NCBI RefSeq assembly: GCF_013041615.1
Contig: NZ_JABEPQ010000002.1
Location: 744,001 to 808,000 of the forward strand
DNA length: 64,000 nt
Source: Knoellia koreensis
GTDB taxonomy: Bacteria; Actinomycetota; Actinomycetes; Actinomycetales; Dermatophilaceae
Reading direction: 5' to 3'
The notes beneath the pieces are model-generated. The model saw nothing but the letters and a program-made list of their open reading frames with translations. It did no database searches and was not told the origin of the DNA. Every line of letters starts with the position of its first letter. Within the stretch, counting starts at the first letter, position 1. Shown here in pieces: positions 1 through 64,000 of this stretch. The position numbers were made by a program, and so were the translations under genes.

Positions 1-352
1 TGTCCTTCGTGGCGTCGTACAGCACCCGGGCGAGGTCGCCGCGCAGGATCTCGATCTCGGAGATGTACCCGTCGCCACCGTCGTCCTCCGCGCGGAATGT
101 CTCGAGCACGTTGCCGGCCTCGTCCACCCGGTAGGCGCCCGCGGTGTTGGTGCAGGCGGCCCGGACCTCGGCGTCGAGGCCCATCCGCCGAATGACTTCC
201 TTGGCCACGCCGCGAGCGTCCACGGCCTGCCCACCCGGACGCAGCGCGGGAGCCTGTTCGACCACGGTCACCTCGGCACCCCGCCTCGCAAGCCAGTGGG
301 CCAGGGCCGGACCCGCGATACCGGCTCCCGTGACCAACACCTTGACGCTCAT
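1..352 (-). CDS. FAD-dependent oxidoreductase/monooxygenase, N-terminal part (runs off left edge)
   Basis: The first 117 residues of a flavoprotein, read leftward from an ATG at 350-352 with a good ribosome site (AAGAGGAG) just upstream. Residues 3-8 form the first beta strand, followed by the dinucleotide-binding motif GAGIAGPALA and then, near residue 33, the acidic VVEQ at the end of strand two that holds the FAD ribose. The segment RPGGQAVDARG is typical of PheA/TfdB-type FAD monooxygenases, which hydroxylate aromatic or polyketide substrates. The substrate domain lies outside the window, so the reaction cannot be named. The next gene leftward is not visible; nothing on the right is clearly linked to it. 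Confidence 0.85.
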   Translation of the reverse strand, partial: MSVKVLVTGAGIAGPALAHWLARRGAEVTVVEQAPALRPGGQAVDARGVAKEVIRRMGLDAEVRAACTNTAGAYRVDEAGNVLETFRAEDDGGDGYISEIEILRGDLARVLYDATKD

Positions 353-911
353 GACTGTCTCCTCTTGGTCCGTTGACTTTCTGAGGTGACTGACCCCCGG
401 TGCAGGCGCTTCTCATCGGTCGCGGTTCGTGACGGCTTCGGCGTCCTGAGGCGCACCACGCTTCAGCCTCGAAGGTTGGCGGTCGAAGTGCGGATGCTCG
501 AATCCACCAGACGCTGCACCGCGCGTTTCGCTTCTCAAACGACAGCAGCAAGGTCGTGCGCAGGACGATGCAACAGGTCTTCAGGTTCCGCGATTCGGCG
601 GCGCATCCCTCGTCGGCCTTCGTGGAGCCGGTTGGCCATCCAGTTTTCCGAACAGGGATGGAGCCACGGTTTGTGATTTTCCGTGTGGAGAATGCAAACA
701 CGGCCTACCGGTTCGCTCACGACGTCATCAATCACTGCCTCCGCCATCCAAGGTCGCTTGGCAATGAATTCGCGGAGTGGTGCGCTGGCATGCTGGACCT
801 TGTTGCCAAGACCGTTCCAGCGCCGTCGCAAGAAGGTCCGGCTTAACACCTTGGCCGGGTGGGGTGGCAAGTGGCACTGCGCGACGCGCTGATCGCGGCA
901 GATCCGGGCAA
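353..911. other. 559-bp stretch without a confident gene
   Basis: GC content is visibly lower than in the rest of the window and no Shine-Dalgarno/start pair is convincing. Two overlapping possibilities exist. A plus-strand frame from ATG 568 to 846 would give 92 residues with balanced composition. An antisense frame ending near 535 also reads as plausible protein. I recognise neither, and at most one can be real. No repeats or hairpins stand out. Confidence 0.3.
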
Positions 912-1925
912 TCACGGCTCGGCGCGTACCGTTGCCCACCAAACTCTGCCGTCGCCTGCGAGGCCGATCCGCGATTGCCAGGTCAGGGCCTGCATTCCCT
1001 CGGTGTCTACCTCGATGAGCACTACTTGCACGAACCGATGTGCGTTGGCCCTGGTCCATAGGGGCTGCGGAAGCTCGCCCAGCGAGAACCTGGCCTCCGG
1101 ATACCCGTCGACGGGATCGATCACCAGCCAGGAATCGCTCGCGGCATCGCGAACGTCGATCCCTTCGGGAGTTGGGCCGAGCGGGAGCGGCACACGACCT
1201 GCCGCAGATCGCAGTCCGACGACTGGTGCCCACTCATCGAGTGATGATCCATTCGCCAGCGCGTCGAGGGCGGCCGCGTCGATTCCAATCATCACTGCTG
1301 GATCGTGGTGGTCGTGGAGCAGGCCGAACTTGAAGGTTTGTGGCCCCGCGATTCCGATGCGGCGCTCGATGGGAGAGCTAGCGGCGTAGTGCAAGTCGAG
1401 CCGGCCATCGGAGCCTGTTCGCCACCGCGACCGCGCTTCTTGCTCGATGGGGACCCGGAACACCGGTGGCCTGCTCAAGCTGTCCTGTGGCATCTCTGGC
1501 CAGCATTCGAGCCGGTGGAGGACGTCCTCGGCTGCCATGTCTAGGACCGTGACGAAAAGCCGTTCCATGGCTGAGTCGCCGCGGTTGAAGCTCCACCTCT
1601 GGTTGAGGTCCATGGCAGTCAGGCCGGGATCGCGAACAACGTCGTGCCAGGTGCTGGATCCGATAGCCACCTGCAGCTGGTCGGCTTTGACCCCAGCGAG
1701 GGTCGGCGACGACGCCAAATGGTCGTGCGTGGTGAACCCAATCGCGACGTGGAAGTCGAGGTCGTGGGTTTGGATGGCGCCGCGGCCGCTGATCTGGATC
1801 ACAGCCACGCCCCTATCGGAGACGGACCGGAACGTCCCGCTGCTCCGCTTGAATCCATGCCTGCGCAACACGGGTGCAGCGATATCTCTCACCATGAGCG
1901 CCAAGGGCTTCACGCCGCCGAGCAT
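912..1925 (-). CDS. DUF4304-like hypothetical protein
   Basis: About 337 residues if translation starts at the ATG at 1925; a longer frame reaches 2027, but that extension is Arg/Ala-rich and looks non-coding. The N-terminal part (roughly residues 9-120) has the pattern of DUF4304 proteins: an amphipathic helix ending LRRHGFKRSSGTF, then a strand carrying VIQISGRG, then a conserved aromatic/His stretch. The C-terminal half is unassigned. DUF4304 proteins are of unknown function and often sit in variable regions near toxin or immunity-like genes. The gene lies in the motif-poor, lower-GC left flank. Family assignment is from pattern recognition only. Confidence 0.6.
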   Translation of the reverse strand: MLGGVKPLALMVRDIAAPVLRRHGFKRSSGTFRSVSDRGVAVIQISGRGAIQTHDLDFHVAIGFTTHDHLASSPTLAGVKADQLQVAIGSSTWHDVVRDPGLTAMDLNQRWSFNRGDSAMERLFVTVLDMAAEDVLHRLECWPEMPQDSLSRPPVFRVPIEQEARSRWRTGSDGRLDLHYAASSPIERRIGIAGPQTFKFGLLHDHHDPAVMIGIDAAALDALANGSSLDEWAPVVGLRSAAGRVPLPLGPTPEGIDVRDAASDSWLVIDPVDGYPEARFSLGELPQPLWTRANAHRFVQVVLIEVDTEGMQALTWQSRIGLAGDGRVWWATVRAEP

Positions 1926-2357
1926 CGCATGCAGAGCTCGACGTGTCAGGGCCTCGCGGTCGGAACTATCGCCGTCACGCGCACTCCGAGCAGCGATGGC
2001 GGACGCTACGCGTCCTCCACGCGGCACGAGCGGACGTTAGCCCGCAGAGCGGCCACATACGCGTGAGTCCGCAGCGACGCACCGTCAGCTCGTCGGCAAA
2101 AGCATGCGTTGTCGCTAGGGCTATCAGGGCATCGCCCCAGAAGTCCGAGCCAGGTAGGCACTGAGCTGCGCGTCCGCATTGATGCTGGCTTCGAGCTCGA
2201 AATACCGGGCTCCCACGTCCTCAAACCGGGCAACGTGATGGCCTCCGCGGTCGATTCCGACCGGCCTGCTAACCCTGCTGTTAGCAAATCCGTGAGCAAG
2301 GCCGGCAGGAACGTTAAGGGGCCGAAGAAGCGCTAGGCCGCTGACCTGCCCCTTTGG
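1926..2357. other. Stretch without a confident gene, left flank of tRNA-Gln
   Basis: Short frames exist on both strands (2109-2336 plus, 2124-2444 minus), but neither has a recognisable domain, a good ribosome site or typical codon use. The minus frame ends in a segment (ARYFELEASINADAQ) that could be a decayed gene remnant. The GTATGCC heptamer found through most of the window is absent here. Confidence 0.3.
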
Positions 2358-2474
2358 CTCCCCGGGTAGGAGCCGCGTCTCGGCGCCGGTTCGTACCTCA
2401 CCGCCGCACGCGCCGCTCCCAAGATTCCTACCCGGGTCGCTCACTCACTTCGTTCGTTTGCTCCCCGGGTAGGA
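2358..2474. repeat. Duplicated tRNA-Gln 3' end (possible attachment-site remnant)
   Basis: The 14-mer CTCCCCGGGTAGGA, which is the 3' end of the tRNA gene read on the other strand, occurs at 2461-2474 and again in direct orientation at 2358-2371. A third, inverted copy of its core (GATTCCTACCCGGG) lies at 2434-2447 and can pair with the tRNA copy to form a 14-bp stem. Duplicated tRNA 3' ends are the usual mark of site-specific integration. The repeats sit where composition changes, but no integrase is visible. Confidence 0.5.
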
Positions 2475-2539
2475 ATCGAACCTACGTCGCTTGTCCTGAT
2501 TCAAAGTCAGGCGGGCCCTGCCAGCAGACCAACCGGGGA
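2461..2539 (-). tRNA. tRNA-Gln(UUG)
   Basis: Read on the minus strand the gene has a 7-bp acceptor stem TCCCCGG/CCGGGGA with discriminator G. The T arm is GTAGG-TTCGATT-CCTAC. The anticodon arm is CCTGA-CTTTGAA-TCAGG, giving anticodon TTG for CAA codons. U1-A72 and G73 match known glutamine identity. At 79 nt it is longer than a standard tRNA because the D-arm/26-position region and the variable region each carry extra bases. CCA is not encoded. The 3' half is duplicated to the left. A wobble-tolerant fold is needed for the D arm, so a slightly degenerate gene is possible. Confidence 0.85.
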
Positions 2540-2645
2540 ACGCCCCGCAAAGGGCAACCCACAGGTTATCGGGGCGCAGAGTGGGTAGATGACAGCCACA
2601 GGCGCCGGGGCGACTCACAGCACCCTCTCAGCCGCTGAGGATGAC

Positions 2646-2680
2646 ACCTACGGGACCGTAGGTTACGGTTTCGTAGGTTA
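2646..2680. promoter_or_regulatory. Operator/promoter region of the desaturase gene
   Basis: A perfect inverted repeat, ACCTACGG at 2646-2653 and CCGTAGGT at 2656-2663 separated by GA, is followed by a second half-site, so CGTAGGTTA appears twice 15 bp apart (2657 and 2672). The array lies 40-70 bp before the desaturase ATG. Palindromes of this size are typical TetR-family operators. The TetR gene at 4513 is a candidate ligand, which is inference. Confidence 0.5.
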
Positions 2681-2717
2681 GGTGAACGCCCCTGGCCCCG
2701 ACGGAAAGGTCCTCGCC

Positions 2718-3689
2718 ATGACGACCGTGGCCCCCTCCGCACAGACGTCCGCACAGACCGCCGCACCCGAGCGGGTCCCGGACCCGCGCACCGTCGAACC
2801 AGAGCACAAGCGCACGGGCGAGCAGGTCACGCTCGCGCTCTTCATCGGCGTCCCGTTCCTCGCCCTGCTCGCGGCCATCCCGGTTGCGTGGGGTTGGGGG
2901 CTCGGCTGGCGCGACATCGCCATCGCCGCCTTCATGTACATCATCTCCGGGCACGGCATCACCGTCGGCTTCCACCGCTTCTTCACCCACGGCTCGTTCA
3001 AGGCCAAGCGCGGCCTCAAGGTCGCCCTCGCAGTCGCCGGCTCCCTCGCGATCGAGGGTCCGGTCGTGCGCTGGGTCGCCGACCACCGTCGCCACCACGC
3101 CTTCTCCGACCGCGACGGCGACCCGCACAGCCCCTGGCGCTACGGCGAGACCATCCCGGCGCTCATGAAGGGCCTGTGGTGGGCGCACATCGGCTGGCTC
3201 TTCGACGTCGAGCAGACCCCACGCGACAAGTACGCACCGGACCTGTTGGCGGACAAGGACATCCAGAAGGTCGACAAGGCTTTCCCCTGGCTCGTCGCCA
3301 CCTCAATGCTCCTCCCGCCACTCATCGGCGGACTCTGGTCAATGAGCTGGCAAGGCGCCCTCACCGCGTTCTTCTGGGGCTCGCTCGTCCGCGTCGCGCT
3401 CCTCCACCACGTCACCTGGTCGATCAACTCGATCTGCCACGCCATCGGCGAGCGGCCGTTCAAGAGCCGCGACAAGTCCGGCAACGTCTGGTGGCTGGCG
3501 GTGCTGTCCATGGGCGAGTCCTGGCACAACCTGCACCACGCCGACCCCACCTGCGCACGGCACGGCGTCGAGAAGGGTCAGATCGACTCCAGCGCCCGCA
3601 TCATCTGGGCGTTCGAGAAGTTCGGTTGGGCCCACGACGTCCGCTGGCCCGTCGCCAAGCGCATCGACGCGCGCCGGCTCGCCGCCTGA
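2718..3689 (+). CDS. Acyl-CoA delta-9-type fatty acid desaturase
   Basis: A membrane-bound di-iron desaturase of 323 residues, which introduces a cis double bond into acyl-CoA using O2 and electrons from a ferredoxin or oxidoreductase. The three histidine boxes are visible: HRFFTH, HRRHH (before AFSDRDGDPHSP) and HNLHH near the C-terminus. Hydrophobic segments lie around residues 33-55, 60-75 and 190-220. I chose ATG 2718 because AAAGG stands 10 nt upstream; a GTG at 2682 would add 12 residues. The upstream palindrome suggests repression by a TetR-type regulator sensing acyl-CoA. No electron-transfer partner gene is adjacent. Confidence 0.92.
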   Translation: MTTVAPSAQTSAQTAAPERVPDPRTVEPEHKRTGEQVTLALFIGVPFLALLAAIPVAWGWGLGWRDIAIAAFMYIISGHGITVGFHRFFTHGSFKAKRGLKVALAVAGSLAIEGPVVRWVADHRRHHAFSDRDGDPHSPWRYGETIPALMKGLWWAHIGWLFDVEQTPRDKYAPDLLADKDIQKVDKAFPWLVATSMLLPPLIGGLWSMSWQGALTAFFWGSLVRVALLHHVTWSINSICHAIGERPFKSRDKSGNVWWLAVLSMGESWHNLHHADPTCARHGVEKGQIDSSARIIWAFEKFGWAHDVRWPVAKRIDARRLAA

Positions 3690-3709
3690 CCGTCACCCCG
3701 GCAACAACC

Positions 3710-4489
3710 TCACCCGACGTCGGCGACCAGCTGGCGGAACCTCAGCACCTCCGGACGCTGCCAGTCCACGTGGTCGTTGCGCCACCCGGCGAGGTCGCGA
3801 AAGTCCTTGTCATCATTGGCCATTGCGTGTCCGATGACTCGGTCGGGGGGTATGCCGTACTCCCGCTCCAGCCATGCCACCAGCTCGGCGCCGGCCTTGA
3901 CTTGGGCCGGCCGCGCCAGCACCTGCTGCGTCGCCCACCGCGGCGAGTTGCCTTGCGACGACTGCACGAACTCAACGCCGATCGCCTCCTGGTTGAGGCC
4001 GATCGTGTGCCGGCAGACCATGCTCGGCGGCACCAGCTCGCGGATGGTGCCGCGCTGGTCCACGACGTAGTGCGCGCAGGTGCCCGGCCGCTCCCCCAGG
4101 TTCGGCTGGTTCGCCGCGAACACCGACCGCACCGACTCGTACGTGTCGCTCTCGCTGTAGTGCAGCACCACCATCCGCGGCTCGAGCTGCCACGTCGCCT
4201 TCCCCGCGTGGCGCTTCAGGTATGCCGCGGTGTCAGCCTTGCGCTCCGGGCCGAACGGGATGTGGTCGCGGACGATCCGTGGCTGGGTGGGTGCGGCCGT
4301 GGTGGTGGGCGCCAACGGCGTCGCAGTCACCGACGGCGCCGCAGGCGCGGTGGCAGCCGTCGTCGCGTCGGCATCGACCTTCGGCAGCCGGTCGGACACC
4401 ACCACCCCACCGGCGATCACGGCACCGAGCAGGGCAGCCGAGAGGGCAGCGCGACGGGCGCCCGCGGCATACCCTTCCCTGCCCTTCAC
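3710..4489 (-). CDS. Secreted N-acetylmuramoyl-L-alanine amidase (Amidase_2/PGRP fold)
   Basis: Cleaves the amide bond between MurNAc and the stem peptide of peptidoglycan, or binds it. An N-terminal signal/anchor (about residues 12-35) is followed by a Thr/Ala/Pro-rich linker, then the amidase domain from about residue 75 to the end. The zinc ligand region VVLHYSES, the AHYVVD strand and the HTIGLNQEAIGVEF block are characteristic, and a late GHAM segment supplies another His. A TAGCGT -10 box stands 7 nt before the GTG at 4489, favouring a leaderless start there; a GTG at 4498 is the alternative. It faces the desaturase tail to tail. Confidence 0.85.
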   Translation of the reverse strand: MKGREGYAAGARRAALSAALLGAVIAGGVVVSDRLPKVDADATTAATAPAAPSVTATPLAPTTTAAPTQPRIVRDHIPFGPERKADTAAYLKRHAGKATWQLEPRMVVLHYSESDTYESVRSVFAANQPNLGERPGTCAHYVVDQRGTIRELVPPSMVCRHTIGLNQEAIGVEFVQSSQGNSPRWATQQVLARPAQVKAGAELVAWLEREYGIPPDRVIGHAMANDDKDFRDLAGWRNDHVDWQRPEVLRFRQLVADVG

Positions 4490-4512
4490 CTGGCCCACGC
4501 TACGGCGCAGGC

Positions 4513-5172
4513 ATGATGGACACCGTGACCGACGCCTCCAGCAAGCCCACGTCCTCCTCAGCCCGCTCCCGCATGACGGGCAAGCAGCGCCGCGAGCAGC
4601 TCATCGAGGTCGGTCGAAAGCTGTTCGCGGACAAGGGTTTCGAGGGCACGTCGGTCGAGGAGATCGCCGCCAAGGCGAGCGTGTCCAAGCCAGTCGTCTA
4701 CGAGCACTTCGGCGGCAAGGAGGGCCTGTATGCCGTGGTGGTCGACCGCGAGATCGCGGCCCTCCTGGGCGGCATCACCGGCACCCTCAGCGCCGAGCTG
4801 GGCAGCCGCGAGACCCTCGAGCGCGCGGCGATGGCGCTCCTCGACTACATCGAAACCAACACCGACGGCTTCCGGATCCTCGTGCGCGACAGCCCGCCCG
4901 GCCAGTCGACCGGCTCGTTCGCGAGCCTCATCTCCGACGTCGCCAGCCAGGTCGAGCACATCCTCGCGGCCGAGTTCAAGCGGCGGAAGCTCGACCCGAA
5001 GTCAGCGCCGCTCTACGCCCAGATGCTCGTCGGCATGGTCGCGCTGACGGGTCAGTGGTGGCTCGACTCACCCAAGATGAAGAAGTCCGACGTCGCCGCC
5101 CACCTCGTCAACCTCGCGTGGAACGGACTTGCCGGACTGGAGAAGAAGCCCGGCCTCATCTCCGAGCGCTGA
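4513..5172 (+). CDS. TetR/AcrR family transcriptional regulator
   Basis: 219 residues. After about 20 variable residues comes the classical N-terminal helix-turn-helix: KQRREQLIEVGRKLFADKGF, TSVEEIAAKASVSKPVVYEHF and GGKEGLYAVV. The C-terminal ligand/dimer domain fills residues about 75-205 and has a WWLDS segment. Proteins with this C-terminus in actinobacteria are often linked to lipid metabolism. The gene starts 14 bp after the divergent amidase gene, so it may share a promoter region. It could control the desaturase at 2718, whose promoter carries a fitting palindrome; this is inference from proximity. Confidence 0.88.
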   Translation: MMDTVTDASSKPTSSSARSRMTGKQRREQLIEVGRKLFADKGFEGTSVEEIAAKASVSKPVVYEHFGGKEGLYAVVVDREIAALLGGITGTLSAELGSRETLERAAMALLDYIETNTDGFRILVRDSPPGQSTGSFASLISDVASQVEHILAAEFKRRKLDPKSAPLYAQMLVGMVALTGQWWLDSPKMKKSDVAAHLVNLAWNGLAGLEKKPGLISER

Positions 5173-5180
5173 CCCCGCGG

Positions 5181-5540
5181 CTACACCTGCTGGAACTCGA
5201 CGCGGTTGCCCACCGGGTCACTCGTGTGGAAGCGCCGCACACCGGGAACGTTGTCGTCCCACGTGACCGAACCGCCCTGTGCCGCAACAGCTTCCGCCGT
5301 GGCGTCGACGTCGTCCACGGCGAATGCCGGATGCGCCTTGAGCGCCGGTGAGAACGGCTCCTCGACGCCGCAGTGCAGCTCCTGGGTGCCCACCCGGAAC
5401 CACACCCCGCCTCGCGCGGCGAGGACCGGCGGCTTCGGGATCTCAGGCAGCCCGACCAGCTCGCCGTAGAACGCGCGCAGCGCATCCTCACTCCCGGCCG
5501 GGCAGGCGACCTGCACATGGTGCAGGCCGACCACACTCAT
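5181..5540 (-). CDS. VOC (glyoxalase/bleomycin-resistance) family protein
   Basis: 119 residues, a single vicinal-oxygen-chelate domain with the pattern LHHVQVACP ... RAFYGELVGLPE ... GVWFRVG ... LHCGVEEPF ... HPAFAVDDVDA ... FHTSDPVGNRVEFQQ. The paired beta-alpha-beta-beta-beta modules and the closing D-P-x-G-N-x-E-F element are diagnostic of the superfamily. Metal-binding positions (His near residue 7, Glu in the final strand) are present. Members include glyoxalases, dioxygenases and drug-binding proteins, and the substrate cannot be read from sequence. Its start overlaps the end of tam by 4 bp (TGATG/ATGA type), so it is probably the second gene of a tam operon. Confidence 0.85.
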   Translation of the reverse strand: MSVVGLHHVQVACPAGSEDALRAFYGELVGLPEIPKPPVLAARGGVWFRVGTQELHCGVEEPFSPALKAHPAFAVDDVDATAEAVAAQGGSVTWDDNVPGVRRFHTSDPVGNRVEFQQV

Positions 5541-6352
5541 CGGCCACCGTCCGGACGCTGCGCGACGACGAAGAGCCGGCGGAAGGGGAAGATCACACCC
5601 GCTTCGCTGCGCGGGTATGCCGTCTTGAGCCTCGCGCCGTACTCCGCCAGGAAAGCCTCCCGCGCCTCGTCGTCGTCACCGAACGACTCGACGACCGGCC
5701 GGAGCCCCGTGCCGCGCACCCACTCGAGGACCGGGTTGTCCTGGGCCCCTTCGGGATCCAGCACGTGGAAATAGGTCGTCTCCCACCCGTCCACGTCGAG
5801 CTCGGCCCGGGTGAGGACGGCAAGGTAGTCCTCGACCGACGGGACGCGCAGGCGGTCGAGGTCATCGCCCAGGGCGGCCGGTGCGGCATACCCTCGGGCG
5901 ACCTCACGCATGATGGCGTGCGACGGCGCGTCGATGTTGCCGGGCACCTGGTTGGCGAACCAGCCACCGGGCGCGAGGGAGTCAGCCCACGGGCCGAGGA
6001 GGTCCAGGTGACCCGGGACCCACTGCAGGGTCGCGTTGGTGACGAGGACGTCGATGGGCGCGCCCACCGTCGCCGGGTCCCAGGTGGCGACGTCGGCCTC
6101 GACCCACTCGACCCGCCCCTCGGCGTCCTGCGTGCGCGCGGACTCGAGCATCTGCGGCGAGTGATCGACACCGATGACCCGGGCGTCCGGCCAACGCTGG
6201 GCCAGGGCAAGGGTCAGCGGGCCGTTGCCGCAGCCCAGGTCGACGACGACCTTGGGATCGGTGGCGCCGATGCGACTGGTGAGGTCGTAGAACGGGCGCG
6301 ATCGGTGGTCGGCGAACTTGGCGTACTGCGTCGGGTCCCAGGTCGTGCTCAT
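5537..6352 (-). CDS. tam: Trans-aconitate 2-methyltransferase
   Basis: 271 residues, a class I SAM-dependent methyltransferase that esterifies trans-aconitate, a damaging by-product of cis-aconitate that inhibits aconitase. Evidence: WDPTQYAKFADHRSRPFYDL at the start; motif I VVDLGCGNGPLT; DARVIGVDHSPQML; VEADVATW; and NATLQWVPGH, all as in Tam proteins. The ATG at 6352 follows AGGAGG; a longer frame to 6418 would run through the operator. It is divergent from a MarR-type gene across a long palindrome, an arrangement known for TamR in Streptomyces. The VOC gene overlaps its 3' end. Confidence 0.9.
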   Translation of the reverse strand: MSTTWDPTQYAKFADHRSRPFYDLTSRIGATDPKVVVDLGCGNGPLTLALAQRWPDARVIGVDHSPQMLESARTQDAEGRVEWVEADVATWDPATVGAPIDVLVTNATLQWVPGHLDLLGPWADSLAPGGWFANQVPGNIDAPSHAIMREVARGYAAPAALGDDLDRLRVPSVEDYLAVLTRAELDVDGWETTYFHVLDPEGAQDNPVLEWVRGTGLRPVVESFGDDDEAREAFLAEYGARLKTAYPRSEAGVIFPFRRLFVVAQRPDGGR

Positions 6353-6376
6353 CGTCGCGCCTCCTGCTTCGAAATT

Positions 6377-6400
6377 TATCTTGATATCAAGATACTTGAT
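6377..6400. promoter_or_regulatory. TamR-type operator between tam and tamR
   Basis: TATCTTGATATCAAGATA at 6377-6394 is a perfect 18-bp palindrome. A second, overlapping inverted repeat (ATCAAG-ATA-CTTGAT) covers 6386-6400. The site sits in the 59-bp gap between divergent genes, 25 bp from the tam start and 12-18 bp from the regulator start, so one bound dimer could block both promoters. This is a typical MarR-family arrangement. Confidence 0.8.
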
Positions 6401-6411
6401 GGAGAGTAGAG

Positions 6412-6996
6412 TTGTCACCCATGGAGCCGCAACCCGACGATGTCGACCGGATCGTCGACGCGTGGCGCCGCGAACGACCCGACCTCGACGTCGAACCCCT
6501 GCACGTCCTGTCGCGCATCTCGCGCCTCGCGCGACGGCTCGACCTCGACCGGGTGCAGGCCTTCGCGCAGCACGACCTCGAGGGCTGGGAGTTCGACGTG
6601 CTGTCGGCGCTGCGGCGCGCCGGCGACCCCTATGAGCTGTCCCCCGGCCAGCTCGTCCGCCAGACCCTCGTCACCAGCGGCACCATGACCAACCGGGTCG
6701 ACCGGCTCGAGCGGCGCGGCCTGGTCGAGCGCAGCCCCAGCCCCACCGACCGCCGCGGTGTCATCGTGCGGCTGACCGGCGAAGGCGCGCGCACCGTCGA
6801 CGCCGCGATGGCGGACCTGCTCGCCCGCGAGCGGACCCTGCTCGCCGAGCTCTCCGGTCGCGACCGCACGGACCTCGCCGACAAGCTGCGCCGGTTGCTC
6901 GGCCCGTTCGAGACCGAGACCAACCCCGGCACCATCCCCACGACCACACCCGACACCACCACTCCCGACCCCGAAGCCAGCAAGGAGCTGCGGTGA
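6412..6996 (+). CDS. tamR: MarR family regulator, TamR-like
   Basis: 194 residues. The winged-helix domain spans about residues 35-140, with the DNA-contact region YELSPGQLVRQTLVTSGTMTNRVDRLE and the wing SPTDRRGVIVRLT, which is the MarR signature. A Thr/Pro-rich tail follows residue 160. A TTG at 6412 lies 7 nt after GGAG; the ATG at 6421 is the alternative but sits 16 nt from that site. In Streptomyces, TamR represses tam and is relieved by citrate or aconitate isomers. The same divergent layout and palindrome support this name. Its stop overlaps the next gene by 4 bp. Confidence 0.85.
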   Translation: MSPMEPQPDDVDRIVDAWRRERPDLDVEPLHVLSRISRLARRLDLDRVQAFAQHDLEGWEFDVLSALRRAGDPYELSPGQLVRQTLVTSGTMTNRVDRLERRGLVERSPSPTDRRGVIVRLTGEGARTVDAAMADLLARERTLLAELSGRDRTDLADKLRRLLGPFETETNPGTIPTTTPDTTTPDPEASKELR

Positions 6997-7772
6997 GGCG
7001 ACTGCGCCACCGGACCACGCGGCATACCCGACGCACGGCGGGCGTGGGCGCGACCCTCGCCGCCCTCGCCCTGATGACCGCAGGCTGCTCATCGGGCAGC
7101 GACACCGCGGGGTCACCCGGCACGACCAGCTCCACGACGACGCAGTCCCCGTCGGCCACGCCGAGCACCACCACCTCCGCGGCACCGTCGCCCACCGAGC
7201 AGGTCGGGCCACAGGTCCCCAGCCCCTCGGCCACGGTGGCCCCGGGCGACCCGGCCGCGGGTGAGCGGGGGCTCCAGGCCCTCCTGCCCGAGGGCGCGAT
7301 GAAGAAGGTCGGCTTCAGCTACACCAACCAGCCGACCGCCGGGGTGTGGGCCTGGTACGACGCATGCGGCGGACGGCTGCCGTCGAACGCCCAGATCGTT
7401 GGCGGTGCGCACGCGCGCTGGACCGACTCGGTGAGCACCATCGACCAGGTCGTCGCCTACTACCCGAACGACGGGGCGGGCGAGGCCGTCAGCCAGGCGG
7501 AGGCGCTGACGAAGTGCGCGAACTGGAGTTTCGCCGACGGCACCAAGGTCACGGGCGTCAAGCCGCACAAGCTCGACAAGGTCGGCGGCCTGTCCGGGCA
7601 GTTCAGCTGGTGCGAGAGCATCAAGGCGGTCACGCGCTGCACCGCGGTGGTGTCGGCCGGCAACACCGTCACCCGCCTGTGGGTGCTCGCCAGCCCGGCG
7701 ACGGAGGCCGAGCAGACCATCAACACCTTCGCGACACTCGCCTCCGCGCGGATCCTCAGCCAGCCGAGCTGA
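6993..7772 (+). CDS. Putative lipoprotein, PknH sensor-like fold possible
   Basis: 259 residues starting at a GTG that overlaps the tamR stop (GTGA). The signal sequence ends in the lipobox MTAGC (cysteine near residue 32), so the protein is probably anchored to the outer face of the membrane. Residues 35-90 are a Ser/Thr/Pro-rich spacer. The folded part (about 90-259) has four cysteines (YDACGGRL, TKCANW, SWCESIKA, TRCTAVV) that could form two disulfides, and it reads like extracellular PknH-type sensor domains of actinobacteria. Function is unknown. The end overlaps the convergent hydrolase gene by 17 bp. Confidence 0.75.
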   Translation: MRRLRHRTTRHTRRTAGVGATLAALALMTAGCSSGSDTAGSPGTTSSTTTQSPSATPSTTTSAAPSPTEQVGPQVPSPSATVAPGDPAAGERGLQALLPEGAMKKVGFSYTNQPTAGVWAWYDACGGRLPSNAQIVGGAHARWTDSVSTIDQVVAYYPNDGAGEAVSQAEALTKCANWSFADGTKVTGVKPHKLDKVGGLSGQFSWCESIKAVTRCTAVVSAGNTVTRLWVLASPATEAEQTINTFATLASARILSQPS

Positions 7773-8565
7773 CGTCGCCCTTGGCCCACTGCAGCACCGT
7801 CGTGGCGAGCGGCGTCCACTGCGGATCGGCGTCGGTGCCCTTGTTCAGCATGCCCCAGCCGTGGCCGGATTCCGTTGCCACGTAACGCTTCTGCTTCGCG
7901 GGTGACGCCTTCAACGCGGCCTCGACCTTGGCCGGCTCCATCTCGAGGTCGGTGGTGGCCATGGCGATGAGCAGCGGCACCGTAATGGCGGGCGTTGCCT
8001 CGGCGGCCGTCGGCAGGCCCTGGTAGCTGAACGGCCCGGACAGGTCGACCACGCCGTCCGCGCCCGCCTTGCCCCCGGCCGCCAGTGCGGTTGCCCCACC
8101 GAGCGAGGCGCCGACGATGGTCACGCGCTTGGCGCCCTGCTGCCTGGTCCAGTCGACCGCCAGCTTCACCTGCGCCGTGGGGTCCTCCGCGAACGCCCCC
8201 TTGCACTGCGACTTGCCCCAACCGCAGAGGTCGATGAGCACGCCGCGCACGCCCTTCCCAGCCGCCCACCCGGCATACGACACCCAGCCGCAGAAACCCG
8301 AGGGCGCGGTCTGGTGCAGATAGACCGCCGCTGTCTCCCCGTCCCCGATGCTCGCGCCGGTCACCACACTGCCGTCGGGTCCGTCGAGCGAGATGAGCTC
8401 GCCCCCGTCGAAGGGCACCTTGCACCGGTCCTGGATCGACGTCACCGTCGGAGTGGGCAGTGGTGTGGGCGTTGATCTCGTGGGCCCGCTGGCCGGGTCC
8501 CCGCTGCCGCCACACGCCGCCAGCAGCACCACGACCGCGGCGAGCACCGCTGCAAGACGTTTCAT
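7756..8565 (-). CDS. Alpha/beta-hydrolase lipoprotein
   Basis: 269 residues. A short signal with lipobox LLAAC (cysteine 18) is followed by a Pro/Thr linker and an alpha/beta-hydrolase domain from about residue 60. The nucleophile elbow is GASLGGA (Ser near residue 151), the acid region is around IAMATTDLEM, and the catalytic His lies in ESGHGWGML near residue 240. Several cysteines suggest an exported, disulfide-bonded enzyme. The substrate is unknown; dienelactone hydrolase-like or esterase activity is likely. The ATG lies inside a perfect palindrome shared with the divergent PadR gene, so it is probably that regulator's target. Confidence 0.8.
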   Translation of the reverse strand: MKRLAAVLAAVVVLLAACGGSGDPASGPTRSTPTPLPTPTVTSIQDRCKVPFDGGELISLDGPDGSVVTGASIGDGETAAVYLHQTAPSGFCGWVSYAGWAAGKGVRGVLIDLCGWGKSQCKGAFAEDPTAQVKLAVDWTRQQGAKRVTIVGASLGGATALAAGGKAGADGVVDLSGPFSYQGLPTAAEATPAITVPLLIAMATTDLEMEPAKVEAALKASPAKQKRYVATESGHGWGMLNKGTDADPQWTPLATTVLQWAKGDVSSAG

Positions 8566-8584
8566 ATGTCAACATTGACATATG
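8563..8584. promoter_or_regulatory. PadR-type palindrome overlapping both start codons
   Basis: Arms CATATGTCAA (8563-8572) and TTGACATATG (8575-8584) are perfect 10-bp complements with CA between them. The outer CAT is the start codon of the minus-strand hydrolase and the outer ATG is the start codon of the plus-strand PadR gene, 16 bp apart. The core ATGT...ACAT matches the usual PadR operator. There is no room for Shine-Dalgarno sites inside the gap, so the start codons themselves form part of the operator. Confidence 0.8.
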
Positions 8585-9205
8585 CCGCCGGAAGCGTCCA
8601 TCCCCTCGCACCTCGGCTTCGCCATCCTCGGGCTGCTCGCGCGCCGTCAGCGCACCGGCTACGACATCGCCAAGGCGATGGAGCGCCCGGTCGGCTACTT
8701 CTGGACCGCGCGGCACAGCCAGATCTACCCCGAGCTGGCGCGGCTCGAGGACGCCGGACTCGTGCGACACCGGGTCGTCGACGGGGCCGGCCCCAGACCG
8801 ACCAAGAGGTATGCCGTGACGGCGGCCGGCAAGCGGGCGTTGCGCTCGTGGGTGGCGTCCGAGCTGGAACCGCAACCGGTGCGTGACCTCGAGACCCTCA
8901 AGCTCTGGTCCGTCTGGCTGGTCGCCCCGGAGATTGCAAAGTCCTTTGTGCGCCAGTCTCTTTCGGCACACAAGGCGCGGCTCGCGGCATACGAGGAAGA
9001 ATTGGCGGGGGTGGACGCCGACACGGACTCGCGTGACCCCGGCCACCCCCTCTTCGCGAGCCGGCTCACCCTCGAGGGCGGCGTCAGGTCACGACGCGCC
9101 GCCGTGGAATGGTGCGAATGGATGCTCGATGAGCTGGACTGGGCCGGTGACCACCACCGATCCGACCGGCACCGCCAAGGTCACGGTGCTCGTCGAGGGA
9201 CGTAG
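8582..9205 (+). CDS. PadR family transcriptional regulator
   Basis: 207 residues. The winged helix is at about residues 10-85: LGFAILGLLARRQRTGYDIAKAM, then ARHSQIYPELARLEDAGLV and RPTKRYAVTAAGKRAL, the PadR signature. The C-terminal coiled-coil dimerisation domain follows (Vir_C/AphA-like, residues about 95-185). The last twenty or so residues are Arg/His-rich and overlap the next gene, so they look like an extension past the natural end. Divergent from a lipoprotein hydrolase across a shared palindrome, so autoregulation and control of the hydrolase are expected. Confidence 0.88.
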   Translation: MPPEASIPSHLGFAILGLLARRQRTGYDIAKAMERPVGYFWTARHSQIYPELARLEDAGLVRHRVVDGAGPRPTKRYAVTAAGKRALRSWVASELEPQPVRDLETLKLWSVWLVAPEIAKSFVRQSLSAHKARLAAYEEELAGVDADTDSRDPGHPLFASRLTLEGGVRSRRAAVEWCEWMLDELDWAGDHHRSDRHRQGHGARRGT

Positions 9206-9711
9206 CGACGCGGCCGTGGTAGGCAGCCTGTTCGCGCACCACGGACTGGCCGACGCCGAGCTGATCGTCATGGATGGCATCACGAACATCGAGCGCCAGC
9301 TGGCACTGCTGTCCGCCGACGAGTGGGTGTCCGTCTGCGGGTTGTGCGACCTCGGTGAGGTGGGTTTCGTCGAGCGCGCCCTCGCCCGCCGCGGCATGGA
9401 GGTGCGCGACCGCGACGACCTGGCGCGCCACGGGTTCTTCGTCTGCGACACCGACCTCGAGGACGAGCTGATCCGCGCCCTGGGCGCCGACGAGGTCGTG
9501 GCTGCCGTCACCGAGCTCGGCGAGCTGGGACGGTTCCGCACCTTCCAGAACCAACCCGAGTGGCGGGACCGCACGACCGAGGACCAGCTGCACCGGTTCG
9601 CCGGGTCGGGGTCGGGTCGCAAGCTGCGGCTGGCCGAGGCGCTGGCGGCGCGGCTCACGCCGACCAGCACGCCAAAGCCGTTGCGCCGCTTGGTCGCCCA
9701 CGTCGAGCAGC

Positions 9712-9722
<11 letters not shown>
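9147..9722 (+). CDS. TOPRIM-domain protein (OLD-nuclease-like C-terminal type)
   Basis: 191 residues from GTG 9147, overlapping the PadR tail by 59 bp. The protein opens with a TOPRIM strand, VTVLVEGRSDAAVV, in which the Glu is the conserved first TOPRIM acidic residue. A second acidic cluster, CDTDLEDEL, fits the DxD motif, and CDLGEVGFVERAL lies between them. This stand-alone TOPRIM form resembles the C-terminal half of OLD-family nucleases without the ABC ATPase half. It may act on nucleic acid ends, but no partner ATPase is adjacent. A later GTG at 9186 is a less likely start. Confidence 0.75.
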
Positions 9723-11520
<1,798 letters not shown>

Positions 11521-11523
11521 GCG

Positions 11524-12462
11524 CTATCCCGGTCGAGGTCCGCCGATGACATGCGCGCCGTGGGCCGGCCCGGTCGCACGCCGCACGTCCTGCACCGCAC
11601 CCGAGGCCGTGAGCGCGACCGCGAGGTCGAGCGCCGACTCGGTGTCCTCACAGAGGAAGGCCACGGTCGGACCCGAACCCGACACGATGCCGCCCACCGC
11701 GCCGAACTCCAGTCCCGCGTCGATGACGTCGGTCAGCGCCGGCATGAGCGACAGCGCCGCCGCCTGCAGGTCGTTCTGCAGGGCGGCGCCGAGCGCCCGC
11801 GCGTCACCCGAGCGCAGCGCCTGCATCATCTCCGGGGTCGGCACCGGGTCGGGCACGGCGACGCTTCCCCGCAGGCGGTCGCACTCGGCATACACGGCAG
11901 GGGTCGAGAGCCCGCCCTCGCTCAGGGCGAGCACCCAGTGGTAGGTGCCACGCGCGAGGACCGGCGCGAGGATCTCCCCGCGCCCCGACCCCATCGCCGT
12001 GCCACCGCTGAGCAGGAATGCGACATCGCTGCCGAGGCCGCCGGCGATCTCCTCGAGCTCCTGTTTCGTCGTGCCGAGCCCCCACAGGTGGTCACACGCG
12101 ACGAGGGTCGCGGCCGCGTCGGCGGAACCGCCCGCCATGCCACCGGCGACCGGAATGTCCTTGCGGATCGCGATGTGCACGGGTTCGTCGACCCCGGCCC
12201 GCTCGGCCAGCGCCTGGGCCGCCTTGGCGGCGAGGTTTGTGCCGTCGACCGGCACACCGAGCGACTGCGGGCCGCTCACGCTGAGACCCCACTCCTCGGC
12301 CGCCGTCACCGTCACCTCGTCGAACAGGTTGACGGCATGGAAGACGGTCGCGAGCGGGTGGTAGCCGTCGGCGCCCGGCGGCCCGACCAGCAGCTCGAGG
12401 TTGATCTTGGCCGGCACCCGCACCGTCACCGATGCGCTCGGCGGCAACGCGGCTGAGGTCAT
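11524..12462 (-). CDS. ispE: 4-diphosphocytidyl-2-C-methyl-D-erythritol kinase
   Basis: 312 residues, GHMP kinase of the non-mevalonate isoprenoid pathway; phosphorylates CDP-ME at the 2-OH. N-terminal VRVPAKINLELLVG holds the substrate Lys/Asn pair. The ATP loop is PVAGGMAGGSADAAATL (about residues 105-121), and the C-terminal GSGPTVAFL closes the active site. A TAGGGT -10 box lies 6 nt upstream of the ATG, so the transcript is probably leaderless. It is separated from ksgA, its usual neighbour, by a plus-strand two-component system. Confidence 0.95.
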   Translation of the reverse strand: MTSAALPPSASVTVRVPAKINLELLVGPPGADGYHPLATVFHAVNLFDEVTVTAAEEWGLSVSGPQSLGVPVDGTNLAAKAAQALAERAGVDEPVHIAIRKDIPVAGGMAGGSADAAATLVACDHLWGLGTTKQELEEIAGGLGSDVAFLLSGGTAMGSGRGEILAPVLARGTYHWVLALSEGGLSTPAVYAECDRLRGSVAVPDPVPTPEMMQALRSGDARALGAALQNDLQAAALSLMPALTDVIDAGLEFGAVGGIVSGSGPTVAFLCEDTESALDLAVALTASGAVQDVRRATGPAHGAHVIGGPRPG

Positions 12463-12507
12463 GTCGCCACCCTATTGGGCCCCACGGCAGGTCGCTGACC
12501 CGGACAT

Positions 12508-12533
12508 CTGCACAGAACCTTCACAGGTTGTGC
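12508..12533. promoter_or_regulatory. Inverted repeat upstream of the response regulator
   Basis: GCACAGAACCT (12510-12520) and AGGTTGTGC (12525-12533) form an imperfect inverted repeat around TCAC, about 40 bp before the GTG of the response regulator and close to the divergent ispE promoter. The position fits an autoregulatory OmpR-type site. A -10 box TACGCT lies 7 nt before the GTG at 12571. Confidence 0.4.
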
Positions 12534-12570
12534 CCGCCTCCTGACCACACGCCCTCCTACGCTCGGTCCC

Positions 12571-13308
12571 GTGAGCCACCACACCAGTCCGCGCATCCTC
12601 GTGGTCGAGGACGAGCGCACCATTGCCGACGCGGTGACCAGTCGCCTCGTCGCCGAGGGTTTCGATGCGGTCGCCGTGCACGACGGGCTCACCGCCCTGG
12701 ACCGCGCGCGGGAGTGGTCGCCTGACCTGGTCGTGCTCGACATCATGCTTCCGGGCCTCGACGGCCTAGAGGTATGCCGCCGGCTCCAGTCCGAGCCCAC
12801 GTCGCCTCCGGTGCCGGTCCTCATGCTCACGGCGCGCGACGACGAGACGGACATGCTCGTGGGGTTGGGGATCGGTGCCGACGACTACGTGACCAAGCCG
12901 TTCTCGATGCGCGAGCTGGTCGCCCGCATCCGCGTCATCCTGCGCCGGGTCGAGCGCGCAGCGGCAGCGGCTGCCGACAACGGTGCGAACGGTTCGGGCA
13001 GCGACCGCGCCACGGCTCGCGTGCTCGAGGTCGGGCCGGTGCGCATCGACCAGGGCCAGCGGCGGGTGTGGAACGACGGCGACGAGGTGCACCTGACACC
13101 CACCGAGTTCGACCTGCTCGCCGCGCTGGCGGCCGAGCCGGGCACGGTGCTCAGCCGCGAGACGCTGCTTGCGGAGGTGTGGGGGTGGGGCGACGCCAGC
13201 GGCACCCGCACCGTCGACAGCCACCTGAAGTCGTTGCGCCGCAAGCTCGGTCAGGATCGGTTCCGCACGGTCCACGGGGTCGGGTACGCCCTGGAGACGG
13301 GCCAGTGA
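12571..13308 (+). CDS. OmpR-family response regulator
   Basis: 245 residues. Receiver domain about residues 8-120: acidic pair VVEDE, phospho-acceptor Asp in LVVLDIMLPG, Thr in VLMLTARDD and Lys in DYVTKPFSMREL. A 30-residue Ala/Asn/Gly linker precedes the winged-helix DNA-binding domain (about 155-243) with LTPTEFDLLAALA and TRTVDSHLKSLRRKLG. The GTG start has a -10 box TACGCT 7 nt upstream, suggesting leaderless translation. Its stop overlaps the GTG of the kinase gene (GTGA), so the two are co-translated. Confidence 0.93.
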   Translation: MSHHTSPRILVVEDERTIADAVTSRLVAEGFDAVAVHDGLTALDRAREWSPDLVVLDIMLPGLDGLEVCRRLQSEPTSPPVPVLMLTARDDETDMLVGLGIGADDYVTKPFSMRELVARIRVILRRVERAAAAAADNGANGSGSDRATARVLEVGPVRIDQGQRRVWNDGDEVHLTPTEFDLLAALAAEPGTVLSRETLLAEVWGWGDASGTRTVDSHLKSLRRKLGQDRFRTVHGVGYALETGQ

Positions 13309-15848
13309 GCCAGGAGCCGAGGACGCCCTACGGGCTGCGTCCGCTGGACCCGGTGCGGTCGATCAAGACCAAGCTGGGGGCCCTCGTCGCGGTGACCGTC
13401 GCCGTCGCCACCCTGCTGGCCGTGCTGGCCACGCGGGCCGGCTGGTCGCCGTGGTTGGTGGTGCCTGTGGCCGTGCTGGTCGGGCTGGGCGTGACCCAGC
13501 TGCTGGCGCGTGGCATGACGAAACCGTTGCGAGACATGACGATTGCCGCCGGACACATGGCGCAGGGCGACTACACCCAGCGCGTGCGCACCGACTCCCG
13601 CGACGAGGTGGGCGAGCTGGCCCGCGCCTTCAACCGGATGGTCGCCACCCTCGAGCTCGTCGACCGGCAACGCCGCGACCTCGTCGCCAACGTGTCGCAC
13701 GAGCTGCGCACCCCCATCACCGCGCTGCAGGCCGTGCTGGAGAACCTCGTCGACGGCGTCACCACCCCGGACGCGGCCACCCTGGCCGCTGCACACGCCC
13801 AGACCGAGCGGCTCAGCCGGCTCGTCTCCGACCTGCTCGACCTGTCGCGCGTCGACGCCGGCATCGCCCCCTTCCGAGTCGCCGACGTGGTCGTCGCCGA
13901 GCTGCTCGAGGACGCCGTCAATCAGGCCCGCACCGACGGCCTGCGGTATGCCGTGCGGGTCGACCCAGCCGACCTCACCGTCCCGGGGGACCCCGAACGG
14001 CTGCACCAGTTGCTCGCCAACCTCCTCGACAACGCAGCCCGACACAGCCCCGCGGGTGGTGAGATCCGTGTCGCTGCAACGGTTTCCGGTGATGACGTGG
14101 TCCTCACCGTCGCCGACCAGGGCCCCGGCATCGCCCCGGCCGACCGCGAGGCCGTCTTCGAACGCTTCACCACCAGCTCCGCCCAGCACAGCGGCACCGG
14201 CCTCGGCCTGGCCATCGCCCGCTGGGTCGCCCAGCTCCATGGCGGCGCCATCGGCGTCGCCGACTCGGCCACGGGTGCGCTCCTGCGCGTGACCCTCCCC
14301 CGTGACCACGACCGACCCGTCCGCCACCAGGAGGCACCGACGATGAGCACCCTCACCCCACCCGCACCGATGCCCGCAAGCCCGCCACCGCCTCCCGGTG
14401 CGCTCGAGCTCCGGCGGTTCTGGCCGGACGCCGGTGCCGGGCGCCCCGGGATCGTGGCTGCGTGCGCCGTCGCGGGCACCCTGGCGGCGCTCATCATCCC
14501 CGACCGCAACCTCGGGTTGGGCGTCGCGATCGTGTTCGCGACCATCGCCGGGGTGGTGCTGTTCGCCGGCAGCTGGCGGCCCTGGACCTGGCTCGACTGG
14601 GCCGACGTCGCCCTCGTGACGCTGTTGGTTGCCATGCTGGTCGTGCGCGACGCCGCGTGGATCACCATGCTCTGCCTGCTGGCCGCGCTCGCCCTGGTCG
14701 TCGTCAACGTCACCAAGGCCCGCACCGTCATCGGGATGCTGCTCGGGGCGGCCTCCGTGCCGTTCGCCGCCCTGCGGGGTCTGCCCTGGCTGGGCCGGTC
14801 CCTGCGCCCCGCCCAGGGGGCGCGCGCCTGGCTCCCCGTGGTCCGCACCGTCCTCGTCACCCTCGTGCTGCTGGTCGTCTTCGGTGCGCTGTTCGCCTCC
14901 GCCGACGCGGTCTTCGCCACCTGGGTCGACGCCATCACCCCGAACATCTCGATCGGCGACGTGCCGGCCCGGATCGTGCTGGGAGTCTTCATCGCCGCGG
15001 GCACCCTCGCCGCGGCATACGTCGCCCTCGCTCCCCCGGCCGTCGACTCGGTGCGGATCCCCCTCAAGGCGAGCCGTCGCCGGTTCGAGTGGCTGGCGCC
15101 GCTCGTGGCGGTCGACGGGGTCTTCGCGGTCTTCCTCGTCGCGCAGGCGACGGCACTGTTCGGCGGCCACGCCTACCTGCGCGAGACGACCGGGCTGACG
15201 TATGCCGACTACGTGCACCAGGGCTTTGGCCAGCTGACCGTCGCCACCATCCTCACGCTGACCGTCATCGCGTGGGTCGCGCACAAGGCGCCGGCCGACC
15301 TCGTGCGCAACCTGGCGCTCGGAGCCCTCGCCGTCATGACCCTCGTGGTCGTCGTGTCGGCGCTCTACCGGATGAGTGTCTACGAGGAGGCGTACGGCTT
15401 CACCCGGCTGCGGCTGCTGGTGTCGGTCTTCGAGGGGTGGCTCGGCGTCGTGGTGCTGCTCGTGCTGGTGGCCGGGGCGCTCGGCCGGGCCGGGTGGCTC
15501 GTGCCGACGGCGGTGCGGCTCGGCGCGGTCGGGCTGCTCGGGCTCGCGGTGCTCAACCCCGACCTGTGGATCGCCGAGCACAACCTGGCCCGTCAGGACA
15601 CCGCCACCGTGCCGGTCGACTACGCCTACCTTGGCGGGCTCTCGGCGGACGCCTACCCGGCACTGTGGAAGCTCCCCCAGCCCGAGTTCGCCTGCGTCAC
15701 CGGCACCGGCGAGCTGACCCTCCCGGACAGGGGCGACTGGCTGGACTGGAACCACGGCCGGTCCACCGGTCTCGACCTCGCGGCCCAACGCCCGCCGGCG
15801 ACGACCGCCCAGGCCTCCGCAGCCGGCTGCGACACCCTCCAGCGCTGA
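13305..15848 (+). CDS. Sensor histidine kinase fused in frame to a DUF4173 (DUF4153) membrane protein
   Basis: One open frame of 847 codons with no stop. Residues 1-346 form a complete kinase: two membrane helices (about 20-42, 48-66), HAMP domain with DEVGELARAFNRM, dimerisation/phosphorylation helix NVSHELRTPITALQAV, N box LLDNAARHS, G1 DQGPGIAP and G2 GTGLGLAI. A Pro-rich linker leads to residues 347-847, a DUF4173-type protein with about ten membrane helices and a C-terminal soluble part carrying NPDLWIAEHN. A Shine-Dalgarno and ATG at 14343 lie inside the frame, so the membrane part may also be made alone. The two halves are normally expected as separate neighbouring genes. Confidence 0.85.
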   Translation: MSQEPRTPYGLRPLDPVRSIKTKLGALVAVTVAVATLLAVLATRAGWSPWLVVPVAVLVGLGVTQLLARGMTKPLRDMTIAAGHMAQGDYTQRVRTDSRDEVGELARAFNRMVATLELVDRQRRDLVANVSHELRTPITALQAVLENLVDGVTTPDAATLAAAHAQTERLSRLVSDLLDLSRVDAGIAPFRVADVVVAELLEDAVNQARTDGLRYAVRVDPADLTVPGDPERLHQLLANLLDNAARHSPAGGEIRVAATVSGDDVVLTVADQGPGIAPADREAVFERFTTSSAQHSGTGLGLAIARWVAQLHGGAIGVADSATGALLRVTLPRDHDRPVRHQEAPTMSTLTPPAPMPASPPPPPGALELRRFWPDAGAGRPGIVAACAVAGTLAALIIPDRNLGLGVAIVFATIAGVVLFAGSWRPWTWLDWADVALVTLLVAMLVVRDAAWITMLCLLAALALVVVNVTKARTVIGMLLGAASVPFAALRGLPWLGRSLRPAQGARAWLPVVRTVLVTLVLLVVFGALFASADAVFATWVDAITPNISIGDVPARIVLGVFIAAGTLAAAYVALAPPAVDSVRIPLKASRRRFEWLAPLVAVDGVFAVFLVAQATALFGGHAYLRETTGLTYADYVHQGFGQLTVATILTLTVIAWVAHKAPADLVRNLALGALAVMTLVVVVSALYRMSVYEEAYGFTRLRLLVSVFEGWLGVVVLLVLVAGALGRAGWLVPTAVRLGAVGLLGLAVLNPDLWIAEHNLARQDTATVPVDYAYLGGLSADAYPALWKLPQPEFACVTGTGELTLPDRGDWLDWNHGRSTGLDLAAQRPPATTAQASAAGCDTLQR
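14329..14345 (+). promoter_or_regulatory. Internal ribosome binding site and start for the DUF4173 half
   Basis: AGGAGG (14329-14334) stands 8 nt before an in-frame ATG at 14343-14345, exactly where the histidine-kinase domain has ended and before the Pro-rich N-terminus expected for the membrane protein. This is one of the stronger Shine-Dalgarno sites in the window. It would allow a 501-residue product in addition to the fusion. Confidence 0.6.
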
Positions 15849-15855
15849 TGTCGCT

Positions 15856-15911
15856 GCGAGTCTTCGGAAGTTTCTGGACGCTGGAACGTAGGAAAACTTC
15901 CGAAGACTCGC
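15856..15911. terminator. Bidirectional terminator hairpin, 18-bp perfect stem
   Basis: GCGAGTCTTCGGAAGTTT (15856-15873) and its exact complement (15894-15911) form an 18-bp stem with a 20-nt loop. It lies between the convergent kinase/DUF4173 and ksgA genes. The A/T run at the inner end of both arms makes it usable from either side. Confidence 0.75.
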
Positions 15912-15924
15912 GGGTCAGGGCTGG

Positions 15925-16812
15925 TCAGGGCGCAGGCAAGACGGACCGGGCGGCGGCGATGGCGGCGAACTGCTCGACGCCGAGCTGTTCGCCGCGGGTC
16001 TTCGGGTCGATCCCGGCCGCCACGAGGCATTCCTCGGCGCGCGCGGCCGACCCGGCCCACCCGGCCAGCGCCGCCCGCAACGTCTTGCGCCGCTGCGCAA
16101 ACGCCGCGTCGATGCACGAGAACGTGTCCTCCCGTGTCGCCCCGACCTGCGGCGGGTCGCGGCGCACCATCTCCACGAGCCCGGAGTCGACGTTCGGCAC
16201 CGGCCAGAACACGCCGCGCGGAACGTTGCCGGCGAGCCGCACCGCGGCATACCAGGCGGCCTTCACCGACGGCACACCATAGGTCTTGCTGCCCGGGGTG
16301 GCGGCCAGCCGCTCTGCCACCTCCAGCTGCACCATGACGAGCACGCGCCGCAGCGTCGGGAACGCCTCGAGGAACGACAGCACGACCGGCACCGACACGT
16401 TGTAGGGCAGGTTCGCGACGAGAGCCGTGGGTTGCGGGTCGGGCAGGGTGCGCACGTGCATCGCGTCCGCGTGGACGAGCGTGAGCCGGTCGGCGTATGC
16501 CGGCGCGAGCCGGCTCACCGTGTCACCGAGGGCCGCCGCGAGGGTCGGGTCGACCTCGACCGCCGTGACGTGCCCGGCGACGGGGAGCAGGGCGAGGGTG
16601 AGGGACCCGAGACCGGGACCGACCTCCACGACCGAGTCGTCCGGACCGACCTGCGCCAGGCGGGCGATGCGCTTGACCGTGTTGGCGTCGACGACGAAGT
16701 TCTGGCCCCACTGCTTGGTGGGTCGCAGGCCCAGGGAGGCGGCGAGCTCGCGGATGTGCGCCGCGCCGAGGTAGCCCGAGGCGTGCTCCGCGTCGCCGAC
16801 CTCCTCACCCAT
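15925..16812 (-). CDS. rsmA: 16S rRNA dimethyladenosine transferase (KsgA/RsmA)
   Basis: 295 residues. Dimethylates two adjacent adenines near the 3' end of 16S rRNA with SAM, a late 30S assembly step. Visible: [16 protein letters not shown] (the conserved QNF), SAM motif [13 protein letters not shown], acidic EVDP after strand two, and catalytic [11 protein letters not shown]. The all-helical C-terminal domain includes [20 protein letters not shown] -10 box lies 8 nt before the ATG, pointing to a leaderless mRNA. It is downstream of rpfB as in mycobacteria; ispE, the usual next gene, is displaced by about 3.4 kb. Confidence 0.95.
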
Positions 16813-16947
16813 GGGAGGTGACTCTATTGGCGTCGGTGGGCACGCGGCATACCGGCACCGGGCGTTGCCCCGAGAAACGCCGAGGACCGCACGAGCTCAA
16901 ACCTCGTGCGGTCCTCGAGTGAGGCGCTGTTGCCTCGATGCGTGGGA

Positions 16948-18320
<1,373 letters not shown>

Positions 18321-18364
18321 ATTTTGATAACGACCCCGTAAGCAATCGACCAACTCGCCGGGGC

Positions 18365-19222
18365 TCACCAGGGGCCGTAGACCGCCTCGGAGTTGGCACT
18401 GATCGCCTCGCACAGGGTCGGCACGGCGACACCGAGCACCCCCGCCATCACCCGCACCGTGAGCGGCACGAGGTAGGGCGCGTTGGTGGCTCCGCGCCAC
18501 GGCACCGGCGTGAGGTAGGGCGCGTCGGTCTCGACGAGGACCCGCTCCAGGGGTGTCACGGCCAGGGCGTCACGCAGCCCAGCGGCGTTCTTGAAGGTCA
18601 CCGTCCCCGCGAACGACAGGTAGTAACCCCGCTCGACGCACTCGCGCGCCATCTCCAGGTCGCCGGAGAAGCAGTGCATGACGGTGCGGTCCGGCGCGCC
18701 CTCCTCGGCCAGGATGCGCAGCACGTCGTCGTGCGAGTCGCGGTCGTGGATCTGCAGGGCCTTGCCGGTGCGCTTGGCGAGGTCGATGTGCCACCGGAAC
18801 GAATCCTGTTGGCTCGCAAGGCCTTCCGGGCCGGTGCGGAAGTAGTCGAGCCCGGTCTCGCCGATGACGCGGATGCGTGGGTGGGAGGCCAGCGCCTCGA
18901 TCTCCGCGTATGCCGCGTCGAGACTTCCCTGGGCGGCGAGCCTGGGTGCCTCGTTGGGGTGGATGGCAACCCCGCCGAGCATCTGCGGGTGCAGGTCGAC
19001 CTGCTCGGCGGTGAACCGGGCGCCGGGCAGGTCACAGCCGATCTGCACGATGCGGTCGACGCCGACCGCGGTGGCGGCGGCGATGGCCGCGGCCACGTCC
19101 GGGAGGTCCTCGCCGTCGCGCGCGATGTCGAGGTGCGTGTGGTTGTCCACGACCGGGATCGGGAGCGGGTCGGGCGCGTCGGGGACGCGCCCATGCCCGC
19201 TGCGCTGGTCGTGGGGCGTCAT
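18365..19222 (-). CDS. tatD: TatD family metal-dependent DNase
   Basis: 285 residues, TIM-barrel amidohydrolase-like nuclease. Metal ligands are visible in order: [11 protein letters not shown] (HxH), the bridging Glu in [11 protein letters not shown], His in [12 protein letters not shown], His in VMHCFSGD, and Asp in [12 protein letters not shown]. These five sites are the TatD signature. Family members are 3'-5' exonucleases and D-tyrosyl-tRNA or DNA repair factors. The ATG at 19222 overlaps the metG stop by 4 bp, so it is translated with metG; rpfB follows after a gap with its own promoter. Confidence 0.93.
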
Positions 19223-21030
19223 GCGATCGAGCCGAGCTCTTCCTCGACCACCGACTCATCGAGCTTGGTGAAGATCGGGGTCGGCTTGGCGACCGGCGCC
19301 CCCACCGTCACCGGCACGGACTCCCAGCGCGGCGTCTGCGTGTACTCACCCGTGACGATCGGGTAGACCCGCTCACGGTCCCCGTCGTCGAGTCCGTGGA
19401 CCTCCTCGATCCAGGGCATCGGCATGAACTCGCCCTCGCCCCCGATGGCCGCGTGAACGGCATTCGACGAGTGCGGCAGGAACGGCGCGAGGATGCGGTT
19501 GAGGTCGGCCACGGACTGCACGAGCGTGTGCAGCACGGTCGCCAGCCGCTCGCGCTGGTCCTCGCCCTTGAGCTTGAACGGCTCGGTGTCGGTGACGTAC
19601 TTGTTGACCTCGCCGACAGTGCGCATCGCCTCGGCCACGGCCGCCTTGACCCGCTGCCGCGCGAGCAGGTCACCGACGGTGTCGAACGCCGCGAGCACCT
19701 TGGCCCGCACCGCCTCGTCGACCGGCTCGAGCGGCCCGGGCTGCGGCACCTCGCCGAAGTTCTTCGCCACCATCGATGCGGTGCGGTTGACGAGGTTGCC
19801 CCAGCCGGCGACGAGCTCGGAGTTGTTGCGCTGCACGAACTCGGCCCAGGTGAAGTTGGCGTCCTGGTTCTCCGGGCCGGCTGCGCAGATGTAGTAACGA
19901 ATCGCGTCCGGGCCGTAGGTGTCGAGCACGTGCCGGATGCCGATGATGTAGCCGCGCGAGGTGGAGAACTGCTTGCCCTCCATCGTGAGGTACTCGCTCG
20001 AGACCACCTCGGTCGGCAGGTTCAGCTCACCGAACGAGCCGGGCTCGCCCCCGCGAGCCCCCTTCCCGGCATACCCGAGGAGCTCGGCCGGCCAGATCTG
20101 GGAGTGGAAGGTGATGTTGTCCTTGCCCATGAAGTAGTAGGACAGCTGGTCCTCACCGGTGGCGTCGGCGTTCCACCACTCACGCCAGCGCTCGGGCTCG
20201 CCGAGGCGGCGCGCCCACTCGACTGACGCCGACAGGTAGCCGATGACGGCGTCGAACCAGACGTAGAGCCGCTTGGTCGGCTGGTCGCGCCAGCCCTCGA
20301 GCGGCACCGGGATGCCCCAGTCGATGTCGCGGGTCATCGCGCGCGGCCGGATGTCGTCGAGGATGTTGAGGCTGAACTTGATGACGTTGGGCCGCCACGT
20401 GCCGCTCGCCTCGCGTCCCTCGAGCCACTCGCGCAGCGCGTCGGCCAGCGCGGGCAGGTCGAGGAAGAAGTGCTGCGTCTCGACGAACTCCGGTGTCTCA
20501 CCGTTGATCTTGGACTTCGGGTCGATGAGGTCGGTCGGCTCGAGCTGGTTGCCGCAGTTGTCGCACTGGTCGCCGCGCGCCTCGGGGTAGCCGCAGATCG
20601 GGCAGGTGCCCTCGATGTAGCGGTCGGGCAGGGTGCGTCCGGTGCTCGGCGAGATGGCGCCCCGGGTGGTCTGTTCTACCATGTAGCCGTTCTTCCAGAC
20701 CTGGGTGAACAGCTCCTGGGCGACCGTGTAGTGGTTGACGGTCGTGGTGCGCGTGTAGAGGTCGTAGGAGCAGCCGAGGTCGGCGAGCTCGTGGGCGATG
20801 ATCGCGTGGTTGCGGTCGACGAACTCCTGCGGCGTCACCTGCGCCTGGTCGGCGAGGACGAGGATCGGCGTGCCGTGCTCGTCCGACCCGCTGACCATGA
20901 GCACGTCGTGGCCCGCCATCCGCATGTACCGGCTGAACACGTCGGAGGGCACGGCGAACCCGGCCACGTGGCCGAGGTGCCGCGGGCCGTTGGCATACGG
21001 CCAGGCGACAGCGGAAAGGACTTTGGTCAC
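19219..21030 (-). CDS. metG: Methionyl-tRNA synthetase
   Basis: 603 residues, class I synthetase. The HIGH motif appears as [10 protein letters not shown] and the KMSKS loop as KQFSTSRG. The connective domain has a four-cysteine zinc site ([20 protein letters not shown]), which places it in the zinc-containing group. Aromatic residues of the methionine pocket lie in YYFMGKDN. The C-terminal helical anticodon domain fills about residues 420-590, and there is no EMAP-like dimer domain. A TAGGAT -10 box is 6 nt before the GTG at 21030, indicating a leaderless transcript. First gene of metG-tatD. Confidence 0.96.
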
Positions 21031-21130
21031 AGGCGAATCCTATGCGCGCACGGCAAGTCGCTTTCCCGCGCACATCACGTATGCCGCCCGCTCACCTCCG
21101 CGACCGCCTCCCCCAGCGCGCCCGCTGCAG

Positions 21131-21206
21131 CTTTCGGCCACCCGCCCGAAACCTCATCCACCCCCACCGATCGGACTGCAACTTTCGGCCCCCCGCCCGA
21201 AACCTC
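21131..21206. repeat. 52-bp-period hairpin repeat, two copies
   Basis: CTTTCGGCCACCCGCCCGAAA begins at 21131 and a near copy at 21182. Each can fold as TTTCGG...CCGAAA. The spacer between them (CACCCCCACCGATCGGACTGCAA-like) is shared with the pair at 21923. They lie between metG (divergent) and the LRR-like gene. Confidence 0.8.
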
Positions 21207-21242
21207 ACCGTGCGCGCTGGGCCCGACGGCATACTCGGCTCT

Positions 21243-21887
21243 GTGGCGAAGCTCGCCGCAGCGCGCGACGTCGTGCGCTGGCGCGGCCCCGACGATGCCT
21301 GGCTCGACCATGCCGTTCTCGACGACGCGGATCTCGGCTGGATGGCCCCCGCTCGCCGGCTGACCCTGTGGGCAGTGATGGTCCCGGACGGCTGGCTCGC
21401 GCGGCTCCCACGGTTGGAGTGGCTCGACGTTCGAGGTGGCTCGCGGGAGTCGGCCGACTGCGTGCGCGGCTGCGACGGCCTGCTCTACCTGTGCCTCAAC
21501 CAGATTCGCGGACTGACCGACCTGTCGGCCGTCGCCGAAGTGCGCTCGTTGGAGTTGTTGAGCCTGTACGGACTGCCGCGGGTCCACGATCTCCCGGACC
21601 TCAGGAACCTGACCCGGCTCGCCCGGATCGAGCTGGGCTCGATGAAGGGACTCTCGTCCATCGCACCAGCCCTGGCCGCGCCGGCGCTGGAAGAGCTCCA
21701 GCTCCAGAACCGGGTCGAGCTCGCCCCCGACGACCCCGAGCTGATTCGCACGCACCCCACGCTGTCGGCCTTTGGCTGGTTTGCCGAAGACGTTCCCTTG
21801 AAGGTCTGGCAGCCCGTCGTCGCCCACGTCGGCAAACCGCAGGTGCGGAGCCTGCACCCGCAGGAGTGGTTCGCCGGTCGCTCGTGA
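21243..21887 (+). CDS. Leucine-rich-repeat-like hypothetical protein
   Basis: 214 residues from GTG 21243; the frame is open further upstream but runs through the repeats. Residues about 45-165 contain four or five short LRR-like units (LTLWAVMVPDGWLARL, LEWLDVRGG, LLYLCLNQIRGLTDL, LELLSLYGLPRVHDL, LARIELGSMKGL). The protein is cytoplasmic with no signal or membrane segment. Such proteins bind other proteins, and no enzyme motif is visible. The gene is bracketed by two copies of the 52-bp repeat pair, about 36 bp on each side, as if it were a cassette. No neighbour suggests a role. Confidence 0.7.
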   Translation: MAKLAAARDVVRWRGPDDAWLDHAVLDDADLGWMAPARRLTLWAVMVPDGWLARLPRLEWLDVRGGSRESADCVRGCDGLLYLCLNQIRGLTDLSAVAEVRSLELLSLYGLPRVHDLPDLRNLTRLARIELGSMKGLSSIAPALAAPALEELQLQNRVELAPDDPELIRTHPTLSAFGWFAEDVPLKVWQPVVAHVGKPQVRSLHPQEWFAGRS

Positions 21888-21922
21888 GGCGGTCAAGCGG
21901 ACGGCAGGCTGAGGCTCAGCAA

Positions 21923-21999
21923 CTTTCGGCCATTTGCCCGAAACCTCACCCCACCCCCACCAATCGGGCTGCAACTTTCGGCCACCCGCCCGAAACCTG
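21923..21999. repeat. 52-bp-period hairpin repeat, two copies
   Basis: Copies begin at 21923 (CTTTCGGCCATTTGCCCGAAA) and 21975 (CTTTCGGCCACCCGCCCGAAA), exactly 52 bp apart. The intervening sequence closely matches the one in the pair at 21131-21206, so the two pairs are direct repeats flanking one gene. Confidence 0.8.
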
Positions 22000-22069
22000 C
22001 GCGGGTGAGGTCGCGTGACCCTGTGGACAACTCCCGACCCGCTCATGGCGAACTCGGCATGGTGGTCAG

Positions 22070-23014
22070 GTGCCCCGACGAGCCCTCCCGAGACGCAAGT
22101 TCAACCCGCGGGTTCCCTTCACGCGCGCTGAGGCGAAGCGGGCGGGTGTCAAGGACCACGCGCTGGCCGGGCCCGGCTACCAACAGGTGTTCTGGGGTGT
22201 CCACGTCTCCTCGGACCTGCAGCTCACCCTGCCACTTCGAGCCCTCGCGGCACTGACCATCTCCCCGGCCAAAGCAGTCATCACCCACCACACGGCGGCG
22301 CGGCTATGGGGCGCGATCCCACCCGATTCTTCGGCGATCCACATCACGGTGCCACACAAGAACCGCCAGAAAGTGGACGGGATCCGATCGCACCGCGTCG
22401 TGAAAATGCCGGCGTCCACGACCCAACGCGGTCTGCCCGTGACGTCCCCGGAGCGCACCTTCCTCGACCTCGGCCCCCACTGTGACCTGGTCGAGCTGGT
22501 GGTGCTCGGGGACTCGCTGGTGCGCGCCAAAGCCACCACACCGCGGAAGCTCGCGGCAGCGGCAGCGGCGTGGGACGGCCAGCATGCTCGGCTGCTCCGA
22601 CAGGCGGCATCGCTGGTGCGCGCCAAGGTCGACTCGCCGATGGAGAGCCGGCTGCGGATGCTCATCGTGTTGGCCGGGTTGCCGGAGCCGGTCGTCAATT
22701 TCGAGGTGGTCGACGAGGGCGGCTGGGTGCGGTACCGCATCGACCTGTCGTTTCCCCAGCAGAAGCTCGGCATCGAGTTCGACGGTCGGCACCACATCGA
22801 GCGCGAAGACCAGTGGGAGGGCGACCTCATGCGCCGCGAGGACCTCGAGGCGGAGGACTGGAAGTTCGTGGTTGTCGTGTCGTCGCAGGTCTACGGCGAC
22901 CCGACGCAGGTGCTGACCCGGGTGCGCACGGCCATGTCGTCGCGGGGCATCTGCGTGCCTCGCCAGCTCGAGCCACAGTGGCGACGACACTTCGCCAGCC
23001 GAGCCGACATCTGA
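22070..23014 (+). CDS. AbiEi-antitoxin-like / DUF559 (Vsr-fold) endonuclease-domain protein
   Basis: 314 residues. The N-terminal half resembles AbiEi-type antitoxin proteins (FTRAEAKRAGVKDHALA winged-helix start, QVFWGVHVSS wing, ITHHTAARLWGA). The C-terminal third (about 185-290) is a PD-(D/E)xK fold of the Vsr/DUF559 type: Glu in SPMESRLRMLIVLAGLPEP, Asp in YRIDLSFP, and LGIEFDGRHH followed by a conserved DLMRREDLEAEDWKFV. All candidate catalytic acids are present. These stand-alone fusions are common in Micrococcales and their target is not known. No AbiEii-like toxin is adjacent. The start is a GTG with only a weak ribosome site. Confidence 0.8.
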   Translation: MPRRALPRRKFNPRVPFTRAEAKRAGVKDHALAGPGYQQVFWGVHVSSDLQLTLPLRALAALTISPAKAVITHHTAARLWGAIPPDSSAIHITVPHKNRQKVDGIRSHRVVKMPASTTQRGLPVTSPERTFLDLGPHCDLVELVVLGDSLVRAKATTPRKLAAAAAAWDGQHARLLRQAASLVRAKVDSPMESRLRMLIVLAGLPEPVVNFEVVDEGGWVRYRIDLSFPQQKLGIEFDGRHHIEREDQWEGDLMRREDLEAEDWKFVVVVSSQVYGDPTQVLTRVRTAMSSRGICVPRQLEPQWRRHFASRADI

Positions 23015-23030
23015 GCCAAGCGGAGCGCGA

Positions 23031-23056
23031 CTTTCGGCCACTCGCCCGAAAGCTTC
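23031..23056. repeat. 52-bp-family hairpin repeat, single copy
   Basis: CTTTCGGCCACTCGCCCGAAAG starts 17 bp after the stop of the DUF559-type gene and can form a CTTTCGG/CCGAAAG hairpin. It is the same unit as at 21131, 21923 and 30323. It may serve as a terminator here, although no T-run follows. Confidence 0.7.
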
Positions 23057-23182
23057 CACCCCGGCACCATGGCTGACGCCGCGAAAACCGTTGGTGCGCG
23101 GCATACCTGCCCTGTCACCCTCGTCTGCGGCCCGGAGAGTCCGCGGTCACCGACGCACACACGTCCACGAAGGAGGTGCGTC

Positions 23183-24355
23183 ATGCATCAGATCAACACC
23201 AAGCTCATCAACTGGGCCTCCGTCCTCGAGGACAAGACCCGAGAGCAGGCCCTGCGCACGTCCACCATGCCCTTCGTGTTCCCCCACCTCGCGCTCATGC
23301 CCGACGCGCACCTGGGGCTCGGCGCCACGGTGGGGTCGGTGATCCCGACCGAGCGTGCGGTCATGCCGGCCGCGGTCGGTGTCGACATCGGCTGCGGCAT
23401 GATCGCGGTCCGCACGCAGTTCACGCGCGACGATCTCGACGGCAAGTCGCTCACTCCCCTTCGGGAGTCGATCGAGCGCGCCATTCCCCTGTCGGCCGGT
23501 GCCGCCAACCGCAAGATCGTCGCCACGGCCCAGCCGCGCATCGGCGAGCTCGAGGCGATGGCAACCAAGGCCGGGTTCGACCCCGACCAGCGGGCCGGGC
23601 GGTGGCGTGAGCAGCTCGGGACGTTGGGCAGCGGCAACCACTTCATCGAGCTGAGCCTCGACGAGCAGGACGGCGTGTGGGCGTTCCTCCACTCCGGATC
23701 GCGGGGTGTGGGCAACAAGATCGCGCAGCACCACATCGCGATCGCCCGGACCCTGATGGACCGGCACTGGATCCAGCTGCCCGACCGCGACCTCGCCTAC
23801 CTCGTCGAGGGCACGGACGAGTTCTGGGCCTACATCCGCGAGCTGCGGTGGGCCCAGCACTACGCCCTGCTCAACCGCGAGGAGATGATGGACCGGGTGC
23901 TGCGCCAGCTCGGCGAGTTCCTCGGGACCGACGTCCAGGAGCACGAGCGGGTCAACTGCCACCACAACTTCACCCAGCAGGAGGACCACTGGGGCAAGAA
24001 GGGACTGTGGGTCAGCCGCAAGGGCGCCATCGAGGCGCGGGAGGGTCAGCCCGGGCTCATCCCTGGCTCGATGGGCACCCGCTCGTACGTCGTGGAGGGC
24101 CTCGGCAACAAGGTCGCGCTGAACTCGGCACCGCACGGCGCCGGCCGCCAGTTCAGCCGGAGCGCGGCCCGGAAGCGGTTCACGCACGACGAGCTGCGGG
24201 CGGCGATGGCGGGCATCGAGTTCCGGGACACGGACGCGTTCCTCGACGAGATCCCCGCTGCCTACAAGGACATCGACCAGGTCATGGCCGACGCTGCCGA
24301 CCTGGTCACCGTCCGGCACACACTGCGGCAGGTGGTCAACGTCAAGGGCGAGTGA
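23183..24355 (+). CDS. rtcB: RNA-splicing ligase RtcB
   Basis: 390 residues. Joins 2',3'-cyclic phosphate and 5'-OH RNA ends using GTP and Mn2+. Visible: PDAHLGLGATVGSV, the metal-binding cysteine in VGVDIGCGMIAV, GSGNHFIEL, HSGSRGVGN, NCHHNFTQQE, and the guanylated-His loop NSAPHGAGRQFSR. The start at ATG 23183 has AGGAGG 7 nt upstream. The length matches the short bacterial RtcB form. No archease, RtcA or release-factor PrfH gene is next to it, so it stands alone. A very stable hairpin follows the stop. Confidence 0.95.
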   Translation: MHQINTKLINWASVLEDKTREQALRTSTMPFVFPHLALMPDAHLGLGATVGSVIPTERAVMPAAVGVDIGCGMIAVRTQFTRDDLDGKSLTPLRESIERAIPLSAGAANRKIVATAQPRIGELEAMATKAGFDPDQRAGRWREQLGTLGSGNHFIELSLDEQDGVWAFLHSGSRGVGNKIAQHHIAIARTLMDRHWIQLPDRDLAYLVEGTDEFWAYIRELRWAQHYALLNREEMMDRVLRQLGEFLGTDVQEHERVNCHHNFTQQEDHWGKKGLWVSRKGAIEAREGQPGLIPGSMGTRSYVVEGLGNKVALNSAPHGAGRQFSRSAARKRFTHDELRAAMAGIEFRDTDAFLDEIPAAYKDIDQVMADAADLVTVRHTLRQVVNVKGE

Positions 24356-24390
24356 CGCCCCGGTGCGTCGCCCACGGCGGCGGGTCGAGA

Positions 24391-24438
24391 GGTTGGGGGC
24401 GTGAGGGTGCGGTTTGCCGCACCCTCACGCCCCCAACC
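24391..24438. terminator. Perfect 22-bp hairpin after rtcB
   Basis: The arm at 24391-24412 (GGTTGGGGGCGTGAGGGTGC, then GG) pairs perfectly with 24417-24438 across a TTTG tetraloop. It is an unusually long and GC-rich terminator-like stem without a T-run. It separates rtcB from the DUF4126 gene. Confidence 0.75.
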
Positions 24439-24530
24439 GGCATGGAACCGGCCCGTCGTTGCGCGCGTCTGGGCTGTGCCCGGTAGACAATGACCAGACC
24501 GGGCACGTCAGCGCCCCGCAGGAGGTAGCC

Positions 24531-25133
24531 GTGATCGCCGCACTCACCGGTATGGGGTTGTCCGCAGCAGCGGGACTCAACGCCTACATCCCGTTCCTCA
24601 TCGTCGCGCTGCTGTCGAAGTTCACCGACGTCATCACCCTGCCGCAGTCGTATGCGTGGATCGAGTCATGGTGGGCCATCGGCGTCGGCGCCGTGCTGCT
24701 GCTCGCGGAGGTGCTGCTCGACAAGATCCCCGCGGTGGACTCGGTCAACGACGCGGTGCAGACGTTCATCCGGCCGAGCATGGGCGGGCTGATCTTCGCT
24801 GCGACATCCGCGGCCGAGAACATCGACAAGTCGACCTGGATGAGCGACCACCCGTGGGTCGGCATCGTCCTCGGCGTGGTCGTGTCCGGGCTCGTCCACA
24901 CCGGCAAGACCGCCGCCCGCCCCGCGATCAACGCCGGCACGCTCGGCTTTGGCGCGCCGGTCGCATCCACGGTCGAGGACGGGACGTCGGTGGGGCTCAG
25001 CCTCGTCGCCGTCTTCCTGCCGGTGCTGGTGATCGTCGTGCTGATCGCTCTTGCCTGGCTGCTCGTGTGGCTGTGGCTCAAGGTGCGCCGCTGGCGTCGT
25101 CGCCGCGGCCGCGACCGCCCAGCCCTCGCCTAG
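24531..25133 (+). CDS. DUF4126 membrane protein
   Basis: 200 residues with five or six membrane helices (about residues 5-30, 40-60, 75-95, 105-125, 155-185) and a short Arg-rich cytoplasmic tail. The pattern MGLSAAAGLNAYIPFL at the start, LLAEVLLDKIPAVDSVNDAVQTFIRP in the middle and the late GAPVASTVED are the DUF4126 signature. GTG 24531 follows AGGAGGT. The function of the family is unknown. It is flanked by strong hairpins on both sides and appears to be transcribed alone. Confidence 0.88.
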   Translation: MIAALTGMGLSAAAGLNAYIPFLIVALLSKFTDVITLPQSYAWIESWWAIGVGAVLLLAEVLLDKIPAVDSVNDAVQTFIRPSMGGLIFAATSAAENIDKSTWMSDHPWVGIVLGVVVSGLVHTGKTAARPAINAGTLGFGAPVASTVEDGTSVGLSLVAVFLPVLVIVVLIALAWLLVWLWLKVRRWRRRRGRDRPALA

Positions 25134-25144
25134 TCGGCCCTCAG

Positions 25145-25215
25145 GCAAAACGGCGGTTACGCGCTGACCCCGACAGCAATTGCTGGTGGGTATGCCGCGC
25201 AACCGCCGTTTTTGC
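25145..25215. terminator. Convergent-gene terminator with long inverted repeat
   Basis: GCAAAACGGCGGTTACGCG starts at 25145 and its near-complement ends at 25215 (AACCGCCGTTTTTGC), enclosing about 40 nt that include a GTATGCCGCG heptamer site. The A-run on one side and T-run on the other fit terminators for both the DUF4126 gene and the opposing ABC-F gene. Confidence 0.75.
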
Positions 25216-25232
25216 GACCGTGTCGGCTCCGG

Positions 25233-26903
25233 TCAGAGCACCTCGACCCGCACCTGGCCGTCGGCCACGTGCCAACGGTGGGTCATCGCGAGGTCCTCGA
25301 CGAGCCGCAGGTCGTGGCTGACGAGGACCACCGTTCCAGTGAACGCTGCCACCGCCGCCTCGAGCTGCTCGATGGCCGCGATGTCGAGGTGGTTGGTGGG
25401 CTCGTCCAGCACGAGCGTGTTGACCCCGCGTCCCTGGAACACCGCCATCAGGGCCCGGGTCCGCTCACCCAGCGACAACGACCGCGACGGGCGCGCGACG
25501 TGCTCGGCACCGAGCCCGAACTTCGCCAGGAGCGTGCGCACGTCGGCCAGCTTCCACTCCTGCCCGGTCGCCGGATCCGCGCCCACTGCGGCCCGGACCA
25601 CGTCCGCCACGGAGTCGTCGCTGTCGAGCAGCGCCCGCCGCTGGTCCAGCACGCCGAGCCGCACCCGAGTCCCGAGCGACTGCCGCCCCGACGTCAGGGG
25701 CAGCGACCCGAACAGCGCCGCCAGCAACGTCGTCTTGCCGCTGCCGTTGTCGCCCGTCACGGCCACCCGCTCACCCCGCGCGAGGACGAGACTGACTGGC
25801 CCCAAACGGAATTCGTCGCGTTCGACGACCGCTTCGGACAGGGTCGCAACCACGTCCGCCGACGGCGCGCCCTCCGTCAGGGAGTACCTCAGCTCCCACT
25901 CCTTGCGTGGCTGCTCGACTGCTTCGAGGCGGTCAGCCGCCCGTGAGATCCGCGCCGCCTTGGCCGACTGACGGTCCGCCCGCGCGCGGTGCTTCTCGCG
26001 GATGAACTTGTCGGCCTCGCTGCGCGTCCCGGCCAGGCGGTGCGCCGACTCGCGCCCCCGCTCGGCCCACTCACGCCGCTGGCGCGCCTGCGCGACCAAT
26101 CCGTCGCGCGCCGCGGCATACGCCTCGAACTCCTCCCAGGCGTGCCGCCGGTCGAGGTCGCGCTGCGCCCGGTAGTCGCTCCACCCGCCCGTGTAGTGCG
26201 CCACCCGCTGCTGGTGCAGGTCGAGCTCGACCACGTCGGTGGCGACGGCGTCGAGGAACGCCCGGTCGTGGCTGGCGACGAGCACCGGCCCGCCGTGGCC
26301 GACCACGAACTCGGTGACGAGGTCGGCCCCACGCCGGTCGAGGTCGTTGGTCGGCTCGTCCAGCAACAGCACGTCATATCGGCTGAGCAGCACCGCGACG
26401 AGCGAGGCCCGAGCCGCCTGCCCGCCCGACAGCGACCCCAGCGGCCGCTCCGGGTCGGCGTCGAGGCCGACCCGGGCAGCCACCTCCGGCAGCCGCTCCT
26501 CGAGATCCGCCGCCCCGAGCGCGAGCCACCGCTCGAGCGCCACGGCATACCGGTCGTCGGCGCCCATCGCCCCCGACGACATGGCCGCCGTCGCGGCCTC
26601 GAGCTCGGCGTCGGCCGAGGTCACGCCGGTGCGGCGCCGGGCATAGGTGAGCAGCGACTCGGTGGCGTCGGGCAGCACCTGCGGCAACCAGCCGATCGTG
26701 GCGTCGCGCGGCGCGAGACGGATCGTGCCGTGCTCGACGGGCAGCTCCCCGACGATCGTGCGCAGCAGCGTGGACTTGCCGGACCCGTTGGGCCCGACGA
26801 CGGCGGTGACGTCACCATCGGCGACGGCGAGGTCGAGACCGCTGAACAGCGGGCGGGCACCGAACGTCACGTCGAGATCGGTGAGGGTGAGGGTGGTGGG
26901 CAT
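25233..26903 (-). CDS. ABC-F family ATPase, antibiotic-resistance/ribosome-protection-like
   Basis: 556 residues, two cassettes and no membrane domain. First: Walker A GPNGSGKST, signature LSGGQAARASL, Walker B VLLLDEPTNDLD. Second: Walker A GDNGSGKTT, a degenerate signature LSLGERTRALM, Walker B TLVLDEPTNHLD. The interdomain linker (about residues 240-320) is Arg/Ala/Glu-rich. Translation is placed at ATG 26903, where the cassette fold begins; the frame is open 120 codons further upstream without coding character. This subtype includes self-resistance proteins such as OleB/TlrC, but housekeeping copies are also common. A 148-bp gap separates it from the divergent protease. Confidence 0.88.
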   Translation of the reverse strand: MPTTLTLTDLDVTFGARPLFSGLDLAVADGDVTAVVGPNGSGKSTLLRTIVGELPVEHGTIRLAPRDATIGWLPQVLPDATESLLTYARRRTGVTSADAELEAATAAMSSGAMGADDRYAVALERWLALGAADLEERLPEVAARVGLDADPERPLGSLSGGQAARASLVAVLLSRYDVLLLDEPTNDLDRRGADLVTEFVVGHGGPVLVASHDRAFLDAVATDVVELDLHQQRVAHYTGGWSDYRAQRDLDRRHAWEEFEAYAAARDGLVAQARQRREWAERGRESAHRLAGTRSEADKFIREKHRARADRQSAKAARISRAADRLEAVEQPRKEWELRYSLTEGAPSADVVATLSEAVVERDEFRLGPVSLVLARGERVAVTGDNGSGKTTLLAALFGSLPLTSGRQSLGTRVRLGVLDQRRALLDSDDSVADVVRAAVGADPATGQEWKLADVRTLLAKFGLGAEHVARPSRSLSLGERTRALMAVFQGRGVNTLVLDEPTNHLDIAAIEQLEAAVAAFTGTVVLVSHDLRLVEDLAMTHRWHVADGQVRVEVL

Positions 26904-27051
26904 CAGGTTCCTGGGGACGATGGCGTCCCTTCGCGGCCACGAGGGGGCGGCAAAGGCGGGCACGGGTCGGCTCAGGAGATGTCCACGACCGAGACGGTAT
27001 GCCGTGTGGGCGCCCAGGTCGAGTCGATTTCCACGGGTTACCCTCACCGCT

Positions 27052-27873
27052 GTGAGCGTGGACGAGCCCGCGGACCCAGGCGCCGACAGCGCCGACGGAG
27101 CATGGCGCCCGCCCACGCGGCGCGACCTGTTCACCGAGTCCGCCCTCGTCCTCGGCGTCGGCCTCGGCGCCTCGGCCGTCTGGTCGGTCCTGTCGCTGGT
27201 AAACAAGCTCACCCAGAACGTCGCGCTCAACCAGCAGACGACCGCGATGAACAGCTCGGTCACCCCCGACCGTCCGTGGCTCGACCTCGCCTACCAGCTC
27301 GTCGGCATCGCGGTGGCCGTCATCCCCGCGATCCTTGCCCTCTACCTGCTCGGTCGCGACAACGGCCAGGGCATGCGAACTGCCGCTCGTAGCATGGGAT
27401 TCGACTTCCGCCGGCCCGGCCAGGACCTCTGGCGCGGCACCCTGCTCACCGCCGCCATCGGCATACCCGGGCTTGGCCTCTACCTCGCCGCGAAGGCCCT
27501 CGGCTTCAACACCACCGTCGCCGCCGCCAACCTCAGCGAGAACTGGTGGACCCTGCCCGTGCTCGTCCTCGCCGCCGTGCAGAACTCGGTGCTCGAGGAG
27601 GTCGTCATGATCGGCTACCTCTACAACCGCTGGCTGCGCGCCGGCTGGTCGCTGCCGGTCGTGATGCTCGTGTCGGCACTGATCCGCGGCAGCTACCACC
27701 TCTACCAGGGGTTCGGCGGCTTCATCGGCAACGTCGTCATGGGGCTCGTCTTCGGCTGGCTCTACACGAAGACCAAGCGGGTTGGCCCGCTGGTCGTCGC
27801 ACACACCTTGCTCGACGTGGTCGCCTTCGTCGGCTACGCGCTGCTGCGCGACCACCTCTCCTGGCTCACCTGA
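27052..27873 (+). CDS. CPBP (Abi) family intramembrane glutamic metalloprotease
   Basis: 273 residues with about seven or eight membrane helices. The CPBP motifs are present: EEVVMIGYLYNR (paired Glu and Arg), SYHLYQGFGGFIGN, and the final VVAHTLLDVV with the catalytic His. Family members process prenylated proteins or bacteriocin-related targets; substrate unknown here. A TACCCT -10 box ends 7 nt before the GTG at 27052, so the transcript is probably leaderless. It ends 5 bp from the convergent rsmI. Confidence 0.9.
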   Translation: MSVDEPADPGADSADGAWRPPTRRDLFTESALVLGVGLGASAVWSVLSLVNKLTQNVALNQQTTAMNSSVTPDRPWLDLAYQLVGIAVAVIPAILALYLLGRDNGQGMRTAARSMGFDFRRPGQDLWRGTLLTAAIGIPGLGLYLAAKALGFNTTVAAANLSENWWTLPVLVLAAVQNSVLEEVVMIGYLYNRWLRAGWSLPVVMLVSALIRGSYHLYQGFGGFIGNVVMGLVFGWLYTKTKRVGPLVVAHTLLDVVAFVGYALLRDHLSWLT

Positions 27874-27877
27874 GGCC

Positions 27878-28696
27878 TTAGCGGACGGCGGCGTCGTAGA
27901 GCGCCTTCTTGGACAGACCGGTGGTCGCCGCGACGTCGGCGCACACGTCCTTGAGCCGCTCACCTGCGGCAACGCGCTCCCGTATGCCGGGTAGAGCCTC
28001 CTCGACGGATGTCACCGTTGCCGCCGGGGCACCGCTGACGACGACGGTGATCTCGCCCTTGACCCCGTCGGCGGCCCAGGCGGCCAGCTCGGCGAGCCCG
28101 CCGCGCTTGACCTCCTCGTAGGTCTTGGTCAGCTCCCGGCAGACCGCGGCCTGCCGGTCGGCGCCGAACGCTTCCGCCATCGCGGACAGCGACGCCGCGA
28201 TCCGGTGCGGAGCCTCGAAGAAGACCATGGTGCGGCGCTCGTCGGCGAGGGCCGCGAGCGCCCGTGCCTTCTCACCCGGCTTGCGCGGCAGGAAGCCCTC
28301 GAAGCAGAACCGGTCGACCGGCATACCCGACACCGCCAGGGCCATGAGCACGGCGCTGGGCCCGGGCACGCAGGTGACGCGCACGTCGGCGGCGACGGCC
28401 GCGGACACGAGCCGGTACCCCGGGTCCGACACCGACGGCATACCCGCGTCGGTCACGACGACCACACGGTCGCCCGCGATCAGCCGCTCGACCAGCTCGG
28501 GGGTCCGCGCCGACTCGTTGTGCTCGTGGTAGCTCACCACCGACCCCGCGGGCGTCACGCCCAGCTCGGCGCACAACCGGCGCAGCCGTCTCGTGTCCTC
28601 GGCGGCCACGACGTCGGCGCTCGCGAGCTCCTCGGCCAGCCGGGGCGCGGCGTCGCGCGGGTCACCGATCGGAGTGGCGGCCAGGACGAGGGTCAC
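27878..28696 (-). CDS. rsmI: 16S rRNA (cytidine1402-2'-O)-methyltransferase
   Basis: 272 residues, tetrapyrrole-methylase fold. Methylates the ribose of C1402 in the decoding centre. Signature pieces: LVLAATPIGDPRDAAPRL, AAEDTRRLRRL, VVVVTDAGMPSVSDPGYRLV, VPGPSAVLMALAVSGMP, FEGFLPRK, MVFFEAPHRI and RELTKTYEEV. The C-terminal helical piece ends GLSKKALYDAAVR. GTG 28696 is chosen because the fold starts there; the frame continues upstream without coding character. It is divergent from pmt, the order seen in mycobacteria. Confidence 0.95.
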   Translation of the reverse strand: MTLVLAATPIGDPRDAAPRLAEELASADVVAAEDTRRLRRLCAELGVTPAGSVVSYHEHNESARTPELVERLIAGDRVVVVTDAGMPSVSDPGYRLVSAAVAADVRVTCVPGPSAVLMALAVSGMPVDRFCFEGFLPRKPGEKARALAALADERRTMVFFEAPHRIAASLSAMAEAFGADRQAAVCRELTKTYEEVKRGGLAELAAWAADGVKGEITVVVSGAPAATVTSVEEALPGIRERVAAGERLKDVCADVAATTGLSKKALYDAAVR

Positions 28697-28735
28697 TGGC
28701 TCATCCTCGCAGCCCCGCAGATTAGGGTGCTCGGC

Positions 28736-30292
28736 ATGACCCGGGTGGACGAGCTGCGCGCCCGCCTGCTCGGGTTCCGGCCGACCGACACCCTGTGGGG
28801 CTGGCTCGGGCCGCTGTTCTTCGCGGCGGTCGGCGGGGTGTTGCGGTTCTGGTCGCTGGACCGGCCGCACCAGCTGGTCTTCGACGAGACCTACTACGTC
28901 AAGCAGGGCGTCTCGATGCTGGAGTACGGCGTCGAGATGCGCGTGCCCGACACGATCAAGAAGCCCGACGAGCTGTTCACGCGCGGCACCCCGGACGTCT
29001 TCGGCACCGAGGGCGACCTGGTCGTCCACCCGCCCGTCGGCAAGTGGGTCATCGCCGTTGGCGAGCAGATCTTCGGGCAGACGTCGTCGTGGGGCTGGCG
29101 GTTCTCGGTGGCGGTGCTCGGCACCCTGTCGATCCTCATGATCGGGCGAGCCGCGCGACGGATGTTCGGGTCGAGCCTGCTCGGGACCATAGCGGCCTTC
29201 CTCGTGGCGTTCGAGGGGCACCACTTCGTGCAATCACGGACGGGGCTGCTCGACCTCATCGTCATGTTCTGGGCGCTGGCGGCGTTCTGCGCGCTGCTGA
29301 TCGACCGCGACCGGTCGCGCGAGATCCTCGCCGAGAAGGTCGCCGGGATGTCGGTGCGCCAGCTCGCCACGGGGCTCGGGCCATGGCTCGGGTGGCGGCC
29401 GTGGCGGTGGGTCGCCGGCATCTGCCTCGGGCTGGCCGCCGGCACCAAGTGGTCGGGGCTGTTCTTCCTCGTGGCCTTCGGGCTGATGACGGTGTGGTGG
29501 GACCTGGGTGCGCGGCGGGCCGCGGGGCTGCGGCACTGGTTCTGGGGCACGATCACCAGGGATGGCCTGTGGGCGGCGCTGGTCATGTGCGGCCTCACCG
29601 CGATCACCTACGTCACCTCGTGGGTGGGCTGGTTCCGGTCCGACGGCGGCTACGACCGGCAGTGGGCCGAGCTCAACCCCGGCAAGGGCGTGCAGTGGCT
29701 GCCGCCGGCGTTCCGGTCCCTGTGGCAGTACCACACCGAGATCTACGCCTTTCACCGCAACCTTCACGACGACCACCCCTACAAGACCAACCCGTGGTCG
29801 TGGGTCATCCAGGGCCGTCCGACGTCGTTCTTCTACGAGGGTCCCAAGCGCGGGGAGGACGGCTGCACGGTGGCGCAGTGCAGCAAGGCCATCACCTCGC
29901 TCGGCACCGTGTCGATCTGGTGGCTGGGCGCGATCGCGATCTTCGTCTGCCTCTACTACTGGCTGTTCCGGCGCGACTGGCGTGCCGGGGCGATCGTCGC
30001 CGGGTTGGTCGGCGGCTACCTGCCGTGGTTCCCGCTGGCCGAGCGCACCATCTACTCCTTCTACACGGTGGCGTTCGAGCCGTGGGTGATCTTCGCGGTG
30101 GTGTTCGTGCTGGGCCTGGTCCTCGGCAAACGCACCGACTCGTGGCGTCGCCGGGAGCTCGGCCTGTATGCCGTGGGCGCGTTCTGCCTGCTCACGCTGG
30201 CGTTGTTCGCGTTCTTCTGGCCGATCTACACGGCGCAGGTGATCCCGCAGAGCCAGTGGTCGCTGCGGATGTGGTTCCCCAGCTGGGTGTGA
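28736..30292 (+). CDS. pmt: Dolichyl-phosphate-mannose-protein mannosyltransferase (PMT)
   Basis: 518 residues, GT39-family membrane enzyme that O-mannosylates secreted proteins from polyprenyl-phosphate mannose. About ten membrane helices. Catalytic loop 1 holds the paired acidic residues FDETYYV; HPPVGKW and the FEGHHFVQSRTGLLDL region follow. The long extracytoplasmic loop includes YHTEIYAFHRNL and PWSWVIQGRPTSFFYEG. The C-terminal PMT_4TMC block ends in PIYTAQVIP. A TAGGGT -10 box sits 7 nt before the ATG, implying leaderless translation. Confidence 0.94.
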   Translation: MTRVDELRARLLGFRPTDTLWGWLGPLFFAAVGGVLRFWSLDRPHQLVFDETYYVKQGVSMLEYGVEMRVPDTIKKPDELFTRGTPDVFGTEGDLVVHPPVGKWVIAVGEQIFGQTSSWGWRFSVAVLGTLSILMIGRAARRMFGSSLLGTIAAFLVAFEGHHFVQSRTGLLDLIVMFWALAAFCALLIDRDRSREILAEKVAGMSVRQLATGLGPWLGWRPWRWVAGICLGLAAGTKWSGLFFLVAFGLMTVWWDLGARRAAGLRHWFWGTITRDGLWAALVMCGLTAITYVTSWVGWFRSDGGYDRQWAELNPGKGVQWLPPAFRSLWQYHTEIYAFHRNLHDDHPYKTNPWSWVIQGRPTSFFYEGPKRGEDGCTVAQCSKAITSLGTVSIWWLGAIAIFVCLYYWLFRRDWRAGAIVAGLVGGYLPWFPLAERTIYSFYTVAFEPWVIFAVVFVLGLVLGKRTDSWRRRELGLYAVGAFCLLTLALFAFFWPIYTAQVIPQSQWSLRMWFPSWV

Positions 30293-30322
30293 CCCGCGTG
30301 GCCGGCGGGCAGGTCCCCGGGA

Positions 30323-30480
30323 CTTTCGGCCACTCGGCCGAGTGCGCGGCCCGCCCGCGGCTAAGGCCCCGGAACTTTCGGCCACTGGGCCGAGTTTTCC
30401 GCCAGCCCTCGGCCAGGACCCCGCAACTTTCGGCCACTCGCCCGAAAACTCGCCACCGTGCCACGCACCGGGCGCCCGCA
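30323..30480. repeat. Three tandem units of the 52-bp hairpin repeat
   Basis: Units start at 30323, 30375 and 30427, exactly 52 bp apart. Each opens with CTTTCGGCCACT and ends with a G(A/C)AA before the next unit; the middle parts differ. The third unit has the full palindromic form (TTTCGG...CCCGAAAA), while the first two pair differently (CGGCC...GGCCG). The array fills the gap between pmt and the L,D-transpeptidase gene. Confidence 0.85.
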
Positions 30481-30529
30481 ACCCAGCAAGGGTCCGGCCG
30501 ATCCGGAGGGTCCCCTAGCATTGGCCATC

Positions 30530-31429
30530 ATGGGTGAGACCGACGCGGCACGGCCCGGCATGAGGCGGCTGCGCGCCGCCCGCCGCAACCGTCGTCGCCG
30601 CATCATCCGGCGCCGCCGGGTGGCTGCCGGGTTGCTGCTGCTTGCCCTCGTCGGGGCCATCGCGGCGACCGTCAACTGGGTCAAGGGCAGCGACGCGGTC
30701 GAGCTGGGTCGTGTGGGTGCCGCCGCCGGGCGTTCCGGGGCGCCGGAGTCCACCAGCGACGCGGGCGACGCCACCCAGGCCGGCTCTGCGGTCCCGGGCC
30801 CGGGCTCGCCCGGTGGTCCCGGCGCGCCGACGACCGCACCCACGACGGACCAGGCGTCCCTACCGCTCAGCCCGGCGGTAGCCGCCAAGGTGCCGGCCAC
30901 CTCGACCCAAGTGGTGCTGGTCGAGGGCACCGGCATCGACAGCAACAAGGCCACGGTGCGGTTGCTCCAGCGAGACTCCGGCTGGGTCGAGAAGGGCTCC
31001 TGGTCGGCGCACGTCGGCAAGTCGGGCTGGTCGGCCAACCACCGCGAGGGCGACCTGCGCACCCCCATCGGGGTCTTCACCCTCAGCGACGCCGGTGGCC
31101 GCCTCGCCGACCCCGGTGCAGCGCTGCCCTACCACCGCTCGAACGCCTTCCAGGCACCCGCGCCGAGCCCCGGTTTCGGCGACTCCGACATCGACGCATT
31201 CGACTACGTCGTGGCGATCGACTACAACCGCGTCCCCGGCCGCTCACCCCTGGACTGGACCCGCCCCAAGGGCATGGGCGCCGGCGGCGGCATCTGGCTG
31301 CACGTCGACCGCGGCGGCCCGACCCACGGCTGCGTCGCGCTGCCGAAGGCCGCCATGAAGCTGCTCCTGACCGAGCTCGACCCCAAGCGCCGCCCGGTCG
31401 TCGTCATGGGCCCGAGCGACTCACTCTGA
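30530..31429 (+). CDS. L,D-transpeptidase family protein (YkuD)
   Basis: 299 residues. An Arg-rich N-terminus (residues 8-30) precedes a single membrane anchor (about 33-50) and an 80-residue Gly/Ala/Pro/Thr linker, then the YkuD domain from about residue 120. The catalytic motif is [15 protein letters not shown] with Cys as nucleophile and the upstream His. [16 protein letters not shown] is the family's early signature. It forms 3-3 peptidoglycan cross-links or attaches proteins to them. A TAGCAT -10 box 8 nt before the ATG suggests leaderless translation. Its end overlaps the convergent CoA-transferase gene by 9 bp. Confidence 0.88.
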
Positions 31430-32551
31430 GCGGTCGCGCCACTCCTCGAGCACCTCACCGAGGCTGACTTCGCGGGCGGTCGGCGGCACCGGCGCAGCCC
31501 GTCGGGAGAAGCGTGGCGCAGGTGCAGCCTGCGGTATGCCGCCCGCCTCGGCGATGACTCCCCGCGCAGCCAGGTGCGGGTCGGCCTCGGCCTCGTCCCA
31601 CGTGAGGACGGGGGTCACGCAGGCGTCCGTGCCGGCATACACCGCGTCCCACTCGTCACGGGTGCGGCTGGCGAACGCGGCCGCGAGCCGCTCCCGCAGC
31701 CGCGGCCACTGGTCGCGGTCCCACTGCCCGGGGACGTCGCCCGACTCGAGGCCGAGACCGGCGAGCATGGCGGCGAAGAACTGCGGCTCGATGGCGGCGA
31801 CGGCGACGTGGCGGCCGTCGGCACACGCGTAGGTGTCGTAGAACGGGGCGGACCCGTCGAGCAGGTTCGTGCCGCGGCCGGTCCGCCACAGCCCCGCGGC
31901 TCGCATCGACCACTGCATCTGGGCGAGCGCGCTCACACCGTCGACGATCGCCGCGTCGACGACCTGCCCACGACCCGTGCGCTGCCCCTCCCACAGTGCC
32001 GCCAGCACGCCCACGACGAGGAACATCGACCCGCCGCCGAAGTCGCCGACGAGGTTGAGGGGCGGCACCGGTGGCTCGCCCGCGCGGCCGATGTTGTCGA
32101 GCACGCCAGTGAGGCCGAGGTAGTTGAGGTCGTGGCCGGCGGTGTGCGCGCGCGGACCGTCCTGCCCCCAGCCGGTCATGCGGGCGTAGACGAGGCGCGG
32201 GTTGGCCTCGAGGCACTCGTCGGGCCCGAGCCCGAGCCGCTCGGCCACACCGGGACGGAATCCCTCGACGAGGACGTCCGCGCCAGCCACGAGATCACGC
32301 ACCTGCGCGAGGTCGTCGGCCGACTTGAGGTCTGCGTGGACGACCCTGCGGCCGCGCAGCAGCACATCGGGCGAGTCGCCGGCGCCGGGCACGAGGTCGG
32401 CGGTCGCGCCACGCCGCTCGACCCGCACGACGTCGGCGCCGAGATCGGCGAGCACCATGCACGCGTGCGGGGCGGGACCGATGCCGGCCAGCTCCACCAC
32501 CCGCACGCCGACGAGCGGCCCGGTCGGGTGGTCGGGTGATGGGGTGCTCAC
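31421..32551 (-). CDS. CaiB/BaiF family CoA transferase (alpha-methylacyl-CoA racemase-like)
   Basis: 376 residues from GTG 32551; the frame upstream is non-coding in character. Class III CoA-transferase fold: [62 protein letters not shown], and [12 protein letters not shown], followed by the catalytic region [17 protein letters not shown]. The pattern HDLNYL with GPxPF-type loops fits the racemase branch, which epimerises 2-methylacyl-CoA during branched-fatty-acid degradation. A TAACCT box just upstream suggests leaderless transcription. No beta-oxidation genes are adjacent. Confidence 0.88.
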
Positions 32552-32574
32552 CCTGCAGAGGTTAGGGCGCCGGG

Positions 32575-32710
32575 GGTATGCCGTGTCGCGGGCGGGCGAC
32601 CACGCTCGCCGTCCGCGGGGCGGCCTCGTGCTCAGCCGGGCGCGCGAATGCTGACCACGGTCGTCGGCCGGCGGCCCCCTCGGGCGCACGGGGTGAGCAC
32701 GCGGCATACC
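32575..32710. repeat. Intergenic element bounded by inverted GGTATGCCG(C/T)GTG arms
   Basis: The left arm GGTATGCCGTG (32575-32585) and right arm CACGCGGCATACC (32698-32710) are inverted copies of the heptamer-containing word. The interior 32593-32636 is 37/44 identical, without gaps, to 44091-44134 next to tRNA-Ala, so at least part of the element is dispersed. It lies between the CoA-transferase and sigma/RsbT genes, both reading away from it. Confidence 0.6.
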
Positions 32711-32777
32711 TGCTGACCTGCGGCGACATCGACCACCAAGGCCGCGCGCGGACCGGTCCGGACGTAGGGTTGGGGCC

Positions 32778-33860
32778 GTGACCGCTACCTCGGCGGGGGT
32801 TGAGGGACCTCCTCCTGAAGCCGACGAGCTCCTGGCGCTGCTGCGCCGGGTGGTCGGCGCACGCGTAGGCGGGCACCCGGACGCCGAGGACCTGGTGCAG
32901 GAGGCCTACCTGCGCGTGCTCGCGGCCTCGGACCGGATCGACCCGGGGATGACGGAGGCGTATGCCGTCACCACGGCACGCAACCTCGTCGCCTCGCACT
33001 GGCGGCAGGGTGACCGCTTCAAGCGCCACCAGCACCGACTGGTCGACCTCGACGAGCCTGATGACCCCGTGCGCCGGATGGAGGGCATCGAGGACCAGGG
33101 CGCGATGGCGCGGGCGCTCGCGACGTTCACCGACGACGAACGGGAGCTGCTGGTCGCCCACGAGGTCCACGGCACGCCCACCGCCAAGCTCGCCGCGGAG
33201 CAGAACTCGACCGCGGGAGCCGTCGCCGCCAAGCTGCACCGGCTGCGCGCCCGGCTGCGGGTGGAGTACCTCCTTGCGCACGAGAACATCGACCTGCCCA
33301 GTGACGAGTGCCGCCCGGTGCTCGTGGCCGTGTCCCTGCGGGACCGCCGGCGGCAGCGGGAGACCAAGGCTGAGAACCACCGGCTGCGCTGCGAGGTCTG
33401 CCAGGACCTGGCCCTGCGGCTCGAGCAGCAGGAGCCCGAGCGCGACGACTTCGCCCGCATCCGCATCGCCGTCGACGCCGACATCGTCACCGCCCGGCAG
33501 AAGGCACGCGAGCTGGCGAGCGCACTCGGCTTCCCCGGGGTCGACCTCACCGTCATCGCGACCGCCGTGTCGGAGATGACCCGAAACATCGTCCGGTTCG
33601 CCGGCGAGGGACAGGTCGAGATCGAGCTCGTGAACGGCGAGGCACCCGGCCGACGCGGCGTCCAGGTCATCGTGCGTGACGCCGGACCCGGCATACCCGA
33701 CATCGAGGCGGCGATGCGCGACGGCTACAGCACGTACCACGGCCTCGGCCTCGGGCTACCCGGCGCACGCAGGCTCATGGACGACTTCGAACTGGTGACC
33801 GCGGACGGTCGCGGCACCACCATCACGATGACCAAGTGGCAACAAGGAGCGAAGAAGTGA
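32778..33860 (+). CDS. Sigma-70 (ECF-like) factor fused to zinc anti-sigma segment and RsbT-type kinase
   Basis: 360 residues with four parts. Residues 18-90: sigma region 2 ([29 protein letters not shown]). Residues 105-168: sigma region 4 ([33 protein letters not shown]). Residues 172-215: a zinc anti-sigma-like HxxxCxxC (His201, Cys205, Cys208, with Cys178 upstream). Residues 225-360: a GHKL kinase of RsbT type, with N box [12 protein letters not shown]1 DAGPGIPD and G2 [17 protein letters not shown]. RsbT is the stressosome's switch kinase. TAGGGT stands 7 nt before the GTG, so the start is probably leaderless. Its stop overlaps the rsbR start. Confidence 0.9.
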
Positions 33861-34762
33861 GCGAGAGCATCAGCACCGACCCGTTCGGCGGGCTCGACAC
33901 CACGTCCACCGCGGTGACCGACGAGCAGCTCCTGCCCGAGCTCGTGGCCCACCTGCGCGAGCACCGCGCCAAGCTGCGCGACGAGTGGGCGCGCCGCATC
34001 CAGGAGGCGCACCTGCTCGAGGCCATGACCGCCCAGGAGATGGCGGTCGAGACCACCTCGGTCTACGACAACTACGTCGAGGTGCTCGAGACGGGCAGCG
34101 TCGAGGCGCTGCAGCAGTACGCGCGCGACCTGTCCGAGCGGATCATCCCGCGCGGGGTGGAGACGCACGAGGTCGTCGGCATCGTCCTGCTGCTGCGCGA
34201 CGTTCTCGCCCGGTCGCTCTTCGAGAAGTACCAGCGAGACTTCGGCCTCCTCAACCAGATTCTCGACGCCTACGAGCCGGCGGCCAACCGGATCGCCAAC
34301 ACCGTGGCGGTCAGCTTCGTCGAGGAACGCGAGCGCGTCATCCGCCAGCAGCAGGACGCGCTGCGCGAGCTGTCGACGCCGGTGCTGCCGGTCCGCGAGC
34401 GGCTGCTGATCCTGCCGATCATCGGCGTCCTCGACAGCGAACGCGCCCGCCAGCTCACCGAACAGCTGCTCACCGGCATCCGCACCCACCGCGCCAAGGT
34501 CGTCGTGATCGACATCACGGGTGCCCCCGAGGTCGACGCGGTGGTGGCCAACCACCTCGTACAGACCGTCGACGCGTCACGCCTCATGGGTGCGAGCGTC
34601 ATCATCACTGGACTGTCCCCGACCATCGCCCAGACACTGGTGACACTCGGGGTCGACCTCAGCAAGATGAACACCATTGGTGACCTCCAGGGCGGCCTGG
34701 AGGAAGCAGAGCGGCTGCTCGGCTTCACCGTGACCAAGGAGGAGGGCTCGTCCCAGCTGTGA
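33857..34762 (+). CDS. rsbR: Stressosome protein RsbR-like (RsbRD N-domain plus STAS)
   Basis: 301 residues from GTG 33857, overlapping the previous stop. The N-terminal half (about residues 20-165) is an all-helical RsbR co-antagonist domain with LLPELVAHLREHRAKLRDEW and FGLLNQILDAYEPAANRIA. The C-terminal STAS domain begins ELSTPVLPVRERLLILPIIG. Both phosphorylatable threonines known from Bacillus RsbRA have equivalents: Thr in LSTPVLPV and Thr in VIDITGAP. It should form the sensory scaffold with RsbS. The globin-like sensor fold of B. subtilis RsbR is replaced by the RsbRD type, so the signal is unknown. Confidence 0.9.
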   Translation: MSESISTDPFGGLDTTSTAVTDEQLLPELVAHLREHRAKLRDEWARRIQEAHLLEAMTAQEMAVETTSVYDNYVEVLETGSVEALQQYARDLSERIIPRGVETHEVVGIVLLLRDVLARSLFEKYQRDFGLLNQILDAYEPAANRIANTVAVSFVEERERVIRQQQDALRELSTPVLPVRERLLILPIIGVLDSERARQLTEQLLTGIRTHRAKVVVIDITGAPEVDAVVANHLVQTVDASRLMGASVIITGLSPTIAQTLVTLGVDLSKMNTIGDLQGGLEEAERLLGFTVTKEEGSSQL

Positions 34763-35154
34763 GCACCGGACCGGCGCTGTTTTCGATCCTGCGACAGGGT
34801 CAGTACCTCGTCGCGTCGGTCCACACTGCCCTCGACGACTCCCAGATGCTGCGGCTGCAGGGTGACCTCGTCGAGGAGGTCGGCCGGTCCCGCAGCCGCG
34901 GGATCATCATCGACGTGGCCGCGCTGGACGTGCTCGACTCCTTTGGCACCAAGACCCTGGGAGCCATTGCGGAGATGGCCCGGCTGCGGGGTGCGACCAC
35001 GGTGATCGTGGGGATCCAGCCCGATGTCGCCTTCGCGATGGTGCAGCTGGGCATGGGCACAGGGGCCGTCGCCACCGCTCTCGACCTCGAAGAAGGACTC
35101 GCCTTCCTCGATGACACGCTGGCTCTGCCGTCCACCGTGCGGCACGGTCAATGA
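34759..35154 (+). CDS. rsbS: STAS-domain protein RsbS-like
   Basis: 131 residues, one STAS domain. The pattern FSILRQGQYLVASVHTALDD, then GIIIDVAALDVLDSFGTKTLG, then ATTVIVGIQPDVAFAMVQLG matches RsbS. Ser in VLDSFGTK corresponds to the serine RsbT phosphorylates to release itself from the stressosome. The GTG start overlaps the rsbR stop (GTGA), so stoichiometric translation is expected. Chain length and lack of an N-terminal domain separate it from RsbR and make RsbV less likely, though an RsbV-like role in direct kinase binding cannot be excluded. Confidence 0.88.
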   Translation: MSTGPALFSILRQGQYLVASVHTALDDSQMLRLQGDLVEEVGRSRSRGIIIDVAALDVLDSFGTKTLGAIAEMARLRGATTVIVGIQPDVAFAMVQLGMGTGAVATALDLEEGLAFLDDTLALPSTVRHGQ

Positions 35155-35447
35155 CGACCCCGGCGACCGACGACGGGCTGACCCGCAACTACCGGGCGGC
35201 CTTCCTGCGCTACCTGCCCCGCCAGGACGAAGCCGCGCTCGCGGCGGCATACGACCTCGGCCGGTCCTCACTTCATGACGGCGTCAGCGTCCTCGACCTG
35301 GTGACCGTGCACCACCACGTGCTCGGGGAGGTCGTGCGCGCGACCGTCGTGGACGACGTGGACGACGTGGTGCGGCGGGCCGGTGAGTTCCTGGCCGAGG
35401 TGCTGGCGACCTCGGACATGGTGCAGCGCTCCCTGCAACGCGACTGA
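35151..35447 (+). CDS. Free-standing RsbU N-terminal domain (RsbT-binding)
   Basis: 98 residues, entirely helical. The pattern LTRNYRAAFLRYLPRQDEAALAAAYDLGRSSLHDGVSVLDLVTVHHH matches the N-terminal domain of RsbU, which dimerises and docks RsbT. In RsbU this is followed by a PP2C phosphatase, but here the protein stops after the domain and no PP2C gene follows. ATG 35151 overlaps the rsbS stop by 4 bp. It may act as an RsbT sink, adapter or decoy. A terminator-like hairpin follows directly. Confidence 0.82.
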   Translation: MTTPATDDGLTRNYRAAFLRYLPRQDEAALAAAYDLGRSSLHDGVSVLDLVTVHHHVLGEVVRATVVDDVDDVVRRAGEFLAEVLATSDMVQRSLQRD

Positions 35448-35448
35448 C

Positions 35449-35472
35449 CCTCCCCCTTTGGGGGGGTGGGGA
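35449..35472 (+). terminator. Terminator of the stressosome-like operon
   Basis: A run CCCTCCCCC followed by TTTG and GGGGGGGTGGGG forms a GC-only stem with a small loop starting within 2-3 bp of the last stop codon. No T-tract follows. The downstream secreted-protein gene is therefore likely expressed separately. Confidence 0.6.
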
Positions 35473-35703
35473 TGCCAGAGGGCTGCCAGAGGCGCAGTAT
35501 GCCGCGCGGCTGGCATCCCGGAGGACGTGCGTTTGCGCAGGTCAGCGGCGTGGACGCGACGGGCCGCAGCACATGACGCGGGAAACGGCAGCAATTTCTC
35601 GCGAGATCCGCTTGCCCAGCCCGCGTCATGCCGGAAGGGGCTGGCGCTCTACTCCCGTGATGGCGGCCAACCGCTGCCACGACCGCTCACGAAGGAGTTA
35701 CCC

Positions 35704-36255
35704 ATGAACCTCCGTACCACTCTCGTCAGTGGCGCCACCGCCTCGGTCCTCGCCGCCACGCTCTTCGCGGCCCCCGCGATGGCCTCCGCCGCCCCTGCTG
35801 CCGCCGCCAAGCCGGCCGCCATGGGGCAGGCCAAGAAGGTGGCGTCCTCGACGGTCCCCGTCACCGGCACGCTCGCCGACGGCTCCGCCTTCAGCGGCGC
35901 GCTGAGCGGCCTCAAGACCTCCGTGGTCGACGGCGTCCTCACCATGACCGGCACCGTCACCGGCACCGGGCTGCCGGCCGGCGGCACGACCTTCACCGCC
36001 CCGGTCCAGTCCCTCGCCGCCCCGGCCGGCTGCAACATCCTCAACCTCGACCTGGGGCCGCTGCACCTCGACCTGCTCGGTCTGGTCATCGACCTCGCCC
36101 CGGTCAACCTGGACATCACCGCGGTGCCCGGCAGCGGCAAGCTGCTCGGCAACCTGCTGTGCGGCATCGCCAAGATCCTCGACACCGGCGGCCCGCTCTC
36201 GGCCCTGCTGAACAAGCTGAACAAGCTTCTCTCAGGCCTCGGCCTGGGACTGTGA
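35704..36255 (+). CDS. Secreted small hydrophobic protein of unknown function
   Basis: 183 residues. A clear signal peptide (residues 1-30, cleavage after AMASAAPA-type alanines) precedes an Ala/Lys stretch, a beta-rich segment with repeated Thr-Gly (VPVTGTLADGSAF, TMTGTVTGTGLP) and a Leu-rich C-terminus in which Leu-Asp pairs repeat (LNLDLGPLHLDLLGLVIDLAPVNLDI). It ends in a Leu/Gly helix. Two cysteines (NILN, LLCG segments) could be bridged. ATG 35704 has AAGGAG 9 nt upstream, a strong site. I do not recognise a functional family; the type is widespread in actinobacteria. Tandem strong hairpins follow. Confidence 0.75.
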   Translation: MNLRTTLVSGATASVLAATLFAAPAMASAAPAAAAKPAAMGQAKKVASSTVPVTGTLADGSAFSGALSGLKTSVVDGVLTMTGTVTGTGLPAGGTTFTAPVQSLAAPAGCNILNLDLGPLHLDLLGLVIDLAPVNLDITAVPGSGKLLGNLLCGIAKILDTGGPLSALLNKLNKLLSGLGLGL

Positions 36256-36291
36256 TGTAAAGCGGGTCACAGCTCCCGGTTGGGAAGAAGA

Positions 36292-36394
36292 GGGTCCCGG
36301 CGCCACGCCCCCTCATCGGTGGCGCCGGGACCCGGCCGGTTCATCCCGGTTGCAGGACGAAGCGGGTCGGGCACGCCAGGTGCCCGACCCGCTT
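36292..36394 (+). terminator. Tandem terminator hairpins after the secreted-protein gene
   Basis: Hairpin one: GGGTCCCGGCGCCAC (36292-36306) pairs perfectly with 36319-36333 across a 12-nt loop. Hairpin two: AAGCGGGTCGGGCA (36360-36373) pairs perfectly with 36381-36394 across 7 nt and ends in TTT. Two perfect stems in a row suggest a strongly expressed upstream gene. Confidence 0.8.
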
Positions 36395-36431
36395 TCGCCT
36401 GTGCGCCAACGCTTTACGGCTGCAGAGGCGA

Positions 36432-36462
36432 GGTATGCCGTGTGGTCACCACGCGGCATACC
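36432..36462. repeat. Minimal inverted GTATGCC element
   Basis: GGTATGCCGTGTGGT (36432-36446), a single C, then ACCACGCGGCATACC (36448-36462): a 31-bp near-perfect palindrome with one wobble. It sits 4 bp before the end of the ROK gene and is the shortest form of the paired heptamer arms also found at 32575-32710 and 57778-57865. Confidence 0.8.
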
Positions 36463-36466
36463 CCGG

Positions 36467-37651
36467 CTATCGCCCGGCGAGGGCGAACTGGCTGGCGGTC
36501 ACGGCCGCGCCGCGCGCCCAGTCCTCGAAGGTGAGGGGTTCGACGGTGACGTCGAGCTCGTAGGTTGCGGTGTTGCCGGGGCCGGACTGCATGCGGTCGG
36601 CGATCGTCTCGCGCATGGCGGGCCTGCCCGCGACCGGTTCGACGCCTTCACCGGCGAGCAGGATGCGGTCGGTCTGCAGCGCGCCGGCCAGGGTCGCGAC
36701 GAGGTGGCCGAGGGCGCGTGCCGCAGCATCGAGCAGCCTCGCCGCCCTGCGGTCCCCGTCGGCCGCCGCGGCCACCACGTCGTCGAACGACATGGGGCGA
36801 CCGAACGACTCGGTCGCCCGCGCCTCGATCTCCCACTGGTCGAGGTAGGAGCTGACACAGCCACGGTGACCGATCCCGCACCGCGGCCCGCGACCGTCGA
36901 CGGGTGAGTGGGTGAGCAGCTGGCCGTTGTCCACGAGCCGTTCGACGACCACCCCCTCGCGCACGACCCCGATGCCGATGCCTGCCCCCACCGTGACGAT
37001 GCCGAAGGTCGAGCGGCCCCGCCCGGCGCCGAGCCAGAGCTGCTCGCGGACCAGCGCCGTGACGTCGTTCGTGGTGATCACCGGCACGTCGAGGCGTTCG
37101 CGCAGCAGCCGGGTGAGGTCGACGTCGCGCCAGCCGAGGAAGCTGCCTTCCTGCACCACCCCGTCGGGCCGCACAATGCCACCCAGCGAGATTCCAACGG
37201 CGTCGAGAGTGCGGTCCCTGGCCAGCTTTCGGGCAAGCCGCGCCACGACGGAGACGACTTTTCCGACGGGCACCTCTCCGTCCGTGTTTGCTTGGGGCAG
37301 AGGCGCTTTCGCGCTCGCCAGCACGGTGCCGGCCAGGTCGCAGACGACGGCGTATGCCGTGTCGCCGGTGAGCTTGCAACCCAGGACGGTGCGCGCCGCA
37401 GGGTTGATCGAGAGGACCTTGGCCGGCCGGCCTGCCCCCGCTCCGGGGGCTGGCTGACGCTCTTCACCGTTGCCGTTCTCGAGCACGATCCCCAGGTCGA
37501 GTAGGGCCCGCGTCAACCGGGTCATCGAGGCGGGCGAGAAGCCGAGCCGCTCCCCCAGGGCGGCCCGCGAGGAGGGCCCGTGCATCAGCAACAGGCGGGT
37601 CACGTCGAGCTCGGCATGACTCAGGGGACGAGCTCGGTCGACGGTGGCCAC
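36467..37651 (-). CDS. ROK family transcriptional regulator
   Basis: 394 residues. N-terminal winged helix (about 12-75: SHAELDVTRLLLMHGPSSRAALGERLGFSPASMTRLTRALLDLG) followed by the ROK sugar-kinase-like domain. The ATP/phosphate loop region is diverged. The zinc motif of ROK proteins is present as GHRGCVSSYLDQWEIE with the upstream CGIGH, and ISLGGIVRPDG and VTVGAGIGIGV are family elements. It is divergent from a sugar ABC transporter/alpha-galactosidase operon and should repress it until a galactoside binds. A TAATCT -10 box lies 6 nt before the GTG at 37651, fitting leaderless translation. Confidence 0.9.
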   Translation of the reverse strand: MATVDRARPLSHAELDVTRLLLMHGPSSRAALGERLGFSPASMTRLTRALLDLGIVLENGNGEERQPAPGAGAGRPAKVLSINPAARTVLGCKLTGDTAYAVVCDLAGTVLASAKAPLPQANTDGEVPVGKVVSVVARLARKLARDRTLDAVGISLGGIVRPDGVVQEGSFLGWRDVDLTRLLRERLDVPVITTNDVTALVREQLWLGAGRGRSTFGIVTVGAGIGIGVVREGVVVERLVDNGQLLTHSPVDGRGPRCGIGHRGCVSSYLDQWEIEARATESFGRPMSFDDVVAAAADGDRRAARLLDAAARALGHLVATLAGALQTDRILLAGEGVEPVAGRPAMRETIADRMQSGPGNTATYELDVTVEPLTFEDWARGAAVTASQFALAGR

Positions 37652-37698
37652 AGACCGAGATTAGGGCACGAACCCTTGCGCGTGGGCCAGTGCACGTT

Positions 37699-37720
37699 TA
37701 TTTTCATCCTGAGCGAAATT
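37699..37720. promoter_or_regulatory. Candidate ROK operator upstream of the sugar transporter
   Basis: ATTTTC (37700-37705) and GCGAAAT (37713-37719) form an imperfect inverted repeat in an unusually AT-rich patch of the 89-bp divergent gap. ROK/NagC-type operators have this ATTT...AAAT form. It lies about 20 bp upstream of the transporter gene's start region. Confidence 0.45.
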
Positions 37721-37740
37721 ACTGCAAGGGAGCAGGCGCC

Positions 37741-39069
37741 ATGAATCGAACACCACGCCCGACAGGTCGACGACCGGCCCCCGCCGGGGACGACCGCGGT
37801 CAGCGTCGGCGGCCCCGGCGACGCAGCCAGCTGGTGGCCGGCCTCCTCGCCACGGCTCTGGCGGCCGTCCTCGCGGGGTGCTCGGGCGGTGACACGCGCA
37901 CGACGCTGACGTTCTTCCAGTTCAAGCCGGAGGCGCAGGCGTACTTCCAGGACCTGGCCCGGCAGTTCGAGCAGCGCAACCCGGACATCCGCATCGTCGT
38001 CGACAACCCCGCCGATCCCGAGACGGCCCTGCGGACCCGCCTGGTCAAGAACGACGTCCCCGACGTCATGACCCTCAACGCCAACGGCACCTTCGGCGAG
38101 TTCGCGACCGCCAAGATCTTTCGCGACTTCCGGGGCGCACCGGCGCTGGAAGGCGTCAACCCGGCATACCTCGACGTGCTCGGCACCCTGGGGCGCGGCG
38201 GCGCCGGTGAGGTGAACGGGGTGCCGTTCGCGGCCAATGCGAGTGGGCTGCTCTACAACAAGGAGCTGTTCGAGCAGCAGGGCATCGCGGTGCCGCGCAC
38301 CTTCGACGAGCTCGTGACCGCCGCCCAGAAGCTCAAGGCAGCCGGCATCACACCGTTCTACGGCATGCTCAAGGACGCGTGGACCGCACAGTCGCCGCTC
38401 GCACCCCTGTCGTCGCAGCTGCAGCCCAAGGACTTCTTCGAGAAGCGGTTCGCCGGGCAGACGACGTTCCGGCAGGGGTGGGCGTCGACGGCGGCGGAGC
38501 TCAAGACGCTCTTCGAGTACACGCAGCCGGACCCGCTCTCCAAGGGCTACGCGGACGGCACGGCGGCGTTCGCGCGAGGTGAGTCGGCGATGCTGCTGCT
38601 CGGCAGCTACGCGGTGCCGCAGATACGCGCCAACAACCCGAAGTTCACGGTCGCGTCCATGGCCCTGCCCGCGACCGACGACCCGGCCCGCACGACCCTG
38701 GTCTCCGGCGTCGACGTCGTGCTCACGGCTGCCCGTGAGGGAGAGCACCCCAAGGAAGCCGAACGCTTCATCGAGTTCCTCATGCAGCGCGACGTGATGG
38801 CGGCCTACTGCAAGGCGCAGGTGGCGATCCCGACGCTGGAGGGACTGGCCAACACCGACCCGGCGCTGGCCGGTCTGCAGGACTACATCGACCAAGGACG
38901 CATCGTGGGCTTCACCGACCACCAGTTCATCCCGGCCATCCCGCTGGCGCCGCTGCTGCAGTCGTTCCTGCTGGGTGGCAGTGAGGCGACGTTCCTCGGG
39001 GACCTCGACGCCGCGTGGAACCGGGTGGCCGAACGTCGGACCTGGGGCCTCGGGGCGGTGATCTCATGA
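37741..39069 (+). CDS. Sugar ABC transporter substrate-binding lipoprotein
   Basis: 442 residues. After an Arg-rich start and a hydrophobic signal the lipobox is AVLAGC (cysteine near residue 43). The mature protein is a cluster B (SBP_bac_1) binding protein: TLTFFQFKPEAQAYFQDLARQFE, NPDIRIVVDNP, DVPDVMTLNANG, NGVPFAANASGLLYNKELF and the late ARGESAMLLLGSYAVP. It should capture an oligosaccharide, probably an alpha-galactoside judged from the downstream GH36 enzyme. The ATG overlaps nothing upstream; its stop overlaps the first permease by 4 bp. No ATPase gene is in the operon, so a shared MsiK-type ATPase is expected elsewhere. Confidence 0.92.
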   Translation: MNRTPRPTGRRPAPAGDDRGQRRRPRRRSQLVAGLLATALAAVLAGCSGGDTRTTLTFFQFKPEAQAYFQDLARQFEQRNPDIRIVVDNPADPETALRTRLVKNDVPDVMTLNANGTFGEFATAKIFRDFRGAPALEGVNPAYLDVLGTLGRGGAGEVNGVPFAANASGLLYNKELFEQQGIAVPRTFDELVTAAQKLKAAGITPFYGMLKDAWTAQSPLAPLSSQLQPKDFFEKRFAGQTTFRQGWASTAAELKTLFEYTQPDPLSKGYADGTAAFARGESAMLLLGSYAVPQIRANNPKFTVASMALPATDDPARTTLVSGVDVVLTAAREGEHPKEAERFIEFLMQRDVMAAYCKAQVAIPTLEGLANTDPALAGLQDYIDQGRIVGFTDHQFIPAIPLAPLLQSFLLGGSEATFLGDLDAAWNRVAERRTWGLGAVIS

Positions 39070-39968
39070 GCACCGACAGCTCTCGGGTGCCGCGGCTGCG
39101 CAAGCCGAAGCTCTCCCCCACCTACTACTGGATGGTGCTGCCGGCGCTGGCGCTCTTCCTCGTCTTCCACACCGTGCCGGTGGTGCAGGGCATCTACTAC
39201 AGCTTCACCGACTCCCCCGGCTACGGGCCGTCGAACTTCGTGGGACTGCGCAACTACGCCGCGCTGTTCAGTGACCCGCGGGTCATCCACGCGTACTGGT
39301 TCACCTTCCTCATCGCGATCGTGGCGACCGTGGTCACCAACGTGATCGCGCTCGCGATCGCGATCGGACTCAACAGCCGGATCAAGTTCAAGAACGGGCT
39401 GCGCGGCATCTACTTCATCCCCAACGTGCTCGCCGTGCTCGTCGTCGGCTACATCTTCAACTATCTGTTCTCGAACTCGCTGCCCGCGCTGGCGGCCAAG
39501 CTCGACATCGGGTGGCTGGAGAACAGCCTGCTGGGGCAGGCGAAGACGGCGTGGATCGCGATCGTGATCCTGGCCGTGTGGCAGTCGGCGGCCTTCAACA
39601 TCATCCTCTACCTCGCGGGACTGCAGACGGTCGAGCCCGAGGTCTACGAGGCATCCGCCCTCGACGGAGCCTCGGCATGGCGGACCTTCCGCAGCATCAC
39701 GTTCCCGCTGATCGCAGGCTTCTTCACCATCAACATGGTGTTGTCCCTCAAGGGATACCTGCAGATCTTCGACCACATCGTCGCTCTCACCGGCGGCGGA
39801 CCGGGCACCGACACCGAGTCGATCGCGCTGCTCATCTACAAGGGCGGCTTCCAGGGTGGCGAGTACGGCTACCAGAGCGCCAACTCGGTCATCTTCTTCA
39901 TCGTCATCGTCACCCTGTCCATGGTGCAGCTGAACGTGCTGCGCCGCCGGGAGGTATCCGAGTCATGA
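39066..39968 (+). CDS. Sugar ABC transporter permease, MalF-type
   Basis: 300 residues with six membrane helices starting at about residue 20 (WMVLPALALFLVFHTVPVVQ). The ATPase-coupling EAA loop is EVYEASALDGASAWRTFRSITFPLI. The region FTDSPGYGPSNFVGLRNYAALF is typical of sugar-type permease 1. The ATG overlaps the binding-protein stop, and its own stop overlaps the next permease start, so all four genes are translationally coupled. Confidence 0.93.
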   Translation: MSTDSSRVPRLRKPKLSPTYYWMVLPALALFLVFHTVPVVQGIYYSFTDSPGYGPSNFVGLRNYAALFSDPRVIHAYWFTFLIAIVATVVTNVIALAIAIGLNSRIKFKNGLRGIYFIPNVLAVLVVGYIFNYLFSNSLPALAAKLDIGWLENSLLGQAKTAWIAIVILAVWQSAAFNIILYLAGLQTVEPEVYEASALDGASAWRTFRSITFPLIAGFFTINMVLSLKGYLQIFDHIVALTGGGPGTDTESIALLIYKGGFQGGEYGYQSANSVIFFIVIVTLSMVQLNVLRRREVSES

Positions 39969-40849
39969 CCACCGCAGCAGCCCCTCCGCGGACATCGGGC
40001 CCAGCGCCCCGACCCGTGACGGCCCCCAAGCACCGGCCCAAGGTCAACTGGTGGCTCACCGCCCTGCTAATGGTCCTGTCGCTGACGATCCTCGTGCCGC
40101 TCTACTTCGCGGTCGTGACGGCGCTGAAGACCACCGCCGAGCTGGGCGGCACCGGCTTCGGTCTGCCGAGCTCGGTGCAGTGGTCCAACTTCAAGGACGC
40201 GTGGGAACTCACCAACTTCCCCCGCGCCGCCCTCAACAGCGCGCTGATCACGGTCGGAGCGGTCGTGGTCACGCTGCTGACGAACTCGATGGTGGCCTAC
40301 GCGATCGCCCGCAACATGGACCGCAAGTTCTTCAAGGGGCTCTACTTCTACTTCGTGTCAGCGCTCTTCGTGCCGTTCCCCATCATCATGCTCCCGGTCG
40401 CGAAGCAGACGGCGCTGCTGCACCTGGACAACCGGGCCGGGCTCATCCTGCTCTACGTCGTCTACGGCCTGGCCTTCAACATCTTCATCTACACGGCCTA
40501 CATCAACAGCATCCCCCGGTCGCTGGAGGAAGCGGCCCAGATCGACGGGGCCTCGACCTGGACGGTGTTCTGGAAGGTGATCTTCCCGCTGCTCGGCCCG
40601 ATGAACGCCACCGTCGGCATCCTCACCTGCCTGTGGGCATGGAACGACTTCCTGCTGCCGCTGGTCATCCTCTCGGACCCGAACTCCGCGACGCTTCCCC
40701 TCGTGCAGTACGTCTTCCAGAGCCAGTTCTCGCAGAACTACCCGGCCGCGTTCGCGAGCTACCTCATGGCCATGGCGCCCATGTTCATCGTCTACATCTT
40801 CGCCCAGCGCTGGGTGATCTCCGGAGTCGTCCGAGGAGCCGTCAAGTGA
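39965..40849 (+). CDS. Sugar ABC transporter permease, MalG-type
   Basis: 294 residues. A Pro-rich cytoplasmic start (1-25) precedes six membrane helices. The EAA coupling loop is SLEEAAQIDGASTWTVFWKVIFP, and the C-terminus FAQRWVISGVVRGAVK is the standard MalG-type end. It pairs with the MalF-type subunit to form the channel. The open frame extends far upstream without coding character, so ATG 39965 at the overlap with the previous stop is chosen. Confidence 0.93.
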   Translation: MTTAAAPPRTSGPAPRPVTAPKHRPKVNWWLTALLMVLSLTILVPLYFAVVTALKTTAELGGTGFGLPSSVQWSNFKDAWELTNFPRAALNSALITVGAVVVTLLTNSMVAYAIARNMDRKFFKGLYFYFVSALFVPFPIIMLPVAKQTALLHLDNRAGLILLYVVYGLAFNIFIYTAYINSIPRSLEEAAQIDGASTWTVFWKVIFPLLGPMNATVGILTCLWAWNDFLLPLVILSDPNSATLPLVQYVFQSQFSQNYPAAFASYLMAMAPMFIVYIFAQRWVISGVVRGAVK

Positions 40850-42978
40850 CCCTGGAAGTACTGCGTTCGGCGGGCACGGTGCTCGTCCTCGACACGACCG
40901 GCACCGGGCTGCCCCGGGTTCTGCACTGGGGCGCCGACCTCCCCGACGAGGCCGTCGAGTCCCTGCCGTTGCTCAGCCAGGGGCCCGTGCCGCCGAACGC
41001 CCTGGACGAGCCGTGGCCACTCACGCTGCTCCCCACCTCCGCCGATGGCTGGCTCGGCACTCCCGGGTATGCCGCGCACCGTGGCGGGGGCGCGACCGAC
41101 CCCCGGTGGCGCGTGGAGACGTCCCGGACGGGCGAGCGCGAGGTGACCTCGACGGCATACGAGGTCGGGGTGGAGGTGCGCGTCACGGTGGCGCTGGACG
41201 AGCACGGGGTGCTCACGATCGGTTCGTCCGTCACCAACACGGGCGACTCCACTCTCGACGTGGCGGCGTTGCGTGCCGTCATGCCGCTGCCGTCACGCGC
41301 GAGCGAGGTGCTCGACCTGACCGGTCGGTGGTGCCGGGAACGGTCGCCCCAGCGGTCGGAGCTGCAGCAGGGCACCCACCTGCGGGCTTCCCGGCGCGGT
41401 CGTACGGGTCACGACGCGACGCTGCTCCTGGTCGCGGGCACACCCGGGTTCGACTTCGGTCACGGCGAGGTGTGGGCAACCCACGTCGCGTGGAGCGGGA
41501 ACCACGAGCACCTCGTCGAGCGGCTCCCCGAAGGTGCGGGCATGCACGCGGCCGTCCTCGGCGGCGGCGAGCTGCTCGAGGCGGGTGAGGTGCGGCTGGC
41601 GCCGGGTGAGACGTATGCCGCACCGGAGGTCGTCTTCGTACACGCCACCGACGGGCTCGACGGACTGTCGCGGCGGCTGCACCGGCGTCAGCGGGCTCAG
41701 CGCGAACGCGCCACGGGCGCAAGGCCTTTGGTACTCAACACGTGGGAGGCCGTCTACTTCGACCACGACCTCGACACGCTCAAGCGCCTGGCCGACACCG
41801 CGGCCCGGATCGGCGTCGAGCGGTTCGTGCTCGACGACGGGTGGTTCGGCGGGCGACGCGACGACCACCGCGGGCTCGGTGACTGGGTCGTATCCGACGA
41901 GGCGTGGCCGGGCGGGCTCGAGCCGCTCGTCGAGCACGTCAAGGGACTGGGTATGGAGTTCGGACTGTGGTTCGAGCCGGAGATGGTCAACGAGGACTCC
42001 GACCTCGTTCGCGCCCACCCCGACTGGGTGCTCGGGCCGCGCGCCGGACGTCCACGCGAGTCACGGCACCAGCAGGTGCTCGACCTCGCCAACCCCGAGG
42101 CCGCGGCACACGTCGAGGGCCAGATCAGCTCGCTCGTCGGCGAGCTCGGCATCGACTTCATCAAATGGGACCACAACCGCGACCTGCACGAGGCCGTGCG
42201 ATCGGACTCCCGCGGCACCGACCGCCCGGCGGTTCACGAGCAGACGCTCGCGTTCTACGCCCTGCTCGACCGGCTCCGTGACGCGCACCCGGCGCTCGAG
42301 ATCGAGTCCTGCTCCAGCGGTGGCGCTCGCGTCGACCTCGGGGTGCTCGCCCACACCGACCGCATCTGGACGAGCGACTGCAACGACCCGCTCGAACGCG
42401 CCCAGATCCAGCGCTGGACCTCGCTGCTCGTGCCGGCCGAGACGATGGGCACCCACATCGGCCCGGCGACGGCACACACGACGCACCGCACGTTCGACCT
42501 TGGGTTCCGGATGCTCGTTGCGCTGCAAGGACATTCGGGCCTGGAGTGGGACATCACGACGTGCACCGACGATGAGCTCGCCGCGCTCGGGGACTGGTCG
42601 GGGCTCTACAAGGAGCTCCGTCCCCTCATCCACAGCGGCGACCTCGTCCGCGACAGCGCCGACGACGGCACCATCCTCGTGACCGGCACGGTCGCGCCCG
42701 ACCGCAGCCACGCGGCATACACGGTGTTGCGGACGGTCACGGGCCCGCAGGCGGTGCCCGGTCTGGTGCGGCTGCGGGGGCTCGACCCCGAGCGTTCGTA
42801 TGCCGTGCGCGTGCGTCCCGAGGCCGGCTTGCCGCAGGCGGTGCAGCACGTCGAACCGGGTTGGTGGGCAAGGGCTTTGGCGGGTGAGCTGACGCTCAGC
42901 GGTGCGCTGCTCGGTGAGGTCGGGTTGCCGATGCCGGTGCTCGCGCCGGCGCAGGGTTTCCTGCTCGAGCTGACGTGA
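40846..42978 (+). CDS. GH36 alpha-galactosidase
   Basis: 710 residues. Hydrolyses terminal alpha-1,6-galactose from melibiose, raffinose and related sugars, most likely in the cytoplasm as there is no signal. An N-terminal beta-sandwich (about 1-290) precedes the TIM barrel with VLNTWEAVYFDHD, LDDGWFGGRRDD, GLWFEPEMVNEDSDL, the nucleophile Asp442 in FIKWDHNRD, ESCSSGGARVDLG, and the acid/base Asp511 in TSDCNDPLER. A C-terminal beta domain follows. The GTG at 40846 overlaps the permease stop, making this the last gene of the transporter operon. Confidence 0.95.
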   Translation: MTLEVLRSAGTVLVLDTTGTGLPRVLHWGADLPDEAVESLPLLSQGPVPPNALDEPWPLTLLPTSADGWLGTPGYAAHRGGGATDPRWRVETSRTGEREVTSTAYEVGVEVRVTVALDEHGVLTIGSSVTNTGDSTLDVAALRAVMPLPSRASEVLDLTGRWCRERSPQRSELQQGTHLRASRRGRTGHDATLLLVAGTPGFDFGHGEVWATHVAWSGNHEHLVERLPEGAGMHAAVLGGGELLEAGEVRLAPGETYAAPEVVFVHATDGLDGLSRRLHRRQRAQRERATGARPLVLNTWEAVYFDHDLDTLKRLADTAARIGVERFVLDDGWFGGRRDDHRGLGDWVVSDEAWPGGLEPLVEHVKGLGMEFGLWFEPEMVNEDSDLVRAHPDWVLGPRAGRPRESRHQQVLDLANPEAAAHVEGQISSLVGELGIDFIKWDHNRDLHEAVRSDSRGTDRPAVHEQTLAFYALLDRLRDAHPALEIESCSSGGARVDLGVLAHTDRIWTSDCNDPLERAQIQRWTSLLVPAETMGTHIGPATAHTTHRTFDLGFRMLVALQGHSGLEWDITTCTDDELAALGDWSGLYKELRPLIHSGDLVRDSADDGTILVTGTVAPDRSHAAYTVLRTVTGPQAVPGLVRLRGLDPERSYAVRVRPEAGLPQAVQHVEPGWWARALAGELTLSGALLGEVGLPMPVLAPAQGFLLELT

Positions 42979-43008
42979 CGGCCGGCCGGCGGGCCTAGCA
43001 TCGGCTGC

Positions 43009-43569
43009 ATGCTGGTGTACTCGATGGGTCCCTCGGCGGACGGGTATGTCATGGACCGGGACGGCGCCTTCGACTGGGGTGCGCCGGACGCGGAGCAGTT
43101 CCGGTTCCACGTCGAGCAGACGCGGGCGCTCGGCGCACACCTGCTGGGGCGCAAGCTCTACGAGACGATGCAGGTCTGGGAGACCGACCTGTCGTTGCGG
43201 GGCACTGACGACGAGGCCGAGTTCGCGGAGCTGTGGGTCGCGTTGCCCAAGATCGTGTTCAGCCGCACCCTCGATCGCGTCGACGGCAGCAACGCCCGGC
43301 TCGCGGAGGGGTCGCTGGCGGAGGAGGTGGAGCGGGTCCTCGCGTCGACCGACAAACCGGTGGGCATCGGCGGGGCGACGCTCGCAGCCGAAGCGATCGG
43401 GCTGGGGATGGTCGAGGAGTTCCACGTGTTCCGCAACCCGGTGGTCGTAGGCGGTGGGACGCCCTACTTCCCCGCGGTCGAGGAACGGATCGAGCTCGAG
43501 CTGCTCGAGACGAGGACGTTCGCCGGCCGGGTCGTCTTCGAACGCTACGCCCGCGCCCGCTCGACCTAA
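43009..43569 (+). CDS. Dihydrofolate-reductase-fold protein, RibD C-terminal type
   Basis: 186 residues, single RibD_C/DHFR-like domain: YSMGPSADGYVMDRDGAFDWG at the start (the SLDG-like nucleotide site), LLGRKLYETM, LPKIVFSRTLDRV, GIGGATLAAEAIGLGMVEEFHVFRNPVVVGGG at the NADPH loop, and LLETRTFAGRVVFERYA at the end. It is a stand-alone reductase of unknown substrate, common in actinobacteria. TAGCAT lies 7 nt before the ATG, fitting leaderless transcription. No riboflavin or folate genes are adjacent. Confidence 0.88.
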   Translation: MLVYSMGPSADGYVMDRDGAFDWGAPDAEQFRFHVEQTRALGAHLLGRKLYETMQVWETDLSLRGTDDEAEFAELWVALPKIVFSRTLDRVDGSNARLAEGSLAEEVERVLASTDKPVGIGGATLAAEAIGLGMVEEFHVFRNPVVVGGGTPYFPAVEERIELELLETRTFAGRVVFERYARARST

Positions 43570-43660
43570 GGTCGGGGGCCGTTCAGCCGGGCTGCCGAAC
43601 AAGTGCCCACGGGCGACAGCGATTGCATGCCGCGTGGCCGCTTCGTCTAACTTGCGCCCC

Positions 43661-43933
43661 TCAGAGGTCGTGGCGACGTTCGGCCAACTCTGCGCGTCCG
43701 CGCGAAACCGAGCGGCGGATCCGCATCGCCAGCCAAACGCCGAGGACCACATAGCCGACAAAGGCCAGGGCGTACCACGCGAGGATGCTCCAATCGGGAA
43801 CCTTGTGCCGGAGTGGAATGGGGACAGCACACGCAGCGAGAAAGACGTAACCCTACGTGAGGAGGCCGGGCCATGTGGCGCGTTCGCCCCTGTGCCACTC
43901 CTCCGAGAGCTGGGCTTCGCGGCGTCTCGCCAT
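43661..43933 (-). pseudogene. Small membrane-protein gene interrupted by one in-frame TAG
   Basis: Reading from ATG 43933 (AGAGGA 7 nt upstream) gives 26 residues (MARRREAQLSEEWHRGERAT...), then TAG at 43853-43855. The same frame then continues for 63 codons to TGA at 43661. The second part is clearly protein-like: a hydrophobic segment GYVFLAACAVPIPL, then WSILAWYALAFVGYVVLGVWLAM and a basic tail MRIRRSVSRGRAELAERRH. No frameshift is needed. One base change (for example TTG to TAG) would explain the break. Alternatives are stop readthrough or a sequencing error. Function unknown. Confidence 0.6.
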
Positions 43934-44307
43934 CCACCGTTCCTCTCCCTTGAGTCGGGCCCAGCGGGTCCTGGGTGACCTTAGGCGTCACAGTGCCGCA
44001 CATGAGTGGGCTGCGCCAAGCGTTAGGTCCGTCGCGCCGTGCCCGAACCAAACCCGACCGGACCCGCCCGCGGCCCGGCAGTCGTGCCGACGGGCGACCA
44101 CGGTCGTAGGCCGCGAGGCCGCCTTGTGCTCAGCGAACCGCCGCTCTGCCCCACCGTGATAGTCCGCCCGCAGCCGCCCTAACAGAAGTCGTCGGGTTCG
44201 GACTTACGATCAGCTTGTTCACGTAAGCCTGGAGGTGTCACCGCCCAGTCGCGGCCGGCCGTTTTCTCACCGGAGTGAGGCTGGTGTTACAGTTTCGTCC
44301 GCATCAA
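43934..44307. other. Non-coding region upstream of tRNA-Ala
   Basis: No gene with coding character. It holds the dispersed repeat copy 44091-44134 (37/44 identical to 32593-32636) and an AT-richer patch with GTTACAGT near 44286-44293 that can serve as the tRNA promoter -10 region. Confidence 0.5.
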
Positions 44308-44382
<75 letters not shown>

Positions 44383-44426
44383 CATGTGGAAGAGGGCCGG
44401 ACAACTCGTCCGACCCTCTTCACATG
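44383..44426 (+). terminator. tRNA-Ala terminator
   Basis: CATGTG-G-AAGAGGG-C-CGGAC pairs with GTCCG-A-CCCTCTT-CACATG around AACTC, giving about 18 paired bases with two mismatches. It starts 3 bp after the tRNA. The open frame of the next gene begins well downstream. Confidence 0.8.
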
Positions 44427-44499
44427 TGTCCGGACGACCAAGGGCCCGCACGGCCGCAAAGAGGACTTCTCCCCATCTGCCTTCTGGCACCATGGAGGC

Positions 44500-44895
44500 G
44501 TGAGTCGAACGGCAACCTTGCTGCGCCGCCTCCGGCGCGCGGAGTGGGCCGTTTCGCTCGTCGCGTCGTTGGGCTTGGCCTACCTCCTGCTCCTCGGCTC
44601 GCCGCCTGGGCGGCGCGATCTGGTGATCGGCCTCCTCGCACTGGGGATGGTCTTGGTGTGCGTGGGCGCACTCCTGAAACCCGACCGGGGTGACGAGCGC
44701 CCGCGTCACCCCACAGGACTCTGGGACGTCATTGGCCCTCTCTTCTTCCCCGCCCAACTGCTCTTCCATGGTTCTGAACGCGATTGGCGTTACGGACTCG
44801 CGGGCGGTGTGACGCTGGCCGCGGCGATCTTGCTCCAGATCGCGAGCAGTCGCGCGGTACGTCGTCCATCCGTCGAAGCGCCCTCGAACGCCTAA
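44500..44895 (+). CDS. Small three-helix membrane protein, unknown function
   Basis: 131 residues from GTG 44500. Membrane helices at about residues 16-34 (WAVSLVASLGLAYLLLLG), 39-58 (DLVIGLLALGMVLVCVGALL) and 98-116 (YGLAGGVTLAAAILLQIAS). A cytoplasmic loop holds Pro/Arg residues. The frame is open back through the tRNA, so the start is uncertain; GTG 44500 begins a sensible basic N-terminus (SRTATLLRRLRRAEW). No family recognised. Codon use is slightly less GC-rich than its neighbours. Confidence 0.65.
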   Translation: MSRTATLLRRLRRAEWAVSLVASLGLAYLLLLGSPPGRRDLVIGLLALGMVLVCVGALLKPDRGDERPRHPTGLWDVIGPLFFPAQLLFHGSERDWRYGLAGGVTLAAAILLQIASSRAVRRPSVEAPSNA

Positions 44896-44956
44896 CGGGT
44901 CAGGCCCCCACCGGGCAGGGCGAGGCCCCGGTATGCCGCGTGGTCGCCTTCGCGGG

Positions 44957-45862
44957 TCAGCTCAAGGCAGCGCGCAGCACCGTCGTGTCCGAGTCGGCCA
45001 GGCGGATCTCGAGCGAGCTGATCTGCGCGACGTCCAGGTTGGAGAGGGCCACGGGGTGCATGACCGTGTCGGCCTGGGCGGTCCAGGCCTTGACCTGGGT
45101 GCCCCGTCCGGTGCGGTCGAGCACCCAGAGTGAGTACCGCGGCCCTGAACCCACGCCGTAACGCGCATCCGTGCGGGCCACCGAGCCGCTCACCGAGCCG
45201 CTCCCGACAGACGCCCCCGTGGAGGTCGGCCGGCTGTCGTCGGCTCCCTTGCCACCGGAACCGTTGCCCGACCGTCCGCTCGAGTCGTCGCCAGAACCTG
45301 TCGTCGAGCCATCCGTCGAGTACTGGCACTCGATCCGCAGCTCGGTCCCCTGCCGCAACGGCACCACGTCGACCACGGCCGTCATGGGGATGTCGTCGGC
45401 CACGGGTGCAAACGCCATCCGCTGTGGCGCCGCCAGCACGACACCGGACCGATCACCCACACCGGCGCCCTCCGAGCCGCGCTGCGACACGGCATACCCG
45501 GCGACACCGCCGATGAGCAGGGCCGCCGCCGCGGCCGCCAAGGGTGAGACCCACCGACGCCGCGCACGCGACCGCGAGCCAGACCGTGACGCCGCCGAGG
45601 AGCCGGGCCCCACGACCCGCGGCAGTTCGGGCATCAGCGACGCCGGCGGCCGGGCCAGCACCTCCTCCGGCGACCCGATCGCCAGCGCCTCGCCCGCCGG
45701 CACCTGGGCGAGCAGACCCGGCATACCGGCGATCTCGGCGACGGACGCACGACAGGAGGCGCACCCGGCCAGGTGGTCCTCGAAGCGCGCCCGGTCGGCG
45801 GCACTCAGCGCCCCGAGCACATAGGCCGCGTCCCAGTCGGCGAACTCGTCACGTGGGGTCAT
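44957..45862 (-). CDS. Membrane anti-sigma factor (zf-HC2/RskA type)
   Basis: 301 residues. Residues 5-45: DEFADWDAAYVLGALSAADR followed by the zinc motif HLAGCASCRASV (HxxxCxxC), the sigma-binding domain. Linker, then one membrane helix at about residue 108-127 (WVSPLAAAAAALLIGGVAG). The extracytoplasmic part has the RskA-type beta domain, interrupted by a 55-residue Ser/Gly/Asp-rich insertion (about 190-245). It should hold the adjacent sigma factor at the membrane until proteolysis. The ATG overlaps the sigma stop by 4 bp. Confidence 0.88.
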   Translation of the reverse strand: MTPRDEFADWDAAYVLGALSAADRARFEDHLAGCASCRASVAEIAGMPGLLAQVPAGEALAIGSPEEVLARPPASLMPELPRVVGPGSSAASRSGSRSRARRRWVSPLAAAAAALLIGGVAGYAVSQRGSEGAGVGDRSGVVLAAPQRMAFAPVADDIPMTAVVDVVPLRQGTELRIECQYSTDGSTTGSGDDSSGRSGNGSGGKGADDSRPTSTGASVGSGSVSGSVARTDARYGVGSGPRYSLWVLDRTGRGTQVKAWTAQADTVMHPVALSNLDVAQISSLEIRLADSDTTVLRAALS

Positions 45863-46446
45863 GGCCGGGTCACCCCCTTCTCCTGCAACGCCAGCCGCAG
45901 GCTGCGCAGCCCGTAGTGCAGCCGCGACTTCACGGTGCCCTCCGGCACGTGCAGCTCGGCGGCGATCTCCGCAACCGAGCGTCCCTCGTAGTAGGCAGCG
46001 GTGATGACGCGGCGGTGTTCGCTCGACACCTGCGCCAGCCCGTCGGCGATGAGCCACCGGTCGAGCACCTCGGTCGCGCGGTCCGGCTCGACCACCTCGG
46101 GCGCCTCCACCCCGGCCAGCTCGTGCCGCGACACCGCACTGCGCCACCGGTCGATGACGAGGTTGCGCACGACCGTGAACAGCCAGGCGCGGTGCTGTGG
46201 CTCGGTGCGCGCCCCCAGCTGCGGGTCGCGCCAGGCGCGCAGCAACGACTCCTGCACGACGTCCTCGGCAACCTGGGCGTCCCGCGTGAGGCGCAGCGCG
46301 AACCGCCACAGCTCGGCGGCGTGCCGGTCGTGCAGACCCTGCAGCACGGCCTCGCGCTGGTCCGCCTCCACCGCCACTCCTTCGCCCGTCACTGCCGCCA
46401 GCACCGCCCGGTCACCATCTCCCCGCACCTGATCTTCCCGCCACAC
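45859..46446 (-). CDS. ECF sigma factor of the SigK/SigL type
   Basis: 195 residues. Region 2: LHDRHAAELWRFALRLTRDAQVAEDVVQESLLRAW with core-binding LFTVVRNLVIDRWRS. Region 4: LAQVSSEHRRVITAAYYEGRSVAEIAAELHVPEGTVKSRLHYGLRSL. Spacing and the downstream membrane anti-sigma match groups regulated by RskA-like proteins. The start codon is uncertain: GTG 46446 or a GTG six codons later. The stop overlaps the anti-sigma start. An upstream GGGAAAGG could be a -35 of an autoregulated promoter, which is inference. Confidence 0.9.
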   Translation of the reverse strand: MWREDQVRGDGDRAVLAAVTGEGVAVEADQREAVLQGLHDRHAAELWRFALRLTRDAQVAEDVVQESLLRAWRDPQLGARTEPQHRAWLFTVVRNLVIDRWRSAVSRHELAGVEAPEVVEPDRATEVLDRWLIADGLAQVSSEHRRVITAAYYEGRSVAEIAAELHVPEGTVKSRLHYGLRSLRLALQEKGVTRP

Positions 46447-46525
46447 CCCTCACCGGGAAAGGACGAAGCAGCCACCCGGAGAGTTCATGGCTGAACCACA
46501 GGAGTGCCCGCTACGTTCCCCGGTC

Positions 46526-46963
46526 ATGGAGATCAACGGCCTGCCGGCCCACCCGCTGCTGGTCCACCTCGTCGTCGTCCTGCTCCCCCTCACTGCCCTC
46601 GCGGCGATCCTCGTCAGCCTGTGGCCAGCCGCCCAGCGCAAGCTCACCTTCCTCGTGCCGCTGGGTGCGGTCATCGGCGCGATCGCGGTCCCCGTCACCA
46701 CAAGGGCCGGCGAGAGCCTCGCCGAGAAGCTGGGCAACCCGCCGTTCATCTCCCAGCACGAGGAGTACGGCGAGAAGGTCCTCCCCTGGGCCGTCGCGTT
46801 GGCCGTGACGACGACCGCGCAGTGGCTCTACCTGCGTCGTGGCGGCAGCAAGGCCGTGCGAATCCTGTTGTCCCTGGCCGTGATCGCGAGCGCGGCGGGC
46901 ACGGCGCTCTACGTGTTCCTCACCGGCGACTCCGGCGCCCGCGCCGTGTGGGAGTCGAAGTAG
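46526..46963 (+). CDS. DUF2231 membrane protein
   Basis: 145 residues with four membrane helices. The start MEINGLPAHPLLVHLVVVLLPLTALA with the conserved HP and H residues is the DUF2231 signature. ISQHEEYGEKVLPWAV and ALYVFLTGDSGARAVWE complete it; the last element with GDSGA is conserved in the family. TACGTT stands 8 nt before ATG 46526, supporting a leaderless start there; an ATG at 46487 would add 13 residues without membrane character. Function unknown, possibly heme or redox related. It lies head to head with the ECF sigma gene. Confidence 0.85.
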   Translation: MEINGLPAHPLLVHLVVVLLPLTALAAILVSLWPAAQRKLTFLVPLGAVIGAIAVPVTTRAGESLAEKLGNPPFISQHEEYGEKVLPWAVALAVTTTAQWLYLRRGGSKAVRILLSLAVIASAAGTALYVFLTGDSGARAVWESK

Positions 46964-46964
46964 C

Positions 46965-48020
46965 TCAGGCGCCGGCGACGCGGCGCTCGGGCAGCTCTGC
47001 GTCGCTCGCCGTGTCGGCGTACTCGGTGTCGGCATCCCCCACGAGGTCGGCCGAGGTCGGCGCAGGACGCGTGGCGCGCGCCTTCATCGTGTAGGTCGGG
47101 CGCGGCACCGGCACGGGGTCCCAGGTGAGCGGGATGTCGTCCTCGTCAACGAGCGGAGCGGGCGGGTATGCCGCGTGCTCGGTCTCGGCGTCCGGGCTCG
47201 CCTGGGCGGCGGGTGCCGCCGGCGTGGCTGGCGCGGCAGCGGGAGCCGGCTGCTCGATCGCGTGGATGTCGTAGAGCTCGGTGGTGCGGGCGGCCGGCGC
47301 CTCGGGAGCGGCGCCCTCGACTCCGGAAACATCGGCATCGGTCGCGGTTGCACGGGGCGCCGGGACGGCGGTCGCTTCCGGAGCCTGACGACGCACGGGG
47401 GCGGGCGCTGCCTGGCGCGGAGCCGGGCGGCGGGCCGCGGCACGGCGGGCGAGCCGGGCCTGCTGGACGGTCTGGCGGACCCACACGAACGAGCCCGCAC
47501 CCGCAACGAGGGGCAGGGCGAGCAGCCACAGCGGCACGACGGAGAAGATCGCCAGCACCCCGACGAGGACGAAGGCCACGAGCGAGCCGAGCAACGACAG
47601 GCCCGGCGCCCGACTGGGGGCAGGAGCAGTAGCAGGAGCGGCCGGCTCCTCCCGGAACCGCCCACGGGGGGACGGCCCCCCGGTCGAGTGGGACAGCGGG
47701 GCGGCCGCGCCGACGGACGGCTCGACCGTCTCGGCCGACTCCGTCGCGAAGGCGACCGGGGTTTCGGCCCGCTTCACGAGGATCTGGGGACGCGACGCCC
47801 GCGCCGGGCTCACGGCATACGACTCACGGCGTGGGCTCGACAGGTCGGTGGCGGGCAGCGGGCTGCGGCGCTCGAGCACGCGCATCGACTCCGAGAACTG
47901 GTCGACCGAGCGCGCGGTGGCGAGGTGTTCGCGACGGCGCACCCAGTACTGGATGAAATAGGCAGCCCAGACACCGATGATGACCACGAAGATGAGTGAA
48001 CTGAGACCGCCGGGCTGCAC
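46965..48020 (-). CDS. Membrane protein, Rv0996-like, unknown function
   Basis: 351 residues from GTG 48020. The N-terminus has one helix (LSSLIFVVIIGVWAAYFIQYW) followed by a conserved cytoplasmic segment RREHLATARSVDQFSESMRVLERR. A Pro/Ala-rich stretch leads to two more helices near residues 145-185. The rest is an Ala/Pro/Gln-rich, probably disordered tail ending in acidic segments. Position after rimJ matches the transmembrane protein next to rimJ in mycobacteria. TAACGT 7 nt before the GTG supports a leaderless start; an upstream ATG at 48080 would give 20 extra residues. Confidence 0.75.
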   Translation of the reverse strand: MQPGGLSSLIFVVIIGVWAAYFIQYWVRRREHLATARSVDQFSESMRVLERRSPLPATDLSSPRRESYAVSPARASRPQILVKRAETPVAFATESAETVEPSVGAAAPLSHSTGGPSPRGRFREEPAAPATAPAPSRAPGLSLLGSLVAFVLVGVLAIFSVVPLWLLALPLVAGAGSFVWVRQTVQQARLARRAAARRPAPRQAAPAPVRRQAPEATAVPAPRATATDADVSGVEGAAPEAPAARTTELYDIHAIEQPAPAAAPATPAAPAAQASPDAETEHAAYPPAPLVDEDDIPLTWDPVPVPRPTYTMKARATRPAPTSADLVGDADTEYADTASDAELPERRVAGA

Positions 48021-48030
48021 GAACACGACG

Positions 48031-48693
48031 TTAGGTGCCGTTCGTGCTGCTCCCGGGGACGTGCGGCGGTGTGTCGCCAATGTGACTGGTGTGATTGGTG
48101 TGCATTCGCTCGACGAGCGTCCGCCCGCCGAGGTCGTCGGTCGTCAGGGCGAACGACCGGTGGTCGCGCCAGCGCCCGGCGATGTGCAGGTATGCCGCCC
48201 GCGTCCCCTCCTCGCGGAACGCCAGCTTGCGCACGACGGCGAGGCTGCGGACGTTCTCGGGCCGGATGTTGACCTCGAGCCGGTGCAGGCCGAGGGTCGT
48301 GAAGGCGTGGTCGCCCGCCAGGGCCAGCGCGGTCGGCGCGACGTCGTGACCGGCGACCCGCTCGTCGACCCAGTACCCCGCGGCGGCAGACAGCAGCGAC
48401 CCCCAGCTGATGCCGAAGAGCACCATCTGGCCGACGAGCCGCCCCTCGAACCGGATCGTGAACGGTGCCATCCGCCCCGCGCGCGCCTCGCCGTTGTAGT
48501 GGCGCACCAACCCACCGAACGACACCGCCGGCTGCCCCGGACCGGGCGACGTGGCCTCCCACGGACCCAGCCCCTCACGGTTGCGTGAACGCACCTCGAC
48601 CCATTCGCGCTTGTCGCGACGCCGCAGCGCGTCGAGCACGACCACCTCGCCGGCCGGCGTCTGGCCGTGCAGCTCGACGGGCCAGATCGCCAT
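48031..48693 (-). CDS. rimJ: GNAT N-acetyltransferase, RimJ-like
   Basis: 220 residues, GCN5-related fold: VVVLDALRRRDKREWVEVRSRNREGLGPWEAT at the start, PFTIRFEGRLVGQMVLFGISWG, the acetyl-CoA loop region VAGHDVAPTALALAGDHAF, and LHRLEVNIRPENVRSLAVVRKLAFREEGTR, the RimJ/RimL signature. It acetylates the N-terminus of a ribosomal or other protein. A disordered Thr/Ser tail follows. The ATG overlaps the mog stop by one base, and the gene order moeA-moaC-mog-rimJ suggests one transcript. Confidence 0.9.
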   Translation of the reverse strand: MAIWPVELHGQTPAGEVVVLDALRRRDKREWVEVRSRNREGLGPWEATSPGPGQPAVSFGGLVRHYNGEARAGRMAPFTIRFEGRLVGQMVLFGISWGSLLSAAAGYWVDERVAGHDVAPTALALAGDHAFTTLGLHRLEVNIRPENVRSLAVVRKLAFREEGTRAAYLHIAGRWRDHRSFALTTDDLGGRTLVERMHTNHTSHIGDTPPHVPGSSTNGT

Positions 48694-49199
48694 CAGTGGT
48701 CGCCGCCCCGGATCTGCGAGATGGCATGGGGCACAACGGGTTCGAGCACCGCGAGCGCGTCCTTCACGCCACCGCTGGAACCTGGAAGGTTGACCACGAG
48801 AGTCGAGCCCGCGAGCCCGGCGAGACCTCGCGAGAGCATCGCGGTCGGCACCCCCTTGGCGACACCCGCGGCCCGGATCGCCTCGGCGATGCCCGGGACC
48901 TCCCGGTCGAGCAGGGGCCTAGTCGCCTCAGGAGTCCCGTCGGTGGGCGTGAGGCCGGTGCCGCCGGTCGTCACGACGAGGTCGGGCTGCGTGGCGAGCG
49001 CCGCCGACAGGGCCTCACCGACCTCGGGTCCGTCGGGCACCACGGTGGGGTCGCCGACGTCGAATCCCCACTGCCGCAACGCCTCCACGACGAGCGGGCC
49101 ACCCTTGTCGGCGTAGACACCGGTCGCCGCGCGCGTCGAGCAGGTGATGACGACGGCACGGTATGCCGCGCGGTCGCCTCCGCCCTCCCGCTGACTCAC
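48693..49199 (-). CDS. mog: Molybdenum cofactor biosynthesis protein, MogA/MoaB type
   Basis: 168 residues. Adenylylates molybdopterin before metal insertion. Visible: AVVITCSTRAATGVYADKGGPLV, then the nucleotide-binding block LVVTTGGTGLTPTDGTPEATRPLLDREVPGIAEAIR, and LVVNLPGSSGGVKDALAVL. The TGGTGL..D pattern and the GxPGSxGG loop are the MoCF_biosynth signature. Overlaps moaC by 4 bp and rimJ by one base. Bacterial MoaB and MogA are hard to separate by eye. Confidence 0.9.
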   Translation of the reverse strand: MSQREGGGDRAAYRAVVITCSTRAATGVYADKGGPLVVEALRQWGFDVGDPTVVPDGPEVGEALSAALATQPDLVVTTGGTGLTPTDGTPEATRPLLDREVPGIAEAIRAAGVAKGVPTAMLSRGLAGLAGSTLVVNLPGSSGGVKDALAVLEPVVPHAISQIRGGDH

Positions 49200-49690
49200 G
49201 ACTCGCTCCAGTCACCGGAGCGCCCACCGGACTTGGCGGTCACGCGGACATCGGTGATGCGGGCGTGCTTGTCGACGGCCTTGACCATGTCGATGAGCGC
49301 AAGGGCGGCAACGGCGACCGCCGTGAGGGCCTCCATCTCGATGCCGGTGCGGTCCGCCGTCCGGACGGTGGCGGTGATGTCGACTCCGTCGTCGGCGACC
49401 GCGAGGTCGACCTCGACGCCGTGGACGGCGATGGGGTGGGCCAGCGGGATCAGCTCGGGCGTGCGCTTGACCGCCTGGATGCCGGCGATCCGGGCCACGG
49501 CGAGGGCGTCACCCTTGGGCACGTCGCCGCCACGCAGGGCGGCGATCGCGGTGGCGGACAACAGGACTCGTCCGGCGGCGCTGGCCTGCCGGGCGGTGAC
49601 GTCCTTGGCCGACACGTCGACCATGTGCGCGGACCCGTCGGCCCGCACGTGCGTCAGGTCCACGCGGTCATGACTTCGTGGGGTACTCAT
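49196..49690 (-). CDS. moaC: Cyclic pyranopterin monophosphate synthase
   Basis: 164 residues. Converts the MoaA product into cyclic pyranopterin monophosphate. Visible: HMVDVSAKDVTARQASAAGRV, KGDALAVARIAGIQAVKRTPELIPLAHPI, and RTGIEMEALTAVAVAALALIDMVKAVD, all MoaC hallmarks including the catalytic Lys/Asp/His set. The ATG overlaps the stop of a 20-codon frame (ATGA) that bridges the gap from moeA. No moaA is visible in the window. Confidence 0.94.
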   Translation of the reverse strand: MSTPRSHDRVDLTHVRADGSAHMVDVSAKDVTARQASAAGRVLLSATAIAALRGGDVPKGDALAVARIAGIQAVKRTPELIPLAHPIAVHGVEVDLAVADDGVDITATVRTADRTGIEMEALTAVAVAALALIDMVKAVDKHARITDVRVTAKSGGRSGDWSES

Positions 49691-49749
49691 GCGGGGTCCC
49701 CGCGAAGTATCTGGGGGAGCGAAGCGGAGGAAGAACTTCGTGGGGTCAT
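49687..49749 (-). CDS. 20-codon ORF bridging moeA and moaC
   Basis: An ATG at 49749 overlaps the moeA stop (TGATG) and its TGA at 49687-49689 overlaps the moaC ATG (ATGA). The peptide begins MTPRSSSSAS and ends LRGDPA. Its first codons copy the moaC start (MSTPRSH): CCCCACGAAGT occurs in both. It therefore looks like a partial duplication of the moaC 5' end that keeps translation coupled across the gap. The peptide itself need not have a function. No separate ribosome site. Confidence 0.45.
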   Translation of the reverse strand: MTPRSSSSASLPQILRGDPA

Positions 49750-50969
49750 CACTGCCCCTCCCGTCCGAGCAGGGGCAGGCACTCGATGGGATCGCCGGGC
49801 CGCACTTGGGTGACGTCCTCGGGGATGACCGCGAGGGCGTCGGCGGCGGCCAGTGCTCCGAGCATGTGCGATCCCTGACCCCCGGCGAGCCGGGCCTGGT
49901 CGTCGTCGAGCGTCACGCGCAGGAACTCCATCTTCCCGGGGACCGAGGTCATCGGCTCGGCGGCCACGGCCGGCACGTAGCCGGGCGGGAAGGACGGTTC
50001 GGGTCGCCCGGCCATCGCGCGCAGCGCCGGCGCGACGAACACGTGGAACGACACGAGCGCGCTGACGGGGTTGCCGGGCAACGTGAAGACGGGCACCTTC
50101 TCCTCGCCGAGCGTGCCGAAACCCTGCGGCATACCGGGACGCATGGCGACCTTGTCGAACTGCATCGTCCCGACCCGCGACAGCACCTCCTTGACCGTGT
50201 CGAACGCGCCCATCGACACGCCACCGGTCGTGATGATCGCGTCGGCCCGCACGAGCTGGCCCTCGAGAGTCTCCCTCAGCTGTCGGGCGTCGTCGCGCAC
50301 GCCGCCGACGCGGTAGGGCGTGGCACCCACGGCGGTCACGGCGGCGGTGAGCATGACCGAGTTGGAGTCGACGATCTGCCCGAACGCGGGGGTGCGCCCC
50401 ACCTCCACGAGCTCGTCGCCCGTCGAGAGCACGACGACACGCGGTCGCGGCGCCACCCGCACCCGGGCCACCCCGGCAGCGGCAAGCAGCGCGATCTGGC
50501 CGGGGCCGAGCAGGGTTCCGGCGCGCAGGATGACGGCGCCGGACTCGACGTCCTCGCCGACTTCGCGCACGTGCTGCCCGACCACGGAGGCCTTGCGCAC
50601 CTCGACCCGCACCAACCCGCCGTCGGTGGCCTCGACCGGCACCACGGCGTCGGCGCCGCGCGGCATCGGGGCGCCGGTCATGATCCGCATGGTCTGGCCC
50701 GGCACCAGCGACAGAGCCGCGGTGTTGCCGGCCGCGATGTCACCGACGACGGGCAGGACGACGGGCGACTCGGGAGCCGCGCCGGCGACGTCACTGGCGT
50801 GAACGGCATACCCGTCCATGGCCGAGTTGGTGAAGCCGGGCAGGGACCCCCGGGCGGTGACGTCCTCGGCGAGGACGCAGCCCTGGGCGTCGAGCACACC
50901 GAGCTCGAACGGCCGGATCACGGAGACGGTCGTGAGGATGCGGTCCAGGTGCTGTTCGACCGAGATCAC
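49749..50969 (-). CDS. moeA: Molybdopterin molybdenumtransferase
   Basis: 406 residues. Inserts molybdate into adenylylated molybdopterin. Domain I/II: LPGFTNSAMDGYAVHASDV, IMTGAPMPRGADAVVPVE. Domain III (MoCF): VVVLSTGDELVEVG, GQIVDSNSVML, IITTGGVSMGAFDTVKEVL and VFTLPGNPVSALVSF. A short beta-barrel domain IV follows. The ATG at 50969 overlaps the galU stop by 4 bp and its own stop overlaps the start of a 20-codon ORF. galU-moeA order as in mycobacteria. Confidence 0.95.
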   Translation of the reverse strand: MISVEQHLDRILTTVSVIRPFELGVLDAQGCVLAEDVTARGSLPGFTNSAMDGYAVHASDVAGAAPESPVVLPVVGDIAAGNTAALSLVPGQTMRIMTGAPMPRGADAVVPVEATDGGLVRVEVRKASVVGQHVREVGEDVESGAVILRAGTLLGPGQIALLAAAGVARVRVAPRPRVVVLSTGDELVEVGRTPAFGQIVDSNSVMLTAAVTAVGATPYRVGGVRDDARQLRETLEGQLVRADAIITTGGVSMGAFDTVKEVLSRVGTMQFDKVAMRPGMPQGFGTLGEEKVPVFTLPGNPVSALVSFHVFVAPALRAMAGRPEPSFPPGYVPAVAAEPMTSVPGKMEFLRVTLDDDQARLAGGQGSHMLGALAAADALAVIPEDVTQVRPGDPIECLPLLGREGQ

Positions 50970-52360
50970 GAGACCGAGAGCTTCCCGTCGAGAGTGGCGC
51001 CGTCCTCGACCCGGATCGGCTCGTCGCCCTCGACCACGACGTCTCCGACGCAGCGCACACCCGCCCCGAAGGTCGCGTCGGCGTGCACAGTGAGGGAGGT
51101 GCAGTCAACGAGCGACGGTGCGCCGGAAGGGAATCGGGAGTCGAAGTCGTCGATCAGCTTGTAGTGGTCGTCGAGGTCGACCCGCGGGTCGGGCCGGTCG
51201 CTGCGGGCCACGACGCGGCTCTCGTCATCGAGGGCGAACAGGTCGGAACGCAGCAGCAGCAGCTCGTTGGTCGTCTTCACCGGGCGGAACCGGCTACGCG
51301 GCACCTGCAGCGCACGCGAGCCCTCGAACACCTCGATGGCCGCACCCATGGCCGACTCGACCTGGATCACCTTGGGGGTGTCCTTGCGGCTCGGGTCGAC
51401 GGTCTTGCGGTTGACGATGATCGGCAGGCCGAGGACGCCGTCGCGCTGCTCCAGCGCGGTCGCCAGGACCTCGATGTCGACCCACAGGTTGTTGGCGTGG
51501 AAGAGGCGGTGGCGGTGCTCGTCCTGGAAGAAGTGCTGGTCCTCCTCCGGCGTCATGGCGCTGTCCCGCAGGACGAGCTGGCCGTCGGACTTGCGAATGG
51601 CGAGGTGGCCGCCCTTGCGGTCATTGGCGGTGCGGTGGCACACCTCGGCGACGTAGGGGATGTCCTCGCGGGCCATCCAGGCCGGGATCGTCGGATCGCA
51701 CGTGGCGCCGAGGTTGTCCGAGTTCGAGAGGAACACATAGCGGAAACCCTTGTCCTGCAACGTCTTCAGGATGCCGCTAGCAAGAAGGGCGACGTAGACG
51801 TCGCCGTGACCGGGCGGGCACCACTCGAGGTCGGGATTCGCCGGCCAGTCCACGGGGGTGAGGTCATCGGCGAGCAGCTTGGGCTCGGCGTTCTGGAGGA
51901 AGTCCAGGGGCAGGCCGTCGACGGCGAGGTCGGGGTAGGCATCGAGGACGCGCAGCGAGGCGTCGCGGGTGCGGAAAGAGTCCATGAGCAGCAACGGCAC
52001 CTGCACGTCGTAGTGCTTGCGCAGCGCGAGGACCTGGCGCGCGATGACGTCGAGGAAGCTCAGCCCGTCGCGGACCTCGAGCACCGACTTCGGACCCGAC
52101 AGGCCCATGCTCGTGCCGAGGCCGCCGTTGAGCTTGACGACCGCGGTGCGGCCCAGCGCCTCCGCGCGCTCCTGCTCGGTGACGTCGAGGTCGTCGAGGG
52201 CCTGGACATCGCCGATCGGGTCGATGCTGGACTCCGGGATGAGGCCGGTGCTGCCCGCCTCGAGCTCGCGGTAGTAGTGCTCGAAGACGCGGATCGCGCG
52301 CTCGTCGATGTCGCGATCACGCATGCGCTCCACTGCTGCTGCCAGACCGGCGTCGCTCAT
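50966..52360 (-). CDS. galU: UTP-glucose-1-phosphate uridylyltransferase, UDPGP (eukaryotic-like) type
   Basis: 464 residues, longer than the 300-residue GalU class. Makes UDP-glucose for cell-wall and trehalose synthesis. The nucleotide loop is VVKLNGGLGTSMGLSGPKSVLEV, the hallmark of the UDPGP family; EWCPPGHGDVYVAL, FLSNSDNLGA, RKGGHLA and FHANNLWVDI follow. A left-handed beta-helix-like C-terminus ends DGATLDGKLSVS. TAGGGT stands 7 nt before ATG 52360, so it is probably leaderless. Divergent from 5-FCL across only 30 bp. Confidence 0.93.
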   Translation of the reverse strand: MSDAGLAAAVERMRDRDIDERAIRVFEHYYRELEAGSTGLIPESSIDPIGDVQALDDLDVTEQERAEALGRTAVVKLNGGLGTSMGLSGPKSVLEVRDGLSFLDVIARQVLALRKHYDVQVPLLLMDSFRTRDASLRVLDAYPDLAVDGLPLDFLQNAEPKLLADDLTPVDWPANPDLEWCPPGHGDVYVALLASGILKTLQDKGFRYVFLSNSDNLGATCDPTIPAWMAREDIPYVAEVCHRTANDRKGGHLAIRKSDGQLVLRDSAMTPEEDQHFFQDEHRHRLFHANNLWVDIEVLATALEQRDGVLGLPIIVNRKTVDPSRKDTPKVIQVESAMGAAIEVFEGSRALQVPRSRFRPVKTTNELLLLRSDLFALDDESRVVARSDRPDPRVDLDDHYKLIDDFDSRFPSGAPSLVDCTSLTVHADATFGAGVRCVGDVVVEGDEPIRVEDGATLDGKLSVS

Positions 52361-52390
52361 GGTGGCAACCCTAGTGCGACGATTCTCGAC

Positions 52391-52948
52391 ATGACCGTTC
52401 CGTCCCAGCCCAAGGACGCGGTGCGCGCTGCGGGGCGCGAGCGCCGTCGCGAGCTGGTGCCCGGGCGTGACCGCGCGGCCGACGCCTCGGCCATCGCCCG
52501 GCTGGGCCTCGATGCCGCGTATGCCGCGGGCGTCGCCCCCGGCGACTGGGTCGCCGTCTACGAGTCGTTGCCGTCGGAGCCACCGACGGGGGCGCTCGTG
52601 CAGGCGTTGGAGGCACGCGGCATACGCGTCATGGTGCCCATCACGCTCACCGACTGGGAGCTGGACTGGCGCGAGGTCGGCGATGCGGACGGGACCCCGC
52701 TGGGGCTGGACGCCATCGGTCGGGCGCGGGTCGTCTTCGTCCCGGCGCAGACCGTCGACCTGGCTGGCACGCGCGTGGGTCGCGGCAAGGGTTGCTACGA
52801 CCGGGCCCTGCCGCGCACGTCGGCCCGTGTCATCGCCGTCGTGCACCCCTGGGAGGTGTCCGACGAACCGCTCCCCCACGACGCCCACGACCGCCCCGTG
52901 GATGGCGTCCTCACCGCCGACGGGCTGACCCCGCTCGAGCGCACCTGA
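52391..52948 (+). CDS. 5-formyltetrahydrofolate cyclo-ligase
   Basis: 185 residues. Converts 5-formyl-THF to 5,10-methenyl-THF with ATP. Visible: KDAVRAAGRERRREL at the start, VAVYESLPSEPPTGALVQAL, VMVPITL, GRARVVFVPAQTVDLAGTRVGRGKGCYDRAL (the GxGxGxYDRxL loop) and ARVIAVVHPWEV near the end. The frame is open far upstream but without coding character, so ATG 52391 is chosen. Divergent from galU as in mycobacteria (Rv0992c/Rv0993). Confidence 0.93.
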   Translation: MTVPSQPKDAVRAAGRERRRELVPGRDRAADASAIARLGLDAAYAAGVAPGDWVAVYESLPSEPPTGALVQALEARGIRVMVPITLTDWELDWREVGDADGTPLGLDAIGRARVVFVPAQTVDLAGTRVGRGKGCYDRALPRTSARVIAVVHPWEVSDEPLPHDAHDRPVDGVLTADGLTPLERT

Positions 52949-53053
52949 TGGCACCCGCGCGCGGACGTTGGCCGCTTGTCGGCCCGTTGGCCGTTATCCC
53001 GACCACGAACGCGAGAACCGACCAGCTTTCGCCGCCGGCGTCAGCGGCCGGGG

Positions 53054-55699
53054 TCAGTTGCCGGGTGAGGCGGTGGTCGAGGCCGGCACCAGGGTGAGCT
53101 CGTCGCCACCGGCCGCGCGGACGGCCTTGTCAGTGAACGGCCACGGGTAGAGCTCGTTGCGGACCCACGCCTTGGTCTGATCCGAGTAGTGGTCGGAGTA
53201 GACGTGGCCGCTGTTGCCGGTCTGGTTGACCCACCGCGACGCGTCGAGGTTGGACAGGTCGACGACCATCCGCATCGACGGCGCCCAGTCGACGTCGTAT
53301 GCCTCGCCGGGCTCGCCGTCGAGGCCCTTGCTGGCGTTCCACCCGTTGGCGTTGACGATCGCCGAGCCGCCCGGCATGTCGAACGGTCCCTGGTTGAACA
53401 GGTCGCGCACGAACCCGGGCGCGCCGTCGCCCCCGAGCACCTGGTGCCGCAAGGTCAGCTGGTGCAGCCGTCCCCAACGCCAGTCCTTGGGGTCCTTGCC
53501 GAGCTGCTTGGTGAGGTCGAGCCGGGCGTCGACCAGGGCCTTGCGCAGGATCTCCGCCTGGCCCTCGGTCACCCCGGCCGTGCGCTTGTCGTCCCACCAC
53601 GACGACTTCGGTGTCTTGAGCAGCTGCGTCATGGCCGCCATCCACTGGTCACCACCGTCGGCGCGCAGGTCCTTGGGCAGCTCGTCGTTGAAGGTGAGAT
53701 CGAGCAGCCGCGCCCAGACCGCGTTGTAGTAGGCGGCACCCGCTGCGGCATCGGAGTCGTCGGCGGGCTGGGTGAAGTTCCAGCCACGCAGCAGGTCCTG
53801 GGCCTGCTTGGTGAAGTCGTCGCCACCCAGGTTGACCGACAGCAGCGCCTTGACCAGCGTCGGAGCGAACTGGTTCCGGGTGTCGCCCTGGACGGTCGAC
53901 ATCGTCTCCGTGGTGACCTTGCGGTTGTCACTCAGCAGGTCGCGGATGCGCTGCGCCCGGTAGCCGTAGTCCCACTCGCTGGTGAGGAACGGGCTGCTGC
54001 TGCGCGTGACGGCCTGGTTCGCTGTGACGATGAAGCCCTCGGGCGGGTTGTACGACCACGGCAGCTCGTTGAACGGCACGTAGCCCTTCCAGTCCCACGA
54101 GGAGACCCATCCCGGTCGGATCCAGTAGCCCGGCGCGGACTCCATGTAACGGGTGCGGATCGGGATGCGGCCCGGGGCCTGGTAGCCGATGTTGCCGGCG
54201 GTGTCGGCGTAGATGAGGTTCTGCGCTGGCGCCGCGAAGTCGGCTGCGGCCTTGCGGAACTGCTGGAAGTCCTGCGCGGTGTTGATGGCAAAGATCGCGT
54301 CGGCCGTCTTGTTCGGCTCGAGCCCGGTCCACTGGAGGGCGACCTCGTAGGAGCCGGGACTGGTGCGCCCGTTGACCGGTGGCGTGTCACCGGCCTCGGC
54401 GACCGGTTGCAGGGCGTCGGAGAGCAACGGTCCGTGGGCGGTCGAGCGCACCGTGATCGTCTGCTCGCCCCCGCCGCCGATCTTGATCGTCTCGGTGCGC
54501 ATCGTCAGCGGGACCTGCTTGCCGTCGCGCAGGTAGGAGTCGCCGCTCACCTGCTCGAGGAAGAAGTCGGTCACGTCGGGCCCGAGGTTGGTGAACCCCC
54601 AGGCCACCTTGTCGTTGTGCCCGATCACGACGCCGGGCAACCCCGAGAACGAGTAGCCGCTCACCTTGAACGGACAGGAAGCCGACACGGTCCGACAGTT
54701 CAGCCCCACCTGGTACCAGATGCCCGGAATGCTCGTCCCGAGGTGAGGATCGTTGGCCAGCAACGGTTTTCCGGTCGCGGTGCGGCTGCCGCCGACGACC
54801 CACGAGTTCGACCCGATGCCGTCACCGCGACCCACAGTCGCCGGCACGGCGGCCAGCGCCCGAGACACCGCGGCATACGCCGCCTGCACCCCCTTGTCGG
54901 TCGGGGACGGGACGGCGGCGCGGGTGGTGACCCCACGCGCGGGCAGCGCCGGGACGGCCGAGTTGGCGCCGCCCGCCGAGGATCCCGGCCAGTCCTGCGG
55001 CGACAGGATCGGCTTGTTGGTCTCGAAGTCGTAGGACGGCCACAGCTCGTTGATCTGGTTGATCGGCATCGTGCCGGCGAGGCGGGCCCGCATCAGCTCG
55101 GCGTCGTAGTCGCCCTTGAGGTCCCACGCCATCGCCTTCAGCCACGCCAGCGAGTCGGCCGGGGTCCAGTCCTCGACGCGGTAGTCCGGCACTTTCTGCC
55201 CGAGGAAGACGTACTCGAGCGACATCTTCGACGGTGTGCCGGCCTGCTTGATGTAGGCGTTGACGCCATCGGCATAGGCCTGGAGGTAGCGCCGCGTCTC
55301 CGGCTTGAGGGTCGGCAGCTCCTGCTCGGCGGTGCGCCGCCAGCCGAGGGTGCGGATGACGCGGTCGGTGTCGAGGCCGTCCGCGCCGACGAGCTCGGAG
55401 AGGCGCCCGGCCGTGATGTGGCGGCGCAGGTCCATCTCGAAGAAGCGGTCCTGCGCATGCACGAATCCCTGTGCCTTGAACAGGTCTTCGGCCGAGTCGG
55501 CATAGATCTGCGGTATGCCGCGGTCGTCGCGAAGGACGGTCACCTTGCTTCCCAGCCCGGCCACCTGGAGCTCACCCTCGATGGTCGGGAACGGCCGCCT
55601 CACCCAGGTGACGGCGAGCACGGCAGCGATTCCGATGACCACGACCAGCAGCGCCGCGACTGCCACGGCGATGCGGCGGATGAGTTTCCAGCGCGACAC
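53054..55699 (-). CDS. Penicillin acylase family Ntn-hydrolase
   Basis: 881 residues. An N-terminal membrane anchor (about residues 9-32) is followed by the alpha chain, a spacer (about 237-295, Pro/Thr-rich) and the beta chain beginning at Ser297 in GIGSNSW, the autocatalytic N-terminal nucleophile; ANDPHLG follows as in all family members. Other conserved parts are GIPQIYADS, AQDRFFEMDLRRH and GYSFSGLPGVVIGHND. The likely substrates are acyl amides such as N-acyl-homoserine lactones or beta-lactams, not determinable here. TAGTCT ends 6 nt before the GTG at 55699, fitting a leaderless mRNA. It faces the antiporter head to head. Confidence 0.9.
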   Translation of the reverse strand: MSRWKLIRRIAVAVAALLVVVIGIAAVLAVTWVRRPFPTIEGELQVAGLGSKVTVLRDDRGIPQIYADSAEDLFKAQGFVHAQDRFFEMDLRRHITAGRLSELVGADGLDTDRVIRTLGWRRTAEQELPTLKPETRRYLQAYADGVNAYIKQAGTPSKMSLEYVFLGQKVPDYRVEDWTPADSLAWLKAMAWDLKGDYDAELMRARLAGTMPINQINELWPSYDFETNKPILSPQDWPGSSAGGANSAVPALPARGVTTRAAVPSPTDKGVQAAYAAVSRALAAVPATVGRGDGIGSNSWVVGGSRTATGKPLLANDPHLGTSIPGIWYQVGLNCRTVSASCPFKVSGYSFSGLPGVVIGHNDKVAWGFTNLGPDVTDFFLEQVSGDSYLRDGKQVPLTMRTETIKIGGGGEQTITVRSTAHGPLLSDALQPVAEAGDTPPVNGRTSPGSYEVALQWTGLEPNKTADAIFAINTAQDFQQFRKAAADFAAPAQNLIYADTAGNIGYQAPGRIPIRTRYMESAPGYWIRPGWVSSWDWKGYVPFNELPWSYNPPEGFIVTANQAVTRSSSPFLTSEWDYGYRAQRIRDLLSDNRKVTTETMSTVQGDTRNQFAPTLVKALLSVNLGGDDFTKQAQDLLRGWNFTQPADDSDAAAGAAYYNAVWARLLDLTFNDELPKDLRADGGDQWMAAMTQLLKTPKSSWWDDKRTAGVTEGQAEILRKALVDARLDLTKQLGKDPKDWRWGRLHQLTLRHQVLGGDGAPGFVRDLFNQGPFDMPGGSAIVNANGWNASKGLDGEPGEAYDVDWAPSMRMVVDLSNLDASRWVNQTGNSGHVYSDHYSDQTKAWVRNELYPWPFTDKAVRAAGGDELTLVPASTTASPGN

Positions 55700-55746
55700 C
55701 CTGCGAGACTATCCGCACCGCGACGAGGGAAAGGACGTGACGGGCC

Positions 55747-57294
55747 GTGCCGACCGGATTCACCTCTGCCGCCAGCGAGTCCTTCACGTTGCACGACCTC
55801 ACGCCGGCCCTGCTGATCGGCTCGATCGTCCTGCTCGTCTCCGTCGTCGCCGTGCGGCTCTCGGTCAAGTCCGGGCTGCCGTCGCTGCTGCTCTACCTCG
55901 CCATCGGCTTGGCCATTGGCGAGTCAGGACCGTTGCTGCACATCGACTTCGAGTCCGAGGAGCTGACCCAGGTCCTGGGCTACAGCGCGCTCATCCTCAT
56001 CCTCTCCGAGGGCGGGCTGAGCACCCGGTGGGAGGGCATCAAGCGGTCGGTCGCGCCGGCCGCGGTCCTGTCGACGGTGGGCGTCCTCGTGTCGGTGTTC
56101 GTCGTGGCGCTGGCCGCCCGGTTCGTCCTGCACCTCGACTGGAACACCGCCCTGCTCGTCGGCGCCATCCTGTCCTCGACCGACGCGGCGGCCGTCTTCT
56201 CCGTGCTGCGGCGGGTGCCGCTGCCGCGTCGCATCACCGGCATGCTCGAGGCGGAGTCGGGGTTCAACGACGCCCCGGTCGTCATCCTCGTGACCGCCCT
56301 CGCGGCGCGCAGCGCCGACCCGTCGCACGCGGAGCCGTGGTGGCAGCTCGGCATCACCGCGGCATACGAGCTCGCCGTCGGCGCCCTCGTGGGACTCGCC
56401 ATCGGCTGGCTCGGCGGCAAGTTCATGAAGCGCGTGGCGCCGGGTTCGTCGGGCCTGTTCAGCATCGGTGTGGTCGCGGTGACGGTCCTCGCGTATGCCG
56501 CGGCCGCGTCGATCCACACGAGTGGCTTCATCGCCTGCTACCTGGCGGCGTTGGTCCTGGGCAACTCGCGGCTGCCGCACGGGCCGGCGGTCCAGGGCCT
56601 GTCGACCGCGCTCGGCTGGCTGGCGCAGATCGGGCTCTTCGTCCTGCTCGGCCTGCTCGCGTCACCGAGCCAGATGGGTGACCAGATCATCCCAGCCATC
56701 GTGATCGGCCTCGTGCTGCTGCTCGTCGCGCGACCGCTGTCGGTCATCGTGTCGGTGGCACCGTTCCGCATCGGCTGGCGCGACCAGGCGTTCCTGTCGT
56801 GGGCGGGCCTGCGCGGCGCGGTGCCGGTCGTGCTCGCGACCGTGCCGGCGACCGCGGGTGCCGGTCAGGTCAGCTGGATCTTCGAGCTGGTCTTCGTGCT
56901 CGTCATCATCTTCACGATCGTGCAGGGCAACACGCTGCCGTGGGTGGCTCGACGGCTCGGGGTGGTCGAGGACTACAGCGCGCTCGACCTGGCCGTGGAG
57001 GCCACCCCGCTGGAGGAGCTCGACGCCGACCTGATGCAGGTCGACGTGGGTCCGGCCAGCAAGCTGCACGGAGTCGAGATCTTCGAGCTGCGGCTGCCCG
57101 AGGGCGCCAACGTCACCCTCGTCGTGCGCGGGGACAAGGGTTTCGTGCCGGCCAGCAACACCGTCATCCGCACCGGCGACCAGCTGCTGATCGTCACGAC
57201 CGCCGAGGTGCGCAGCAGGGCGGAGAAGCGGGTCCGCGCGGTCAGCCAGTACGGCCGCCTCGCCGGCTGGACCAAGGGACCGCCGCGCAGTTGA
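55747..57294 (+). CDS. Cation/proton antiporter of the CPA1 family with TrkA-C domain
   Basis: 515 residues, about twelve membrane helices followed by a soluble regulator domain. The ion site GALLSS-like SSTDAAAVFSVL and the FNDAPVVILV segment are the CPA1 core (NhaP2/YcgO branch, potassium/proton type). GLRGAVPVVLATVP is the late conserved motif. Residues about 415-500 form a TrkA-C/RCK-C unit (VTLVVRGDKGFVPASNTVIRTGDQLLIVT). The GTG at 55747 is 47 bp from the penicillin acylase start. It ends in a terminator stem that includes its own stop codon. Confidence 0.9.
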   Translation: MPTGFTSAASESFTLHDLTPALLIGSIVLLVSVVAVRLSVKSGLPSLLLYLAIGLAIGESGPLLHIDFESEELTQVLGYSALILILSEGGLSTRWEGIKRSVAPAAVLSTVGVLVSVFVVALAARFVLHLDWNTALLVGAILSSTDAAAVFSVLRRVPLPRRITGMLEAESGFNDAPVVILVTALAARSADPSHAEPWWQLGITAAYELAVGALVGLAIGWLGGKFMKRVAPGSSGLFSIGVVAVTVLAYAAAASIHTSGFIACYLAALVLGNSRLPHGPAVQGLSTALGWLAQIGLFVLLGLLASPSQMGDQIIPAIVIGLVLLLVARPLSVIVSVAPFRIGWRDQAFLSWAGLRGAVPVVLATVPATAGAGQVSWIFELVFVLVIIFTIVQGNTLPWVARRLGVVEDYSALDLAVEATPLEELDADLMQVDVGPASKLHGVEIFELRLPEGANVTLVVRGDKGFVPASNTVIRTGDQLLIVTTAEVRSRAEKRVRAVSQYGRLAGWTKGPPRS

Positions 57295-57334
57295 GTGCCT
57301 GAGACCGACCCATGGGTCGTCCTCAGGCACTCAA
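57291..57334 (+). terminator. Terminator overlapping the antiporter stop
   Basis: TTGAGTGCCTGAG (57291-57303) pairs perfectly with 57322-57334, and an inner GACCCATGGGTC adds more stem. The antiporter TGA at 57292-57294 lies inside the first arm. No T-run follows. Confidence 0.75.
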
Positions 57335-57441
57335 CTGGGGAACAAAGCACGGCCGGTTCGGCCTTACACTTGGCACTCGAACGTTTCGAGTGCCAGTCTG
57401 CCGGGCGACCCCCGACCGGCCCACGACCTTCAGGAGCAACC

Positions 57442-57771
57442 GTGCCCACGTACACCTACGCGTGCACCGACTGCGGCCACCGTTTCGACACGGTGCAGTC
57501 CTTCAGCGACGACGCGCTCACCACCTGCCCCGAGTGCAGCGGCAAGCTGCGCAAGGTCTTCAGCCCGGTCGGTGTCGTGTTCAAGGGCGGCGGTTTCTAC
57601 CGCACCGACTCCCGCAGCGGCTCGTCCTCGTCGGTGCCGGCTTCGTCGTCGGAGTCCAAGTCCGACTCCGGTTCGTCGGCGTCATCGGGCTCGTCGGGCT
57701 CGTCGGGCAAGGGCGAGTCCTCGAGCAGCTCCGCCAAGGCGACCACGAGCACCGGCGGCTCGGCCGCCTGA
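57442..57771 (+). CDS. FmdB-type zinc ribbon protein
   Basis: 109 residues from GTG 57442 (CAGGAGC upstream). Residues 1-50 are the FmdB zinc ribbon: PTYTYACTDCGHRF ... TTCPECSGKLRKVFSPVGVVFKGGGFYRTDS with the two CxxC pairs. The rest is a low-complexity Ser/Gly tail of about 50 residues. FmdB proteins are small regulatory/zinc proteins and are usually linked to 5-FCL, MscL and SAF genes, as here. The frame is open upstream but without coding character. Confidence 0.88.
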   Translation: MPTYTYACTDCGHRFDTVQSFSDDALTTCPECSGKLRKVFSPVGVVFKGGGFYRTDSRSGSSSSVPASSSESKSDSGSSASSGSSGSSGKGESSSSSAKATTSTGGSAA

Positions 57772-57777
57772 GCCGGC

Positions 57778-57865
57778 CACGCGGCATACCTCACGGCGCT
57801 CGTCCTCCACAGGGGACGGGCGCCGTCGCCTTTGTCCACAGGCGTTTTCGCCCGTATGCCGCGTG
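57778..57865. repeat. Paired inverted GTATGCCGCGTG arms between fmdB and MTAP gene
   Basis: CACGCGGCATAC at 57778-57789 and GTATGCCGCGTG at 57854-57865 are perfect 12-bp inverted copies separated by 64 bp of non-coding DNA. Same family as 32575-32710 and 36432-36462. Confidence 0.7.
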
Positions 57866-57891
57866 CTCACCTGCGTGCGTAGGCTGCCGGC

Positions 57892-58755
57892 ATGGCTTCC
57901 TCCCCCAGTGACGGCACCGACGGCACCGGCGACCCGCGCGCGACGCTCGGGCTGATCGGCGGCTCGGGGTTCTACGAGTTCTTCGAGTCGGCGGAACGGG
58001 TGAAGGTGACGACACCGTTCGGTGACCCGAGCGACGACCTCGTCATCGGCGACGTCGGCGGGCGGCAGGTCGCGTTCATCGCGCGGCACGGGCAGGGGCA
58101 CCGGTTCCCGCCGCACAAGGTCAACTACCGGGCCAACCTGTGGGCGCTGCGTTCGGTCGGGGTGCGGCAGGTGCTGGCGCCGTGCGCCGTCGGGTCGCTC
58201 GTGCCCGCCAACGGACCGGGCACGGTGGTCGTCCCCGACCAGGTGGTCGACCGCACGTGGGGGCGCGAGCAGACGATCTACGGCGAGGAGGGGCAGGTGG
58301 TCCACGTCGGGTTCGCCGACCCCTACTGCCCGCGGGGGCGCGCGGTGGCGGTGCGGTCGGCGCGCGAGGCCGGGCTGCCGGTGGTCGACTCGGGGACGCT
58401 CGTCGTCATCAACGGGCCGCGGTTCTCCTCCCGCGCCGAGTCGCAGTGGCACCAGGCCGCGGGCTGGTCGATCGTGGGCATGACCGCGATGCCGGAGGCC
58501 GCGATCGCCCGTGAGCTGGCGATGTGCTTCACGACCATCGCGCTGGTCACCGACCACGACGCCGGGGTGGAGGGCGGCGACGCGGTGACACACGAGGAGG
58601 TGCTGCAGGTGTTTGCCCGCAACATCGACGGGCTCAAGCAGGTGCTTCGCACCGCGTTGACGGCCATGCCTGCCGACGAGACCGATGCTGACGCGACGTG
58701 CGCGTGCCGGCGGGCACTGGACGGCATCCAGCTGCCGTTTGCGTTGCCGGACTGA
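57892..58755 (+). CDS. mtnP: S-methyl-5'-thioadenosine phosphorylase
   Basis: 287 residues, PNP/MTAP family trimer-forming phosphorylase, which splits methylthioadenosine in methionine salvage. Visible: LGLIGGSGFYEF (phosphate site), ARHGQGHRFPPHKVNYRAN, GSLVPANGPGTVVVPDQVVDRTWGR, NGPRFSSRAESQ, GMTAMPEAAIAREL and VTDHDAGVEGG. The N-terminus has a short Gly/Asp tail before the fold. TAGGCT is 6 nt before ATG 57892, fitting leaderless expression. Confidence 0.93.
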   Translation: MASSPSDGTDGTGDPRATLGLIGGSGFYEFFESAERVKVTTPFGDPSDDLVIGDVGGRQVAFIARHGQGHRFPPHKVNYRANLWALRSVGVRQVLAPCAVGSLVPANGPGTVVVPDQVVDRTWGREQTIYGEEGQVVHVGFADPYCPRGRAVAVRSAREAGLPVVDSGTLVVINGPRFSSRAESQWHQAAGWSIVGMTAMPEAAIARELAMCFTTIALVTDHDAGVEGGDAVTHEEVLQVFARNIDGLKQVLRTALTAMPADETDADATCACRRALDGIQLPFALPD

Positions 58756-58774
58756 GGGTTGCGGGGGGGTCGTG

Positions 58775-59461
58775 ATGGTGGGGATGGCGCGACGGCTCGT
58801 CGCTGCGCTCGGGGCGAGCGGGCGACGGGCCGACTGGCGGCGGCACGTGCTGCGGCGGCTGCTGGCGGCCGGGTGCGCGGTCGTCGCCGTCCTGGCCGGG
58901 CTCGCGGTCGTGCGCCAACCGGCGGACCCGACGGTGCCGGTGCTCGTGGCGGCGCGGGCGATCCCGGCGGGGGCGCCGGTCGAACCCCAGGCGGTGCGGG
59001 TGGTGCGGTGGCCGGCGCGGTTGGTGCCGGAGGGTGCGGTGCGTGGCCCCGGTGAGGTGCTGGGGCGGGTCGTGGTGAGTCCGGTGGCCCGCGGGGAGAC
59101 CTTGACGGCGAGCCGGTTCAGCACGCGGTCGCTGCTGGCCGGGCGACCGACCGACCAGGTGGCGGTCCACGTCAGCGTGGCCGACGAGGGCGCCGTGGCG
59201 ATGGTGTCGGCCGGCGACCGCGTCGACCTCGTCGGCGCCGGGACCGTGGTGGCCCGTGACGTCGAGGTGCTGCGGGTCGACCGGCCGGTGCGCACGGACT
59301 TCGGTGCCGTGATCGAGGGCCAGGGGTCGTCGTCGGGGTATGCCGCGGGCGGGCCCGGACTGGTGGTGGCGGCCGACCCGCGCGCCGCCGAGGCCATCGC
59401 CGGTGCGCCGGTCGATGCCACCGGGCGGCCGGATTTGCGGGTGCTGCTGCGTCCGCGGTGA
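58775..59461 (+). CDS. SAF-domain protein (CpaB/RcpC-like)
   Basis: 228 residues from ATG 58775 (a GTG one codon earlier is possible). Arg-rich start, one membrane helix (about 27-47, LLAAGCAVVAVLAGLAVV), then a SAF domain (about residues 50-115: VPVLVAARAIPAGAPVEPQAV, PGEVLGRVVVSPVARGETLTASRF) and an RcpC-like beta domain with HVSVADEGAVAMVSAGDRVDLV. In actinobacteria this gene lies next to FmdB and MscL. Related CpaB proteins assemble Flp pili, but no other pilus gene is present. Confidence 0.85.
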   Translation: MVGMARRLVAALGASGRRADWRRHVLRRLLAAGCAVVAVLAGLAVVRQPADPTVPVLVAARAIPAGAPVEPQAVRVVRWPARLVPEGAVRGPGEVLGRVVVSPVARGETLTASRFSTRSLLAGRPTDQVAVHVSVADEGAVAMVSAGDRVDLVGAGTVVARDVEVLRVDRPVRTDFGAVIEGQGSSSGYAAGGPGLVVAADPRAAEAIAGAPVDATGRPDLRVLLRPR

Positions 59462-59725
59462 CCCGCGGTGAGGCGAGCGGTACGGCGAACGGTGCGGTTA
59501 GCGGTGTGGTGAGCTGAGCTGTAGTGACCCGAGCCGCGGCCTTGGTTTGGTCCGCCCCTGAACAGGCCATTAACACGCCACTTACGGGAATGACGCAGCA
59601 CACGCACCAACTTGTGACCGATTCGTGACGACGAAACACCCTGCGTGCATGTTGCGCGGTGGGGCGCATTTGTCGCTACGGTTACTCGCCGTAACGGCAT
59701 CAACATCGAAAGGGCGGGACAACCC

Positions 59726-60085
59726 ATGAAGGGTTTCAAGGATTTCGTGATGCGGGGCAATCTCGTCGAGCTTGCCGTCGCATTCATCATCGCCACCGCG
59801 TTCGCGGCTGTGGTCAAGACCTTCACCGACATGCTCATGGCGCTGATCGGCAAGATCTTCACGACCCCGAACTTCGACACGTACCGCCCCGGCGGCGTGC
59901 CGGTCGGTCCGTTCCTCACGGCTCTGGTCGCGTTCCTGATCCTGGCCTTCATCGTCTACTTCTTCGTGGTCAAGCCCTACGAGATGGCCAAGTCCCGCTA
60001 CGCGACCAAGGAGGAGGACGCCGCTCCCGACGAGGACATCGTCCTGCTCCGCGAGATCCGCGACGCGCTCACCCGCCGCGCCTAA
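59726..60085 (+). CDS. mscL: Large-conductance mechanosensitive channel
   Basis: 119 residues against about 136 in E. coli. It opens MKGFKDFVMRGNLVELAV, with the first helix FIIATAFAAVVKTFTDMLM, in which the usual pore glycines (GxxxGxxxG) are largely replaced by Ala/Thr. The periplasmic loop is short (NFDTYRPGG). The second helix is PFLTALVAFLILAFIVYFFVV, then a charged C-terminal bundle. ATG 59726 follows AAAGGG. The glycine replacements may alter gating tension. Confidence 0.92.
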   Translation: MKGFKDFVMRGNLVELAVAFIIATAFAAVVKTFTDMLMALIGKIFTTPNFDTYRPGGVPVGPFLTALVAFLILAFIVYFFVVKPYEMAKSRYATKEEDAAPDEDIVLLREIRDALTRRA

Positions 60086-60137
60086 CCGAGGCGCTCAGGC
60101 ATTGAGCAGCGGACGCCGCGCGCGTCCACCGTTCGCC

Positions 60138-60255
60138 GAAGGCGCCGCATCCTCCACGGGGTGCGGCGCCTTCGTCATATCCCGCACTCGTTGCCGACCG
60201 CTCGGCATCCGGACCCCATTTCGCGCCACCATGCCGACTCACCGGCAACGAGTGC
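60138..60255. terminator. Terminator region between mscL and helicase
   Basis: GAAGGCGCCGCA (60138-60149) pairs perfectly with 60162-60173. Further on, GCACTCGTTGCCG (60183-60195) pairs perfectly with 60243-60255 across 47 nt. The genes are convergent, so the region serves both directions. Confidence 0.7.
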
Positions 60256-60264
60256 TGGTTTGGT

Positions 60265-63200
60265 TTAGTCGCGGCCCCAGTGGGGCGGGCGCTGCTCACG
60301 CAGCCAGCGCTCGTGGGCGGCGTCGTCGGGGCGCTCGCCCCAGCCCTCGTCGGTGTCGTCGCGAGTCTGGTCCGGCTTGGCCTTGCGCTTGCGCCCACGC
60401 ACGATGCGGCGCTGCCGGGCCTTCTGGTCCGGCTCGGGCGTGAACTCGGGTTCCTCGGTCGGCTCCTGCACTGGCCCCTGCTCGCCGGAGGCGGCCGACT
60501 CGTCAGGCACAGGCGGCTCGGATGGTGGCCGGTTCTCGGTTTCCTGGTCGGAGTTCCGGCCAGATTCCGCAGAATCGGCCACAGTCTCGGCGGGCTCAGC
60601 CTCCGCCGCCGTCTCGCCGGGCCCGGGCTCGGGCTCCGCCTGGGACGCTGCGCGGATGCTCTCGGCGGCGTTGCGCGCCGACACCGCCTGCTGCACAGCC
60701 GAGTGCACCCGGGCCACGTCGCGGGCCGGGTCACGGAAGAGGTCGGTGGACCAGACCCGCACGTGCATCCAGCCGAGCCGACCAAGCTGCTCACCGCGCA
60801 ACCGGTCGCGGTCGCGAGTGCTCGGCATCGCGGCATACGCAGCCCCGTCGGTCTCGACGGCCACGAGCACCGAGCCGGGTCGGTCGGGATCCTCGACCGC
60901 GAGGTCGATCGGGTGCGCCTGCGAGCCGAACCCCTCGTGCACGACCAGCCCGGTCTTGCGCAACCGCTCGGCGAACTCCGCCCGCAGCGGATCCCGTGTC
61001 GACGACGTTCCATTTGGGTGGGTTGCCGACGTCGACGACGTTCCATTTGGGTGGGTTGCCGACGCGGCGGGGTCCGCGGCATACGCGAGGAAGTCCCGCA
61101 GCATCTGCGCGCCGCGCGCCTTGAGCCGCGACGGGTCGAGGTCGGCGGCGACGAGCGAGGACACCACCGTCATCCGCCGCCGCGCCCGGGTGATCGCGAC
61201 GTTGAGGCGACGCTCGCCGCCCTCGAGGTTGAGCGGGCCGAACCGGTGCAGCACGCGACCGTGCGGGGTCTTGCCGTAGCCGATCGCCAGGATGATGGCA
61301 TCGCGCTCGTCACCCTGGACGCGTTCGAGGTTCTTGACGAAGAAGCGCTCCGGCCGGTCCTCGTCGAAGAACTCGGCAACGTCGGCGTTGGCCTCGGCGG
61401 CGAGCGCCCGGCGCAGCGCCTCGTCGATGCGGTTTGCGTGCTTGATGCCGAGGGCGATGACGCCGAGGGACTCGTCGGGGCGGGTGCGGGCGTGGTCGAG
61501 CACCAGGGCGATGACCCGCTCGACCTCGGCGTCGGTCGACTCGATCGCCTCCTCCCCCGGCTGCACCACGCCGGCGCCCTCGACGGCCTCGAGCCGGACC
61601 ACCGGCTCGGTCCCGGTGCCCGGAAAGGTCACCAGCGAGCCGTCGTACATCTCGCGGTTGGCGAATGCCACGAGCCGCTCGTCGAGCGACCGGTAGTGCC
61701 ACGACAGTCGGCGGGTCGGGAGCGCGGCGGTGAGCACGTCGAGCACCGACTCGAACCCTTCGGTCAGCGCTTCGTCCTCGACCGGCGCACTGGCCTCGTC
61801 GTCGACCGCGGAGGTGAAGAACGACGTCGGCGGCAGTTGCCGCTCGTCACCGGCGACGACGACCTGACCCGCGCGCGAGATCGCCGAGACGGCCTGCGCC
61901 GGCGGGATCTGGGAGGCCTCGTCGAACACCACGACGTCGAACCAGCGGCCCGGCGGCAGCACCGATGCGACGACCAGCGGCGACATCGCCCAGGCCGGCT
62001 TGATGGCCGTGAGCGTTTCACCGGCCAAGGGCAGCAGGTCGCGCAAAGCCTTGTGCCGCCTGGATTTTCCGGCCTCCGCGCGCACCAGAGCTTCCTGCTC
62101 GGGGTGGTCGGCGAGCACCTCGCGCAGCCGTCGCCCGGCACCGGCGCGCACCCGACCGGCACTCGCCTGGAGGTGCGCGCGGTCAGCCGCGACGTACTCG
62201 CGCGCGACCCGCTGCAGCTGCGCACCGTCGTGGGCGCCGTACCGCGGGTCACGGACGGTCAGGTCGTCGGACAGCGAGGCCCACCAGACGAACTCGAGCT
62301 CGCGCGCCACGTCGTCGGCCGCGACACCTCGGTCGGCGAGCTCGTCGACGAGCGGGCCGAGACCGGCTTCGCGCAGTGAGTCCAGGGTGCCCAGCACCCG
62401 CGGCACCACCGTCAACCGTTCGGGCGTGGCCGCCAGCTCCGCGAGCCGCCTGCGCAGCGCCGGCAGGTCGGTCTCGAGCAGCGCGCCGCCTTCGGCGGTG
62501 GTGGCCAGACGCGACCCCAGCCAGGTGAGCTCCTCGGCGAGGGTCCGGTATGCCGTGCGGGCGCGGTCGAGGTCGACCGGGATCTCCGGGCGGCCGCCGG
62601 CGCCGGCCATCTGCTGCCACGCGGTGCGCTGGGTCTGCGCGTCGGCGAGGGCGGCGTGCAGGTCGGCCGGCGGGGTGCCGGGGCGCAGCAGCGAACGCGC
62701 CTGGCTGCGCAGCCGCCAGCGCGACCACCAGCCGAGGTCGGTGCCGTGCTCCTTGCGGTATGCCGCGGAGCCGGTGGCGGCGACCAGCTCACCGAGCGGG
62801 AGGTCGAAGACCTCGGGACGAAAGACCTCGAGGGTGTCGCGGACGCGGCCGACCGTGTCGAGCACGTCGCCCCAGTCGGTGGGTCTGGTGGCCTCGGGGA
62901 GCTCGACCTCGGCGAACACCTCGCGCATCGTCTCGGCGACCTCGTCGAGGCCACCGTGGGCGAGACGGGCGGTGATGTCGCGGGCGCGGACGGCCTCATC
63001 GGTGGTGGCGATCCGCGCACCGAACCACGGGTCGCGGCTCTCGCCGGTGTCGCTGACCCGGCTGCCGGCGCCAGCGACACCACCCTCCGGGTCGGACCCC
63101 GCGGCGGAGCCCGTGGCCGGAGCACTGGCGGGAGCAGTGGCCGGCCCCGACGCCGACGCCGCGTCGGCGGCGCTGTCGTTGCTGCCTGCCCAGGCGCCCA

Positions 63201-64000
63201 GCGACGCTGCCTCGGTGAGCTGGCGTCCCAGCTCGTCCACCCGCTGCCGGGAGAGGCCGGCCAGCTGTTCGCCGCGCAGCCGCACGCGCGAAGTCGGCGG
63301 GTGGGGCTCGGCGCTCAGGCGGGAGATCGCCTCCTGGGCCTGGTGAGCCGAGACGCCCCACGGTTCGCGCACCTCGTGCAGCGCCGCCGCGTGGTCGACG
63401 AGCTGGCGCCGCCGGTCGACGAGGGCTCGTTCGAGCTCGCCGGTGTCGGGGTCGCGGGTCTGCACGGACTGGTCCAACGCCTGACCGAACTCGCGGGCGA
63501 GGCGCCGCTTGTTCGACGCTCCGTCATAGGCGTCGAGGACGAGGTCGCCGAGCCCGACCTGCTCGAGCCGCGACAGGACGGCGTCGATGGCGGCGCGCTT
63601 CTCGGCCACGAACAGGACGCGCTTGCCCTCGCCCGCCAGGGTCGCGATCAGGTTGGCGATGGTCTGCGACTTGCCGGTGCCCGGCGGGCCCTTGATGACG
63701 AGGTGGGCTCCCGAGCGCACCGCGTCGATCGCGGCCTGCTGGCTGGAGTCGGCGTCGAGCACGAGCAACTCGTGCGCCGGGTCGGCGTCGACCGGGCTCT
63801 GCGGCACCTCCGACCGCACGGCACGCAGGGCGCCGGGGTCGCCCGCGAGCGCAGCCACCACGTCGTGGTCCGCCAGGGCCGGCCCCTGCGCTGCCAGGTC
63901 GGCGACCATCGGCAGCTTGGCGTAGGAGAACGTACCGACCACGAGCCGTGGTGAGACGACGAAGTCCGGCACGGACGCGCACAGCCGCGTCAGGGCGGCA
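60265..64000 (-). CDS. Superfamily 1 helicase with C-terminal REase (DUF4011/REase_MTES_1575 type), N-terminus beyond right edge
   Basis: About 1244 residues visible, open to the right edge. Walker A VIKGPPGTGKSQTIANL; VLFVAEKRAAIDAVLSRL; a long coiled insertion; Walker B VVFDEASQIPPAQAV; QLPPTSF; WHYRSLDERLVAFAN; VERVQGDERDAIILAIGYG; RRLNVAITRARRRM. A C-terminal PD-(D/E)xK nuclease follows (GFGSQAHPIDLAVEDP, VLVAVETDGAAYAAM). It is followed by a Glu/Pro-rich linker and a basic tail. Between helicase and nuclease lies an exact 11-residue tandem repeat. Such helicase-nuclease proteins are found in defence islands and as orphans; no partner gene is visible. Confidence 0.9.
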   Translation of the reverse strand, partial: AALTRLCASVPDFVVSPRLVVGTFSYAKLPMVADLAAQGPALADHDVVAALAGDPGALRAVRSEVPQSPVDADPAHELLVLDADSSQQAAIDAVRSGAHLVIKGPPGTGKSQTIANLIATLAGEGKRVLFVAEKRAAIDAVLSRLEQVGLGDLVLDAYDGASNKRRLAREFGQALDQSVQTRDPDTGELERALVDRRRQLVDHAAALHEVREPWGVSAHQAQEAISRLSAEPHPPTSRVRLRGEQLAGLSRQRVDELGRQLTEAASLGAWAGSNDSAADAASASGPATAPASAPATGSAAGSDPEGGVAGAGSRVSDTGESRDPWFGARIATTDEAVRARDITARLAHGGLDEVAETMREVFAEVELPEATRPTDWGDVLDTVGRVRDTLEVFRPEVFDLPLGELVAATGSAAYRKEHGTDLGWWSRWRLRSQARSLLRPGTPPADLHAALADAQTQRTAWQQMAGAGGRPEIPVDLDRARTAYRTLAEELTWLGSRLATTAEGGALLETDLPALRRRLAELAATPERLTVVPRVLGTLDSLREAGLGPLVDELADRGVAADDVARELEFVWWASLSDDLTVRDPRYGAHDGAQLQRVAREYVAADRAHLQASAGRVRAGAGRRLREVLADHPEQEALVRAEAGKSRRHKALRDLLPLAGETLTAIKPAWAMSPLVVASVLPPGRWFDVVVFDEASQIPPAQAVSAISRAGQVVVAGDERQLPPTSFFTSAVDDEASAPVEDEALTEGFESVLDVLTAALPTRRLSWHYRSLDERLVAFANREMYDGSLVTFPGTGTEPVVRLEAVEGAGVVQPGEEAIESTDAEVERVIALVLDHARTRPDESLGVIALGIKHANRIDEALRRALAAEANADVAEFFDEDRPERFFVKNLERVQGDERDAIILAIGYGKTPHGRVLHRFGPLNLEGGERRLNVAITRARRRMTVVSSLVAADLDPSRLKARGAQMLRDFLAYAADPAASATHPNGTSSTSATHPNGTSSTRDPLRAEFAERLRKTGLVVHEGFGSQAHPIDLAVEDPDRPGSVLVAVETDGAAYAAMPSTRDRDRLRGEQLGRLGWMHVRVWSTDLFRDPARDVARVHSAVQQAVSARNAAESIRAASQAEPEPGPGETAAEAEPAETVADSAESGRNSDQETENRPPSEPPVPDESAASGEQGPVQEPTEEPEFTPEPDQKARQRRIVRGRKRKAKPDQTRDDTDEGWGERPDDAAHERWLREQRPPHWGRD
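60998..61063. repeat. 33-bp exact tandem duplication inside the helicase gene
   Basis: Two perfect units, 60998-61030 and 61031-61063, each beginning GTCGACGACG and containing the AT-rich TTCCATTTGGGT. In frame it repeats SATHPNGTSST in the linker between helicase and nuclease domains. Exact identity suggests recent slippage. Confidence 0.95.

Follow-up and report, generated by a model that had tools for sequence, protein, structure and literature searches.

How might a stressosome signal when its RsbT-type kinase and its output are a single molecule? The stressosomes described in the publications consulted reach their output through a protein that is bound by RsbT, whereas in the locus considered here the two are one chain. 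The locus is a four-gene operon in a 64,000-nucleotide stretch of Knoellia koreensis DNA (the window), and its first gene, with the working name sigT, joins an ECF sigma factor to a zinc-type segment and a kinase (Table 1). As in the RsbRST modules of B. subtilis and Listeria, there is an RsbR with sensor and STAS domains, an RsbS consisting of a STAS domain with a target serine, and an RsbT-type kinase. Unlike in the stressosome-to-SigB route of those bacteria, RsbT is fused to an ECF sigma factor rather than free, the operon contains no rsbV, rsbW or sigB, and the second RsbR phosphorylation site is lost. The fusion apparently replaces a multi-step relay with one protein, and literature searches returned no published report of a sigma-RsbT fusion among the matches listed.

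Table 1 Features of the sigT operon and the linked sec gene (positions in the window).
Feature	Position	Strand	Basis
TAGGGT, TANNNT-type -10 of leaderless operon promoter, 7 nt before start codon	32765..32770	+	
sigT (working name), 360-aa fusion of ECF sigma, zinc segment and RsbT kinase, starting at GTG	32778..33860	+	
Sigma region 2, residues 17-80	32826..33017	+	Pfam Sigma70_r2 match
Sigma region 4, residues 109-160	33102..33257	+	Pfam Sigma70_r4_2, under cut-off in the window protein
Zinc-type segment, C178-x22-H201-x3-C205-x2-C208	33309..33401	+	Ligand conservation
RsbT-type GHKL kinase, residues 233-356	33474..33845	+	Pfam match, conserved boxes
rsbR, RsbRD_N sensor + STAS; two regulatory positions occupied by S194 and A228	33857..34762	+	
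rsbS, single STAS domain, S61	34759..35154	+	
Free RsbU_N domain, 98 aa, no phosphatase	35151..35447	+	Pfam RsbU_N
Second, divergent motif copy, CGCGTCAT-N18-TCCACG	35549..35580	-	
Candidate promoter for the fused sigma, CGCGTCAT-N18-TCTACT	35622..35653	+	
sec (working name), secreted-type protein, 183 aa, linked gene, presumed target	35704..36255	+	

The same sigma-ZAS-RsbT chain beside rsbR and rsbS was present in 28 genomes. Full-length sigT homologues were found in 27 genomes besides that of the window, and in all 28 the four genes occur in identical order, which goes beyond chance. The intact block is carried by 26 of the 186 genomes of the family and by two distant metagenomic genomes, and is therefore not an assembly error; wrongly joined genes and frameshifts are likewise ruled out by the single uninterrupted frame that encodes the fusion in each of the 28. 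A separate contig scan, which relied on poor peptides and was left out of these counts, gave 76 weak matches, mostly sigma-only, none of which extended past query residue 254, so that none is a fusion by its listing.

Domain matches and invariant residues bear out the original reading of one 360-residue chain in which ECF regions 2 and 4 are joined to a segment of zinc type and to an RsbT-like kinase that is complete. Sigma70_r2 matches residues 17-80 with 47.7 bits (Pfam cut-off 24), HATPase_c_2 matches residues 235-353 with 52.3 bits (cut-off 27.4), and sigT matches TIGR02937 (sigma70-ECF) with 66.6 bits (cut-off 42.9). Sigma70_r4_2 scores 21.9 bits on the window protein, under its cut-off of 25.7; across the 40 proteins aligned, 35 match it at E <= 1 (best E 6e-10), and 35 is also the number that have a sigma part. 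Regions 2 and 4 with no region 3 among the Pfam matches characterize the sigma part as ECF type, and its region 2 residues D38, Q41, E42 and R46 are invariant in the 28 fusions. Equally invariant are the kinase N box (E266/N270), G1 box (D301/G303/G305) and G2 box (G322/G324/G326), together with R240 and R244, which have the spacing of RsbT R19 and R23 and which we take to correspond to them. These boxes and the neighbouring rsbR and rsbS mark the kinase as the RsbT type expected in a stressosome module, here in frame with sigma in 28/28 rather than freely diffusible. Mean pairwise identity is 0.67 for sigma region 2, 0.68 for region 4, 0.68 for the ZAS segment and 0.71 for the kinase, against 0.32-0.47 for the N-terminal extension and linkers; thus all four parts are under constraint.

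Three of the zinc-type ligands (H201, C205 and C208) had been recognized in the initial annotation, which overlooked a fourth, C178; all four are invariant in the 28 fusions and are shared by 7/7 aligned sigma-ZAS relatives without a kinase. RsrA is a ZAS anti-sigma factor with an Hx3Cx2C motif and one upstream ligand. The sigT segment has the same arrangement, which also holds for ZAS anti-sigma factors such as RshA (PMC8999054). Unlike in RsrA and RshA, the segment lies within the sigma chain. The 40 aligned proteins gave matches to 26 families, and the 25 of these that were listed include no zinc-finger anti-sigma model; the ZAS assignment therefore depends on how the ligands are spaced and conserved. 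A role as a gate would be plausible for such a segment, whose four ligands are common to the sigma-ZAS relatives.

ECF52 (SCO4117), ECF48 and ECF53 are sigma factors fused to a zinc finger and a membrane segment (PMC5826349, PMC8999054), and the extension is expected to act as an anti-sigma factor (PMC8999054). Their layout of ECF sigma regions 2 and 4 followed by a zinc-type segment is shared with sigT (28/28 fusions and 7/7 aligned relatives); unlike in them, the membrane and outer parts are replaced by a soluble RsbT kinase, the likeness being one of layout and not an assignment to an ECF group. In sigT the kinase follows where a membrane helix and outer domain would stand. The seven sigma-ZAS relatives, from the same phylum, have by eye a hydrophobic segment and tail at the C-terminus where the fusion has RsbT, which is the layout published for ECF52, ECF48 and ECF53; relatives with this layout are 37-48% identical to the sigma-ZAS part of the window protein. 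In a quick, unrooted sigma-ZAS tree, which left out the seventh such relative (L190), a branch with SH-aLRT 98 separates the 28 fusions from the six membrane-type rows. The fused kinase is 49-58% identical to most of the lone kinases compared, of which L184, L186 and L191 lie beside rsbR and rsbS, as does L192 at 40% identity. A quick kinase tree with weak support requires four label changes for the fused kinases; a single origin of the fusion is therefore not shown by the kinase. A sigma-ZAS cassette with an interchangeable C-terminal partner, either membrane tail or RsbT, illustrates the swapping of signalling modules.

All four genes overlap by 4 bp at each junction, as first described (coordinates in Table 1). 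RsbR matches RsbRD_N (25.1 bits, cut-off 24.3) and STAS (51.3 bits, cut-off 22.6), RsbS is a lone STAS domain with S61 as its candidate phospho-serine, and both proteins match chains of the solved Listeria stressosome. The target serine reported earlier for RsbS is indeed present, S61 being invariant in 28/28. The accompanying claim that RsbR retains both regulatory threonines did not hold. The first position (B. subtilis T171) is Ser194 in the window (S 21, T 1, G 4, Q 1, A 1; n=28), and the second (B. subtilis T205) is Ala228 (E 16, Q 6, V 3, A 2, H 1; n=28) and is never Ser or Thr in the 28 fusion systems; four loci with a lone RsbT have S, S, S and T there. This loss in 28/28, with glutamate in 16, provides a natural test of the role of that site.

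The fourth protein matches Pfam RsbU_N only (54.4 bits, cut-off 25.5), in keeping with its initial description as an RsbU N-terminal domain without PP2C. Each fusion genome has exactly one RsbU_N match at E <= 0.001, the free domain, and at that threshold RsbU_N joined to a PP2C phosphatase was matched in none of the 28. In the window genome no RsbX reset phosphatase was found near the locus; its two SpoIIE-type PP2C genes are both away from the locus and without an RsbU_N match. Stressosome modules with other outputs carry RsbU_N on PP2C, GGDEF or histidine kinase domains (PMC12143880, PMC9237108). In the modules described there, as here, an RsbT-RsbU_N pair stands between scaffold and output; there the effector is joined to RsbU_N, whereas at this locus RsbT carries it and RsbU_N stands alone.

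The sec gene lies next to the block in 23 of the 28 loci and occurs in 23/26 family genomes with the fusion versus 4/160 other family genomes. Upstream of it we observed the consensus CGCGTCAY-N18-TCTTCA, a candidate target promoter of the fused sigma. At spacing 18 the motif is exact in 14 of the 23 sec loci, has one mismatch in four, two mismatches in two and three in two (thus at most one mismatch in 18/23 and at most three in 22/23), and is absent from one; the regions used for this count are also those from which the motif was derived, and related regions share ancestry. None of 46,000 shuffled regions reached one mismatch or fewer. The copy in the window has two mismatches, both in the second box, and the window genome has no copy with at most one mismatch. 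In the four family genomes with sec and no fusion, the motif is absent before sec (best 4-5 mismatches in 600 bp), and both sec and any site with at most one mismatch are missing from the two distant metagenomic genomes. Outside the sec promoters and the two g44 genomes, exact copies show no enrichment, with 3 in 24 genomes carrying the fusion versus 12 in 159 others. Downstream frames were viewed for part of 58 one-mismatch sites, and sites in coding or unclear context were kept out of the regulon evidence. Another sigma factor travelling with the fusion could read the sec motif.

Direct coupling of the stressosome to the sigma factor, the model offered in the initial annotation, is partly supported by these results, because the block is found in 28 genomes with invariant core residues in every domain, because each has one RsbU_N, which is free, and gave no match to RsbU_N on a phosphatase, and because a promoter-like motif goes with the fusion. 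We infer, with a probability of roughly 0.6, that the fused kinase lets the stressosome hold the sigma factor itself and that release switches on the regulon directly. In unstressed cells the RsbT domain would be docked on the RsbR-RsbS scaffold, parking the attached ECF sigma there, while the ZAS-type segment that separates sigma from kinase would serve as an internal anti-sigma clamp. When stress comes, the kinase domain would phosphorylate RsbS S61 and, in most species, probably also the RsbR S194 position, and would then depart from the scaffold carrying its sigma factor. The released RsbT surface may be captured by the RsbU_N protein, preventing re-docking, opening the clamp, or both, and the freed sigma would drive CGCGTCAY-N18-TCTTCA-type promoters, that of sec first. 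If this is true, the phosphatase, the anti-anti-sigma factor and a separate anti-sigma factor are no longer needed; the long-standing question of whether RsbT release alone is the signal becomes directly testable, and release could be followed in a heterologous host through the transcription of a single promoter.

Other divisions of labour among the same parts have to be weighed. RsbU_N could be the activator: the ZAS segment would block sigma regardless of the scaffold, and only docking of RsbT on an RsbU_N dimer would open it, each dimer binding two RsbT as in the B. subtilis model and possibly yielding a dimer of sigma chains. The domain is kept in 28/28 loci despite having no effector, and the corresponding domain of B. 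subtilis RsbU is the dimerisation and RsbT-binding domain (PMC12143880). The residues named there for the RsbU-RsbT pair are RsbU E24 and Y28 and RsbT R19/R23; the invariant, similarly spaced R240/R244 agree with docking, as does E27, the equivalent of E24 in a weak alignment (E 0.48), which is invariant in 28/28. However, position 31, the equivalent of Y28 in that weak alignment (E 0.48), is not conserved, RsbU_N shows the lowest conservation among the four proteins (mean identity to the window 0.46), and most of the RsbU linker, a further contact of RsbT in the B. subtilis model, is missing from the free domain. The divergent motif pairs before sec (below) would suit a dimer, and we consider this reading unlikely but worth keeping in view. 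The segment might alternatively make the chain a redox or metal sensor first, through RsrA-like zinc release, with the stressosome setting only a threshold. Its four invariant ligands would suit such a sensor, but the same ligands in the seven aligned membrane-type relatives may be structural only, and those relatives are expected to be activated by proteolysis of the extension (PMC8999054), which leaves a primary sensor very improbable.

The two ends of the chain invite further alternatives. Kinases of the GHKL superfamily bind sigma factors, and the best NCBIfam kinase models are SpoIIAB (47.7 bits) and RsbA (42.7 bits), both under cut-off; the kinase could restrain its own sigma in the manner of an RsbW/SpoIIAB-like anti-sigma factor, with RsbS and RsbR as anti-anti-sigma partners and no need for parking on a scaffold. 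RsbW-type kinases grip sigma region 3, however, which an ECF sigma lacks, the operon partners of the kinase are RsbR and RsbS, and the lone kinases compared, most of them 49-58% identical to it, include neighbours of rsbR and rsbS, L192 among them; we regard an RsbW-like role as improbable. A degenerate sigma part, which would make the protein no more than a tethered kinase, is suggested by the sub-threshold region 4 match in the window, but regions 2 and 4 are nearly as conserved as the kinase, the region 2 core is invariant and a promoter motif is linked, and this reading, already disfavoured, has next to no likelihood.

The sec upstream regions have a further property. An inverted first box is present in 17 of 22 loci and absent from five, and a TC follows at the same spacing of 18 in 17/17 inverted copies, whose second box is G+C-rich (GCGTCCGG in 10/17). 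The distances between the divergent copies (49, 70, 79-80, 89-91 and 99-102 bp) are about one helical turn apart, with a best period of 10.4 (n=17; p 0.0018 on nine distinct values, period searched). It is conceivable, though rather doubtful, that an inversion of the RsbT-RsbU_N pair has produced a transcription switch that works by dimerising. One RsbU_N dimer would dock, once they have left the scaffold, two sigma-ZAS-RsbT chains, and the pair would read the phased, divergent CGCGTCAT-N18-TC elements before sec, one element being productive (TCTTCA) and the other, with its G+C-rich second box, perhaps anchoring rather than melting. The frequency of the inverted box, its constant spacing and the helical phasing support such a switch, whereas it is weakened by the five loci without the box and by the decayed site of G003, whose inverted box lies out of phase at 120 bp. 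A sigma factor acting as a bound pair would, if true, be a new mode of promoter use.

A DUF4331-like gene follows only one (G211) of two sites considered for it, and matches to CGCGTCAC-N18-TCATCA inside rsbR were set aside as coding sequence. Autoregulation of the operon through the sec motif is unsupported on the + strand, where the best match within 220 bp has 4-7 mismatches across the 28 loci. Scans for sigma-70 promoters and terminators (32500-36500) and against Rfam (32000-37000) returned nothing. A TANNNT box lies 5-9 nt before the sigT start in 19 of 28 loci, compared with 0.11 expected.

The first gene of the block, which we call sigT, encodes an ECF sigma factor, a zinc-type (ZAS) segment and an RsbT kinase in one 360-residue chain. 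Sigma region 2, sigma region 4 and a HATPase domain were detected with Pfam, region 4 falling below the cut-off when the window protein is searched alone, and the ECF superfamily assignment of the sigma part is above cut-off in NCBIfam. The three genes that follow encode the remaining stressosome-type proteins, with a 4-bp overlap at each of the joints. The window RsbR and RsbS match solved stressosome chains with E-values of 7e-38 and 9e-23; these chains are named RsbR and RsbS in the match tables and are presumably those of the Listeria-type stressosome. Our literature searches found no sigma-RsbT wiring of this kind in print.

Features of the sigT block and its surroundings (working names sigT and sec; window coordinates)
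Feature	Position	Strand	Description
sigT	32778-33860	+	first of four overlapping genes
rsbR	33857-34762	+	second of four; RsbRD_N + STAS (Pfam)
rsbS	34759-35154	+	third of four; STAS (Pfam)
rsbUN	35151-35447	+	fourth of four; RsbU_N (Pfam)
divergent pair	35549-35653	both	CGCGTCAT-N18-TC elements, window copy
sec	35704-36255	+	183-residue secreted-type protein; signal peptide judged by eye
further sigma factor match	45892-46272	-	ECF-type match; G000:C8:789892-790272 in the window's own genome (G000)

A search of 98 relatives and then of the family (186 genomes returned for search) identified the full-length fusion in 26 of the 186; one further genome, G003, has only the kinase part, and G216 has an additional lone kinase. 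An even sample of 396 phylum genomes added two genomes with the fusion (G424 and G486), both of them fragmented assemblies from another class, and in the family of G424 the fusion is present in 2 of 21 genomes. A sample of 396 genomes from the order yielded 10 fusions, each in the same family as the window genome. Base composition and the types of relatives found both suggest an actinobacterial source for the window. Every one of the 28 fusion genomes has sigT as an open frame with rsbR, rsbS and rsbUN behind it in that order, on which grounds an assembly or sequencing artefact was rejected. The initial annotation had proposed searching across Actinobacteria for the same sigma-ZAS-RsbT chain with adjacent rsbR and rsbS, and these 28 genomes, the window's own among them, supply it. 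With script-chosen starts, the 4-bp overlap is retained at sigT-rsbR in 16/28, at rsbR-rsbS in 24/28 and at rsbS-rsbUN in 21/28, and the largest gaps (60 and 87 nt) precede rsbR in the two distant genomes. Mean identity to the window is highest for RsbR (0.84), followed by RsbS (0.67), the fusion (0.55) and RsbU_N (0.46). The sigT block joins two known modules in a wiring that is real and conserved.

The zinc ligands C178, H201, C205 and C208 are each present in 28/28 fusions, and the same four are seen in the alignment of seven sigma-ZAS relatives. Kinase residues E266, N270, D301, G303, G305, G322, G324 and G326 are likewise each present in 28/28, as is S61 of RsbS. RsbR positions were placed by aligning the protein with phmmer to solved RsbR chains (these differ mutually at both sites), and by our reading positions 194 and 228 are probably equivalent to T171 and T205 of B. 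subtilis. At position 194, 21 genomes carry Ser and 4 carry Gly, with single cases of Thr, Gln and Ala; position 228 holds Glu (16 genomes), Gln (6), Val (3), Ala (2) or His (1). The initial claim that both regulatory threonines are present is therefore wrong, position 228 never being Ser or Thr in the 28. Where RsbT is a lone protein (four loci), the residues are S, S, S and T at the T205 position and S, A, S and S at that of T171. In B. subtilis, phosphorylation of T205 is believed to dampen signalling when stress is extreme, and that of T171 and S59 promotes signalling, neither being strictly essential (PMC3944199). Since position 228 is never phosphorylatable Ser or Thr and T205 is thought inhibitory, the fusion systems appear to be without a T205-type brake site.

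Exactly one RsbU_N match (E<=0.001) is found per genome in 28/28, and it is the free domain of the sigT operon. Its E27, equivalent to RsbU E24, is invariant (28/28), and the position equivalent to RsbU Y28 is not conserved across these genomes. The window's own genome encodes four STAS domains, two of them within the sigT operon, and two SpoIIE-type phosphatases, both without an RsbU_N match at E<=0.001. In B. subtilis RsbT binds the N-terminal domain of RsbU, and other bacteria have RsbU_N joined to GGDEF or histidine-kinase proteins (PMC12143880, PMC9237108). In the window's own genome a lone RsbW-like HATPase and the two SpoIIE-type phosphatases, at loci L195 (G000 C9:456268), L193 and L194, are not linked to the sigT operon.

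The sec product has no Pfam match above cut-off. Of the 28 loci, 23 have its gene next to the block: in 15 it is downstream, in 7 upstream and co-oriented, and in 1 on the opposite strand. Within the family, sec occurs in 23/26 fusion genomes versus 4/160 others. Before sec, CGCGTCAY-N18-TCTTCA at spacing 18 is exact in 14 of 23 loci and has one mismatch in 4, two in 2 (window included) and three in 2, with no match in 1; no other spacing from 12 to 24 gave a comparable peak, a single locus (L169) being exact at 21. Among 46,000 shuffled regions none reached one mismatch and 0.05% reached two, figures that overstate the case because the consensus was derived from the same sec upstream regions in which it was counted. 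Independent control is provided by four sec loci without the fusion (L226, L227, L228 and L295), where the best sites in the 600 bp before sec have 4, 5, 4 and 5 mismatches and no site with two or fewer was found on either strand of the stretches examined. We infer that the motif is a candidate promoter of the fused sigma factor.

In the reading we favour, with a probability of roughly 0.62, the RsbT domain would bind RsbRS and phosphorylate RsbS, as its family does; the sigma factor would be parked through this binding and then released, with the ZAS segment clamping sigma, RsbU_N catching the freed kinase, and CGCGTCAY-N18-TCTTCA serving as the promoter. Most of the remaining probability goes to variants that make docking on RsbU_N the actual trigger. 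Architecture, synteny, conservation, the single free RsbU_N and the linked motif are shown by the sequence comparisons. Direct coupling of stressosome to sigma, the main idea of the initial annotation, stands as the leading hypothesis, now with a testable candidate promoter and one factual error, the RsbR threonines, corrected.

Over the sigma-ZAS part, proteins of other phylum genomes share 37-48% identity with the window protein, and these relatives, judged by eye, end in a hydrophobic stretch and tail. ECF52, ECF48 and ECF53 have been published with this layout, and their own zinc-and-membrane extension is expected to hold sigma (PMC8999054, PMC5826349). Loci L182, L183, L185 and L187-L190, from other classes of the phylum, encode such relatives of the sigma part, in which a hydrophobic segment and a tail come after sigma-ZAS. 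In a quick sigma-ZAS tree, a branch with support 98 separates the 28 fusions from six hydrophobic-tail rows. Identity of the window kinase is 49-58% with the lone RsbT-like kinases compared, rising to 61% with the remnant in G003 and falling to 40% with a kinase that is more distant. The simplest history would be exchange of the membrane tail of a sigma-ZAS protein for RsbT. In G003 (L178/L279) only the kinase is left, immediately preceded by a copy of the sec promoter motif. In the quick tree it clusters with the fused kinase of a congener, G005 (support 82), and tblastn found neither rsbR nor rsbS in the 13 kb around it. To judge from these comparisons, this is a decayed locus.

An inverted first box lies upstream of the sec promoter in 17/22 loci, as a strict match in 16 and with a single change in L177. 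In 17/17 a TC comes after it on the minus strand, again at spacing 18, within GCGTCCGG in 10; the second box of this divergent member is G+C-rich. Box-to-box distances are 49, 70, 79-80, 89-91 and 99-102 bp, with a best period of 10.4 (17 loci, R 0.85) and a phasing p of 0.0018 on 9 distinct distances, the period being searched and the null of uniform distances ignoring kinship. G053 has two pairs, at 81 and 89 bp, both members of the latter with a TCTTCA-like box. Because the distances are helically phased, the divergent pair suggests that two complexes may sit on one helix face. Against this, the inverted box of the decayed G003 site lies at 120 bp, out of phase, and most other one-mismatch sites looked at are without an inverted box.

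Genome-wide, the exact motif has 24 copies in 17/26 fusion genomes, 2 in G003 and 12 in 12 of the other 159, versus 4 occurrences of the reversed-pattern control in 186 genomes. Fifteen of the 24 are sec promoters, and the two sister genomes G053 and G120 account for 6 more; the 3 left over, for 24 fusion genomes, do not amount to an excess. With one mismatch allowed there are 58 sites, found in 28 genomes, against 5 for the reversed pattern, with no such site in the window's own genome or the two distant genomes. A cytosolic relative of sec follows motif sites upstream of sigT in L159, L162 and L168 (spacing 17 in L168) and, divergent from sigT, in L177; when the four are compared with sec as profiles, hhalign gives a probability of 82.8 (E 9e-6). 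There is a strong case for sec and this relative as candidate motif targets. Weaker leads, named by eye, are a small one-helix protein after sites in L156, L158 and G120, a membrane protein resembling a channel after a site in G120, and, in G211, a DUF4331-like gene lying some 0.5 kb past a one-mismatch site. In L156 and L158, CACGTCAT-N18-TCRTCA, with two mismatches, lies divergently on the minus strand about 23-30 bp before sigT and is followed by the one-helix protein; the similar-looking protein in G120 (L275) follows an exact motif.
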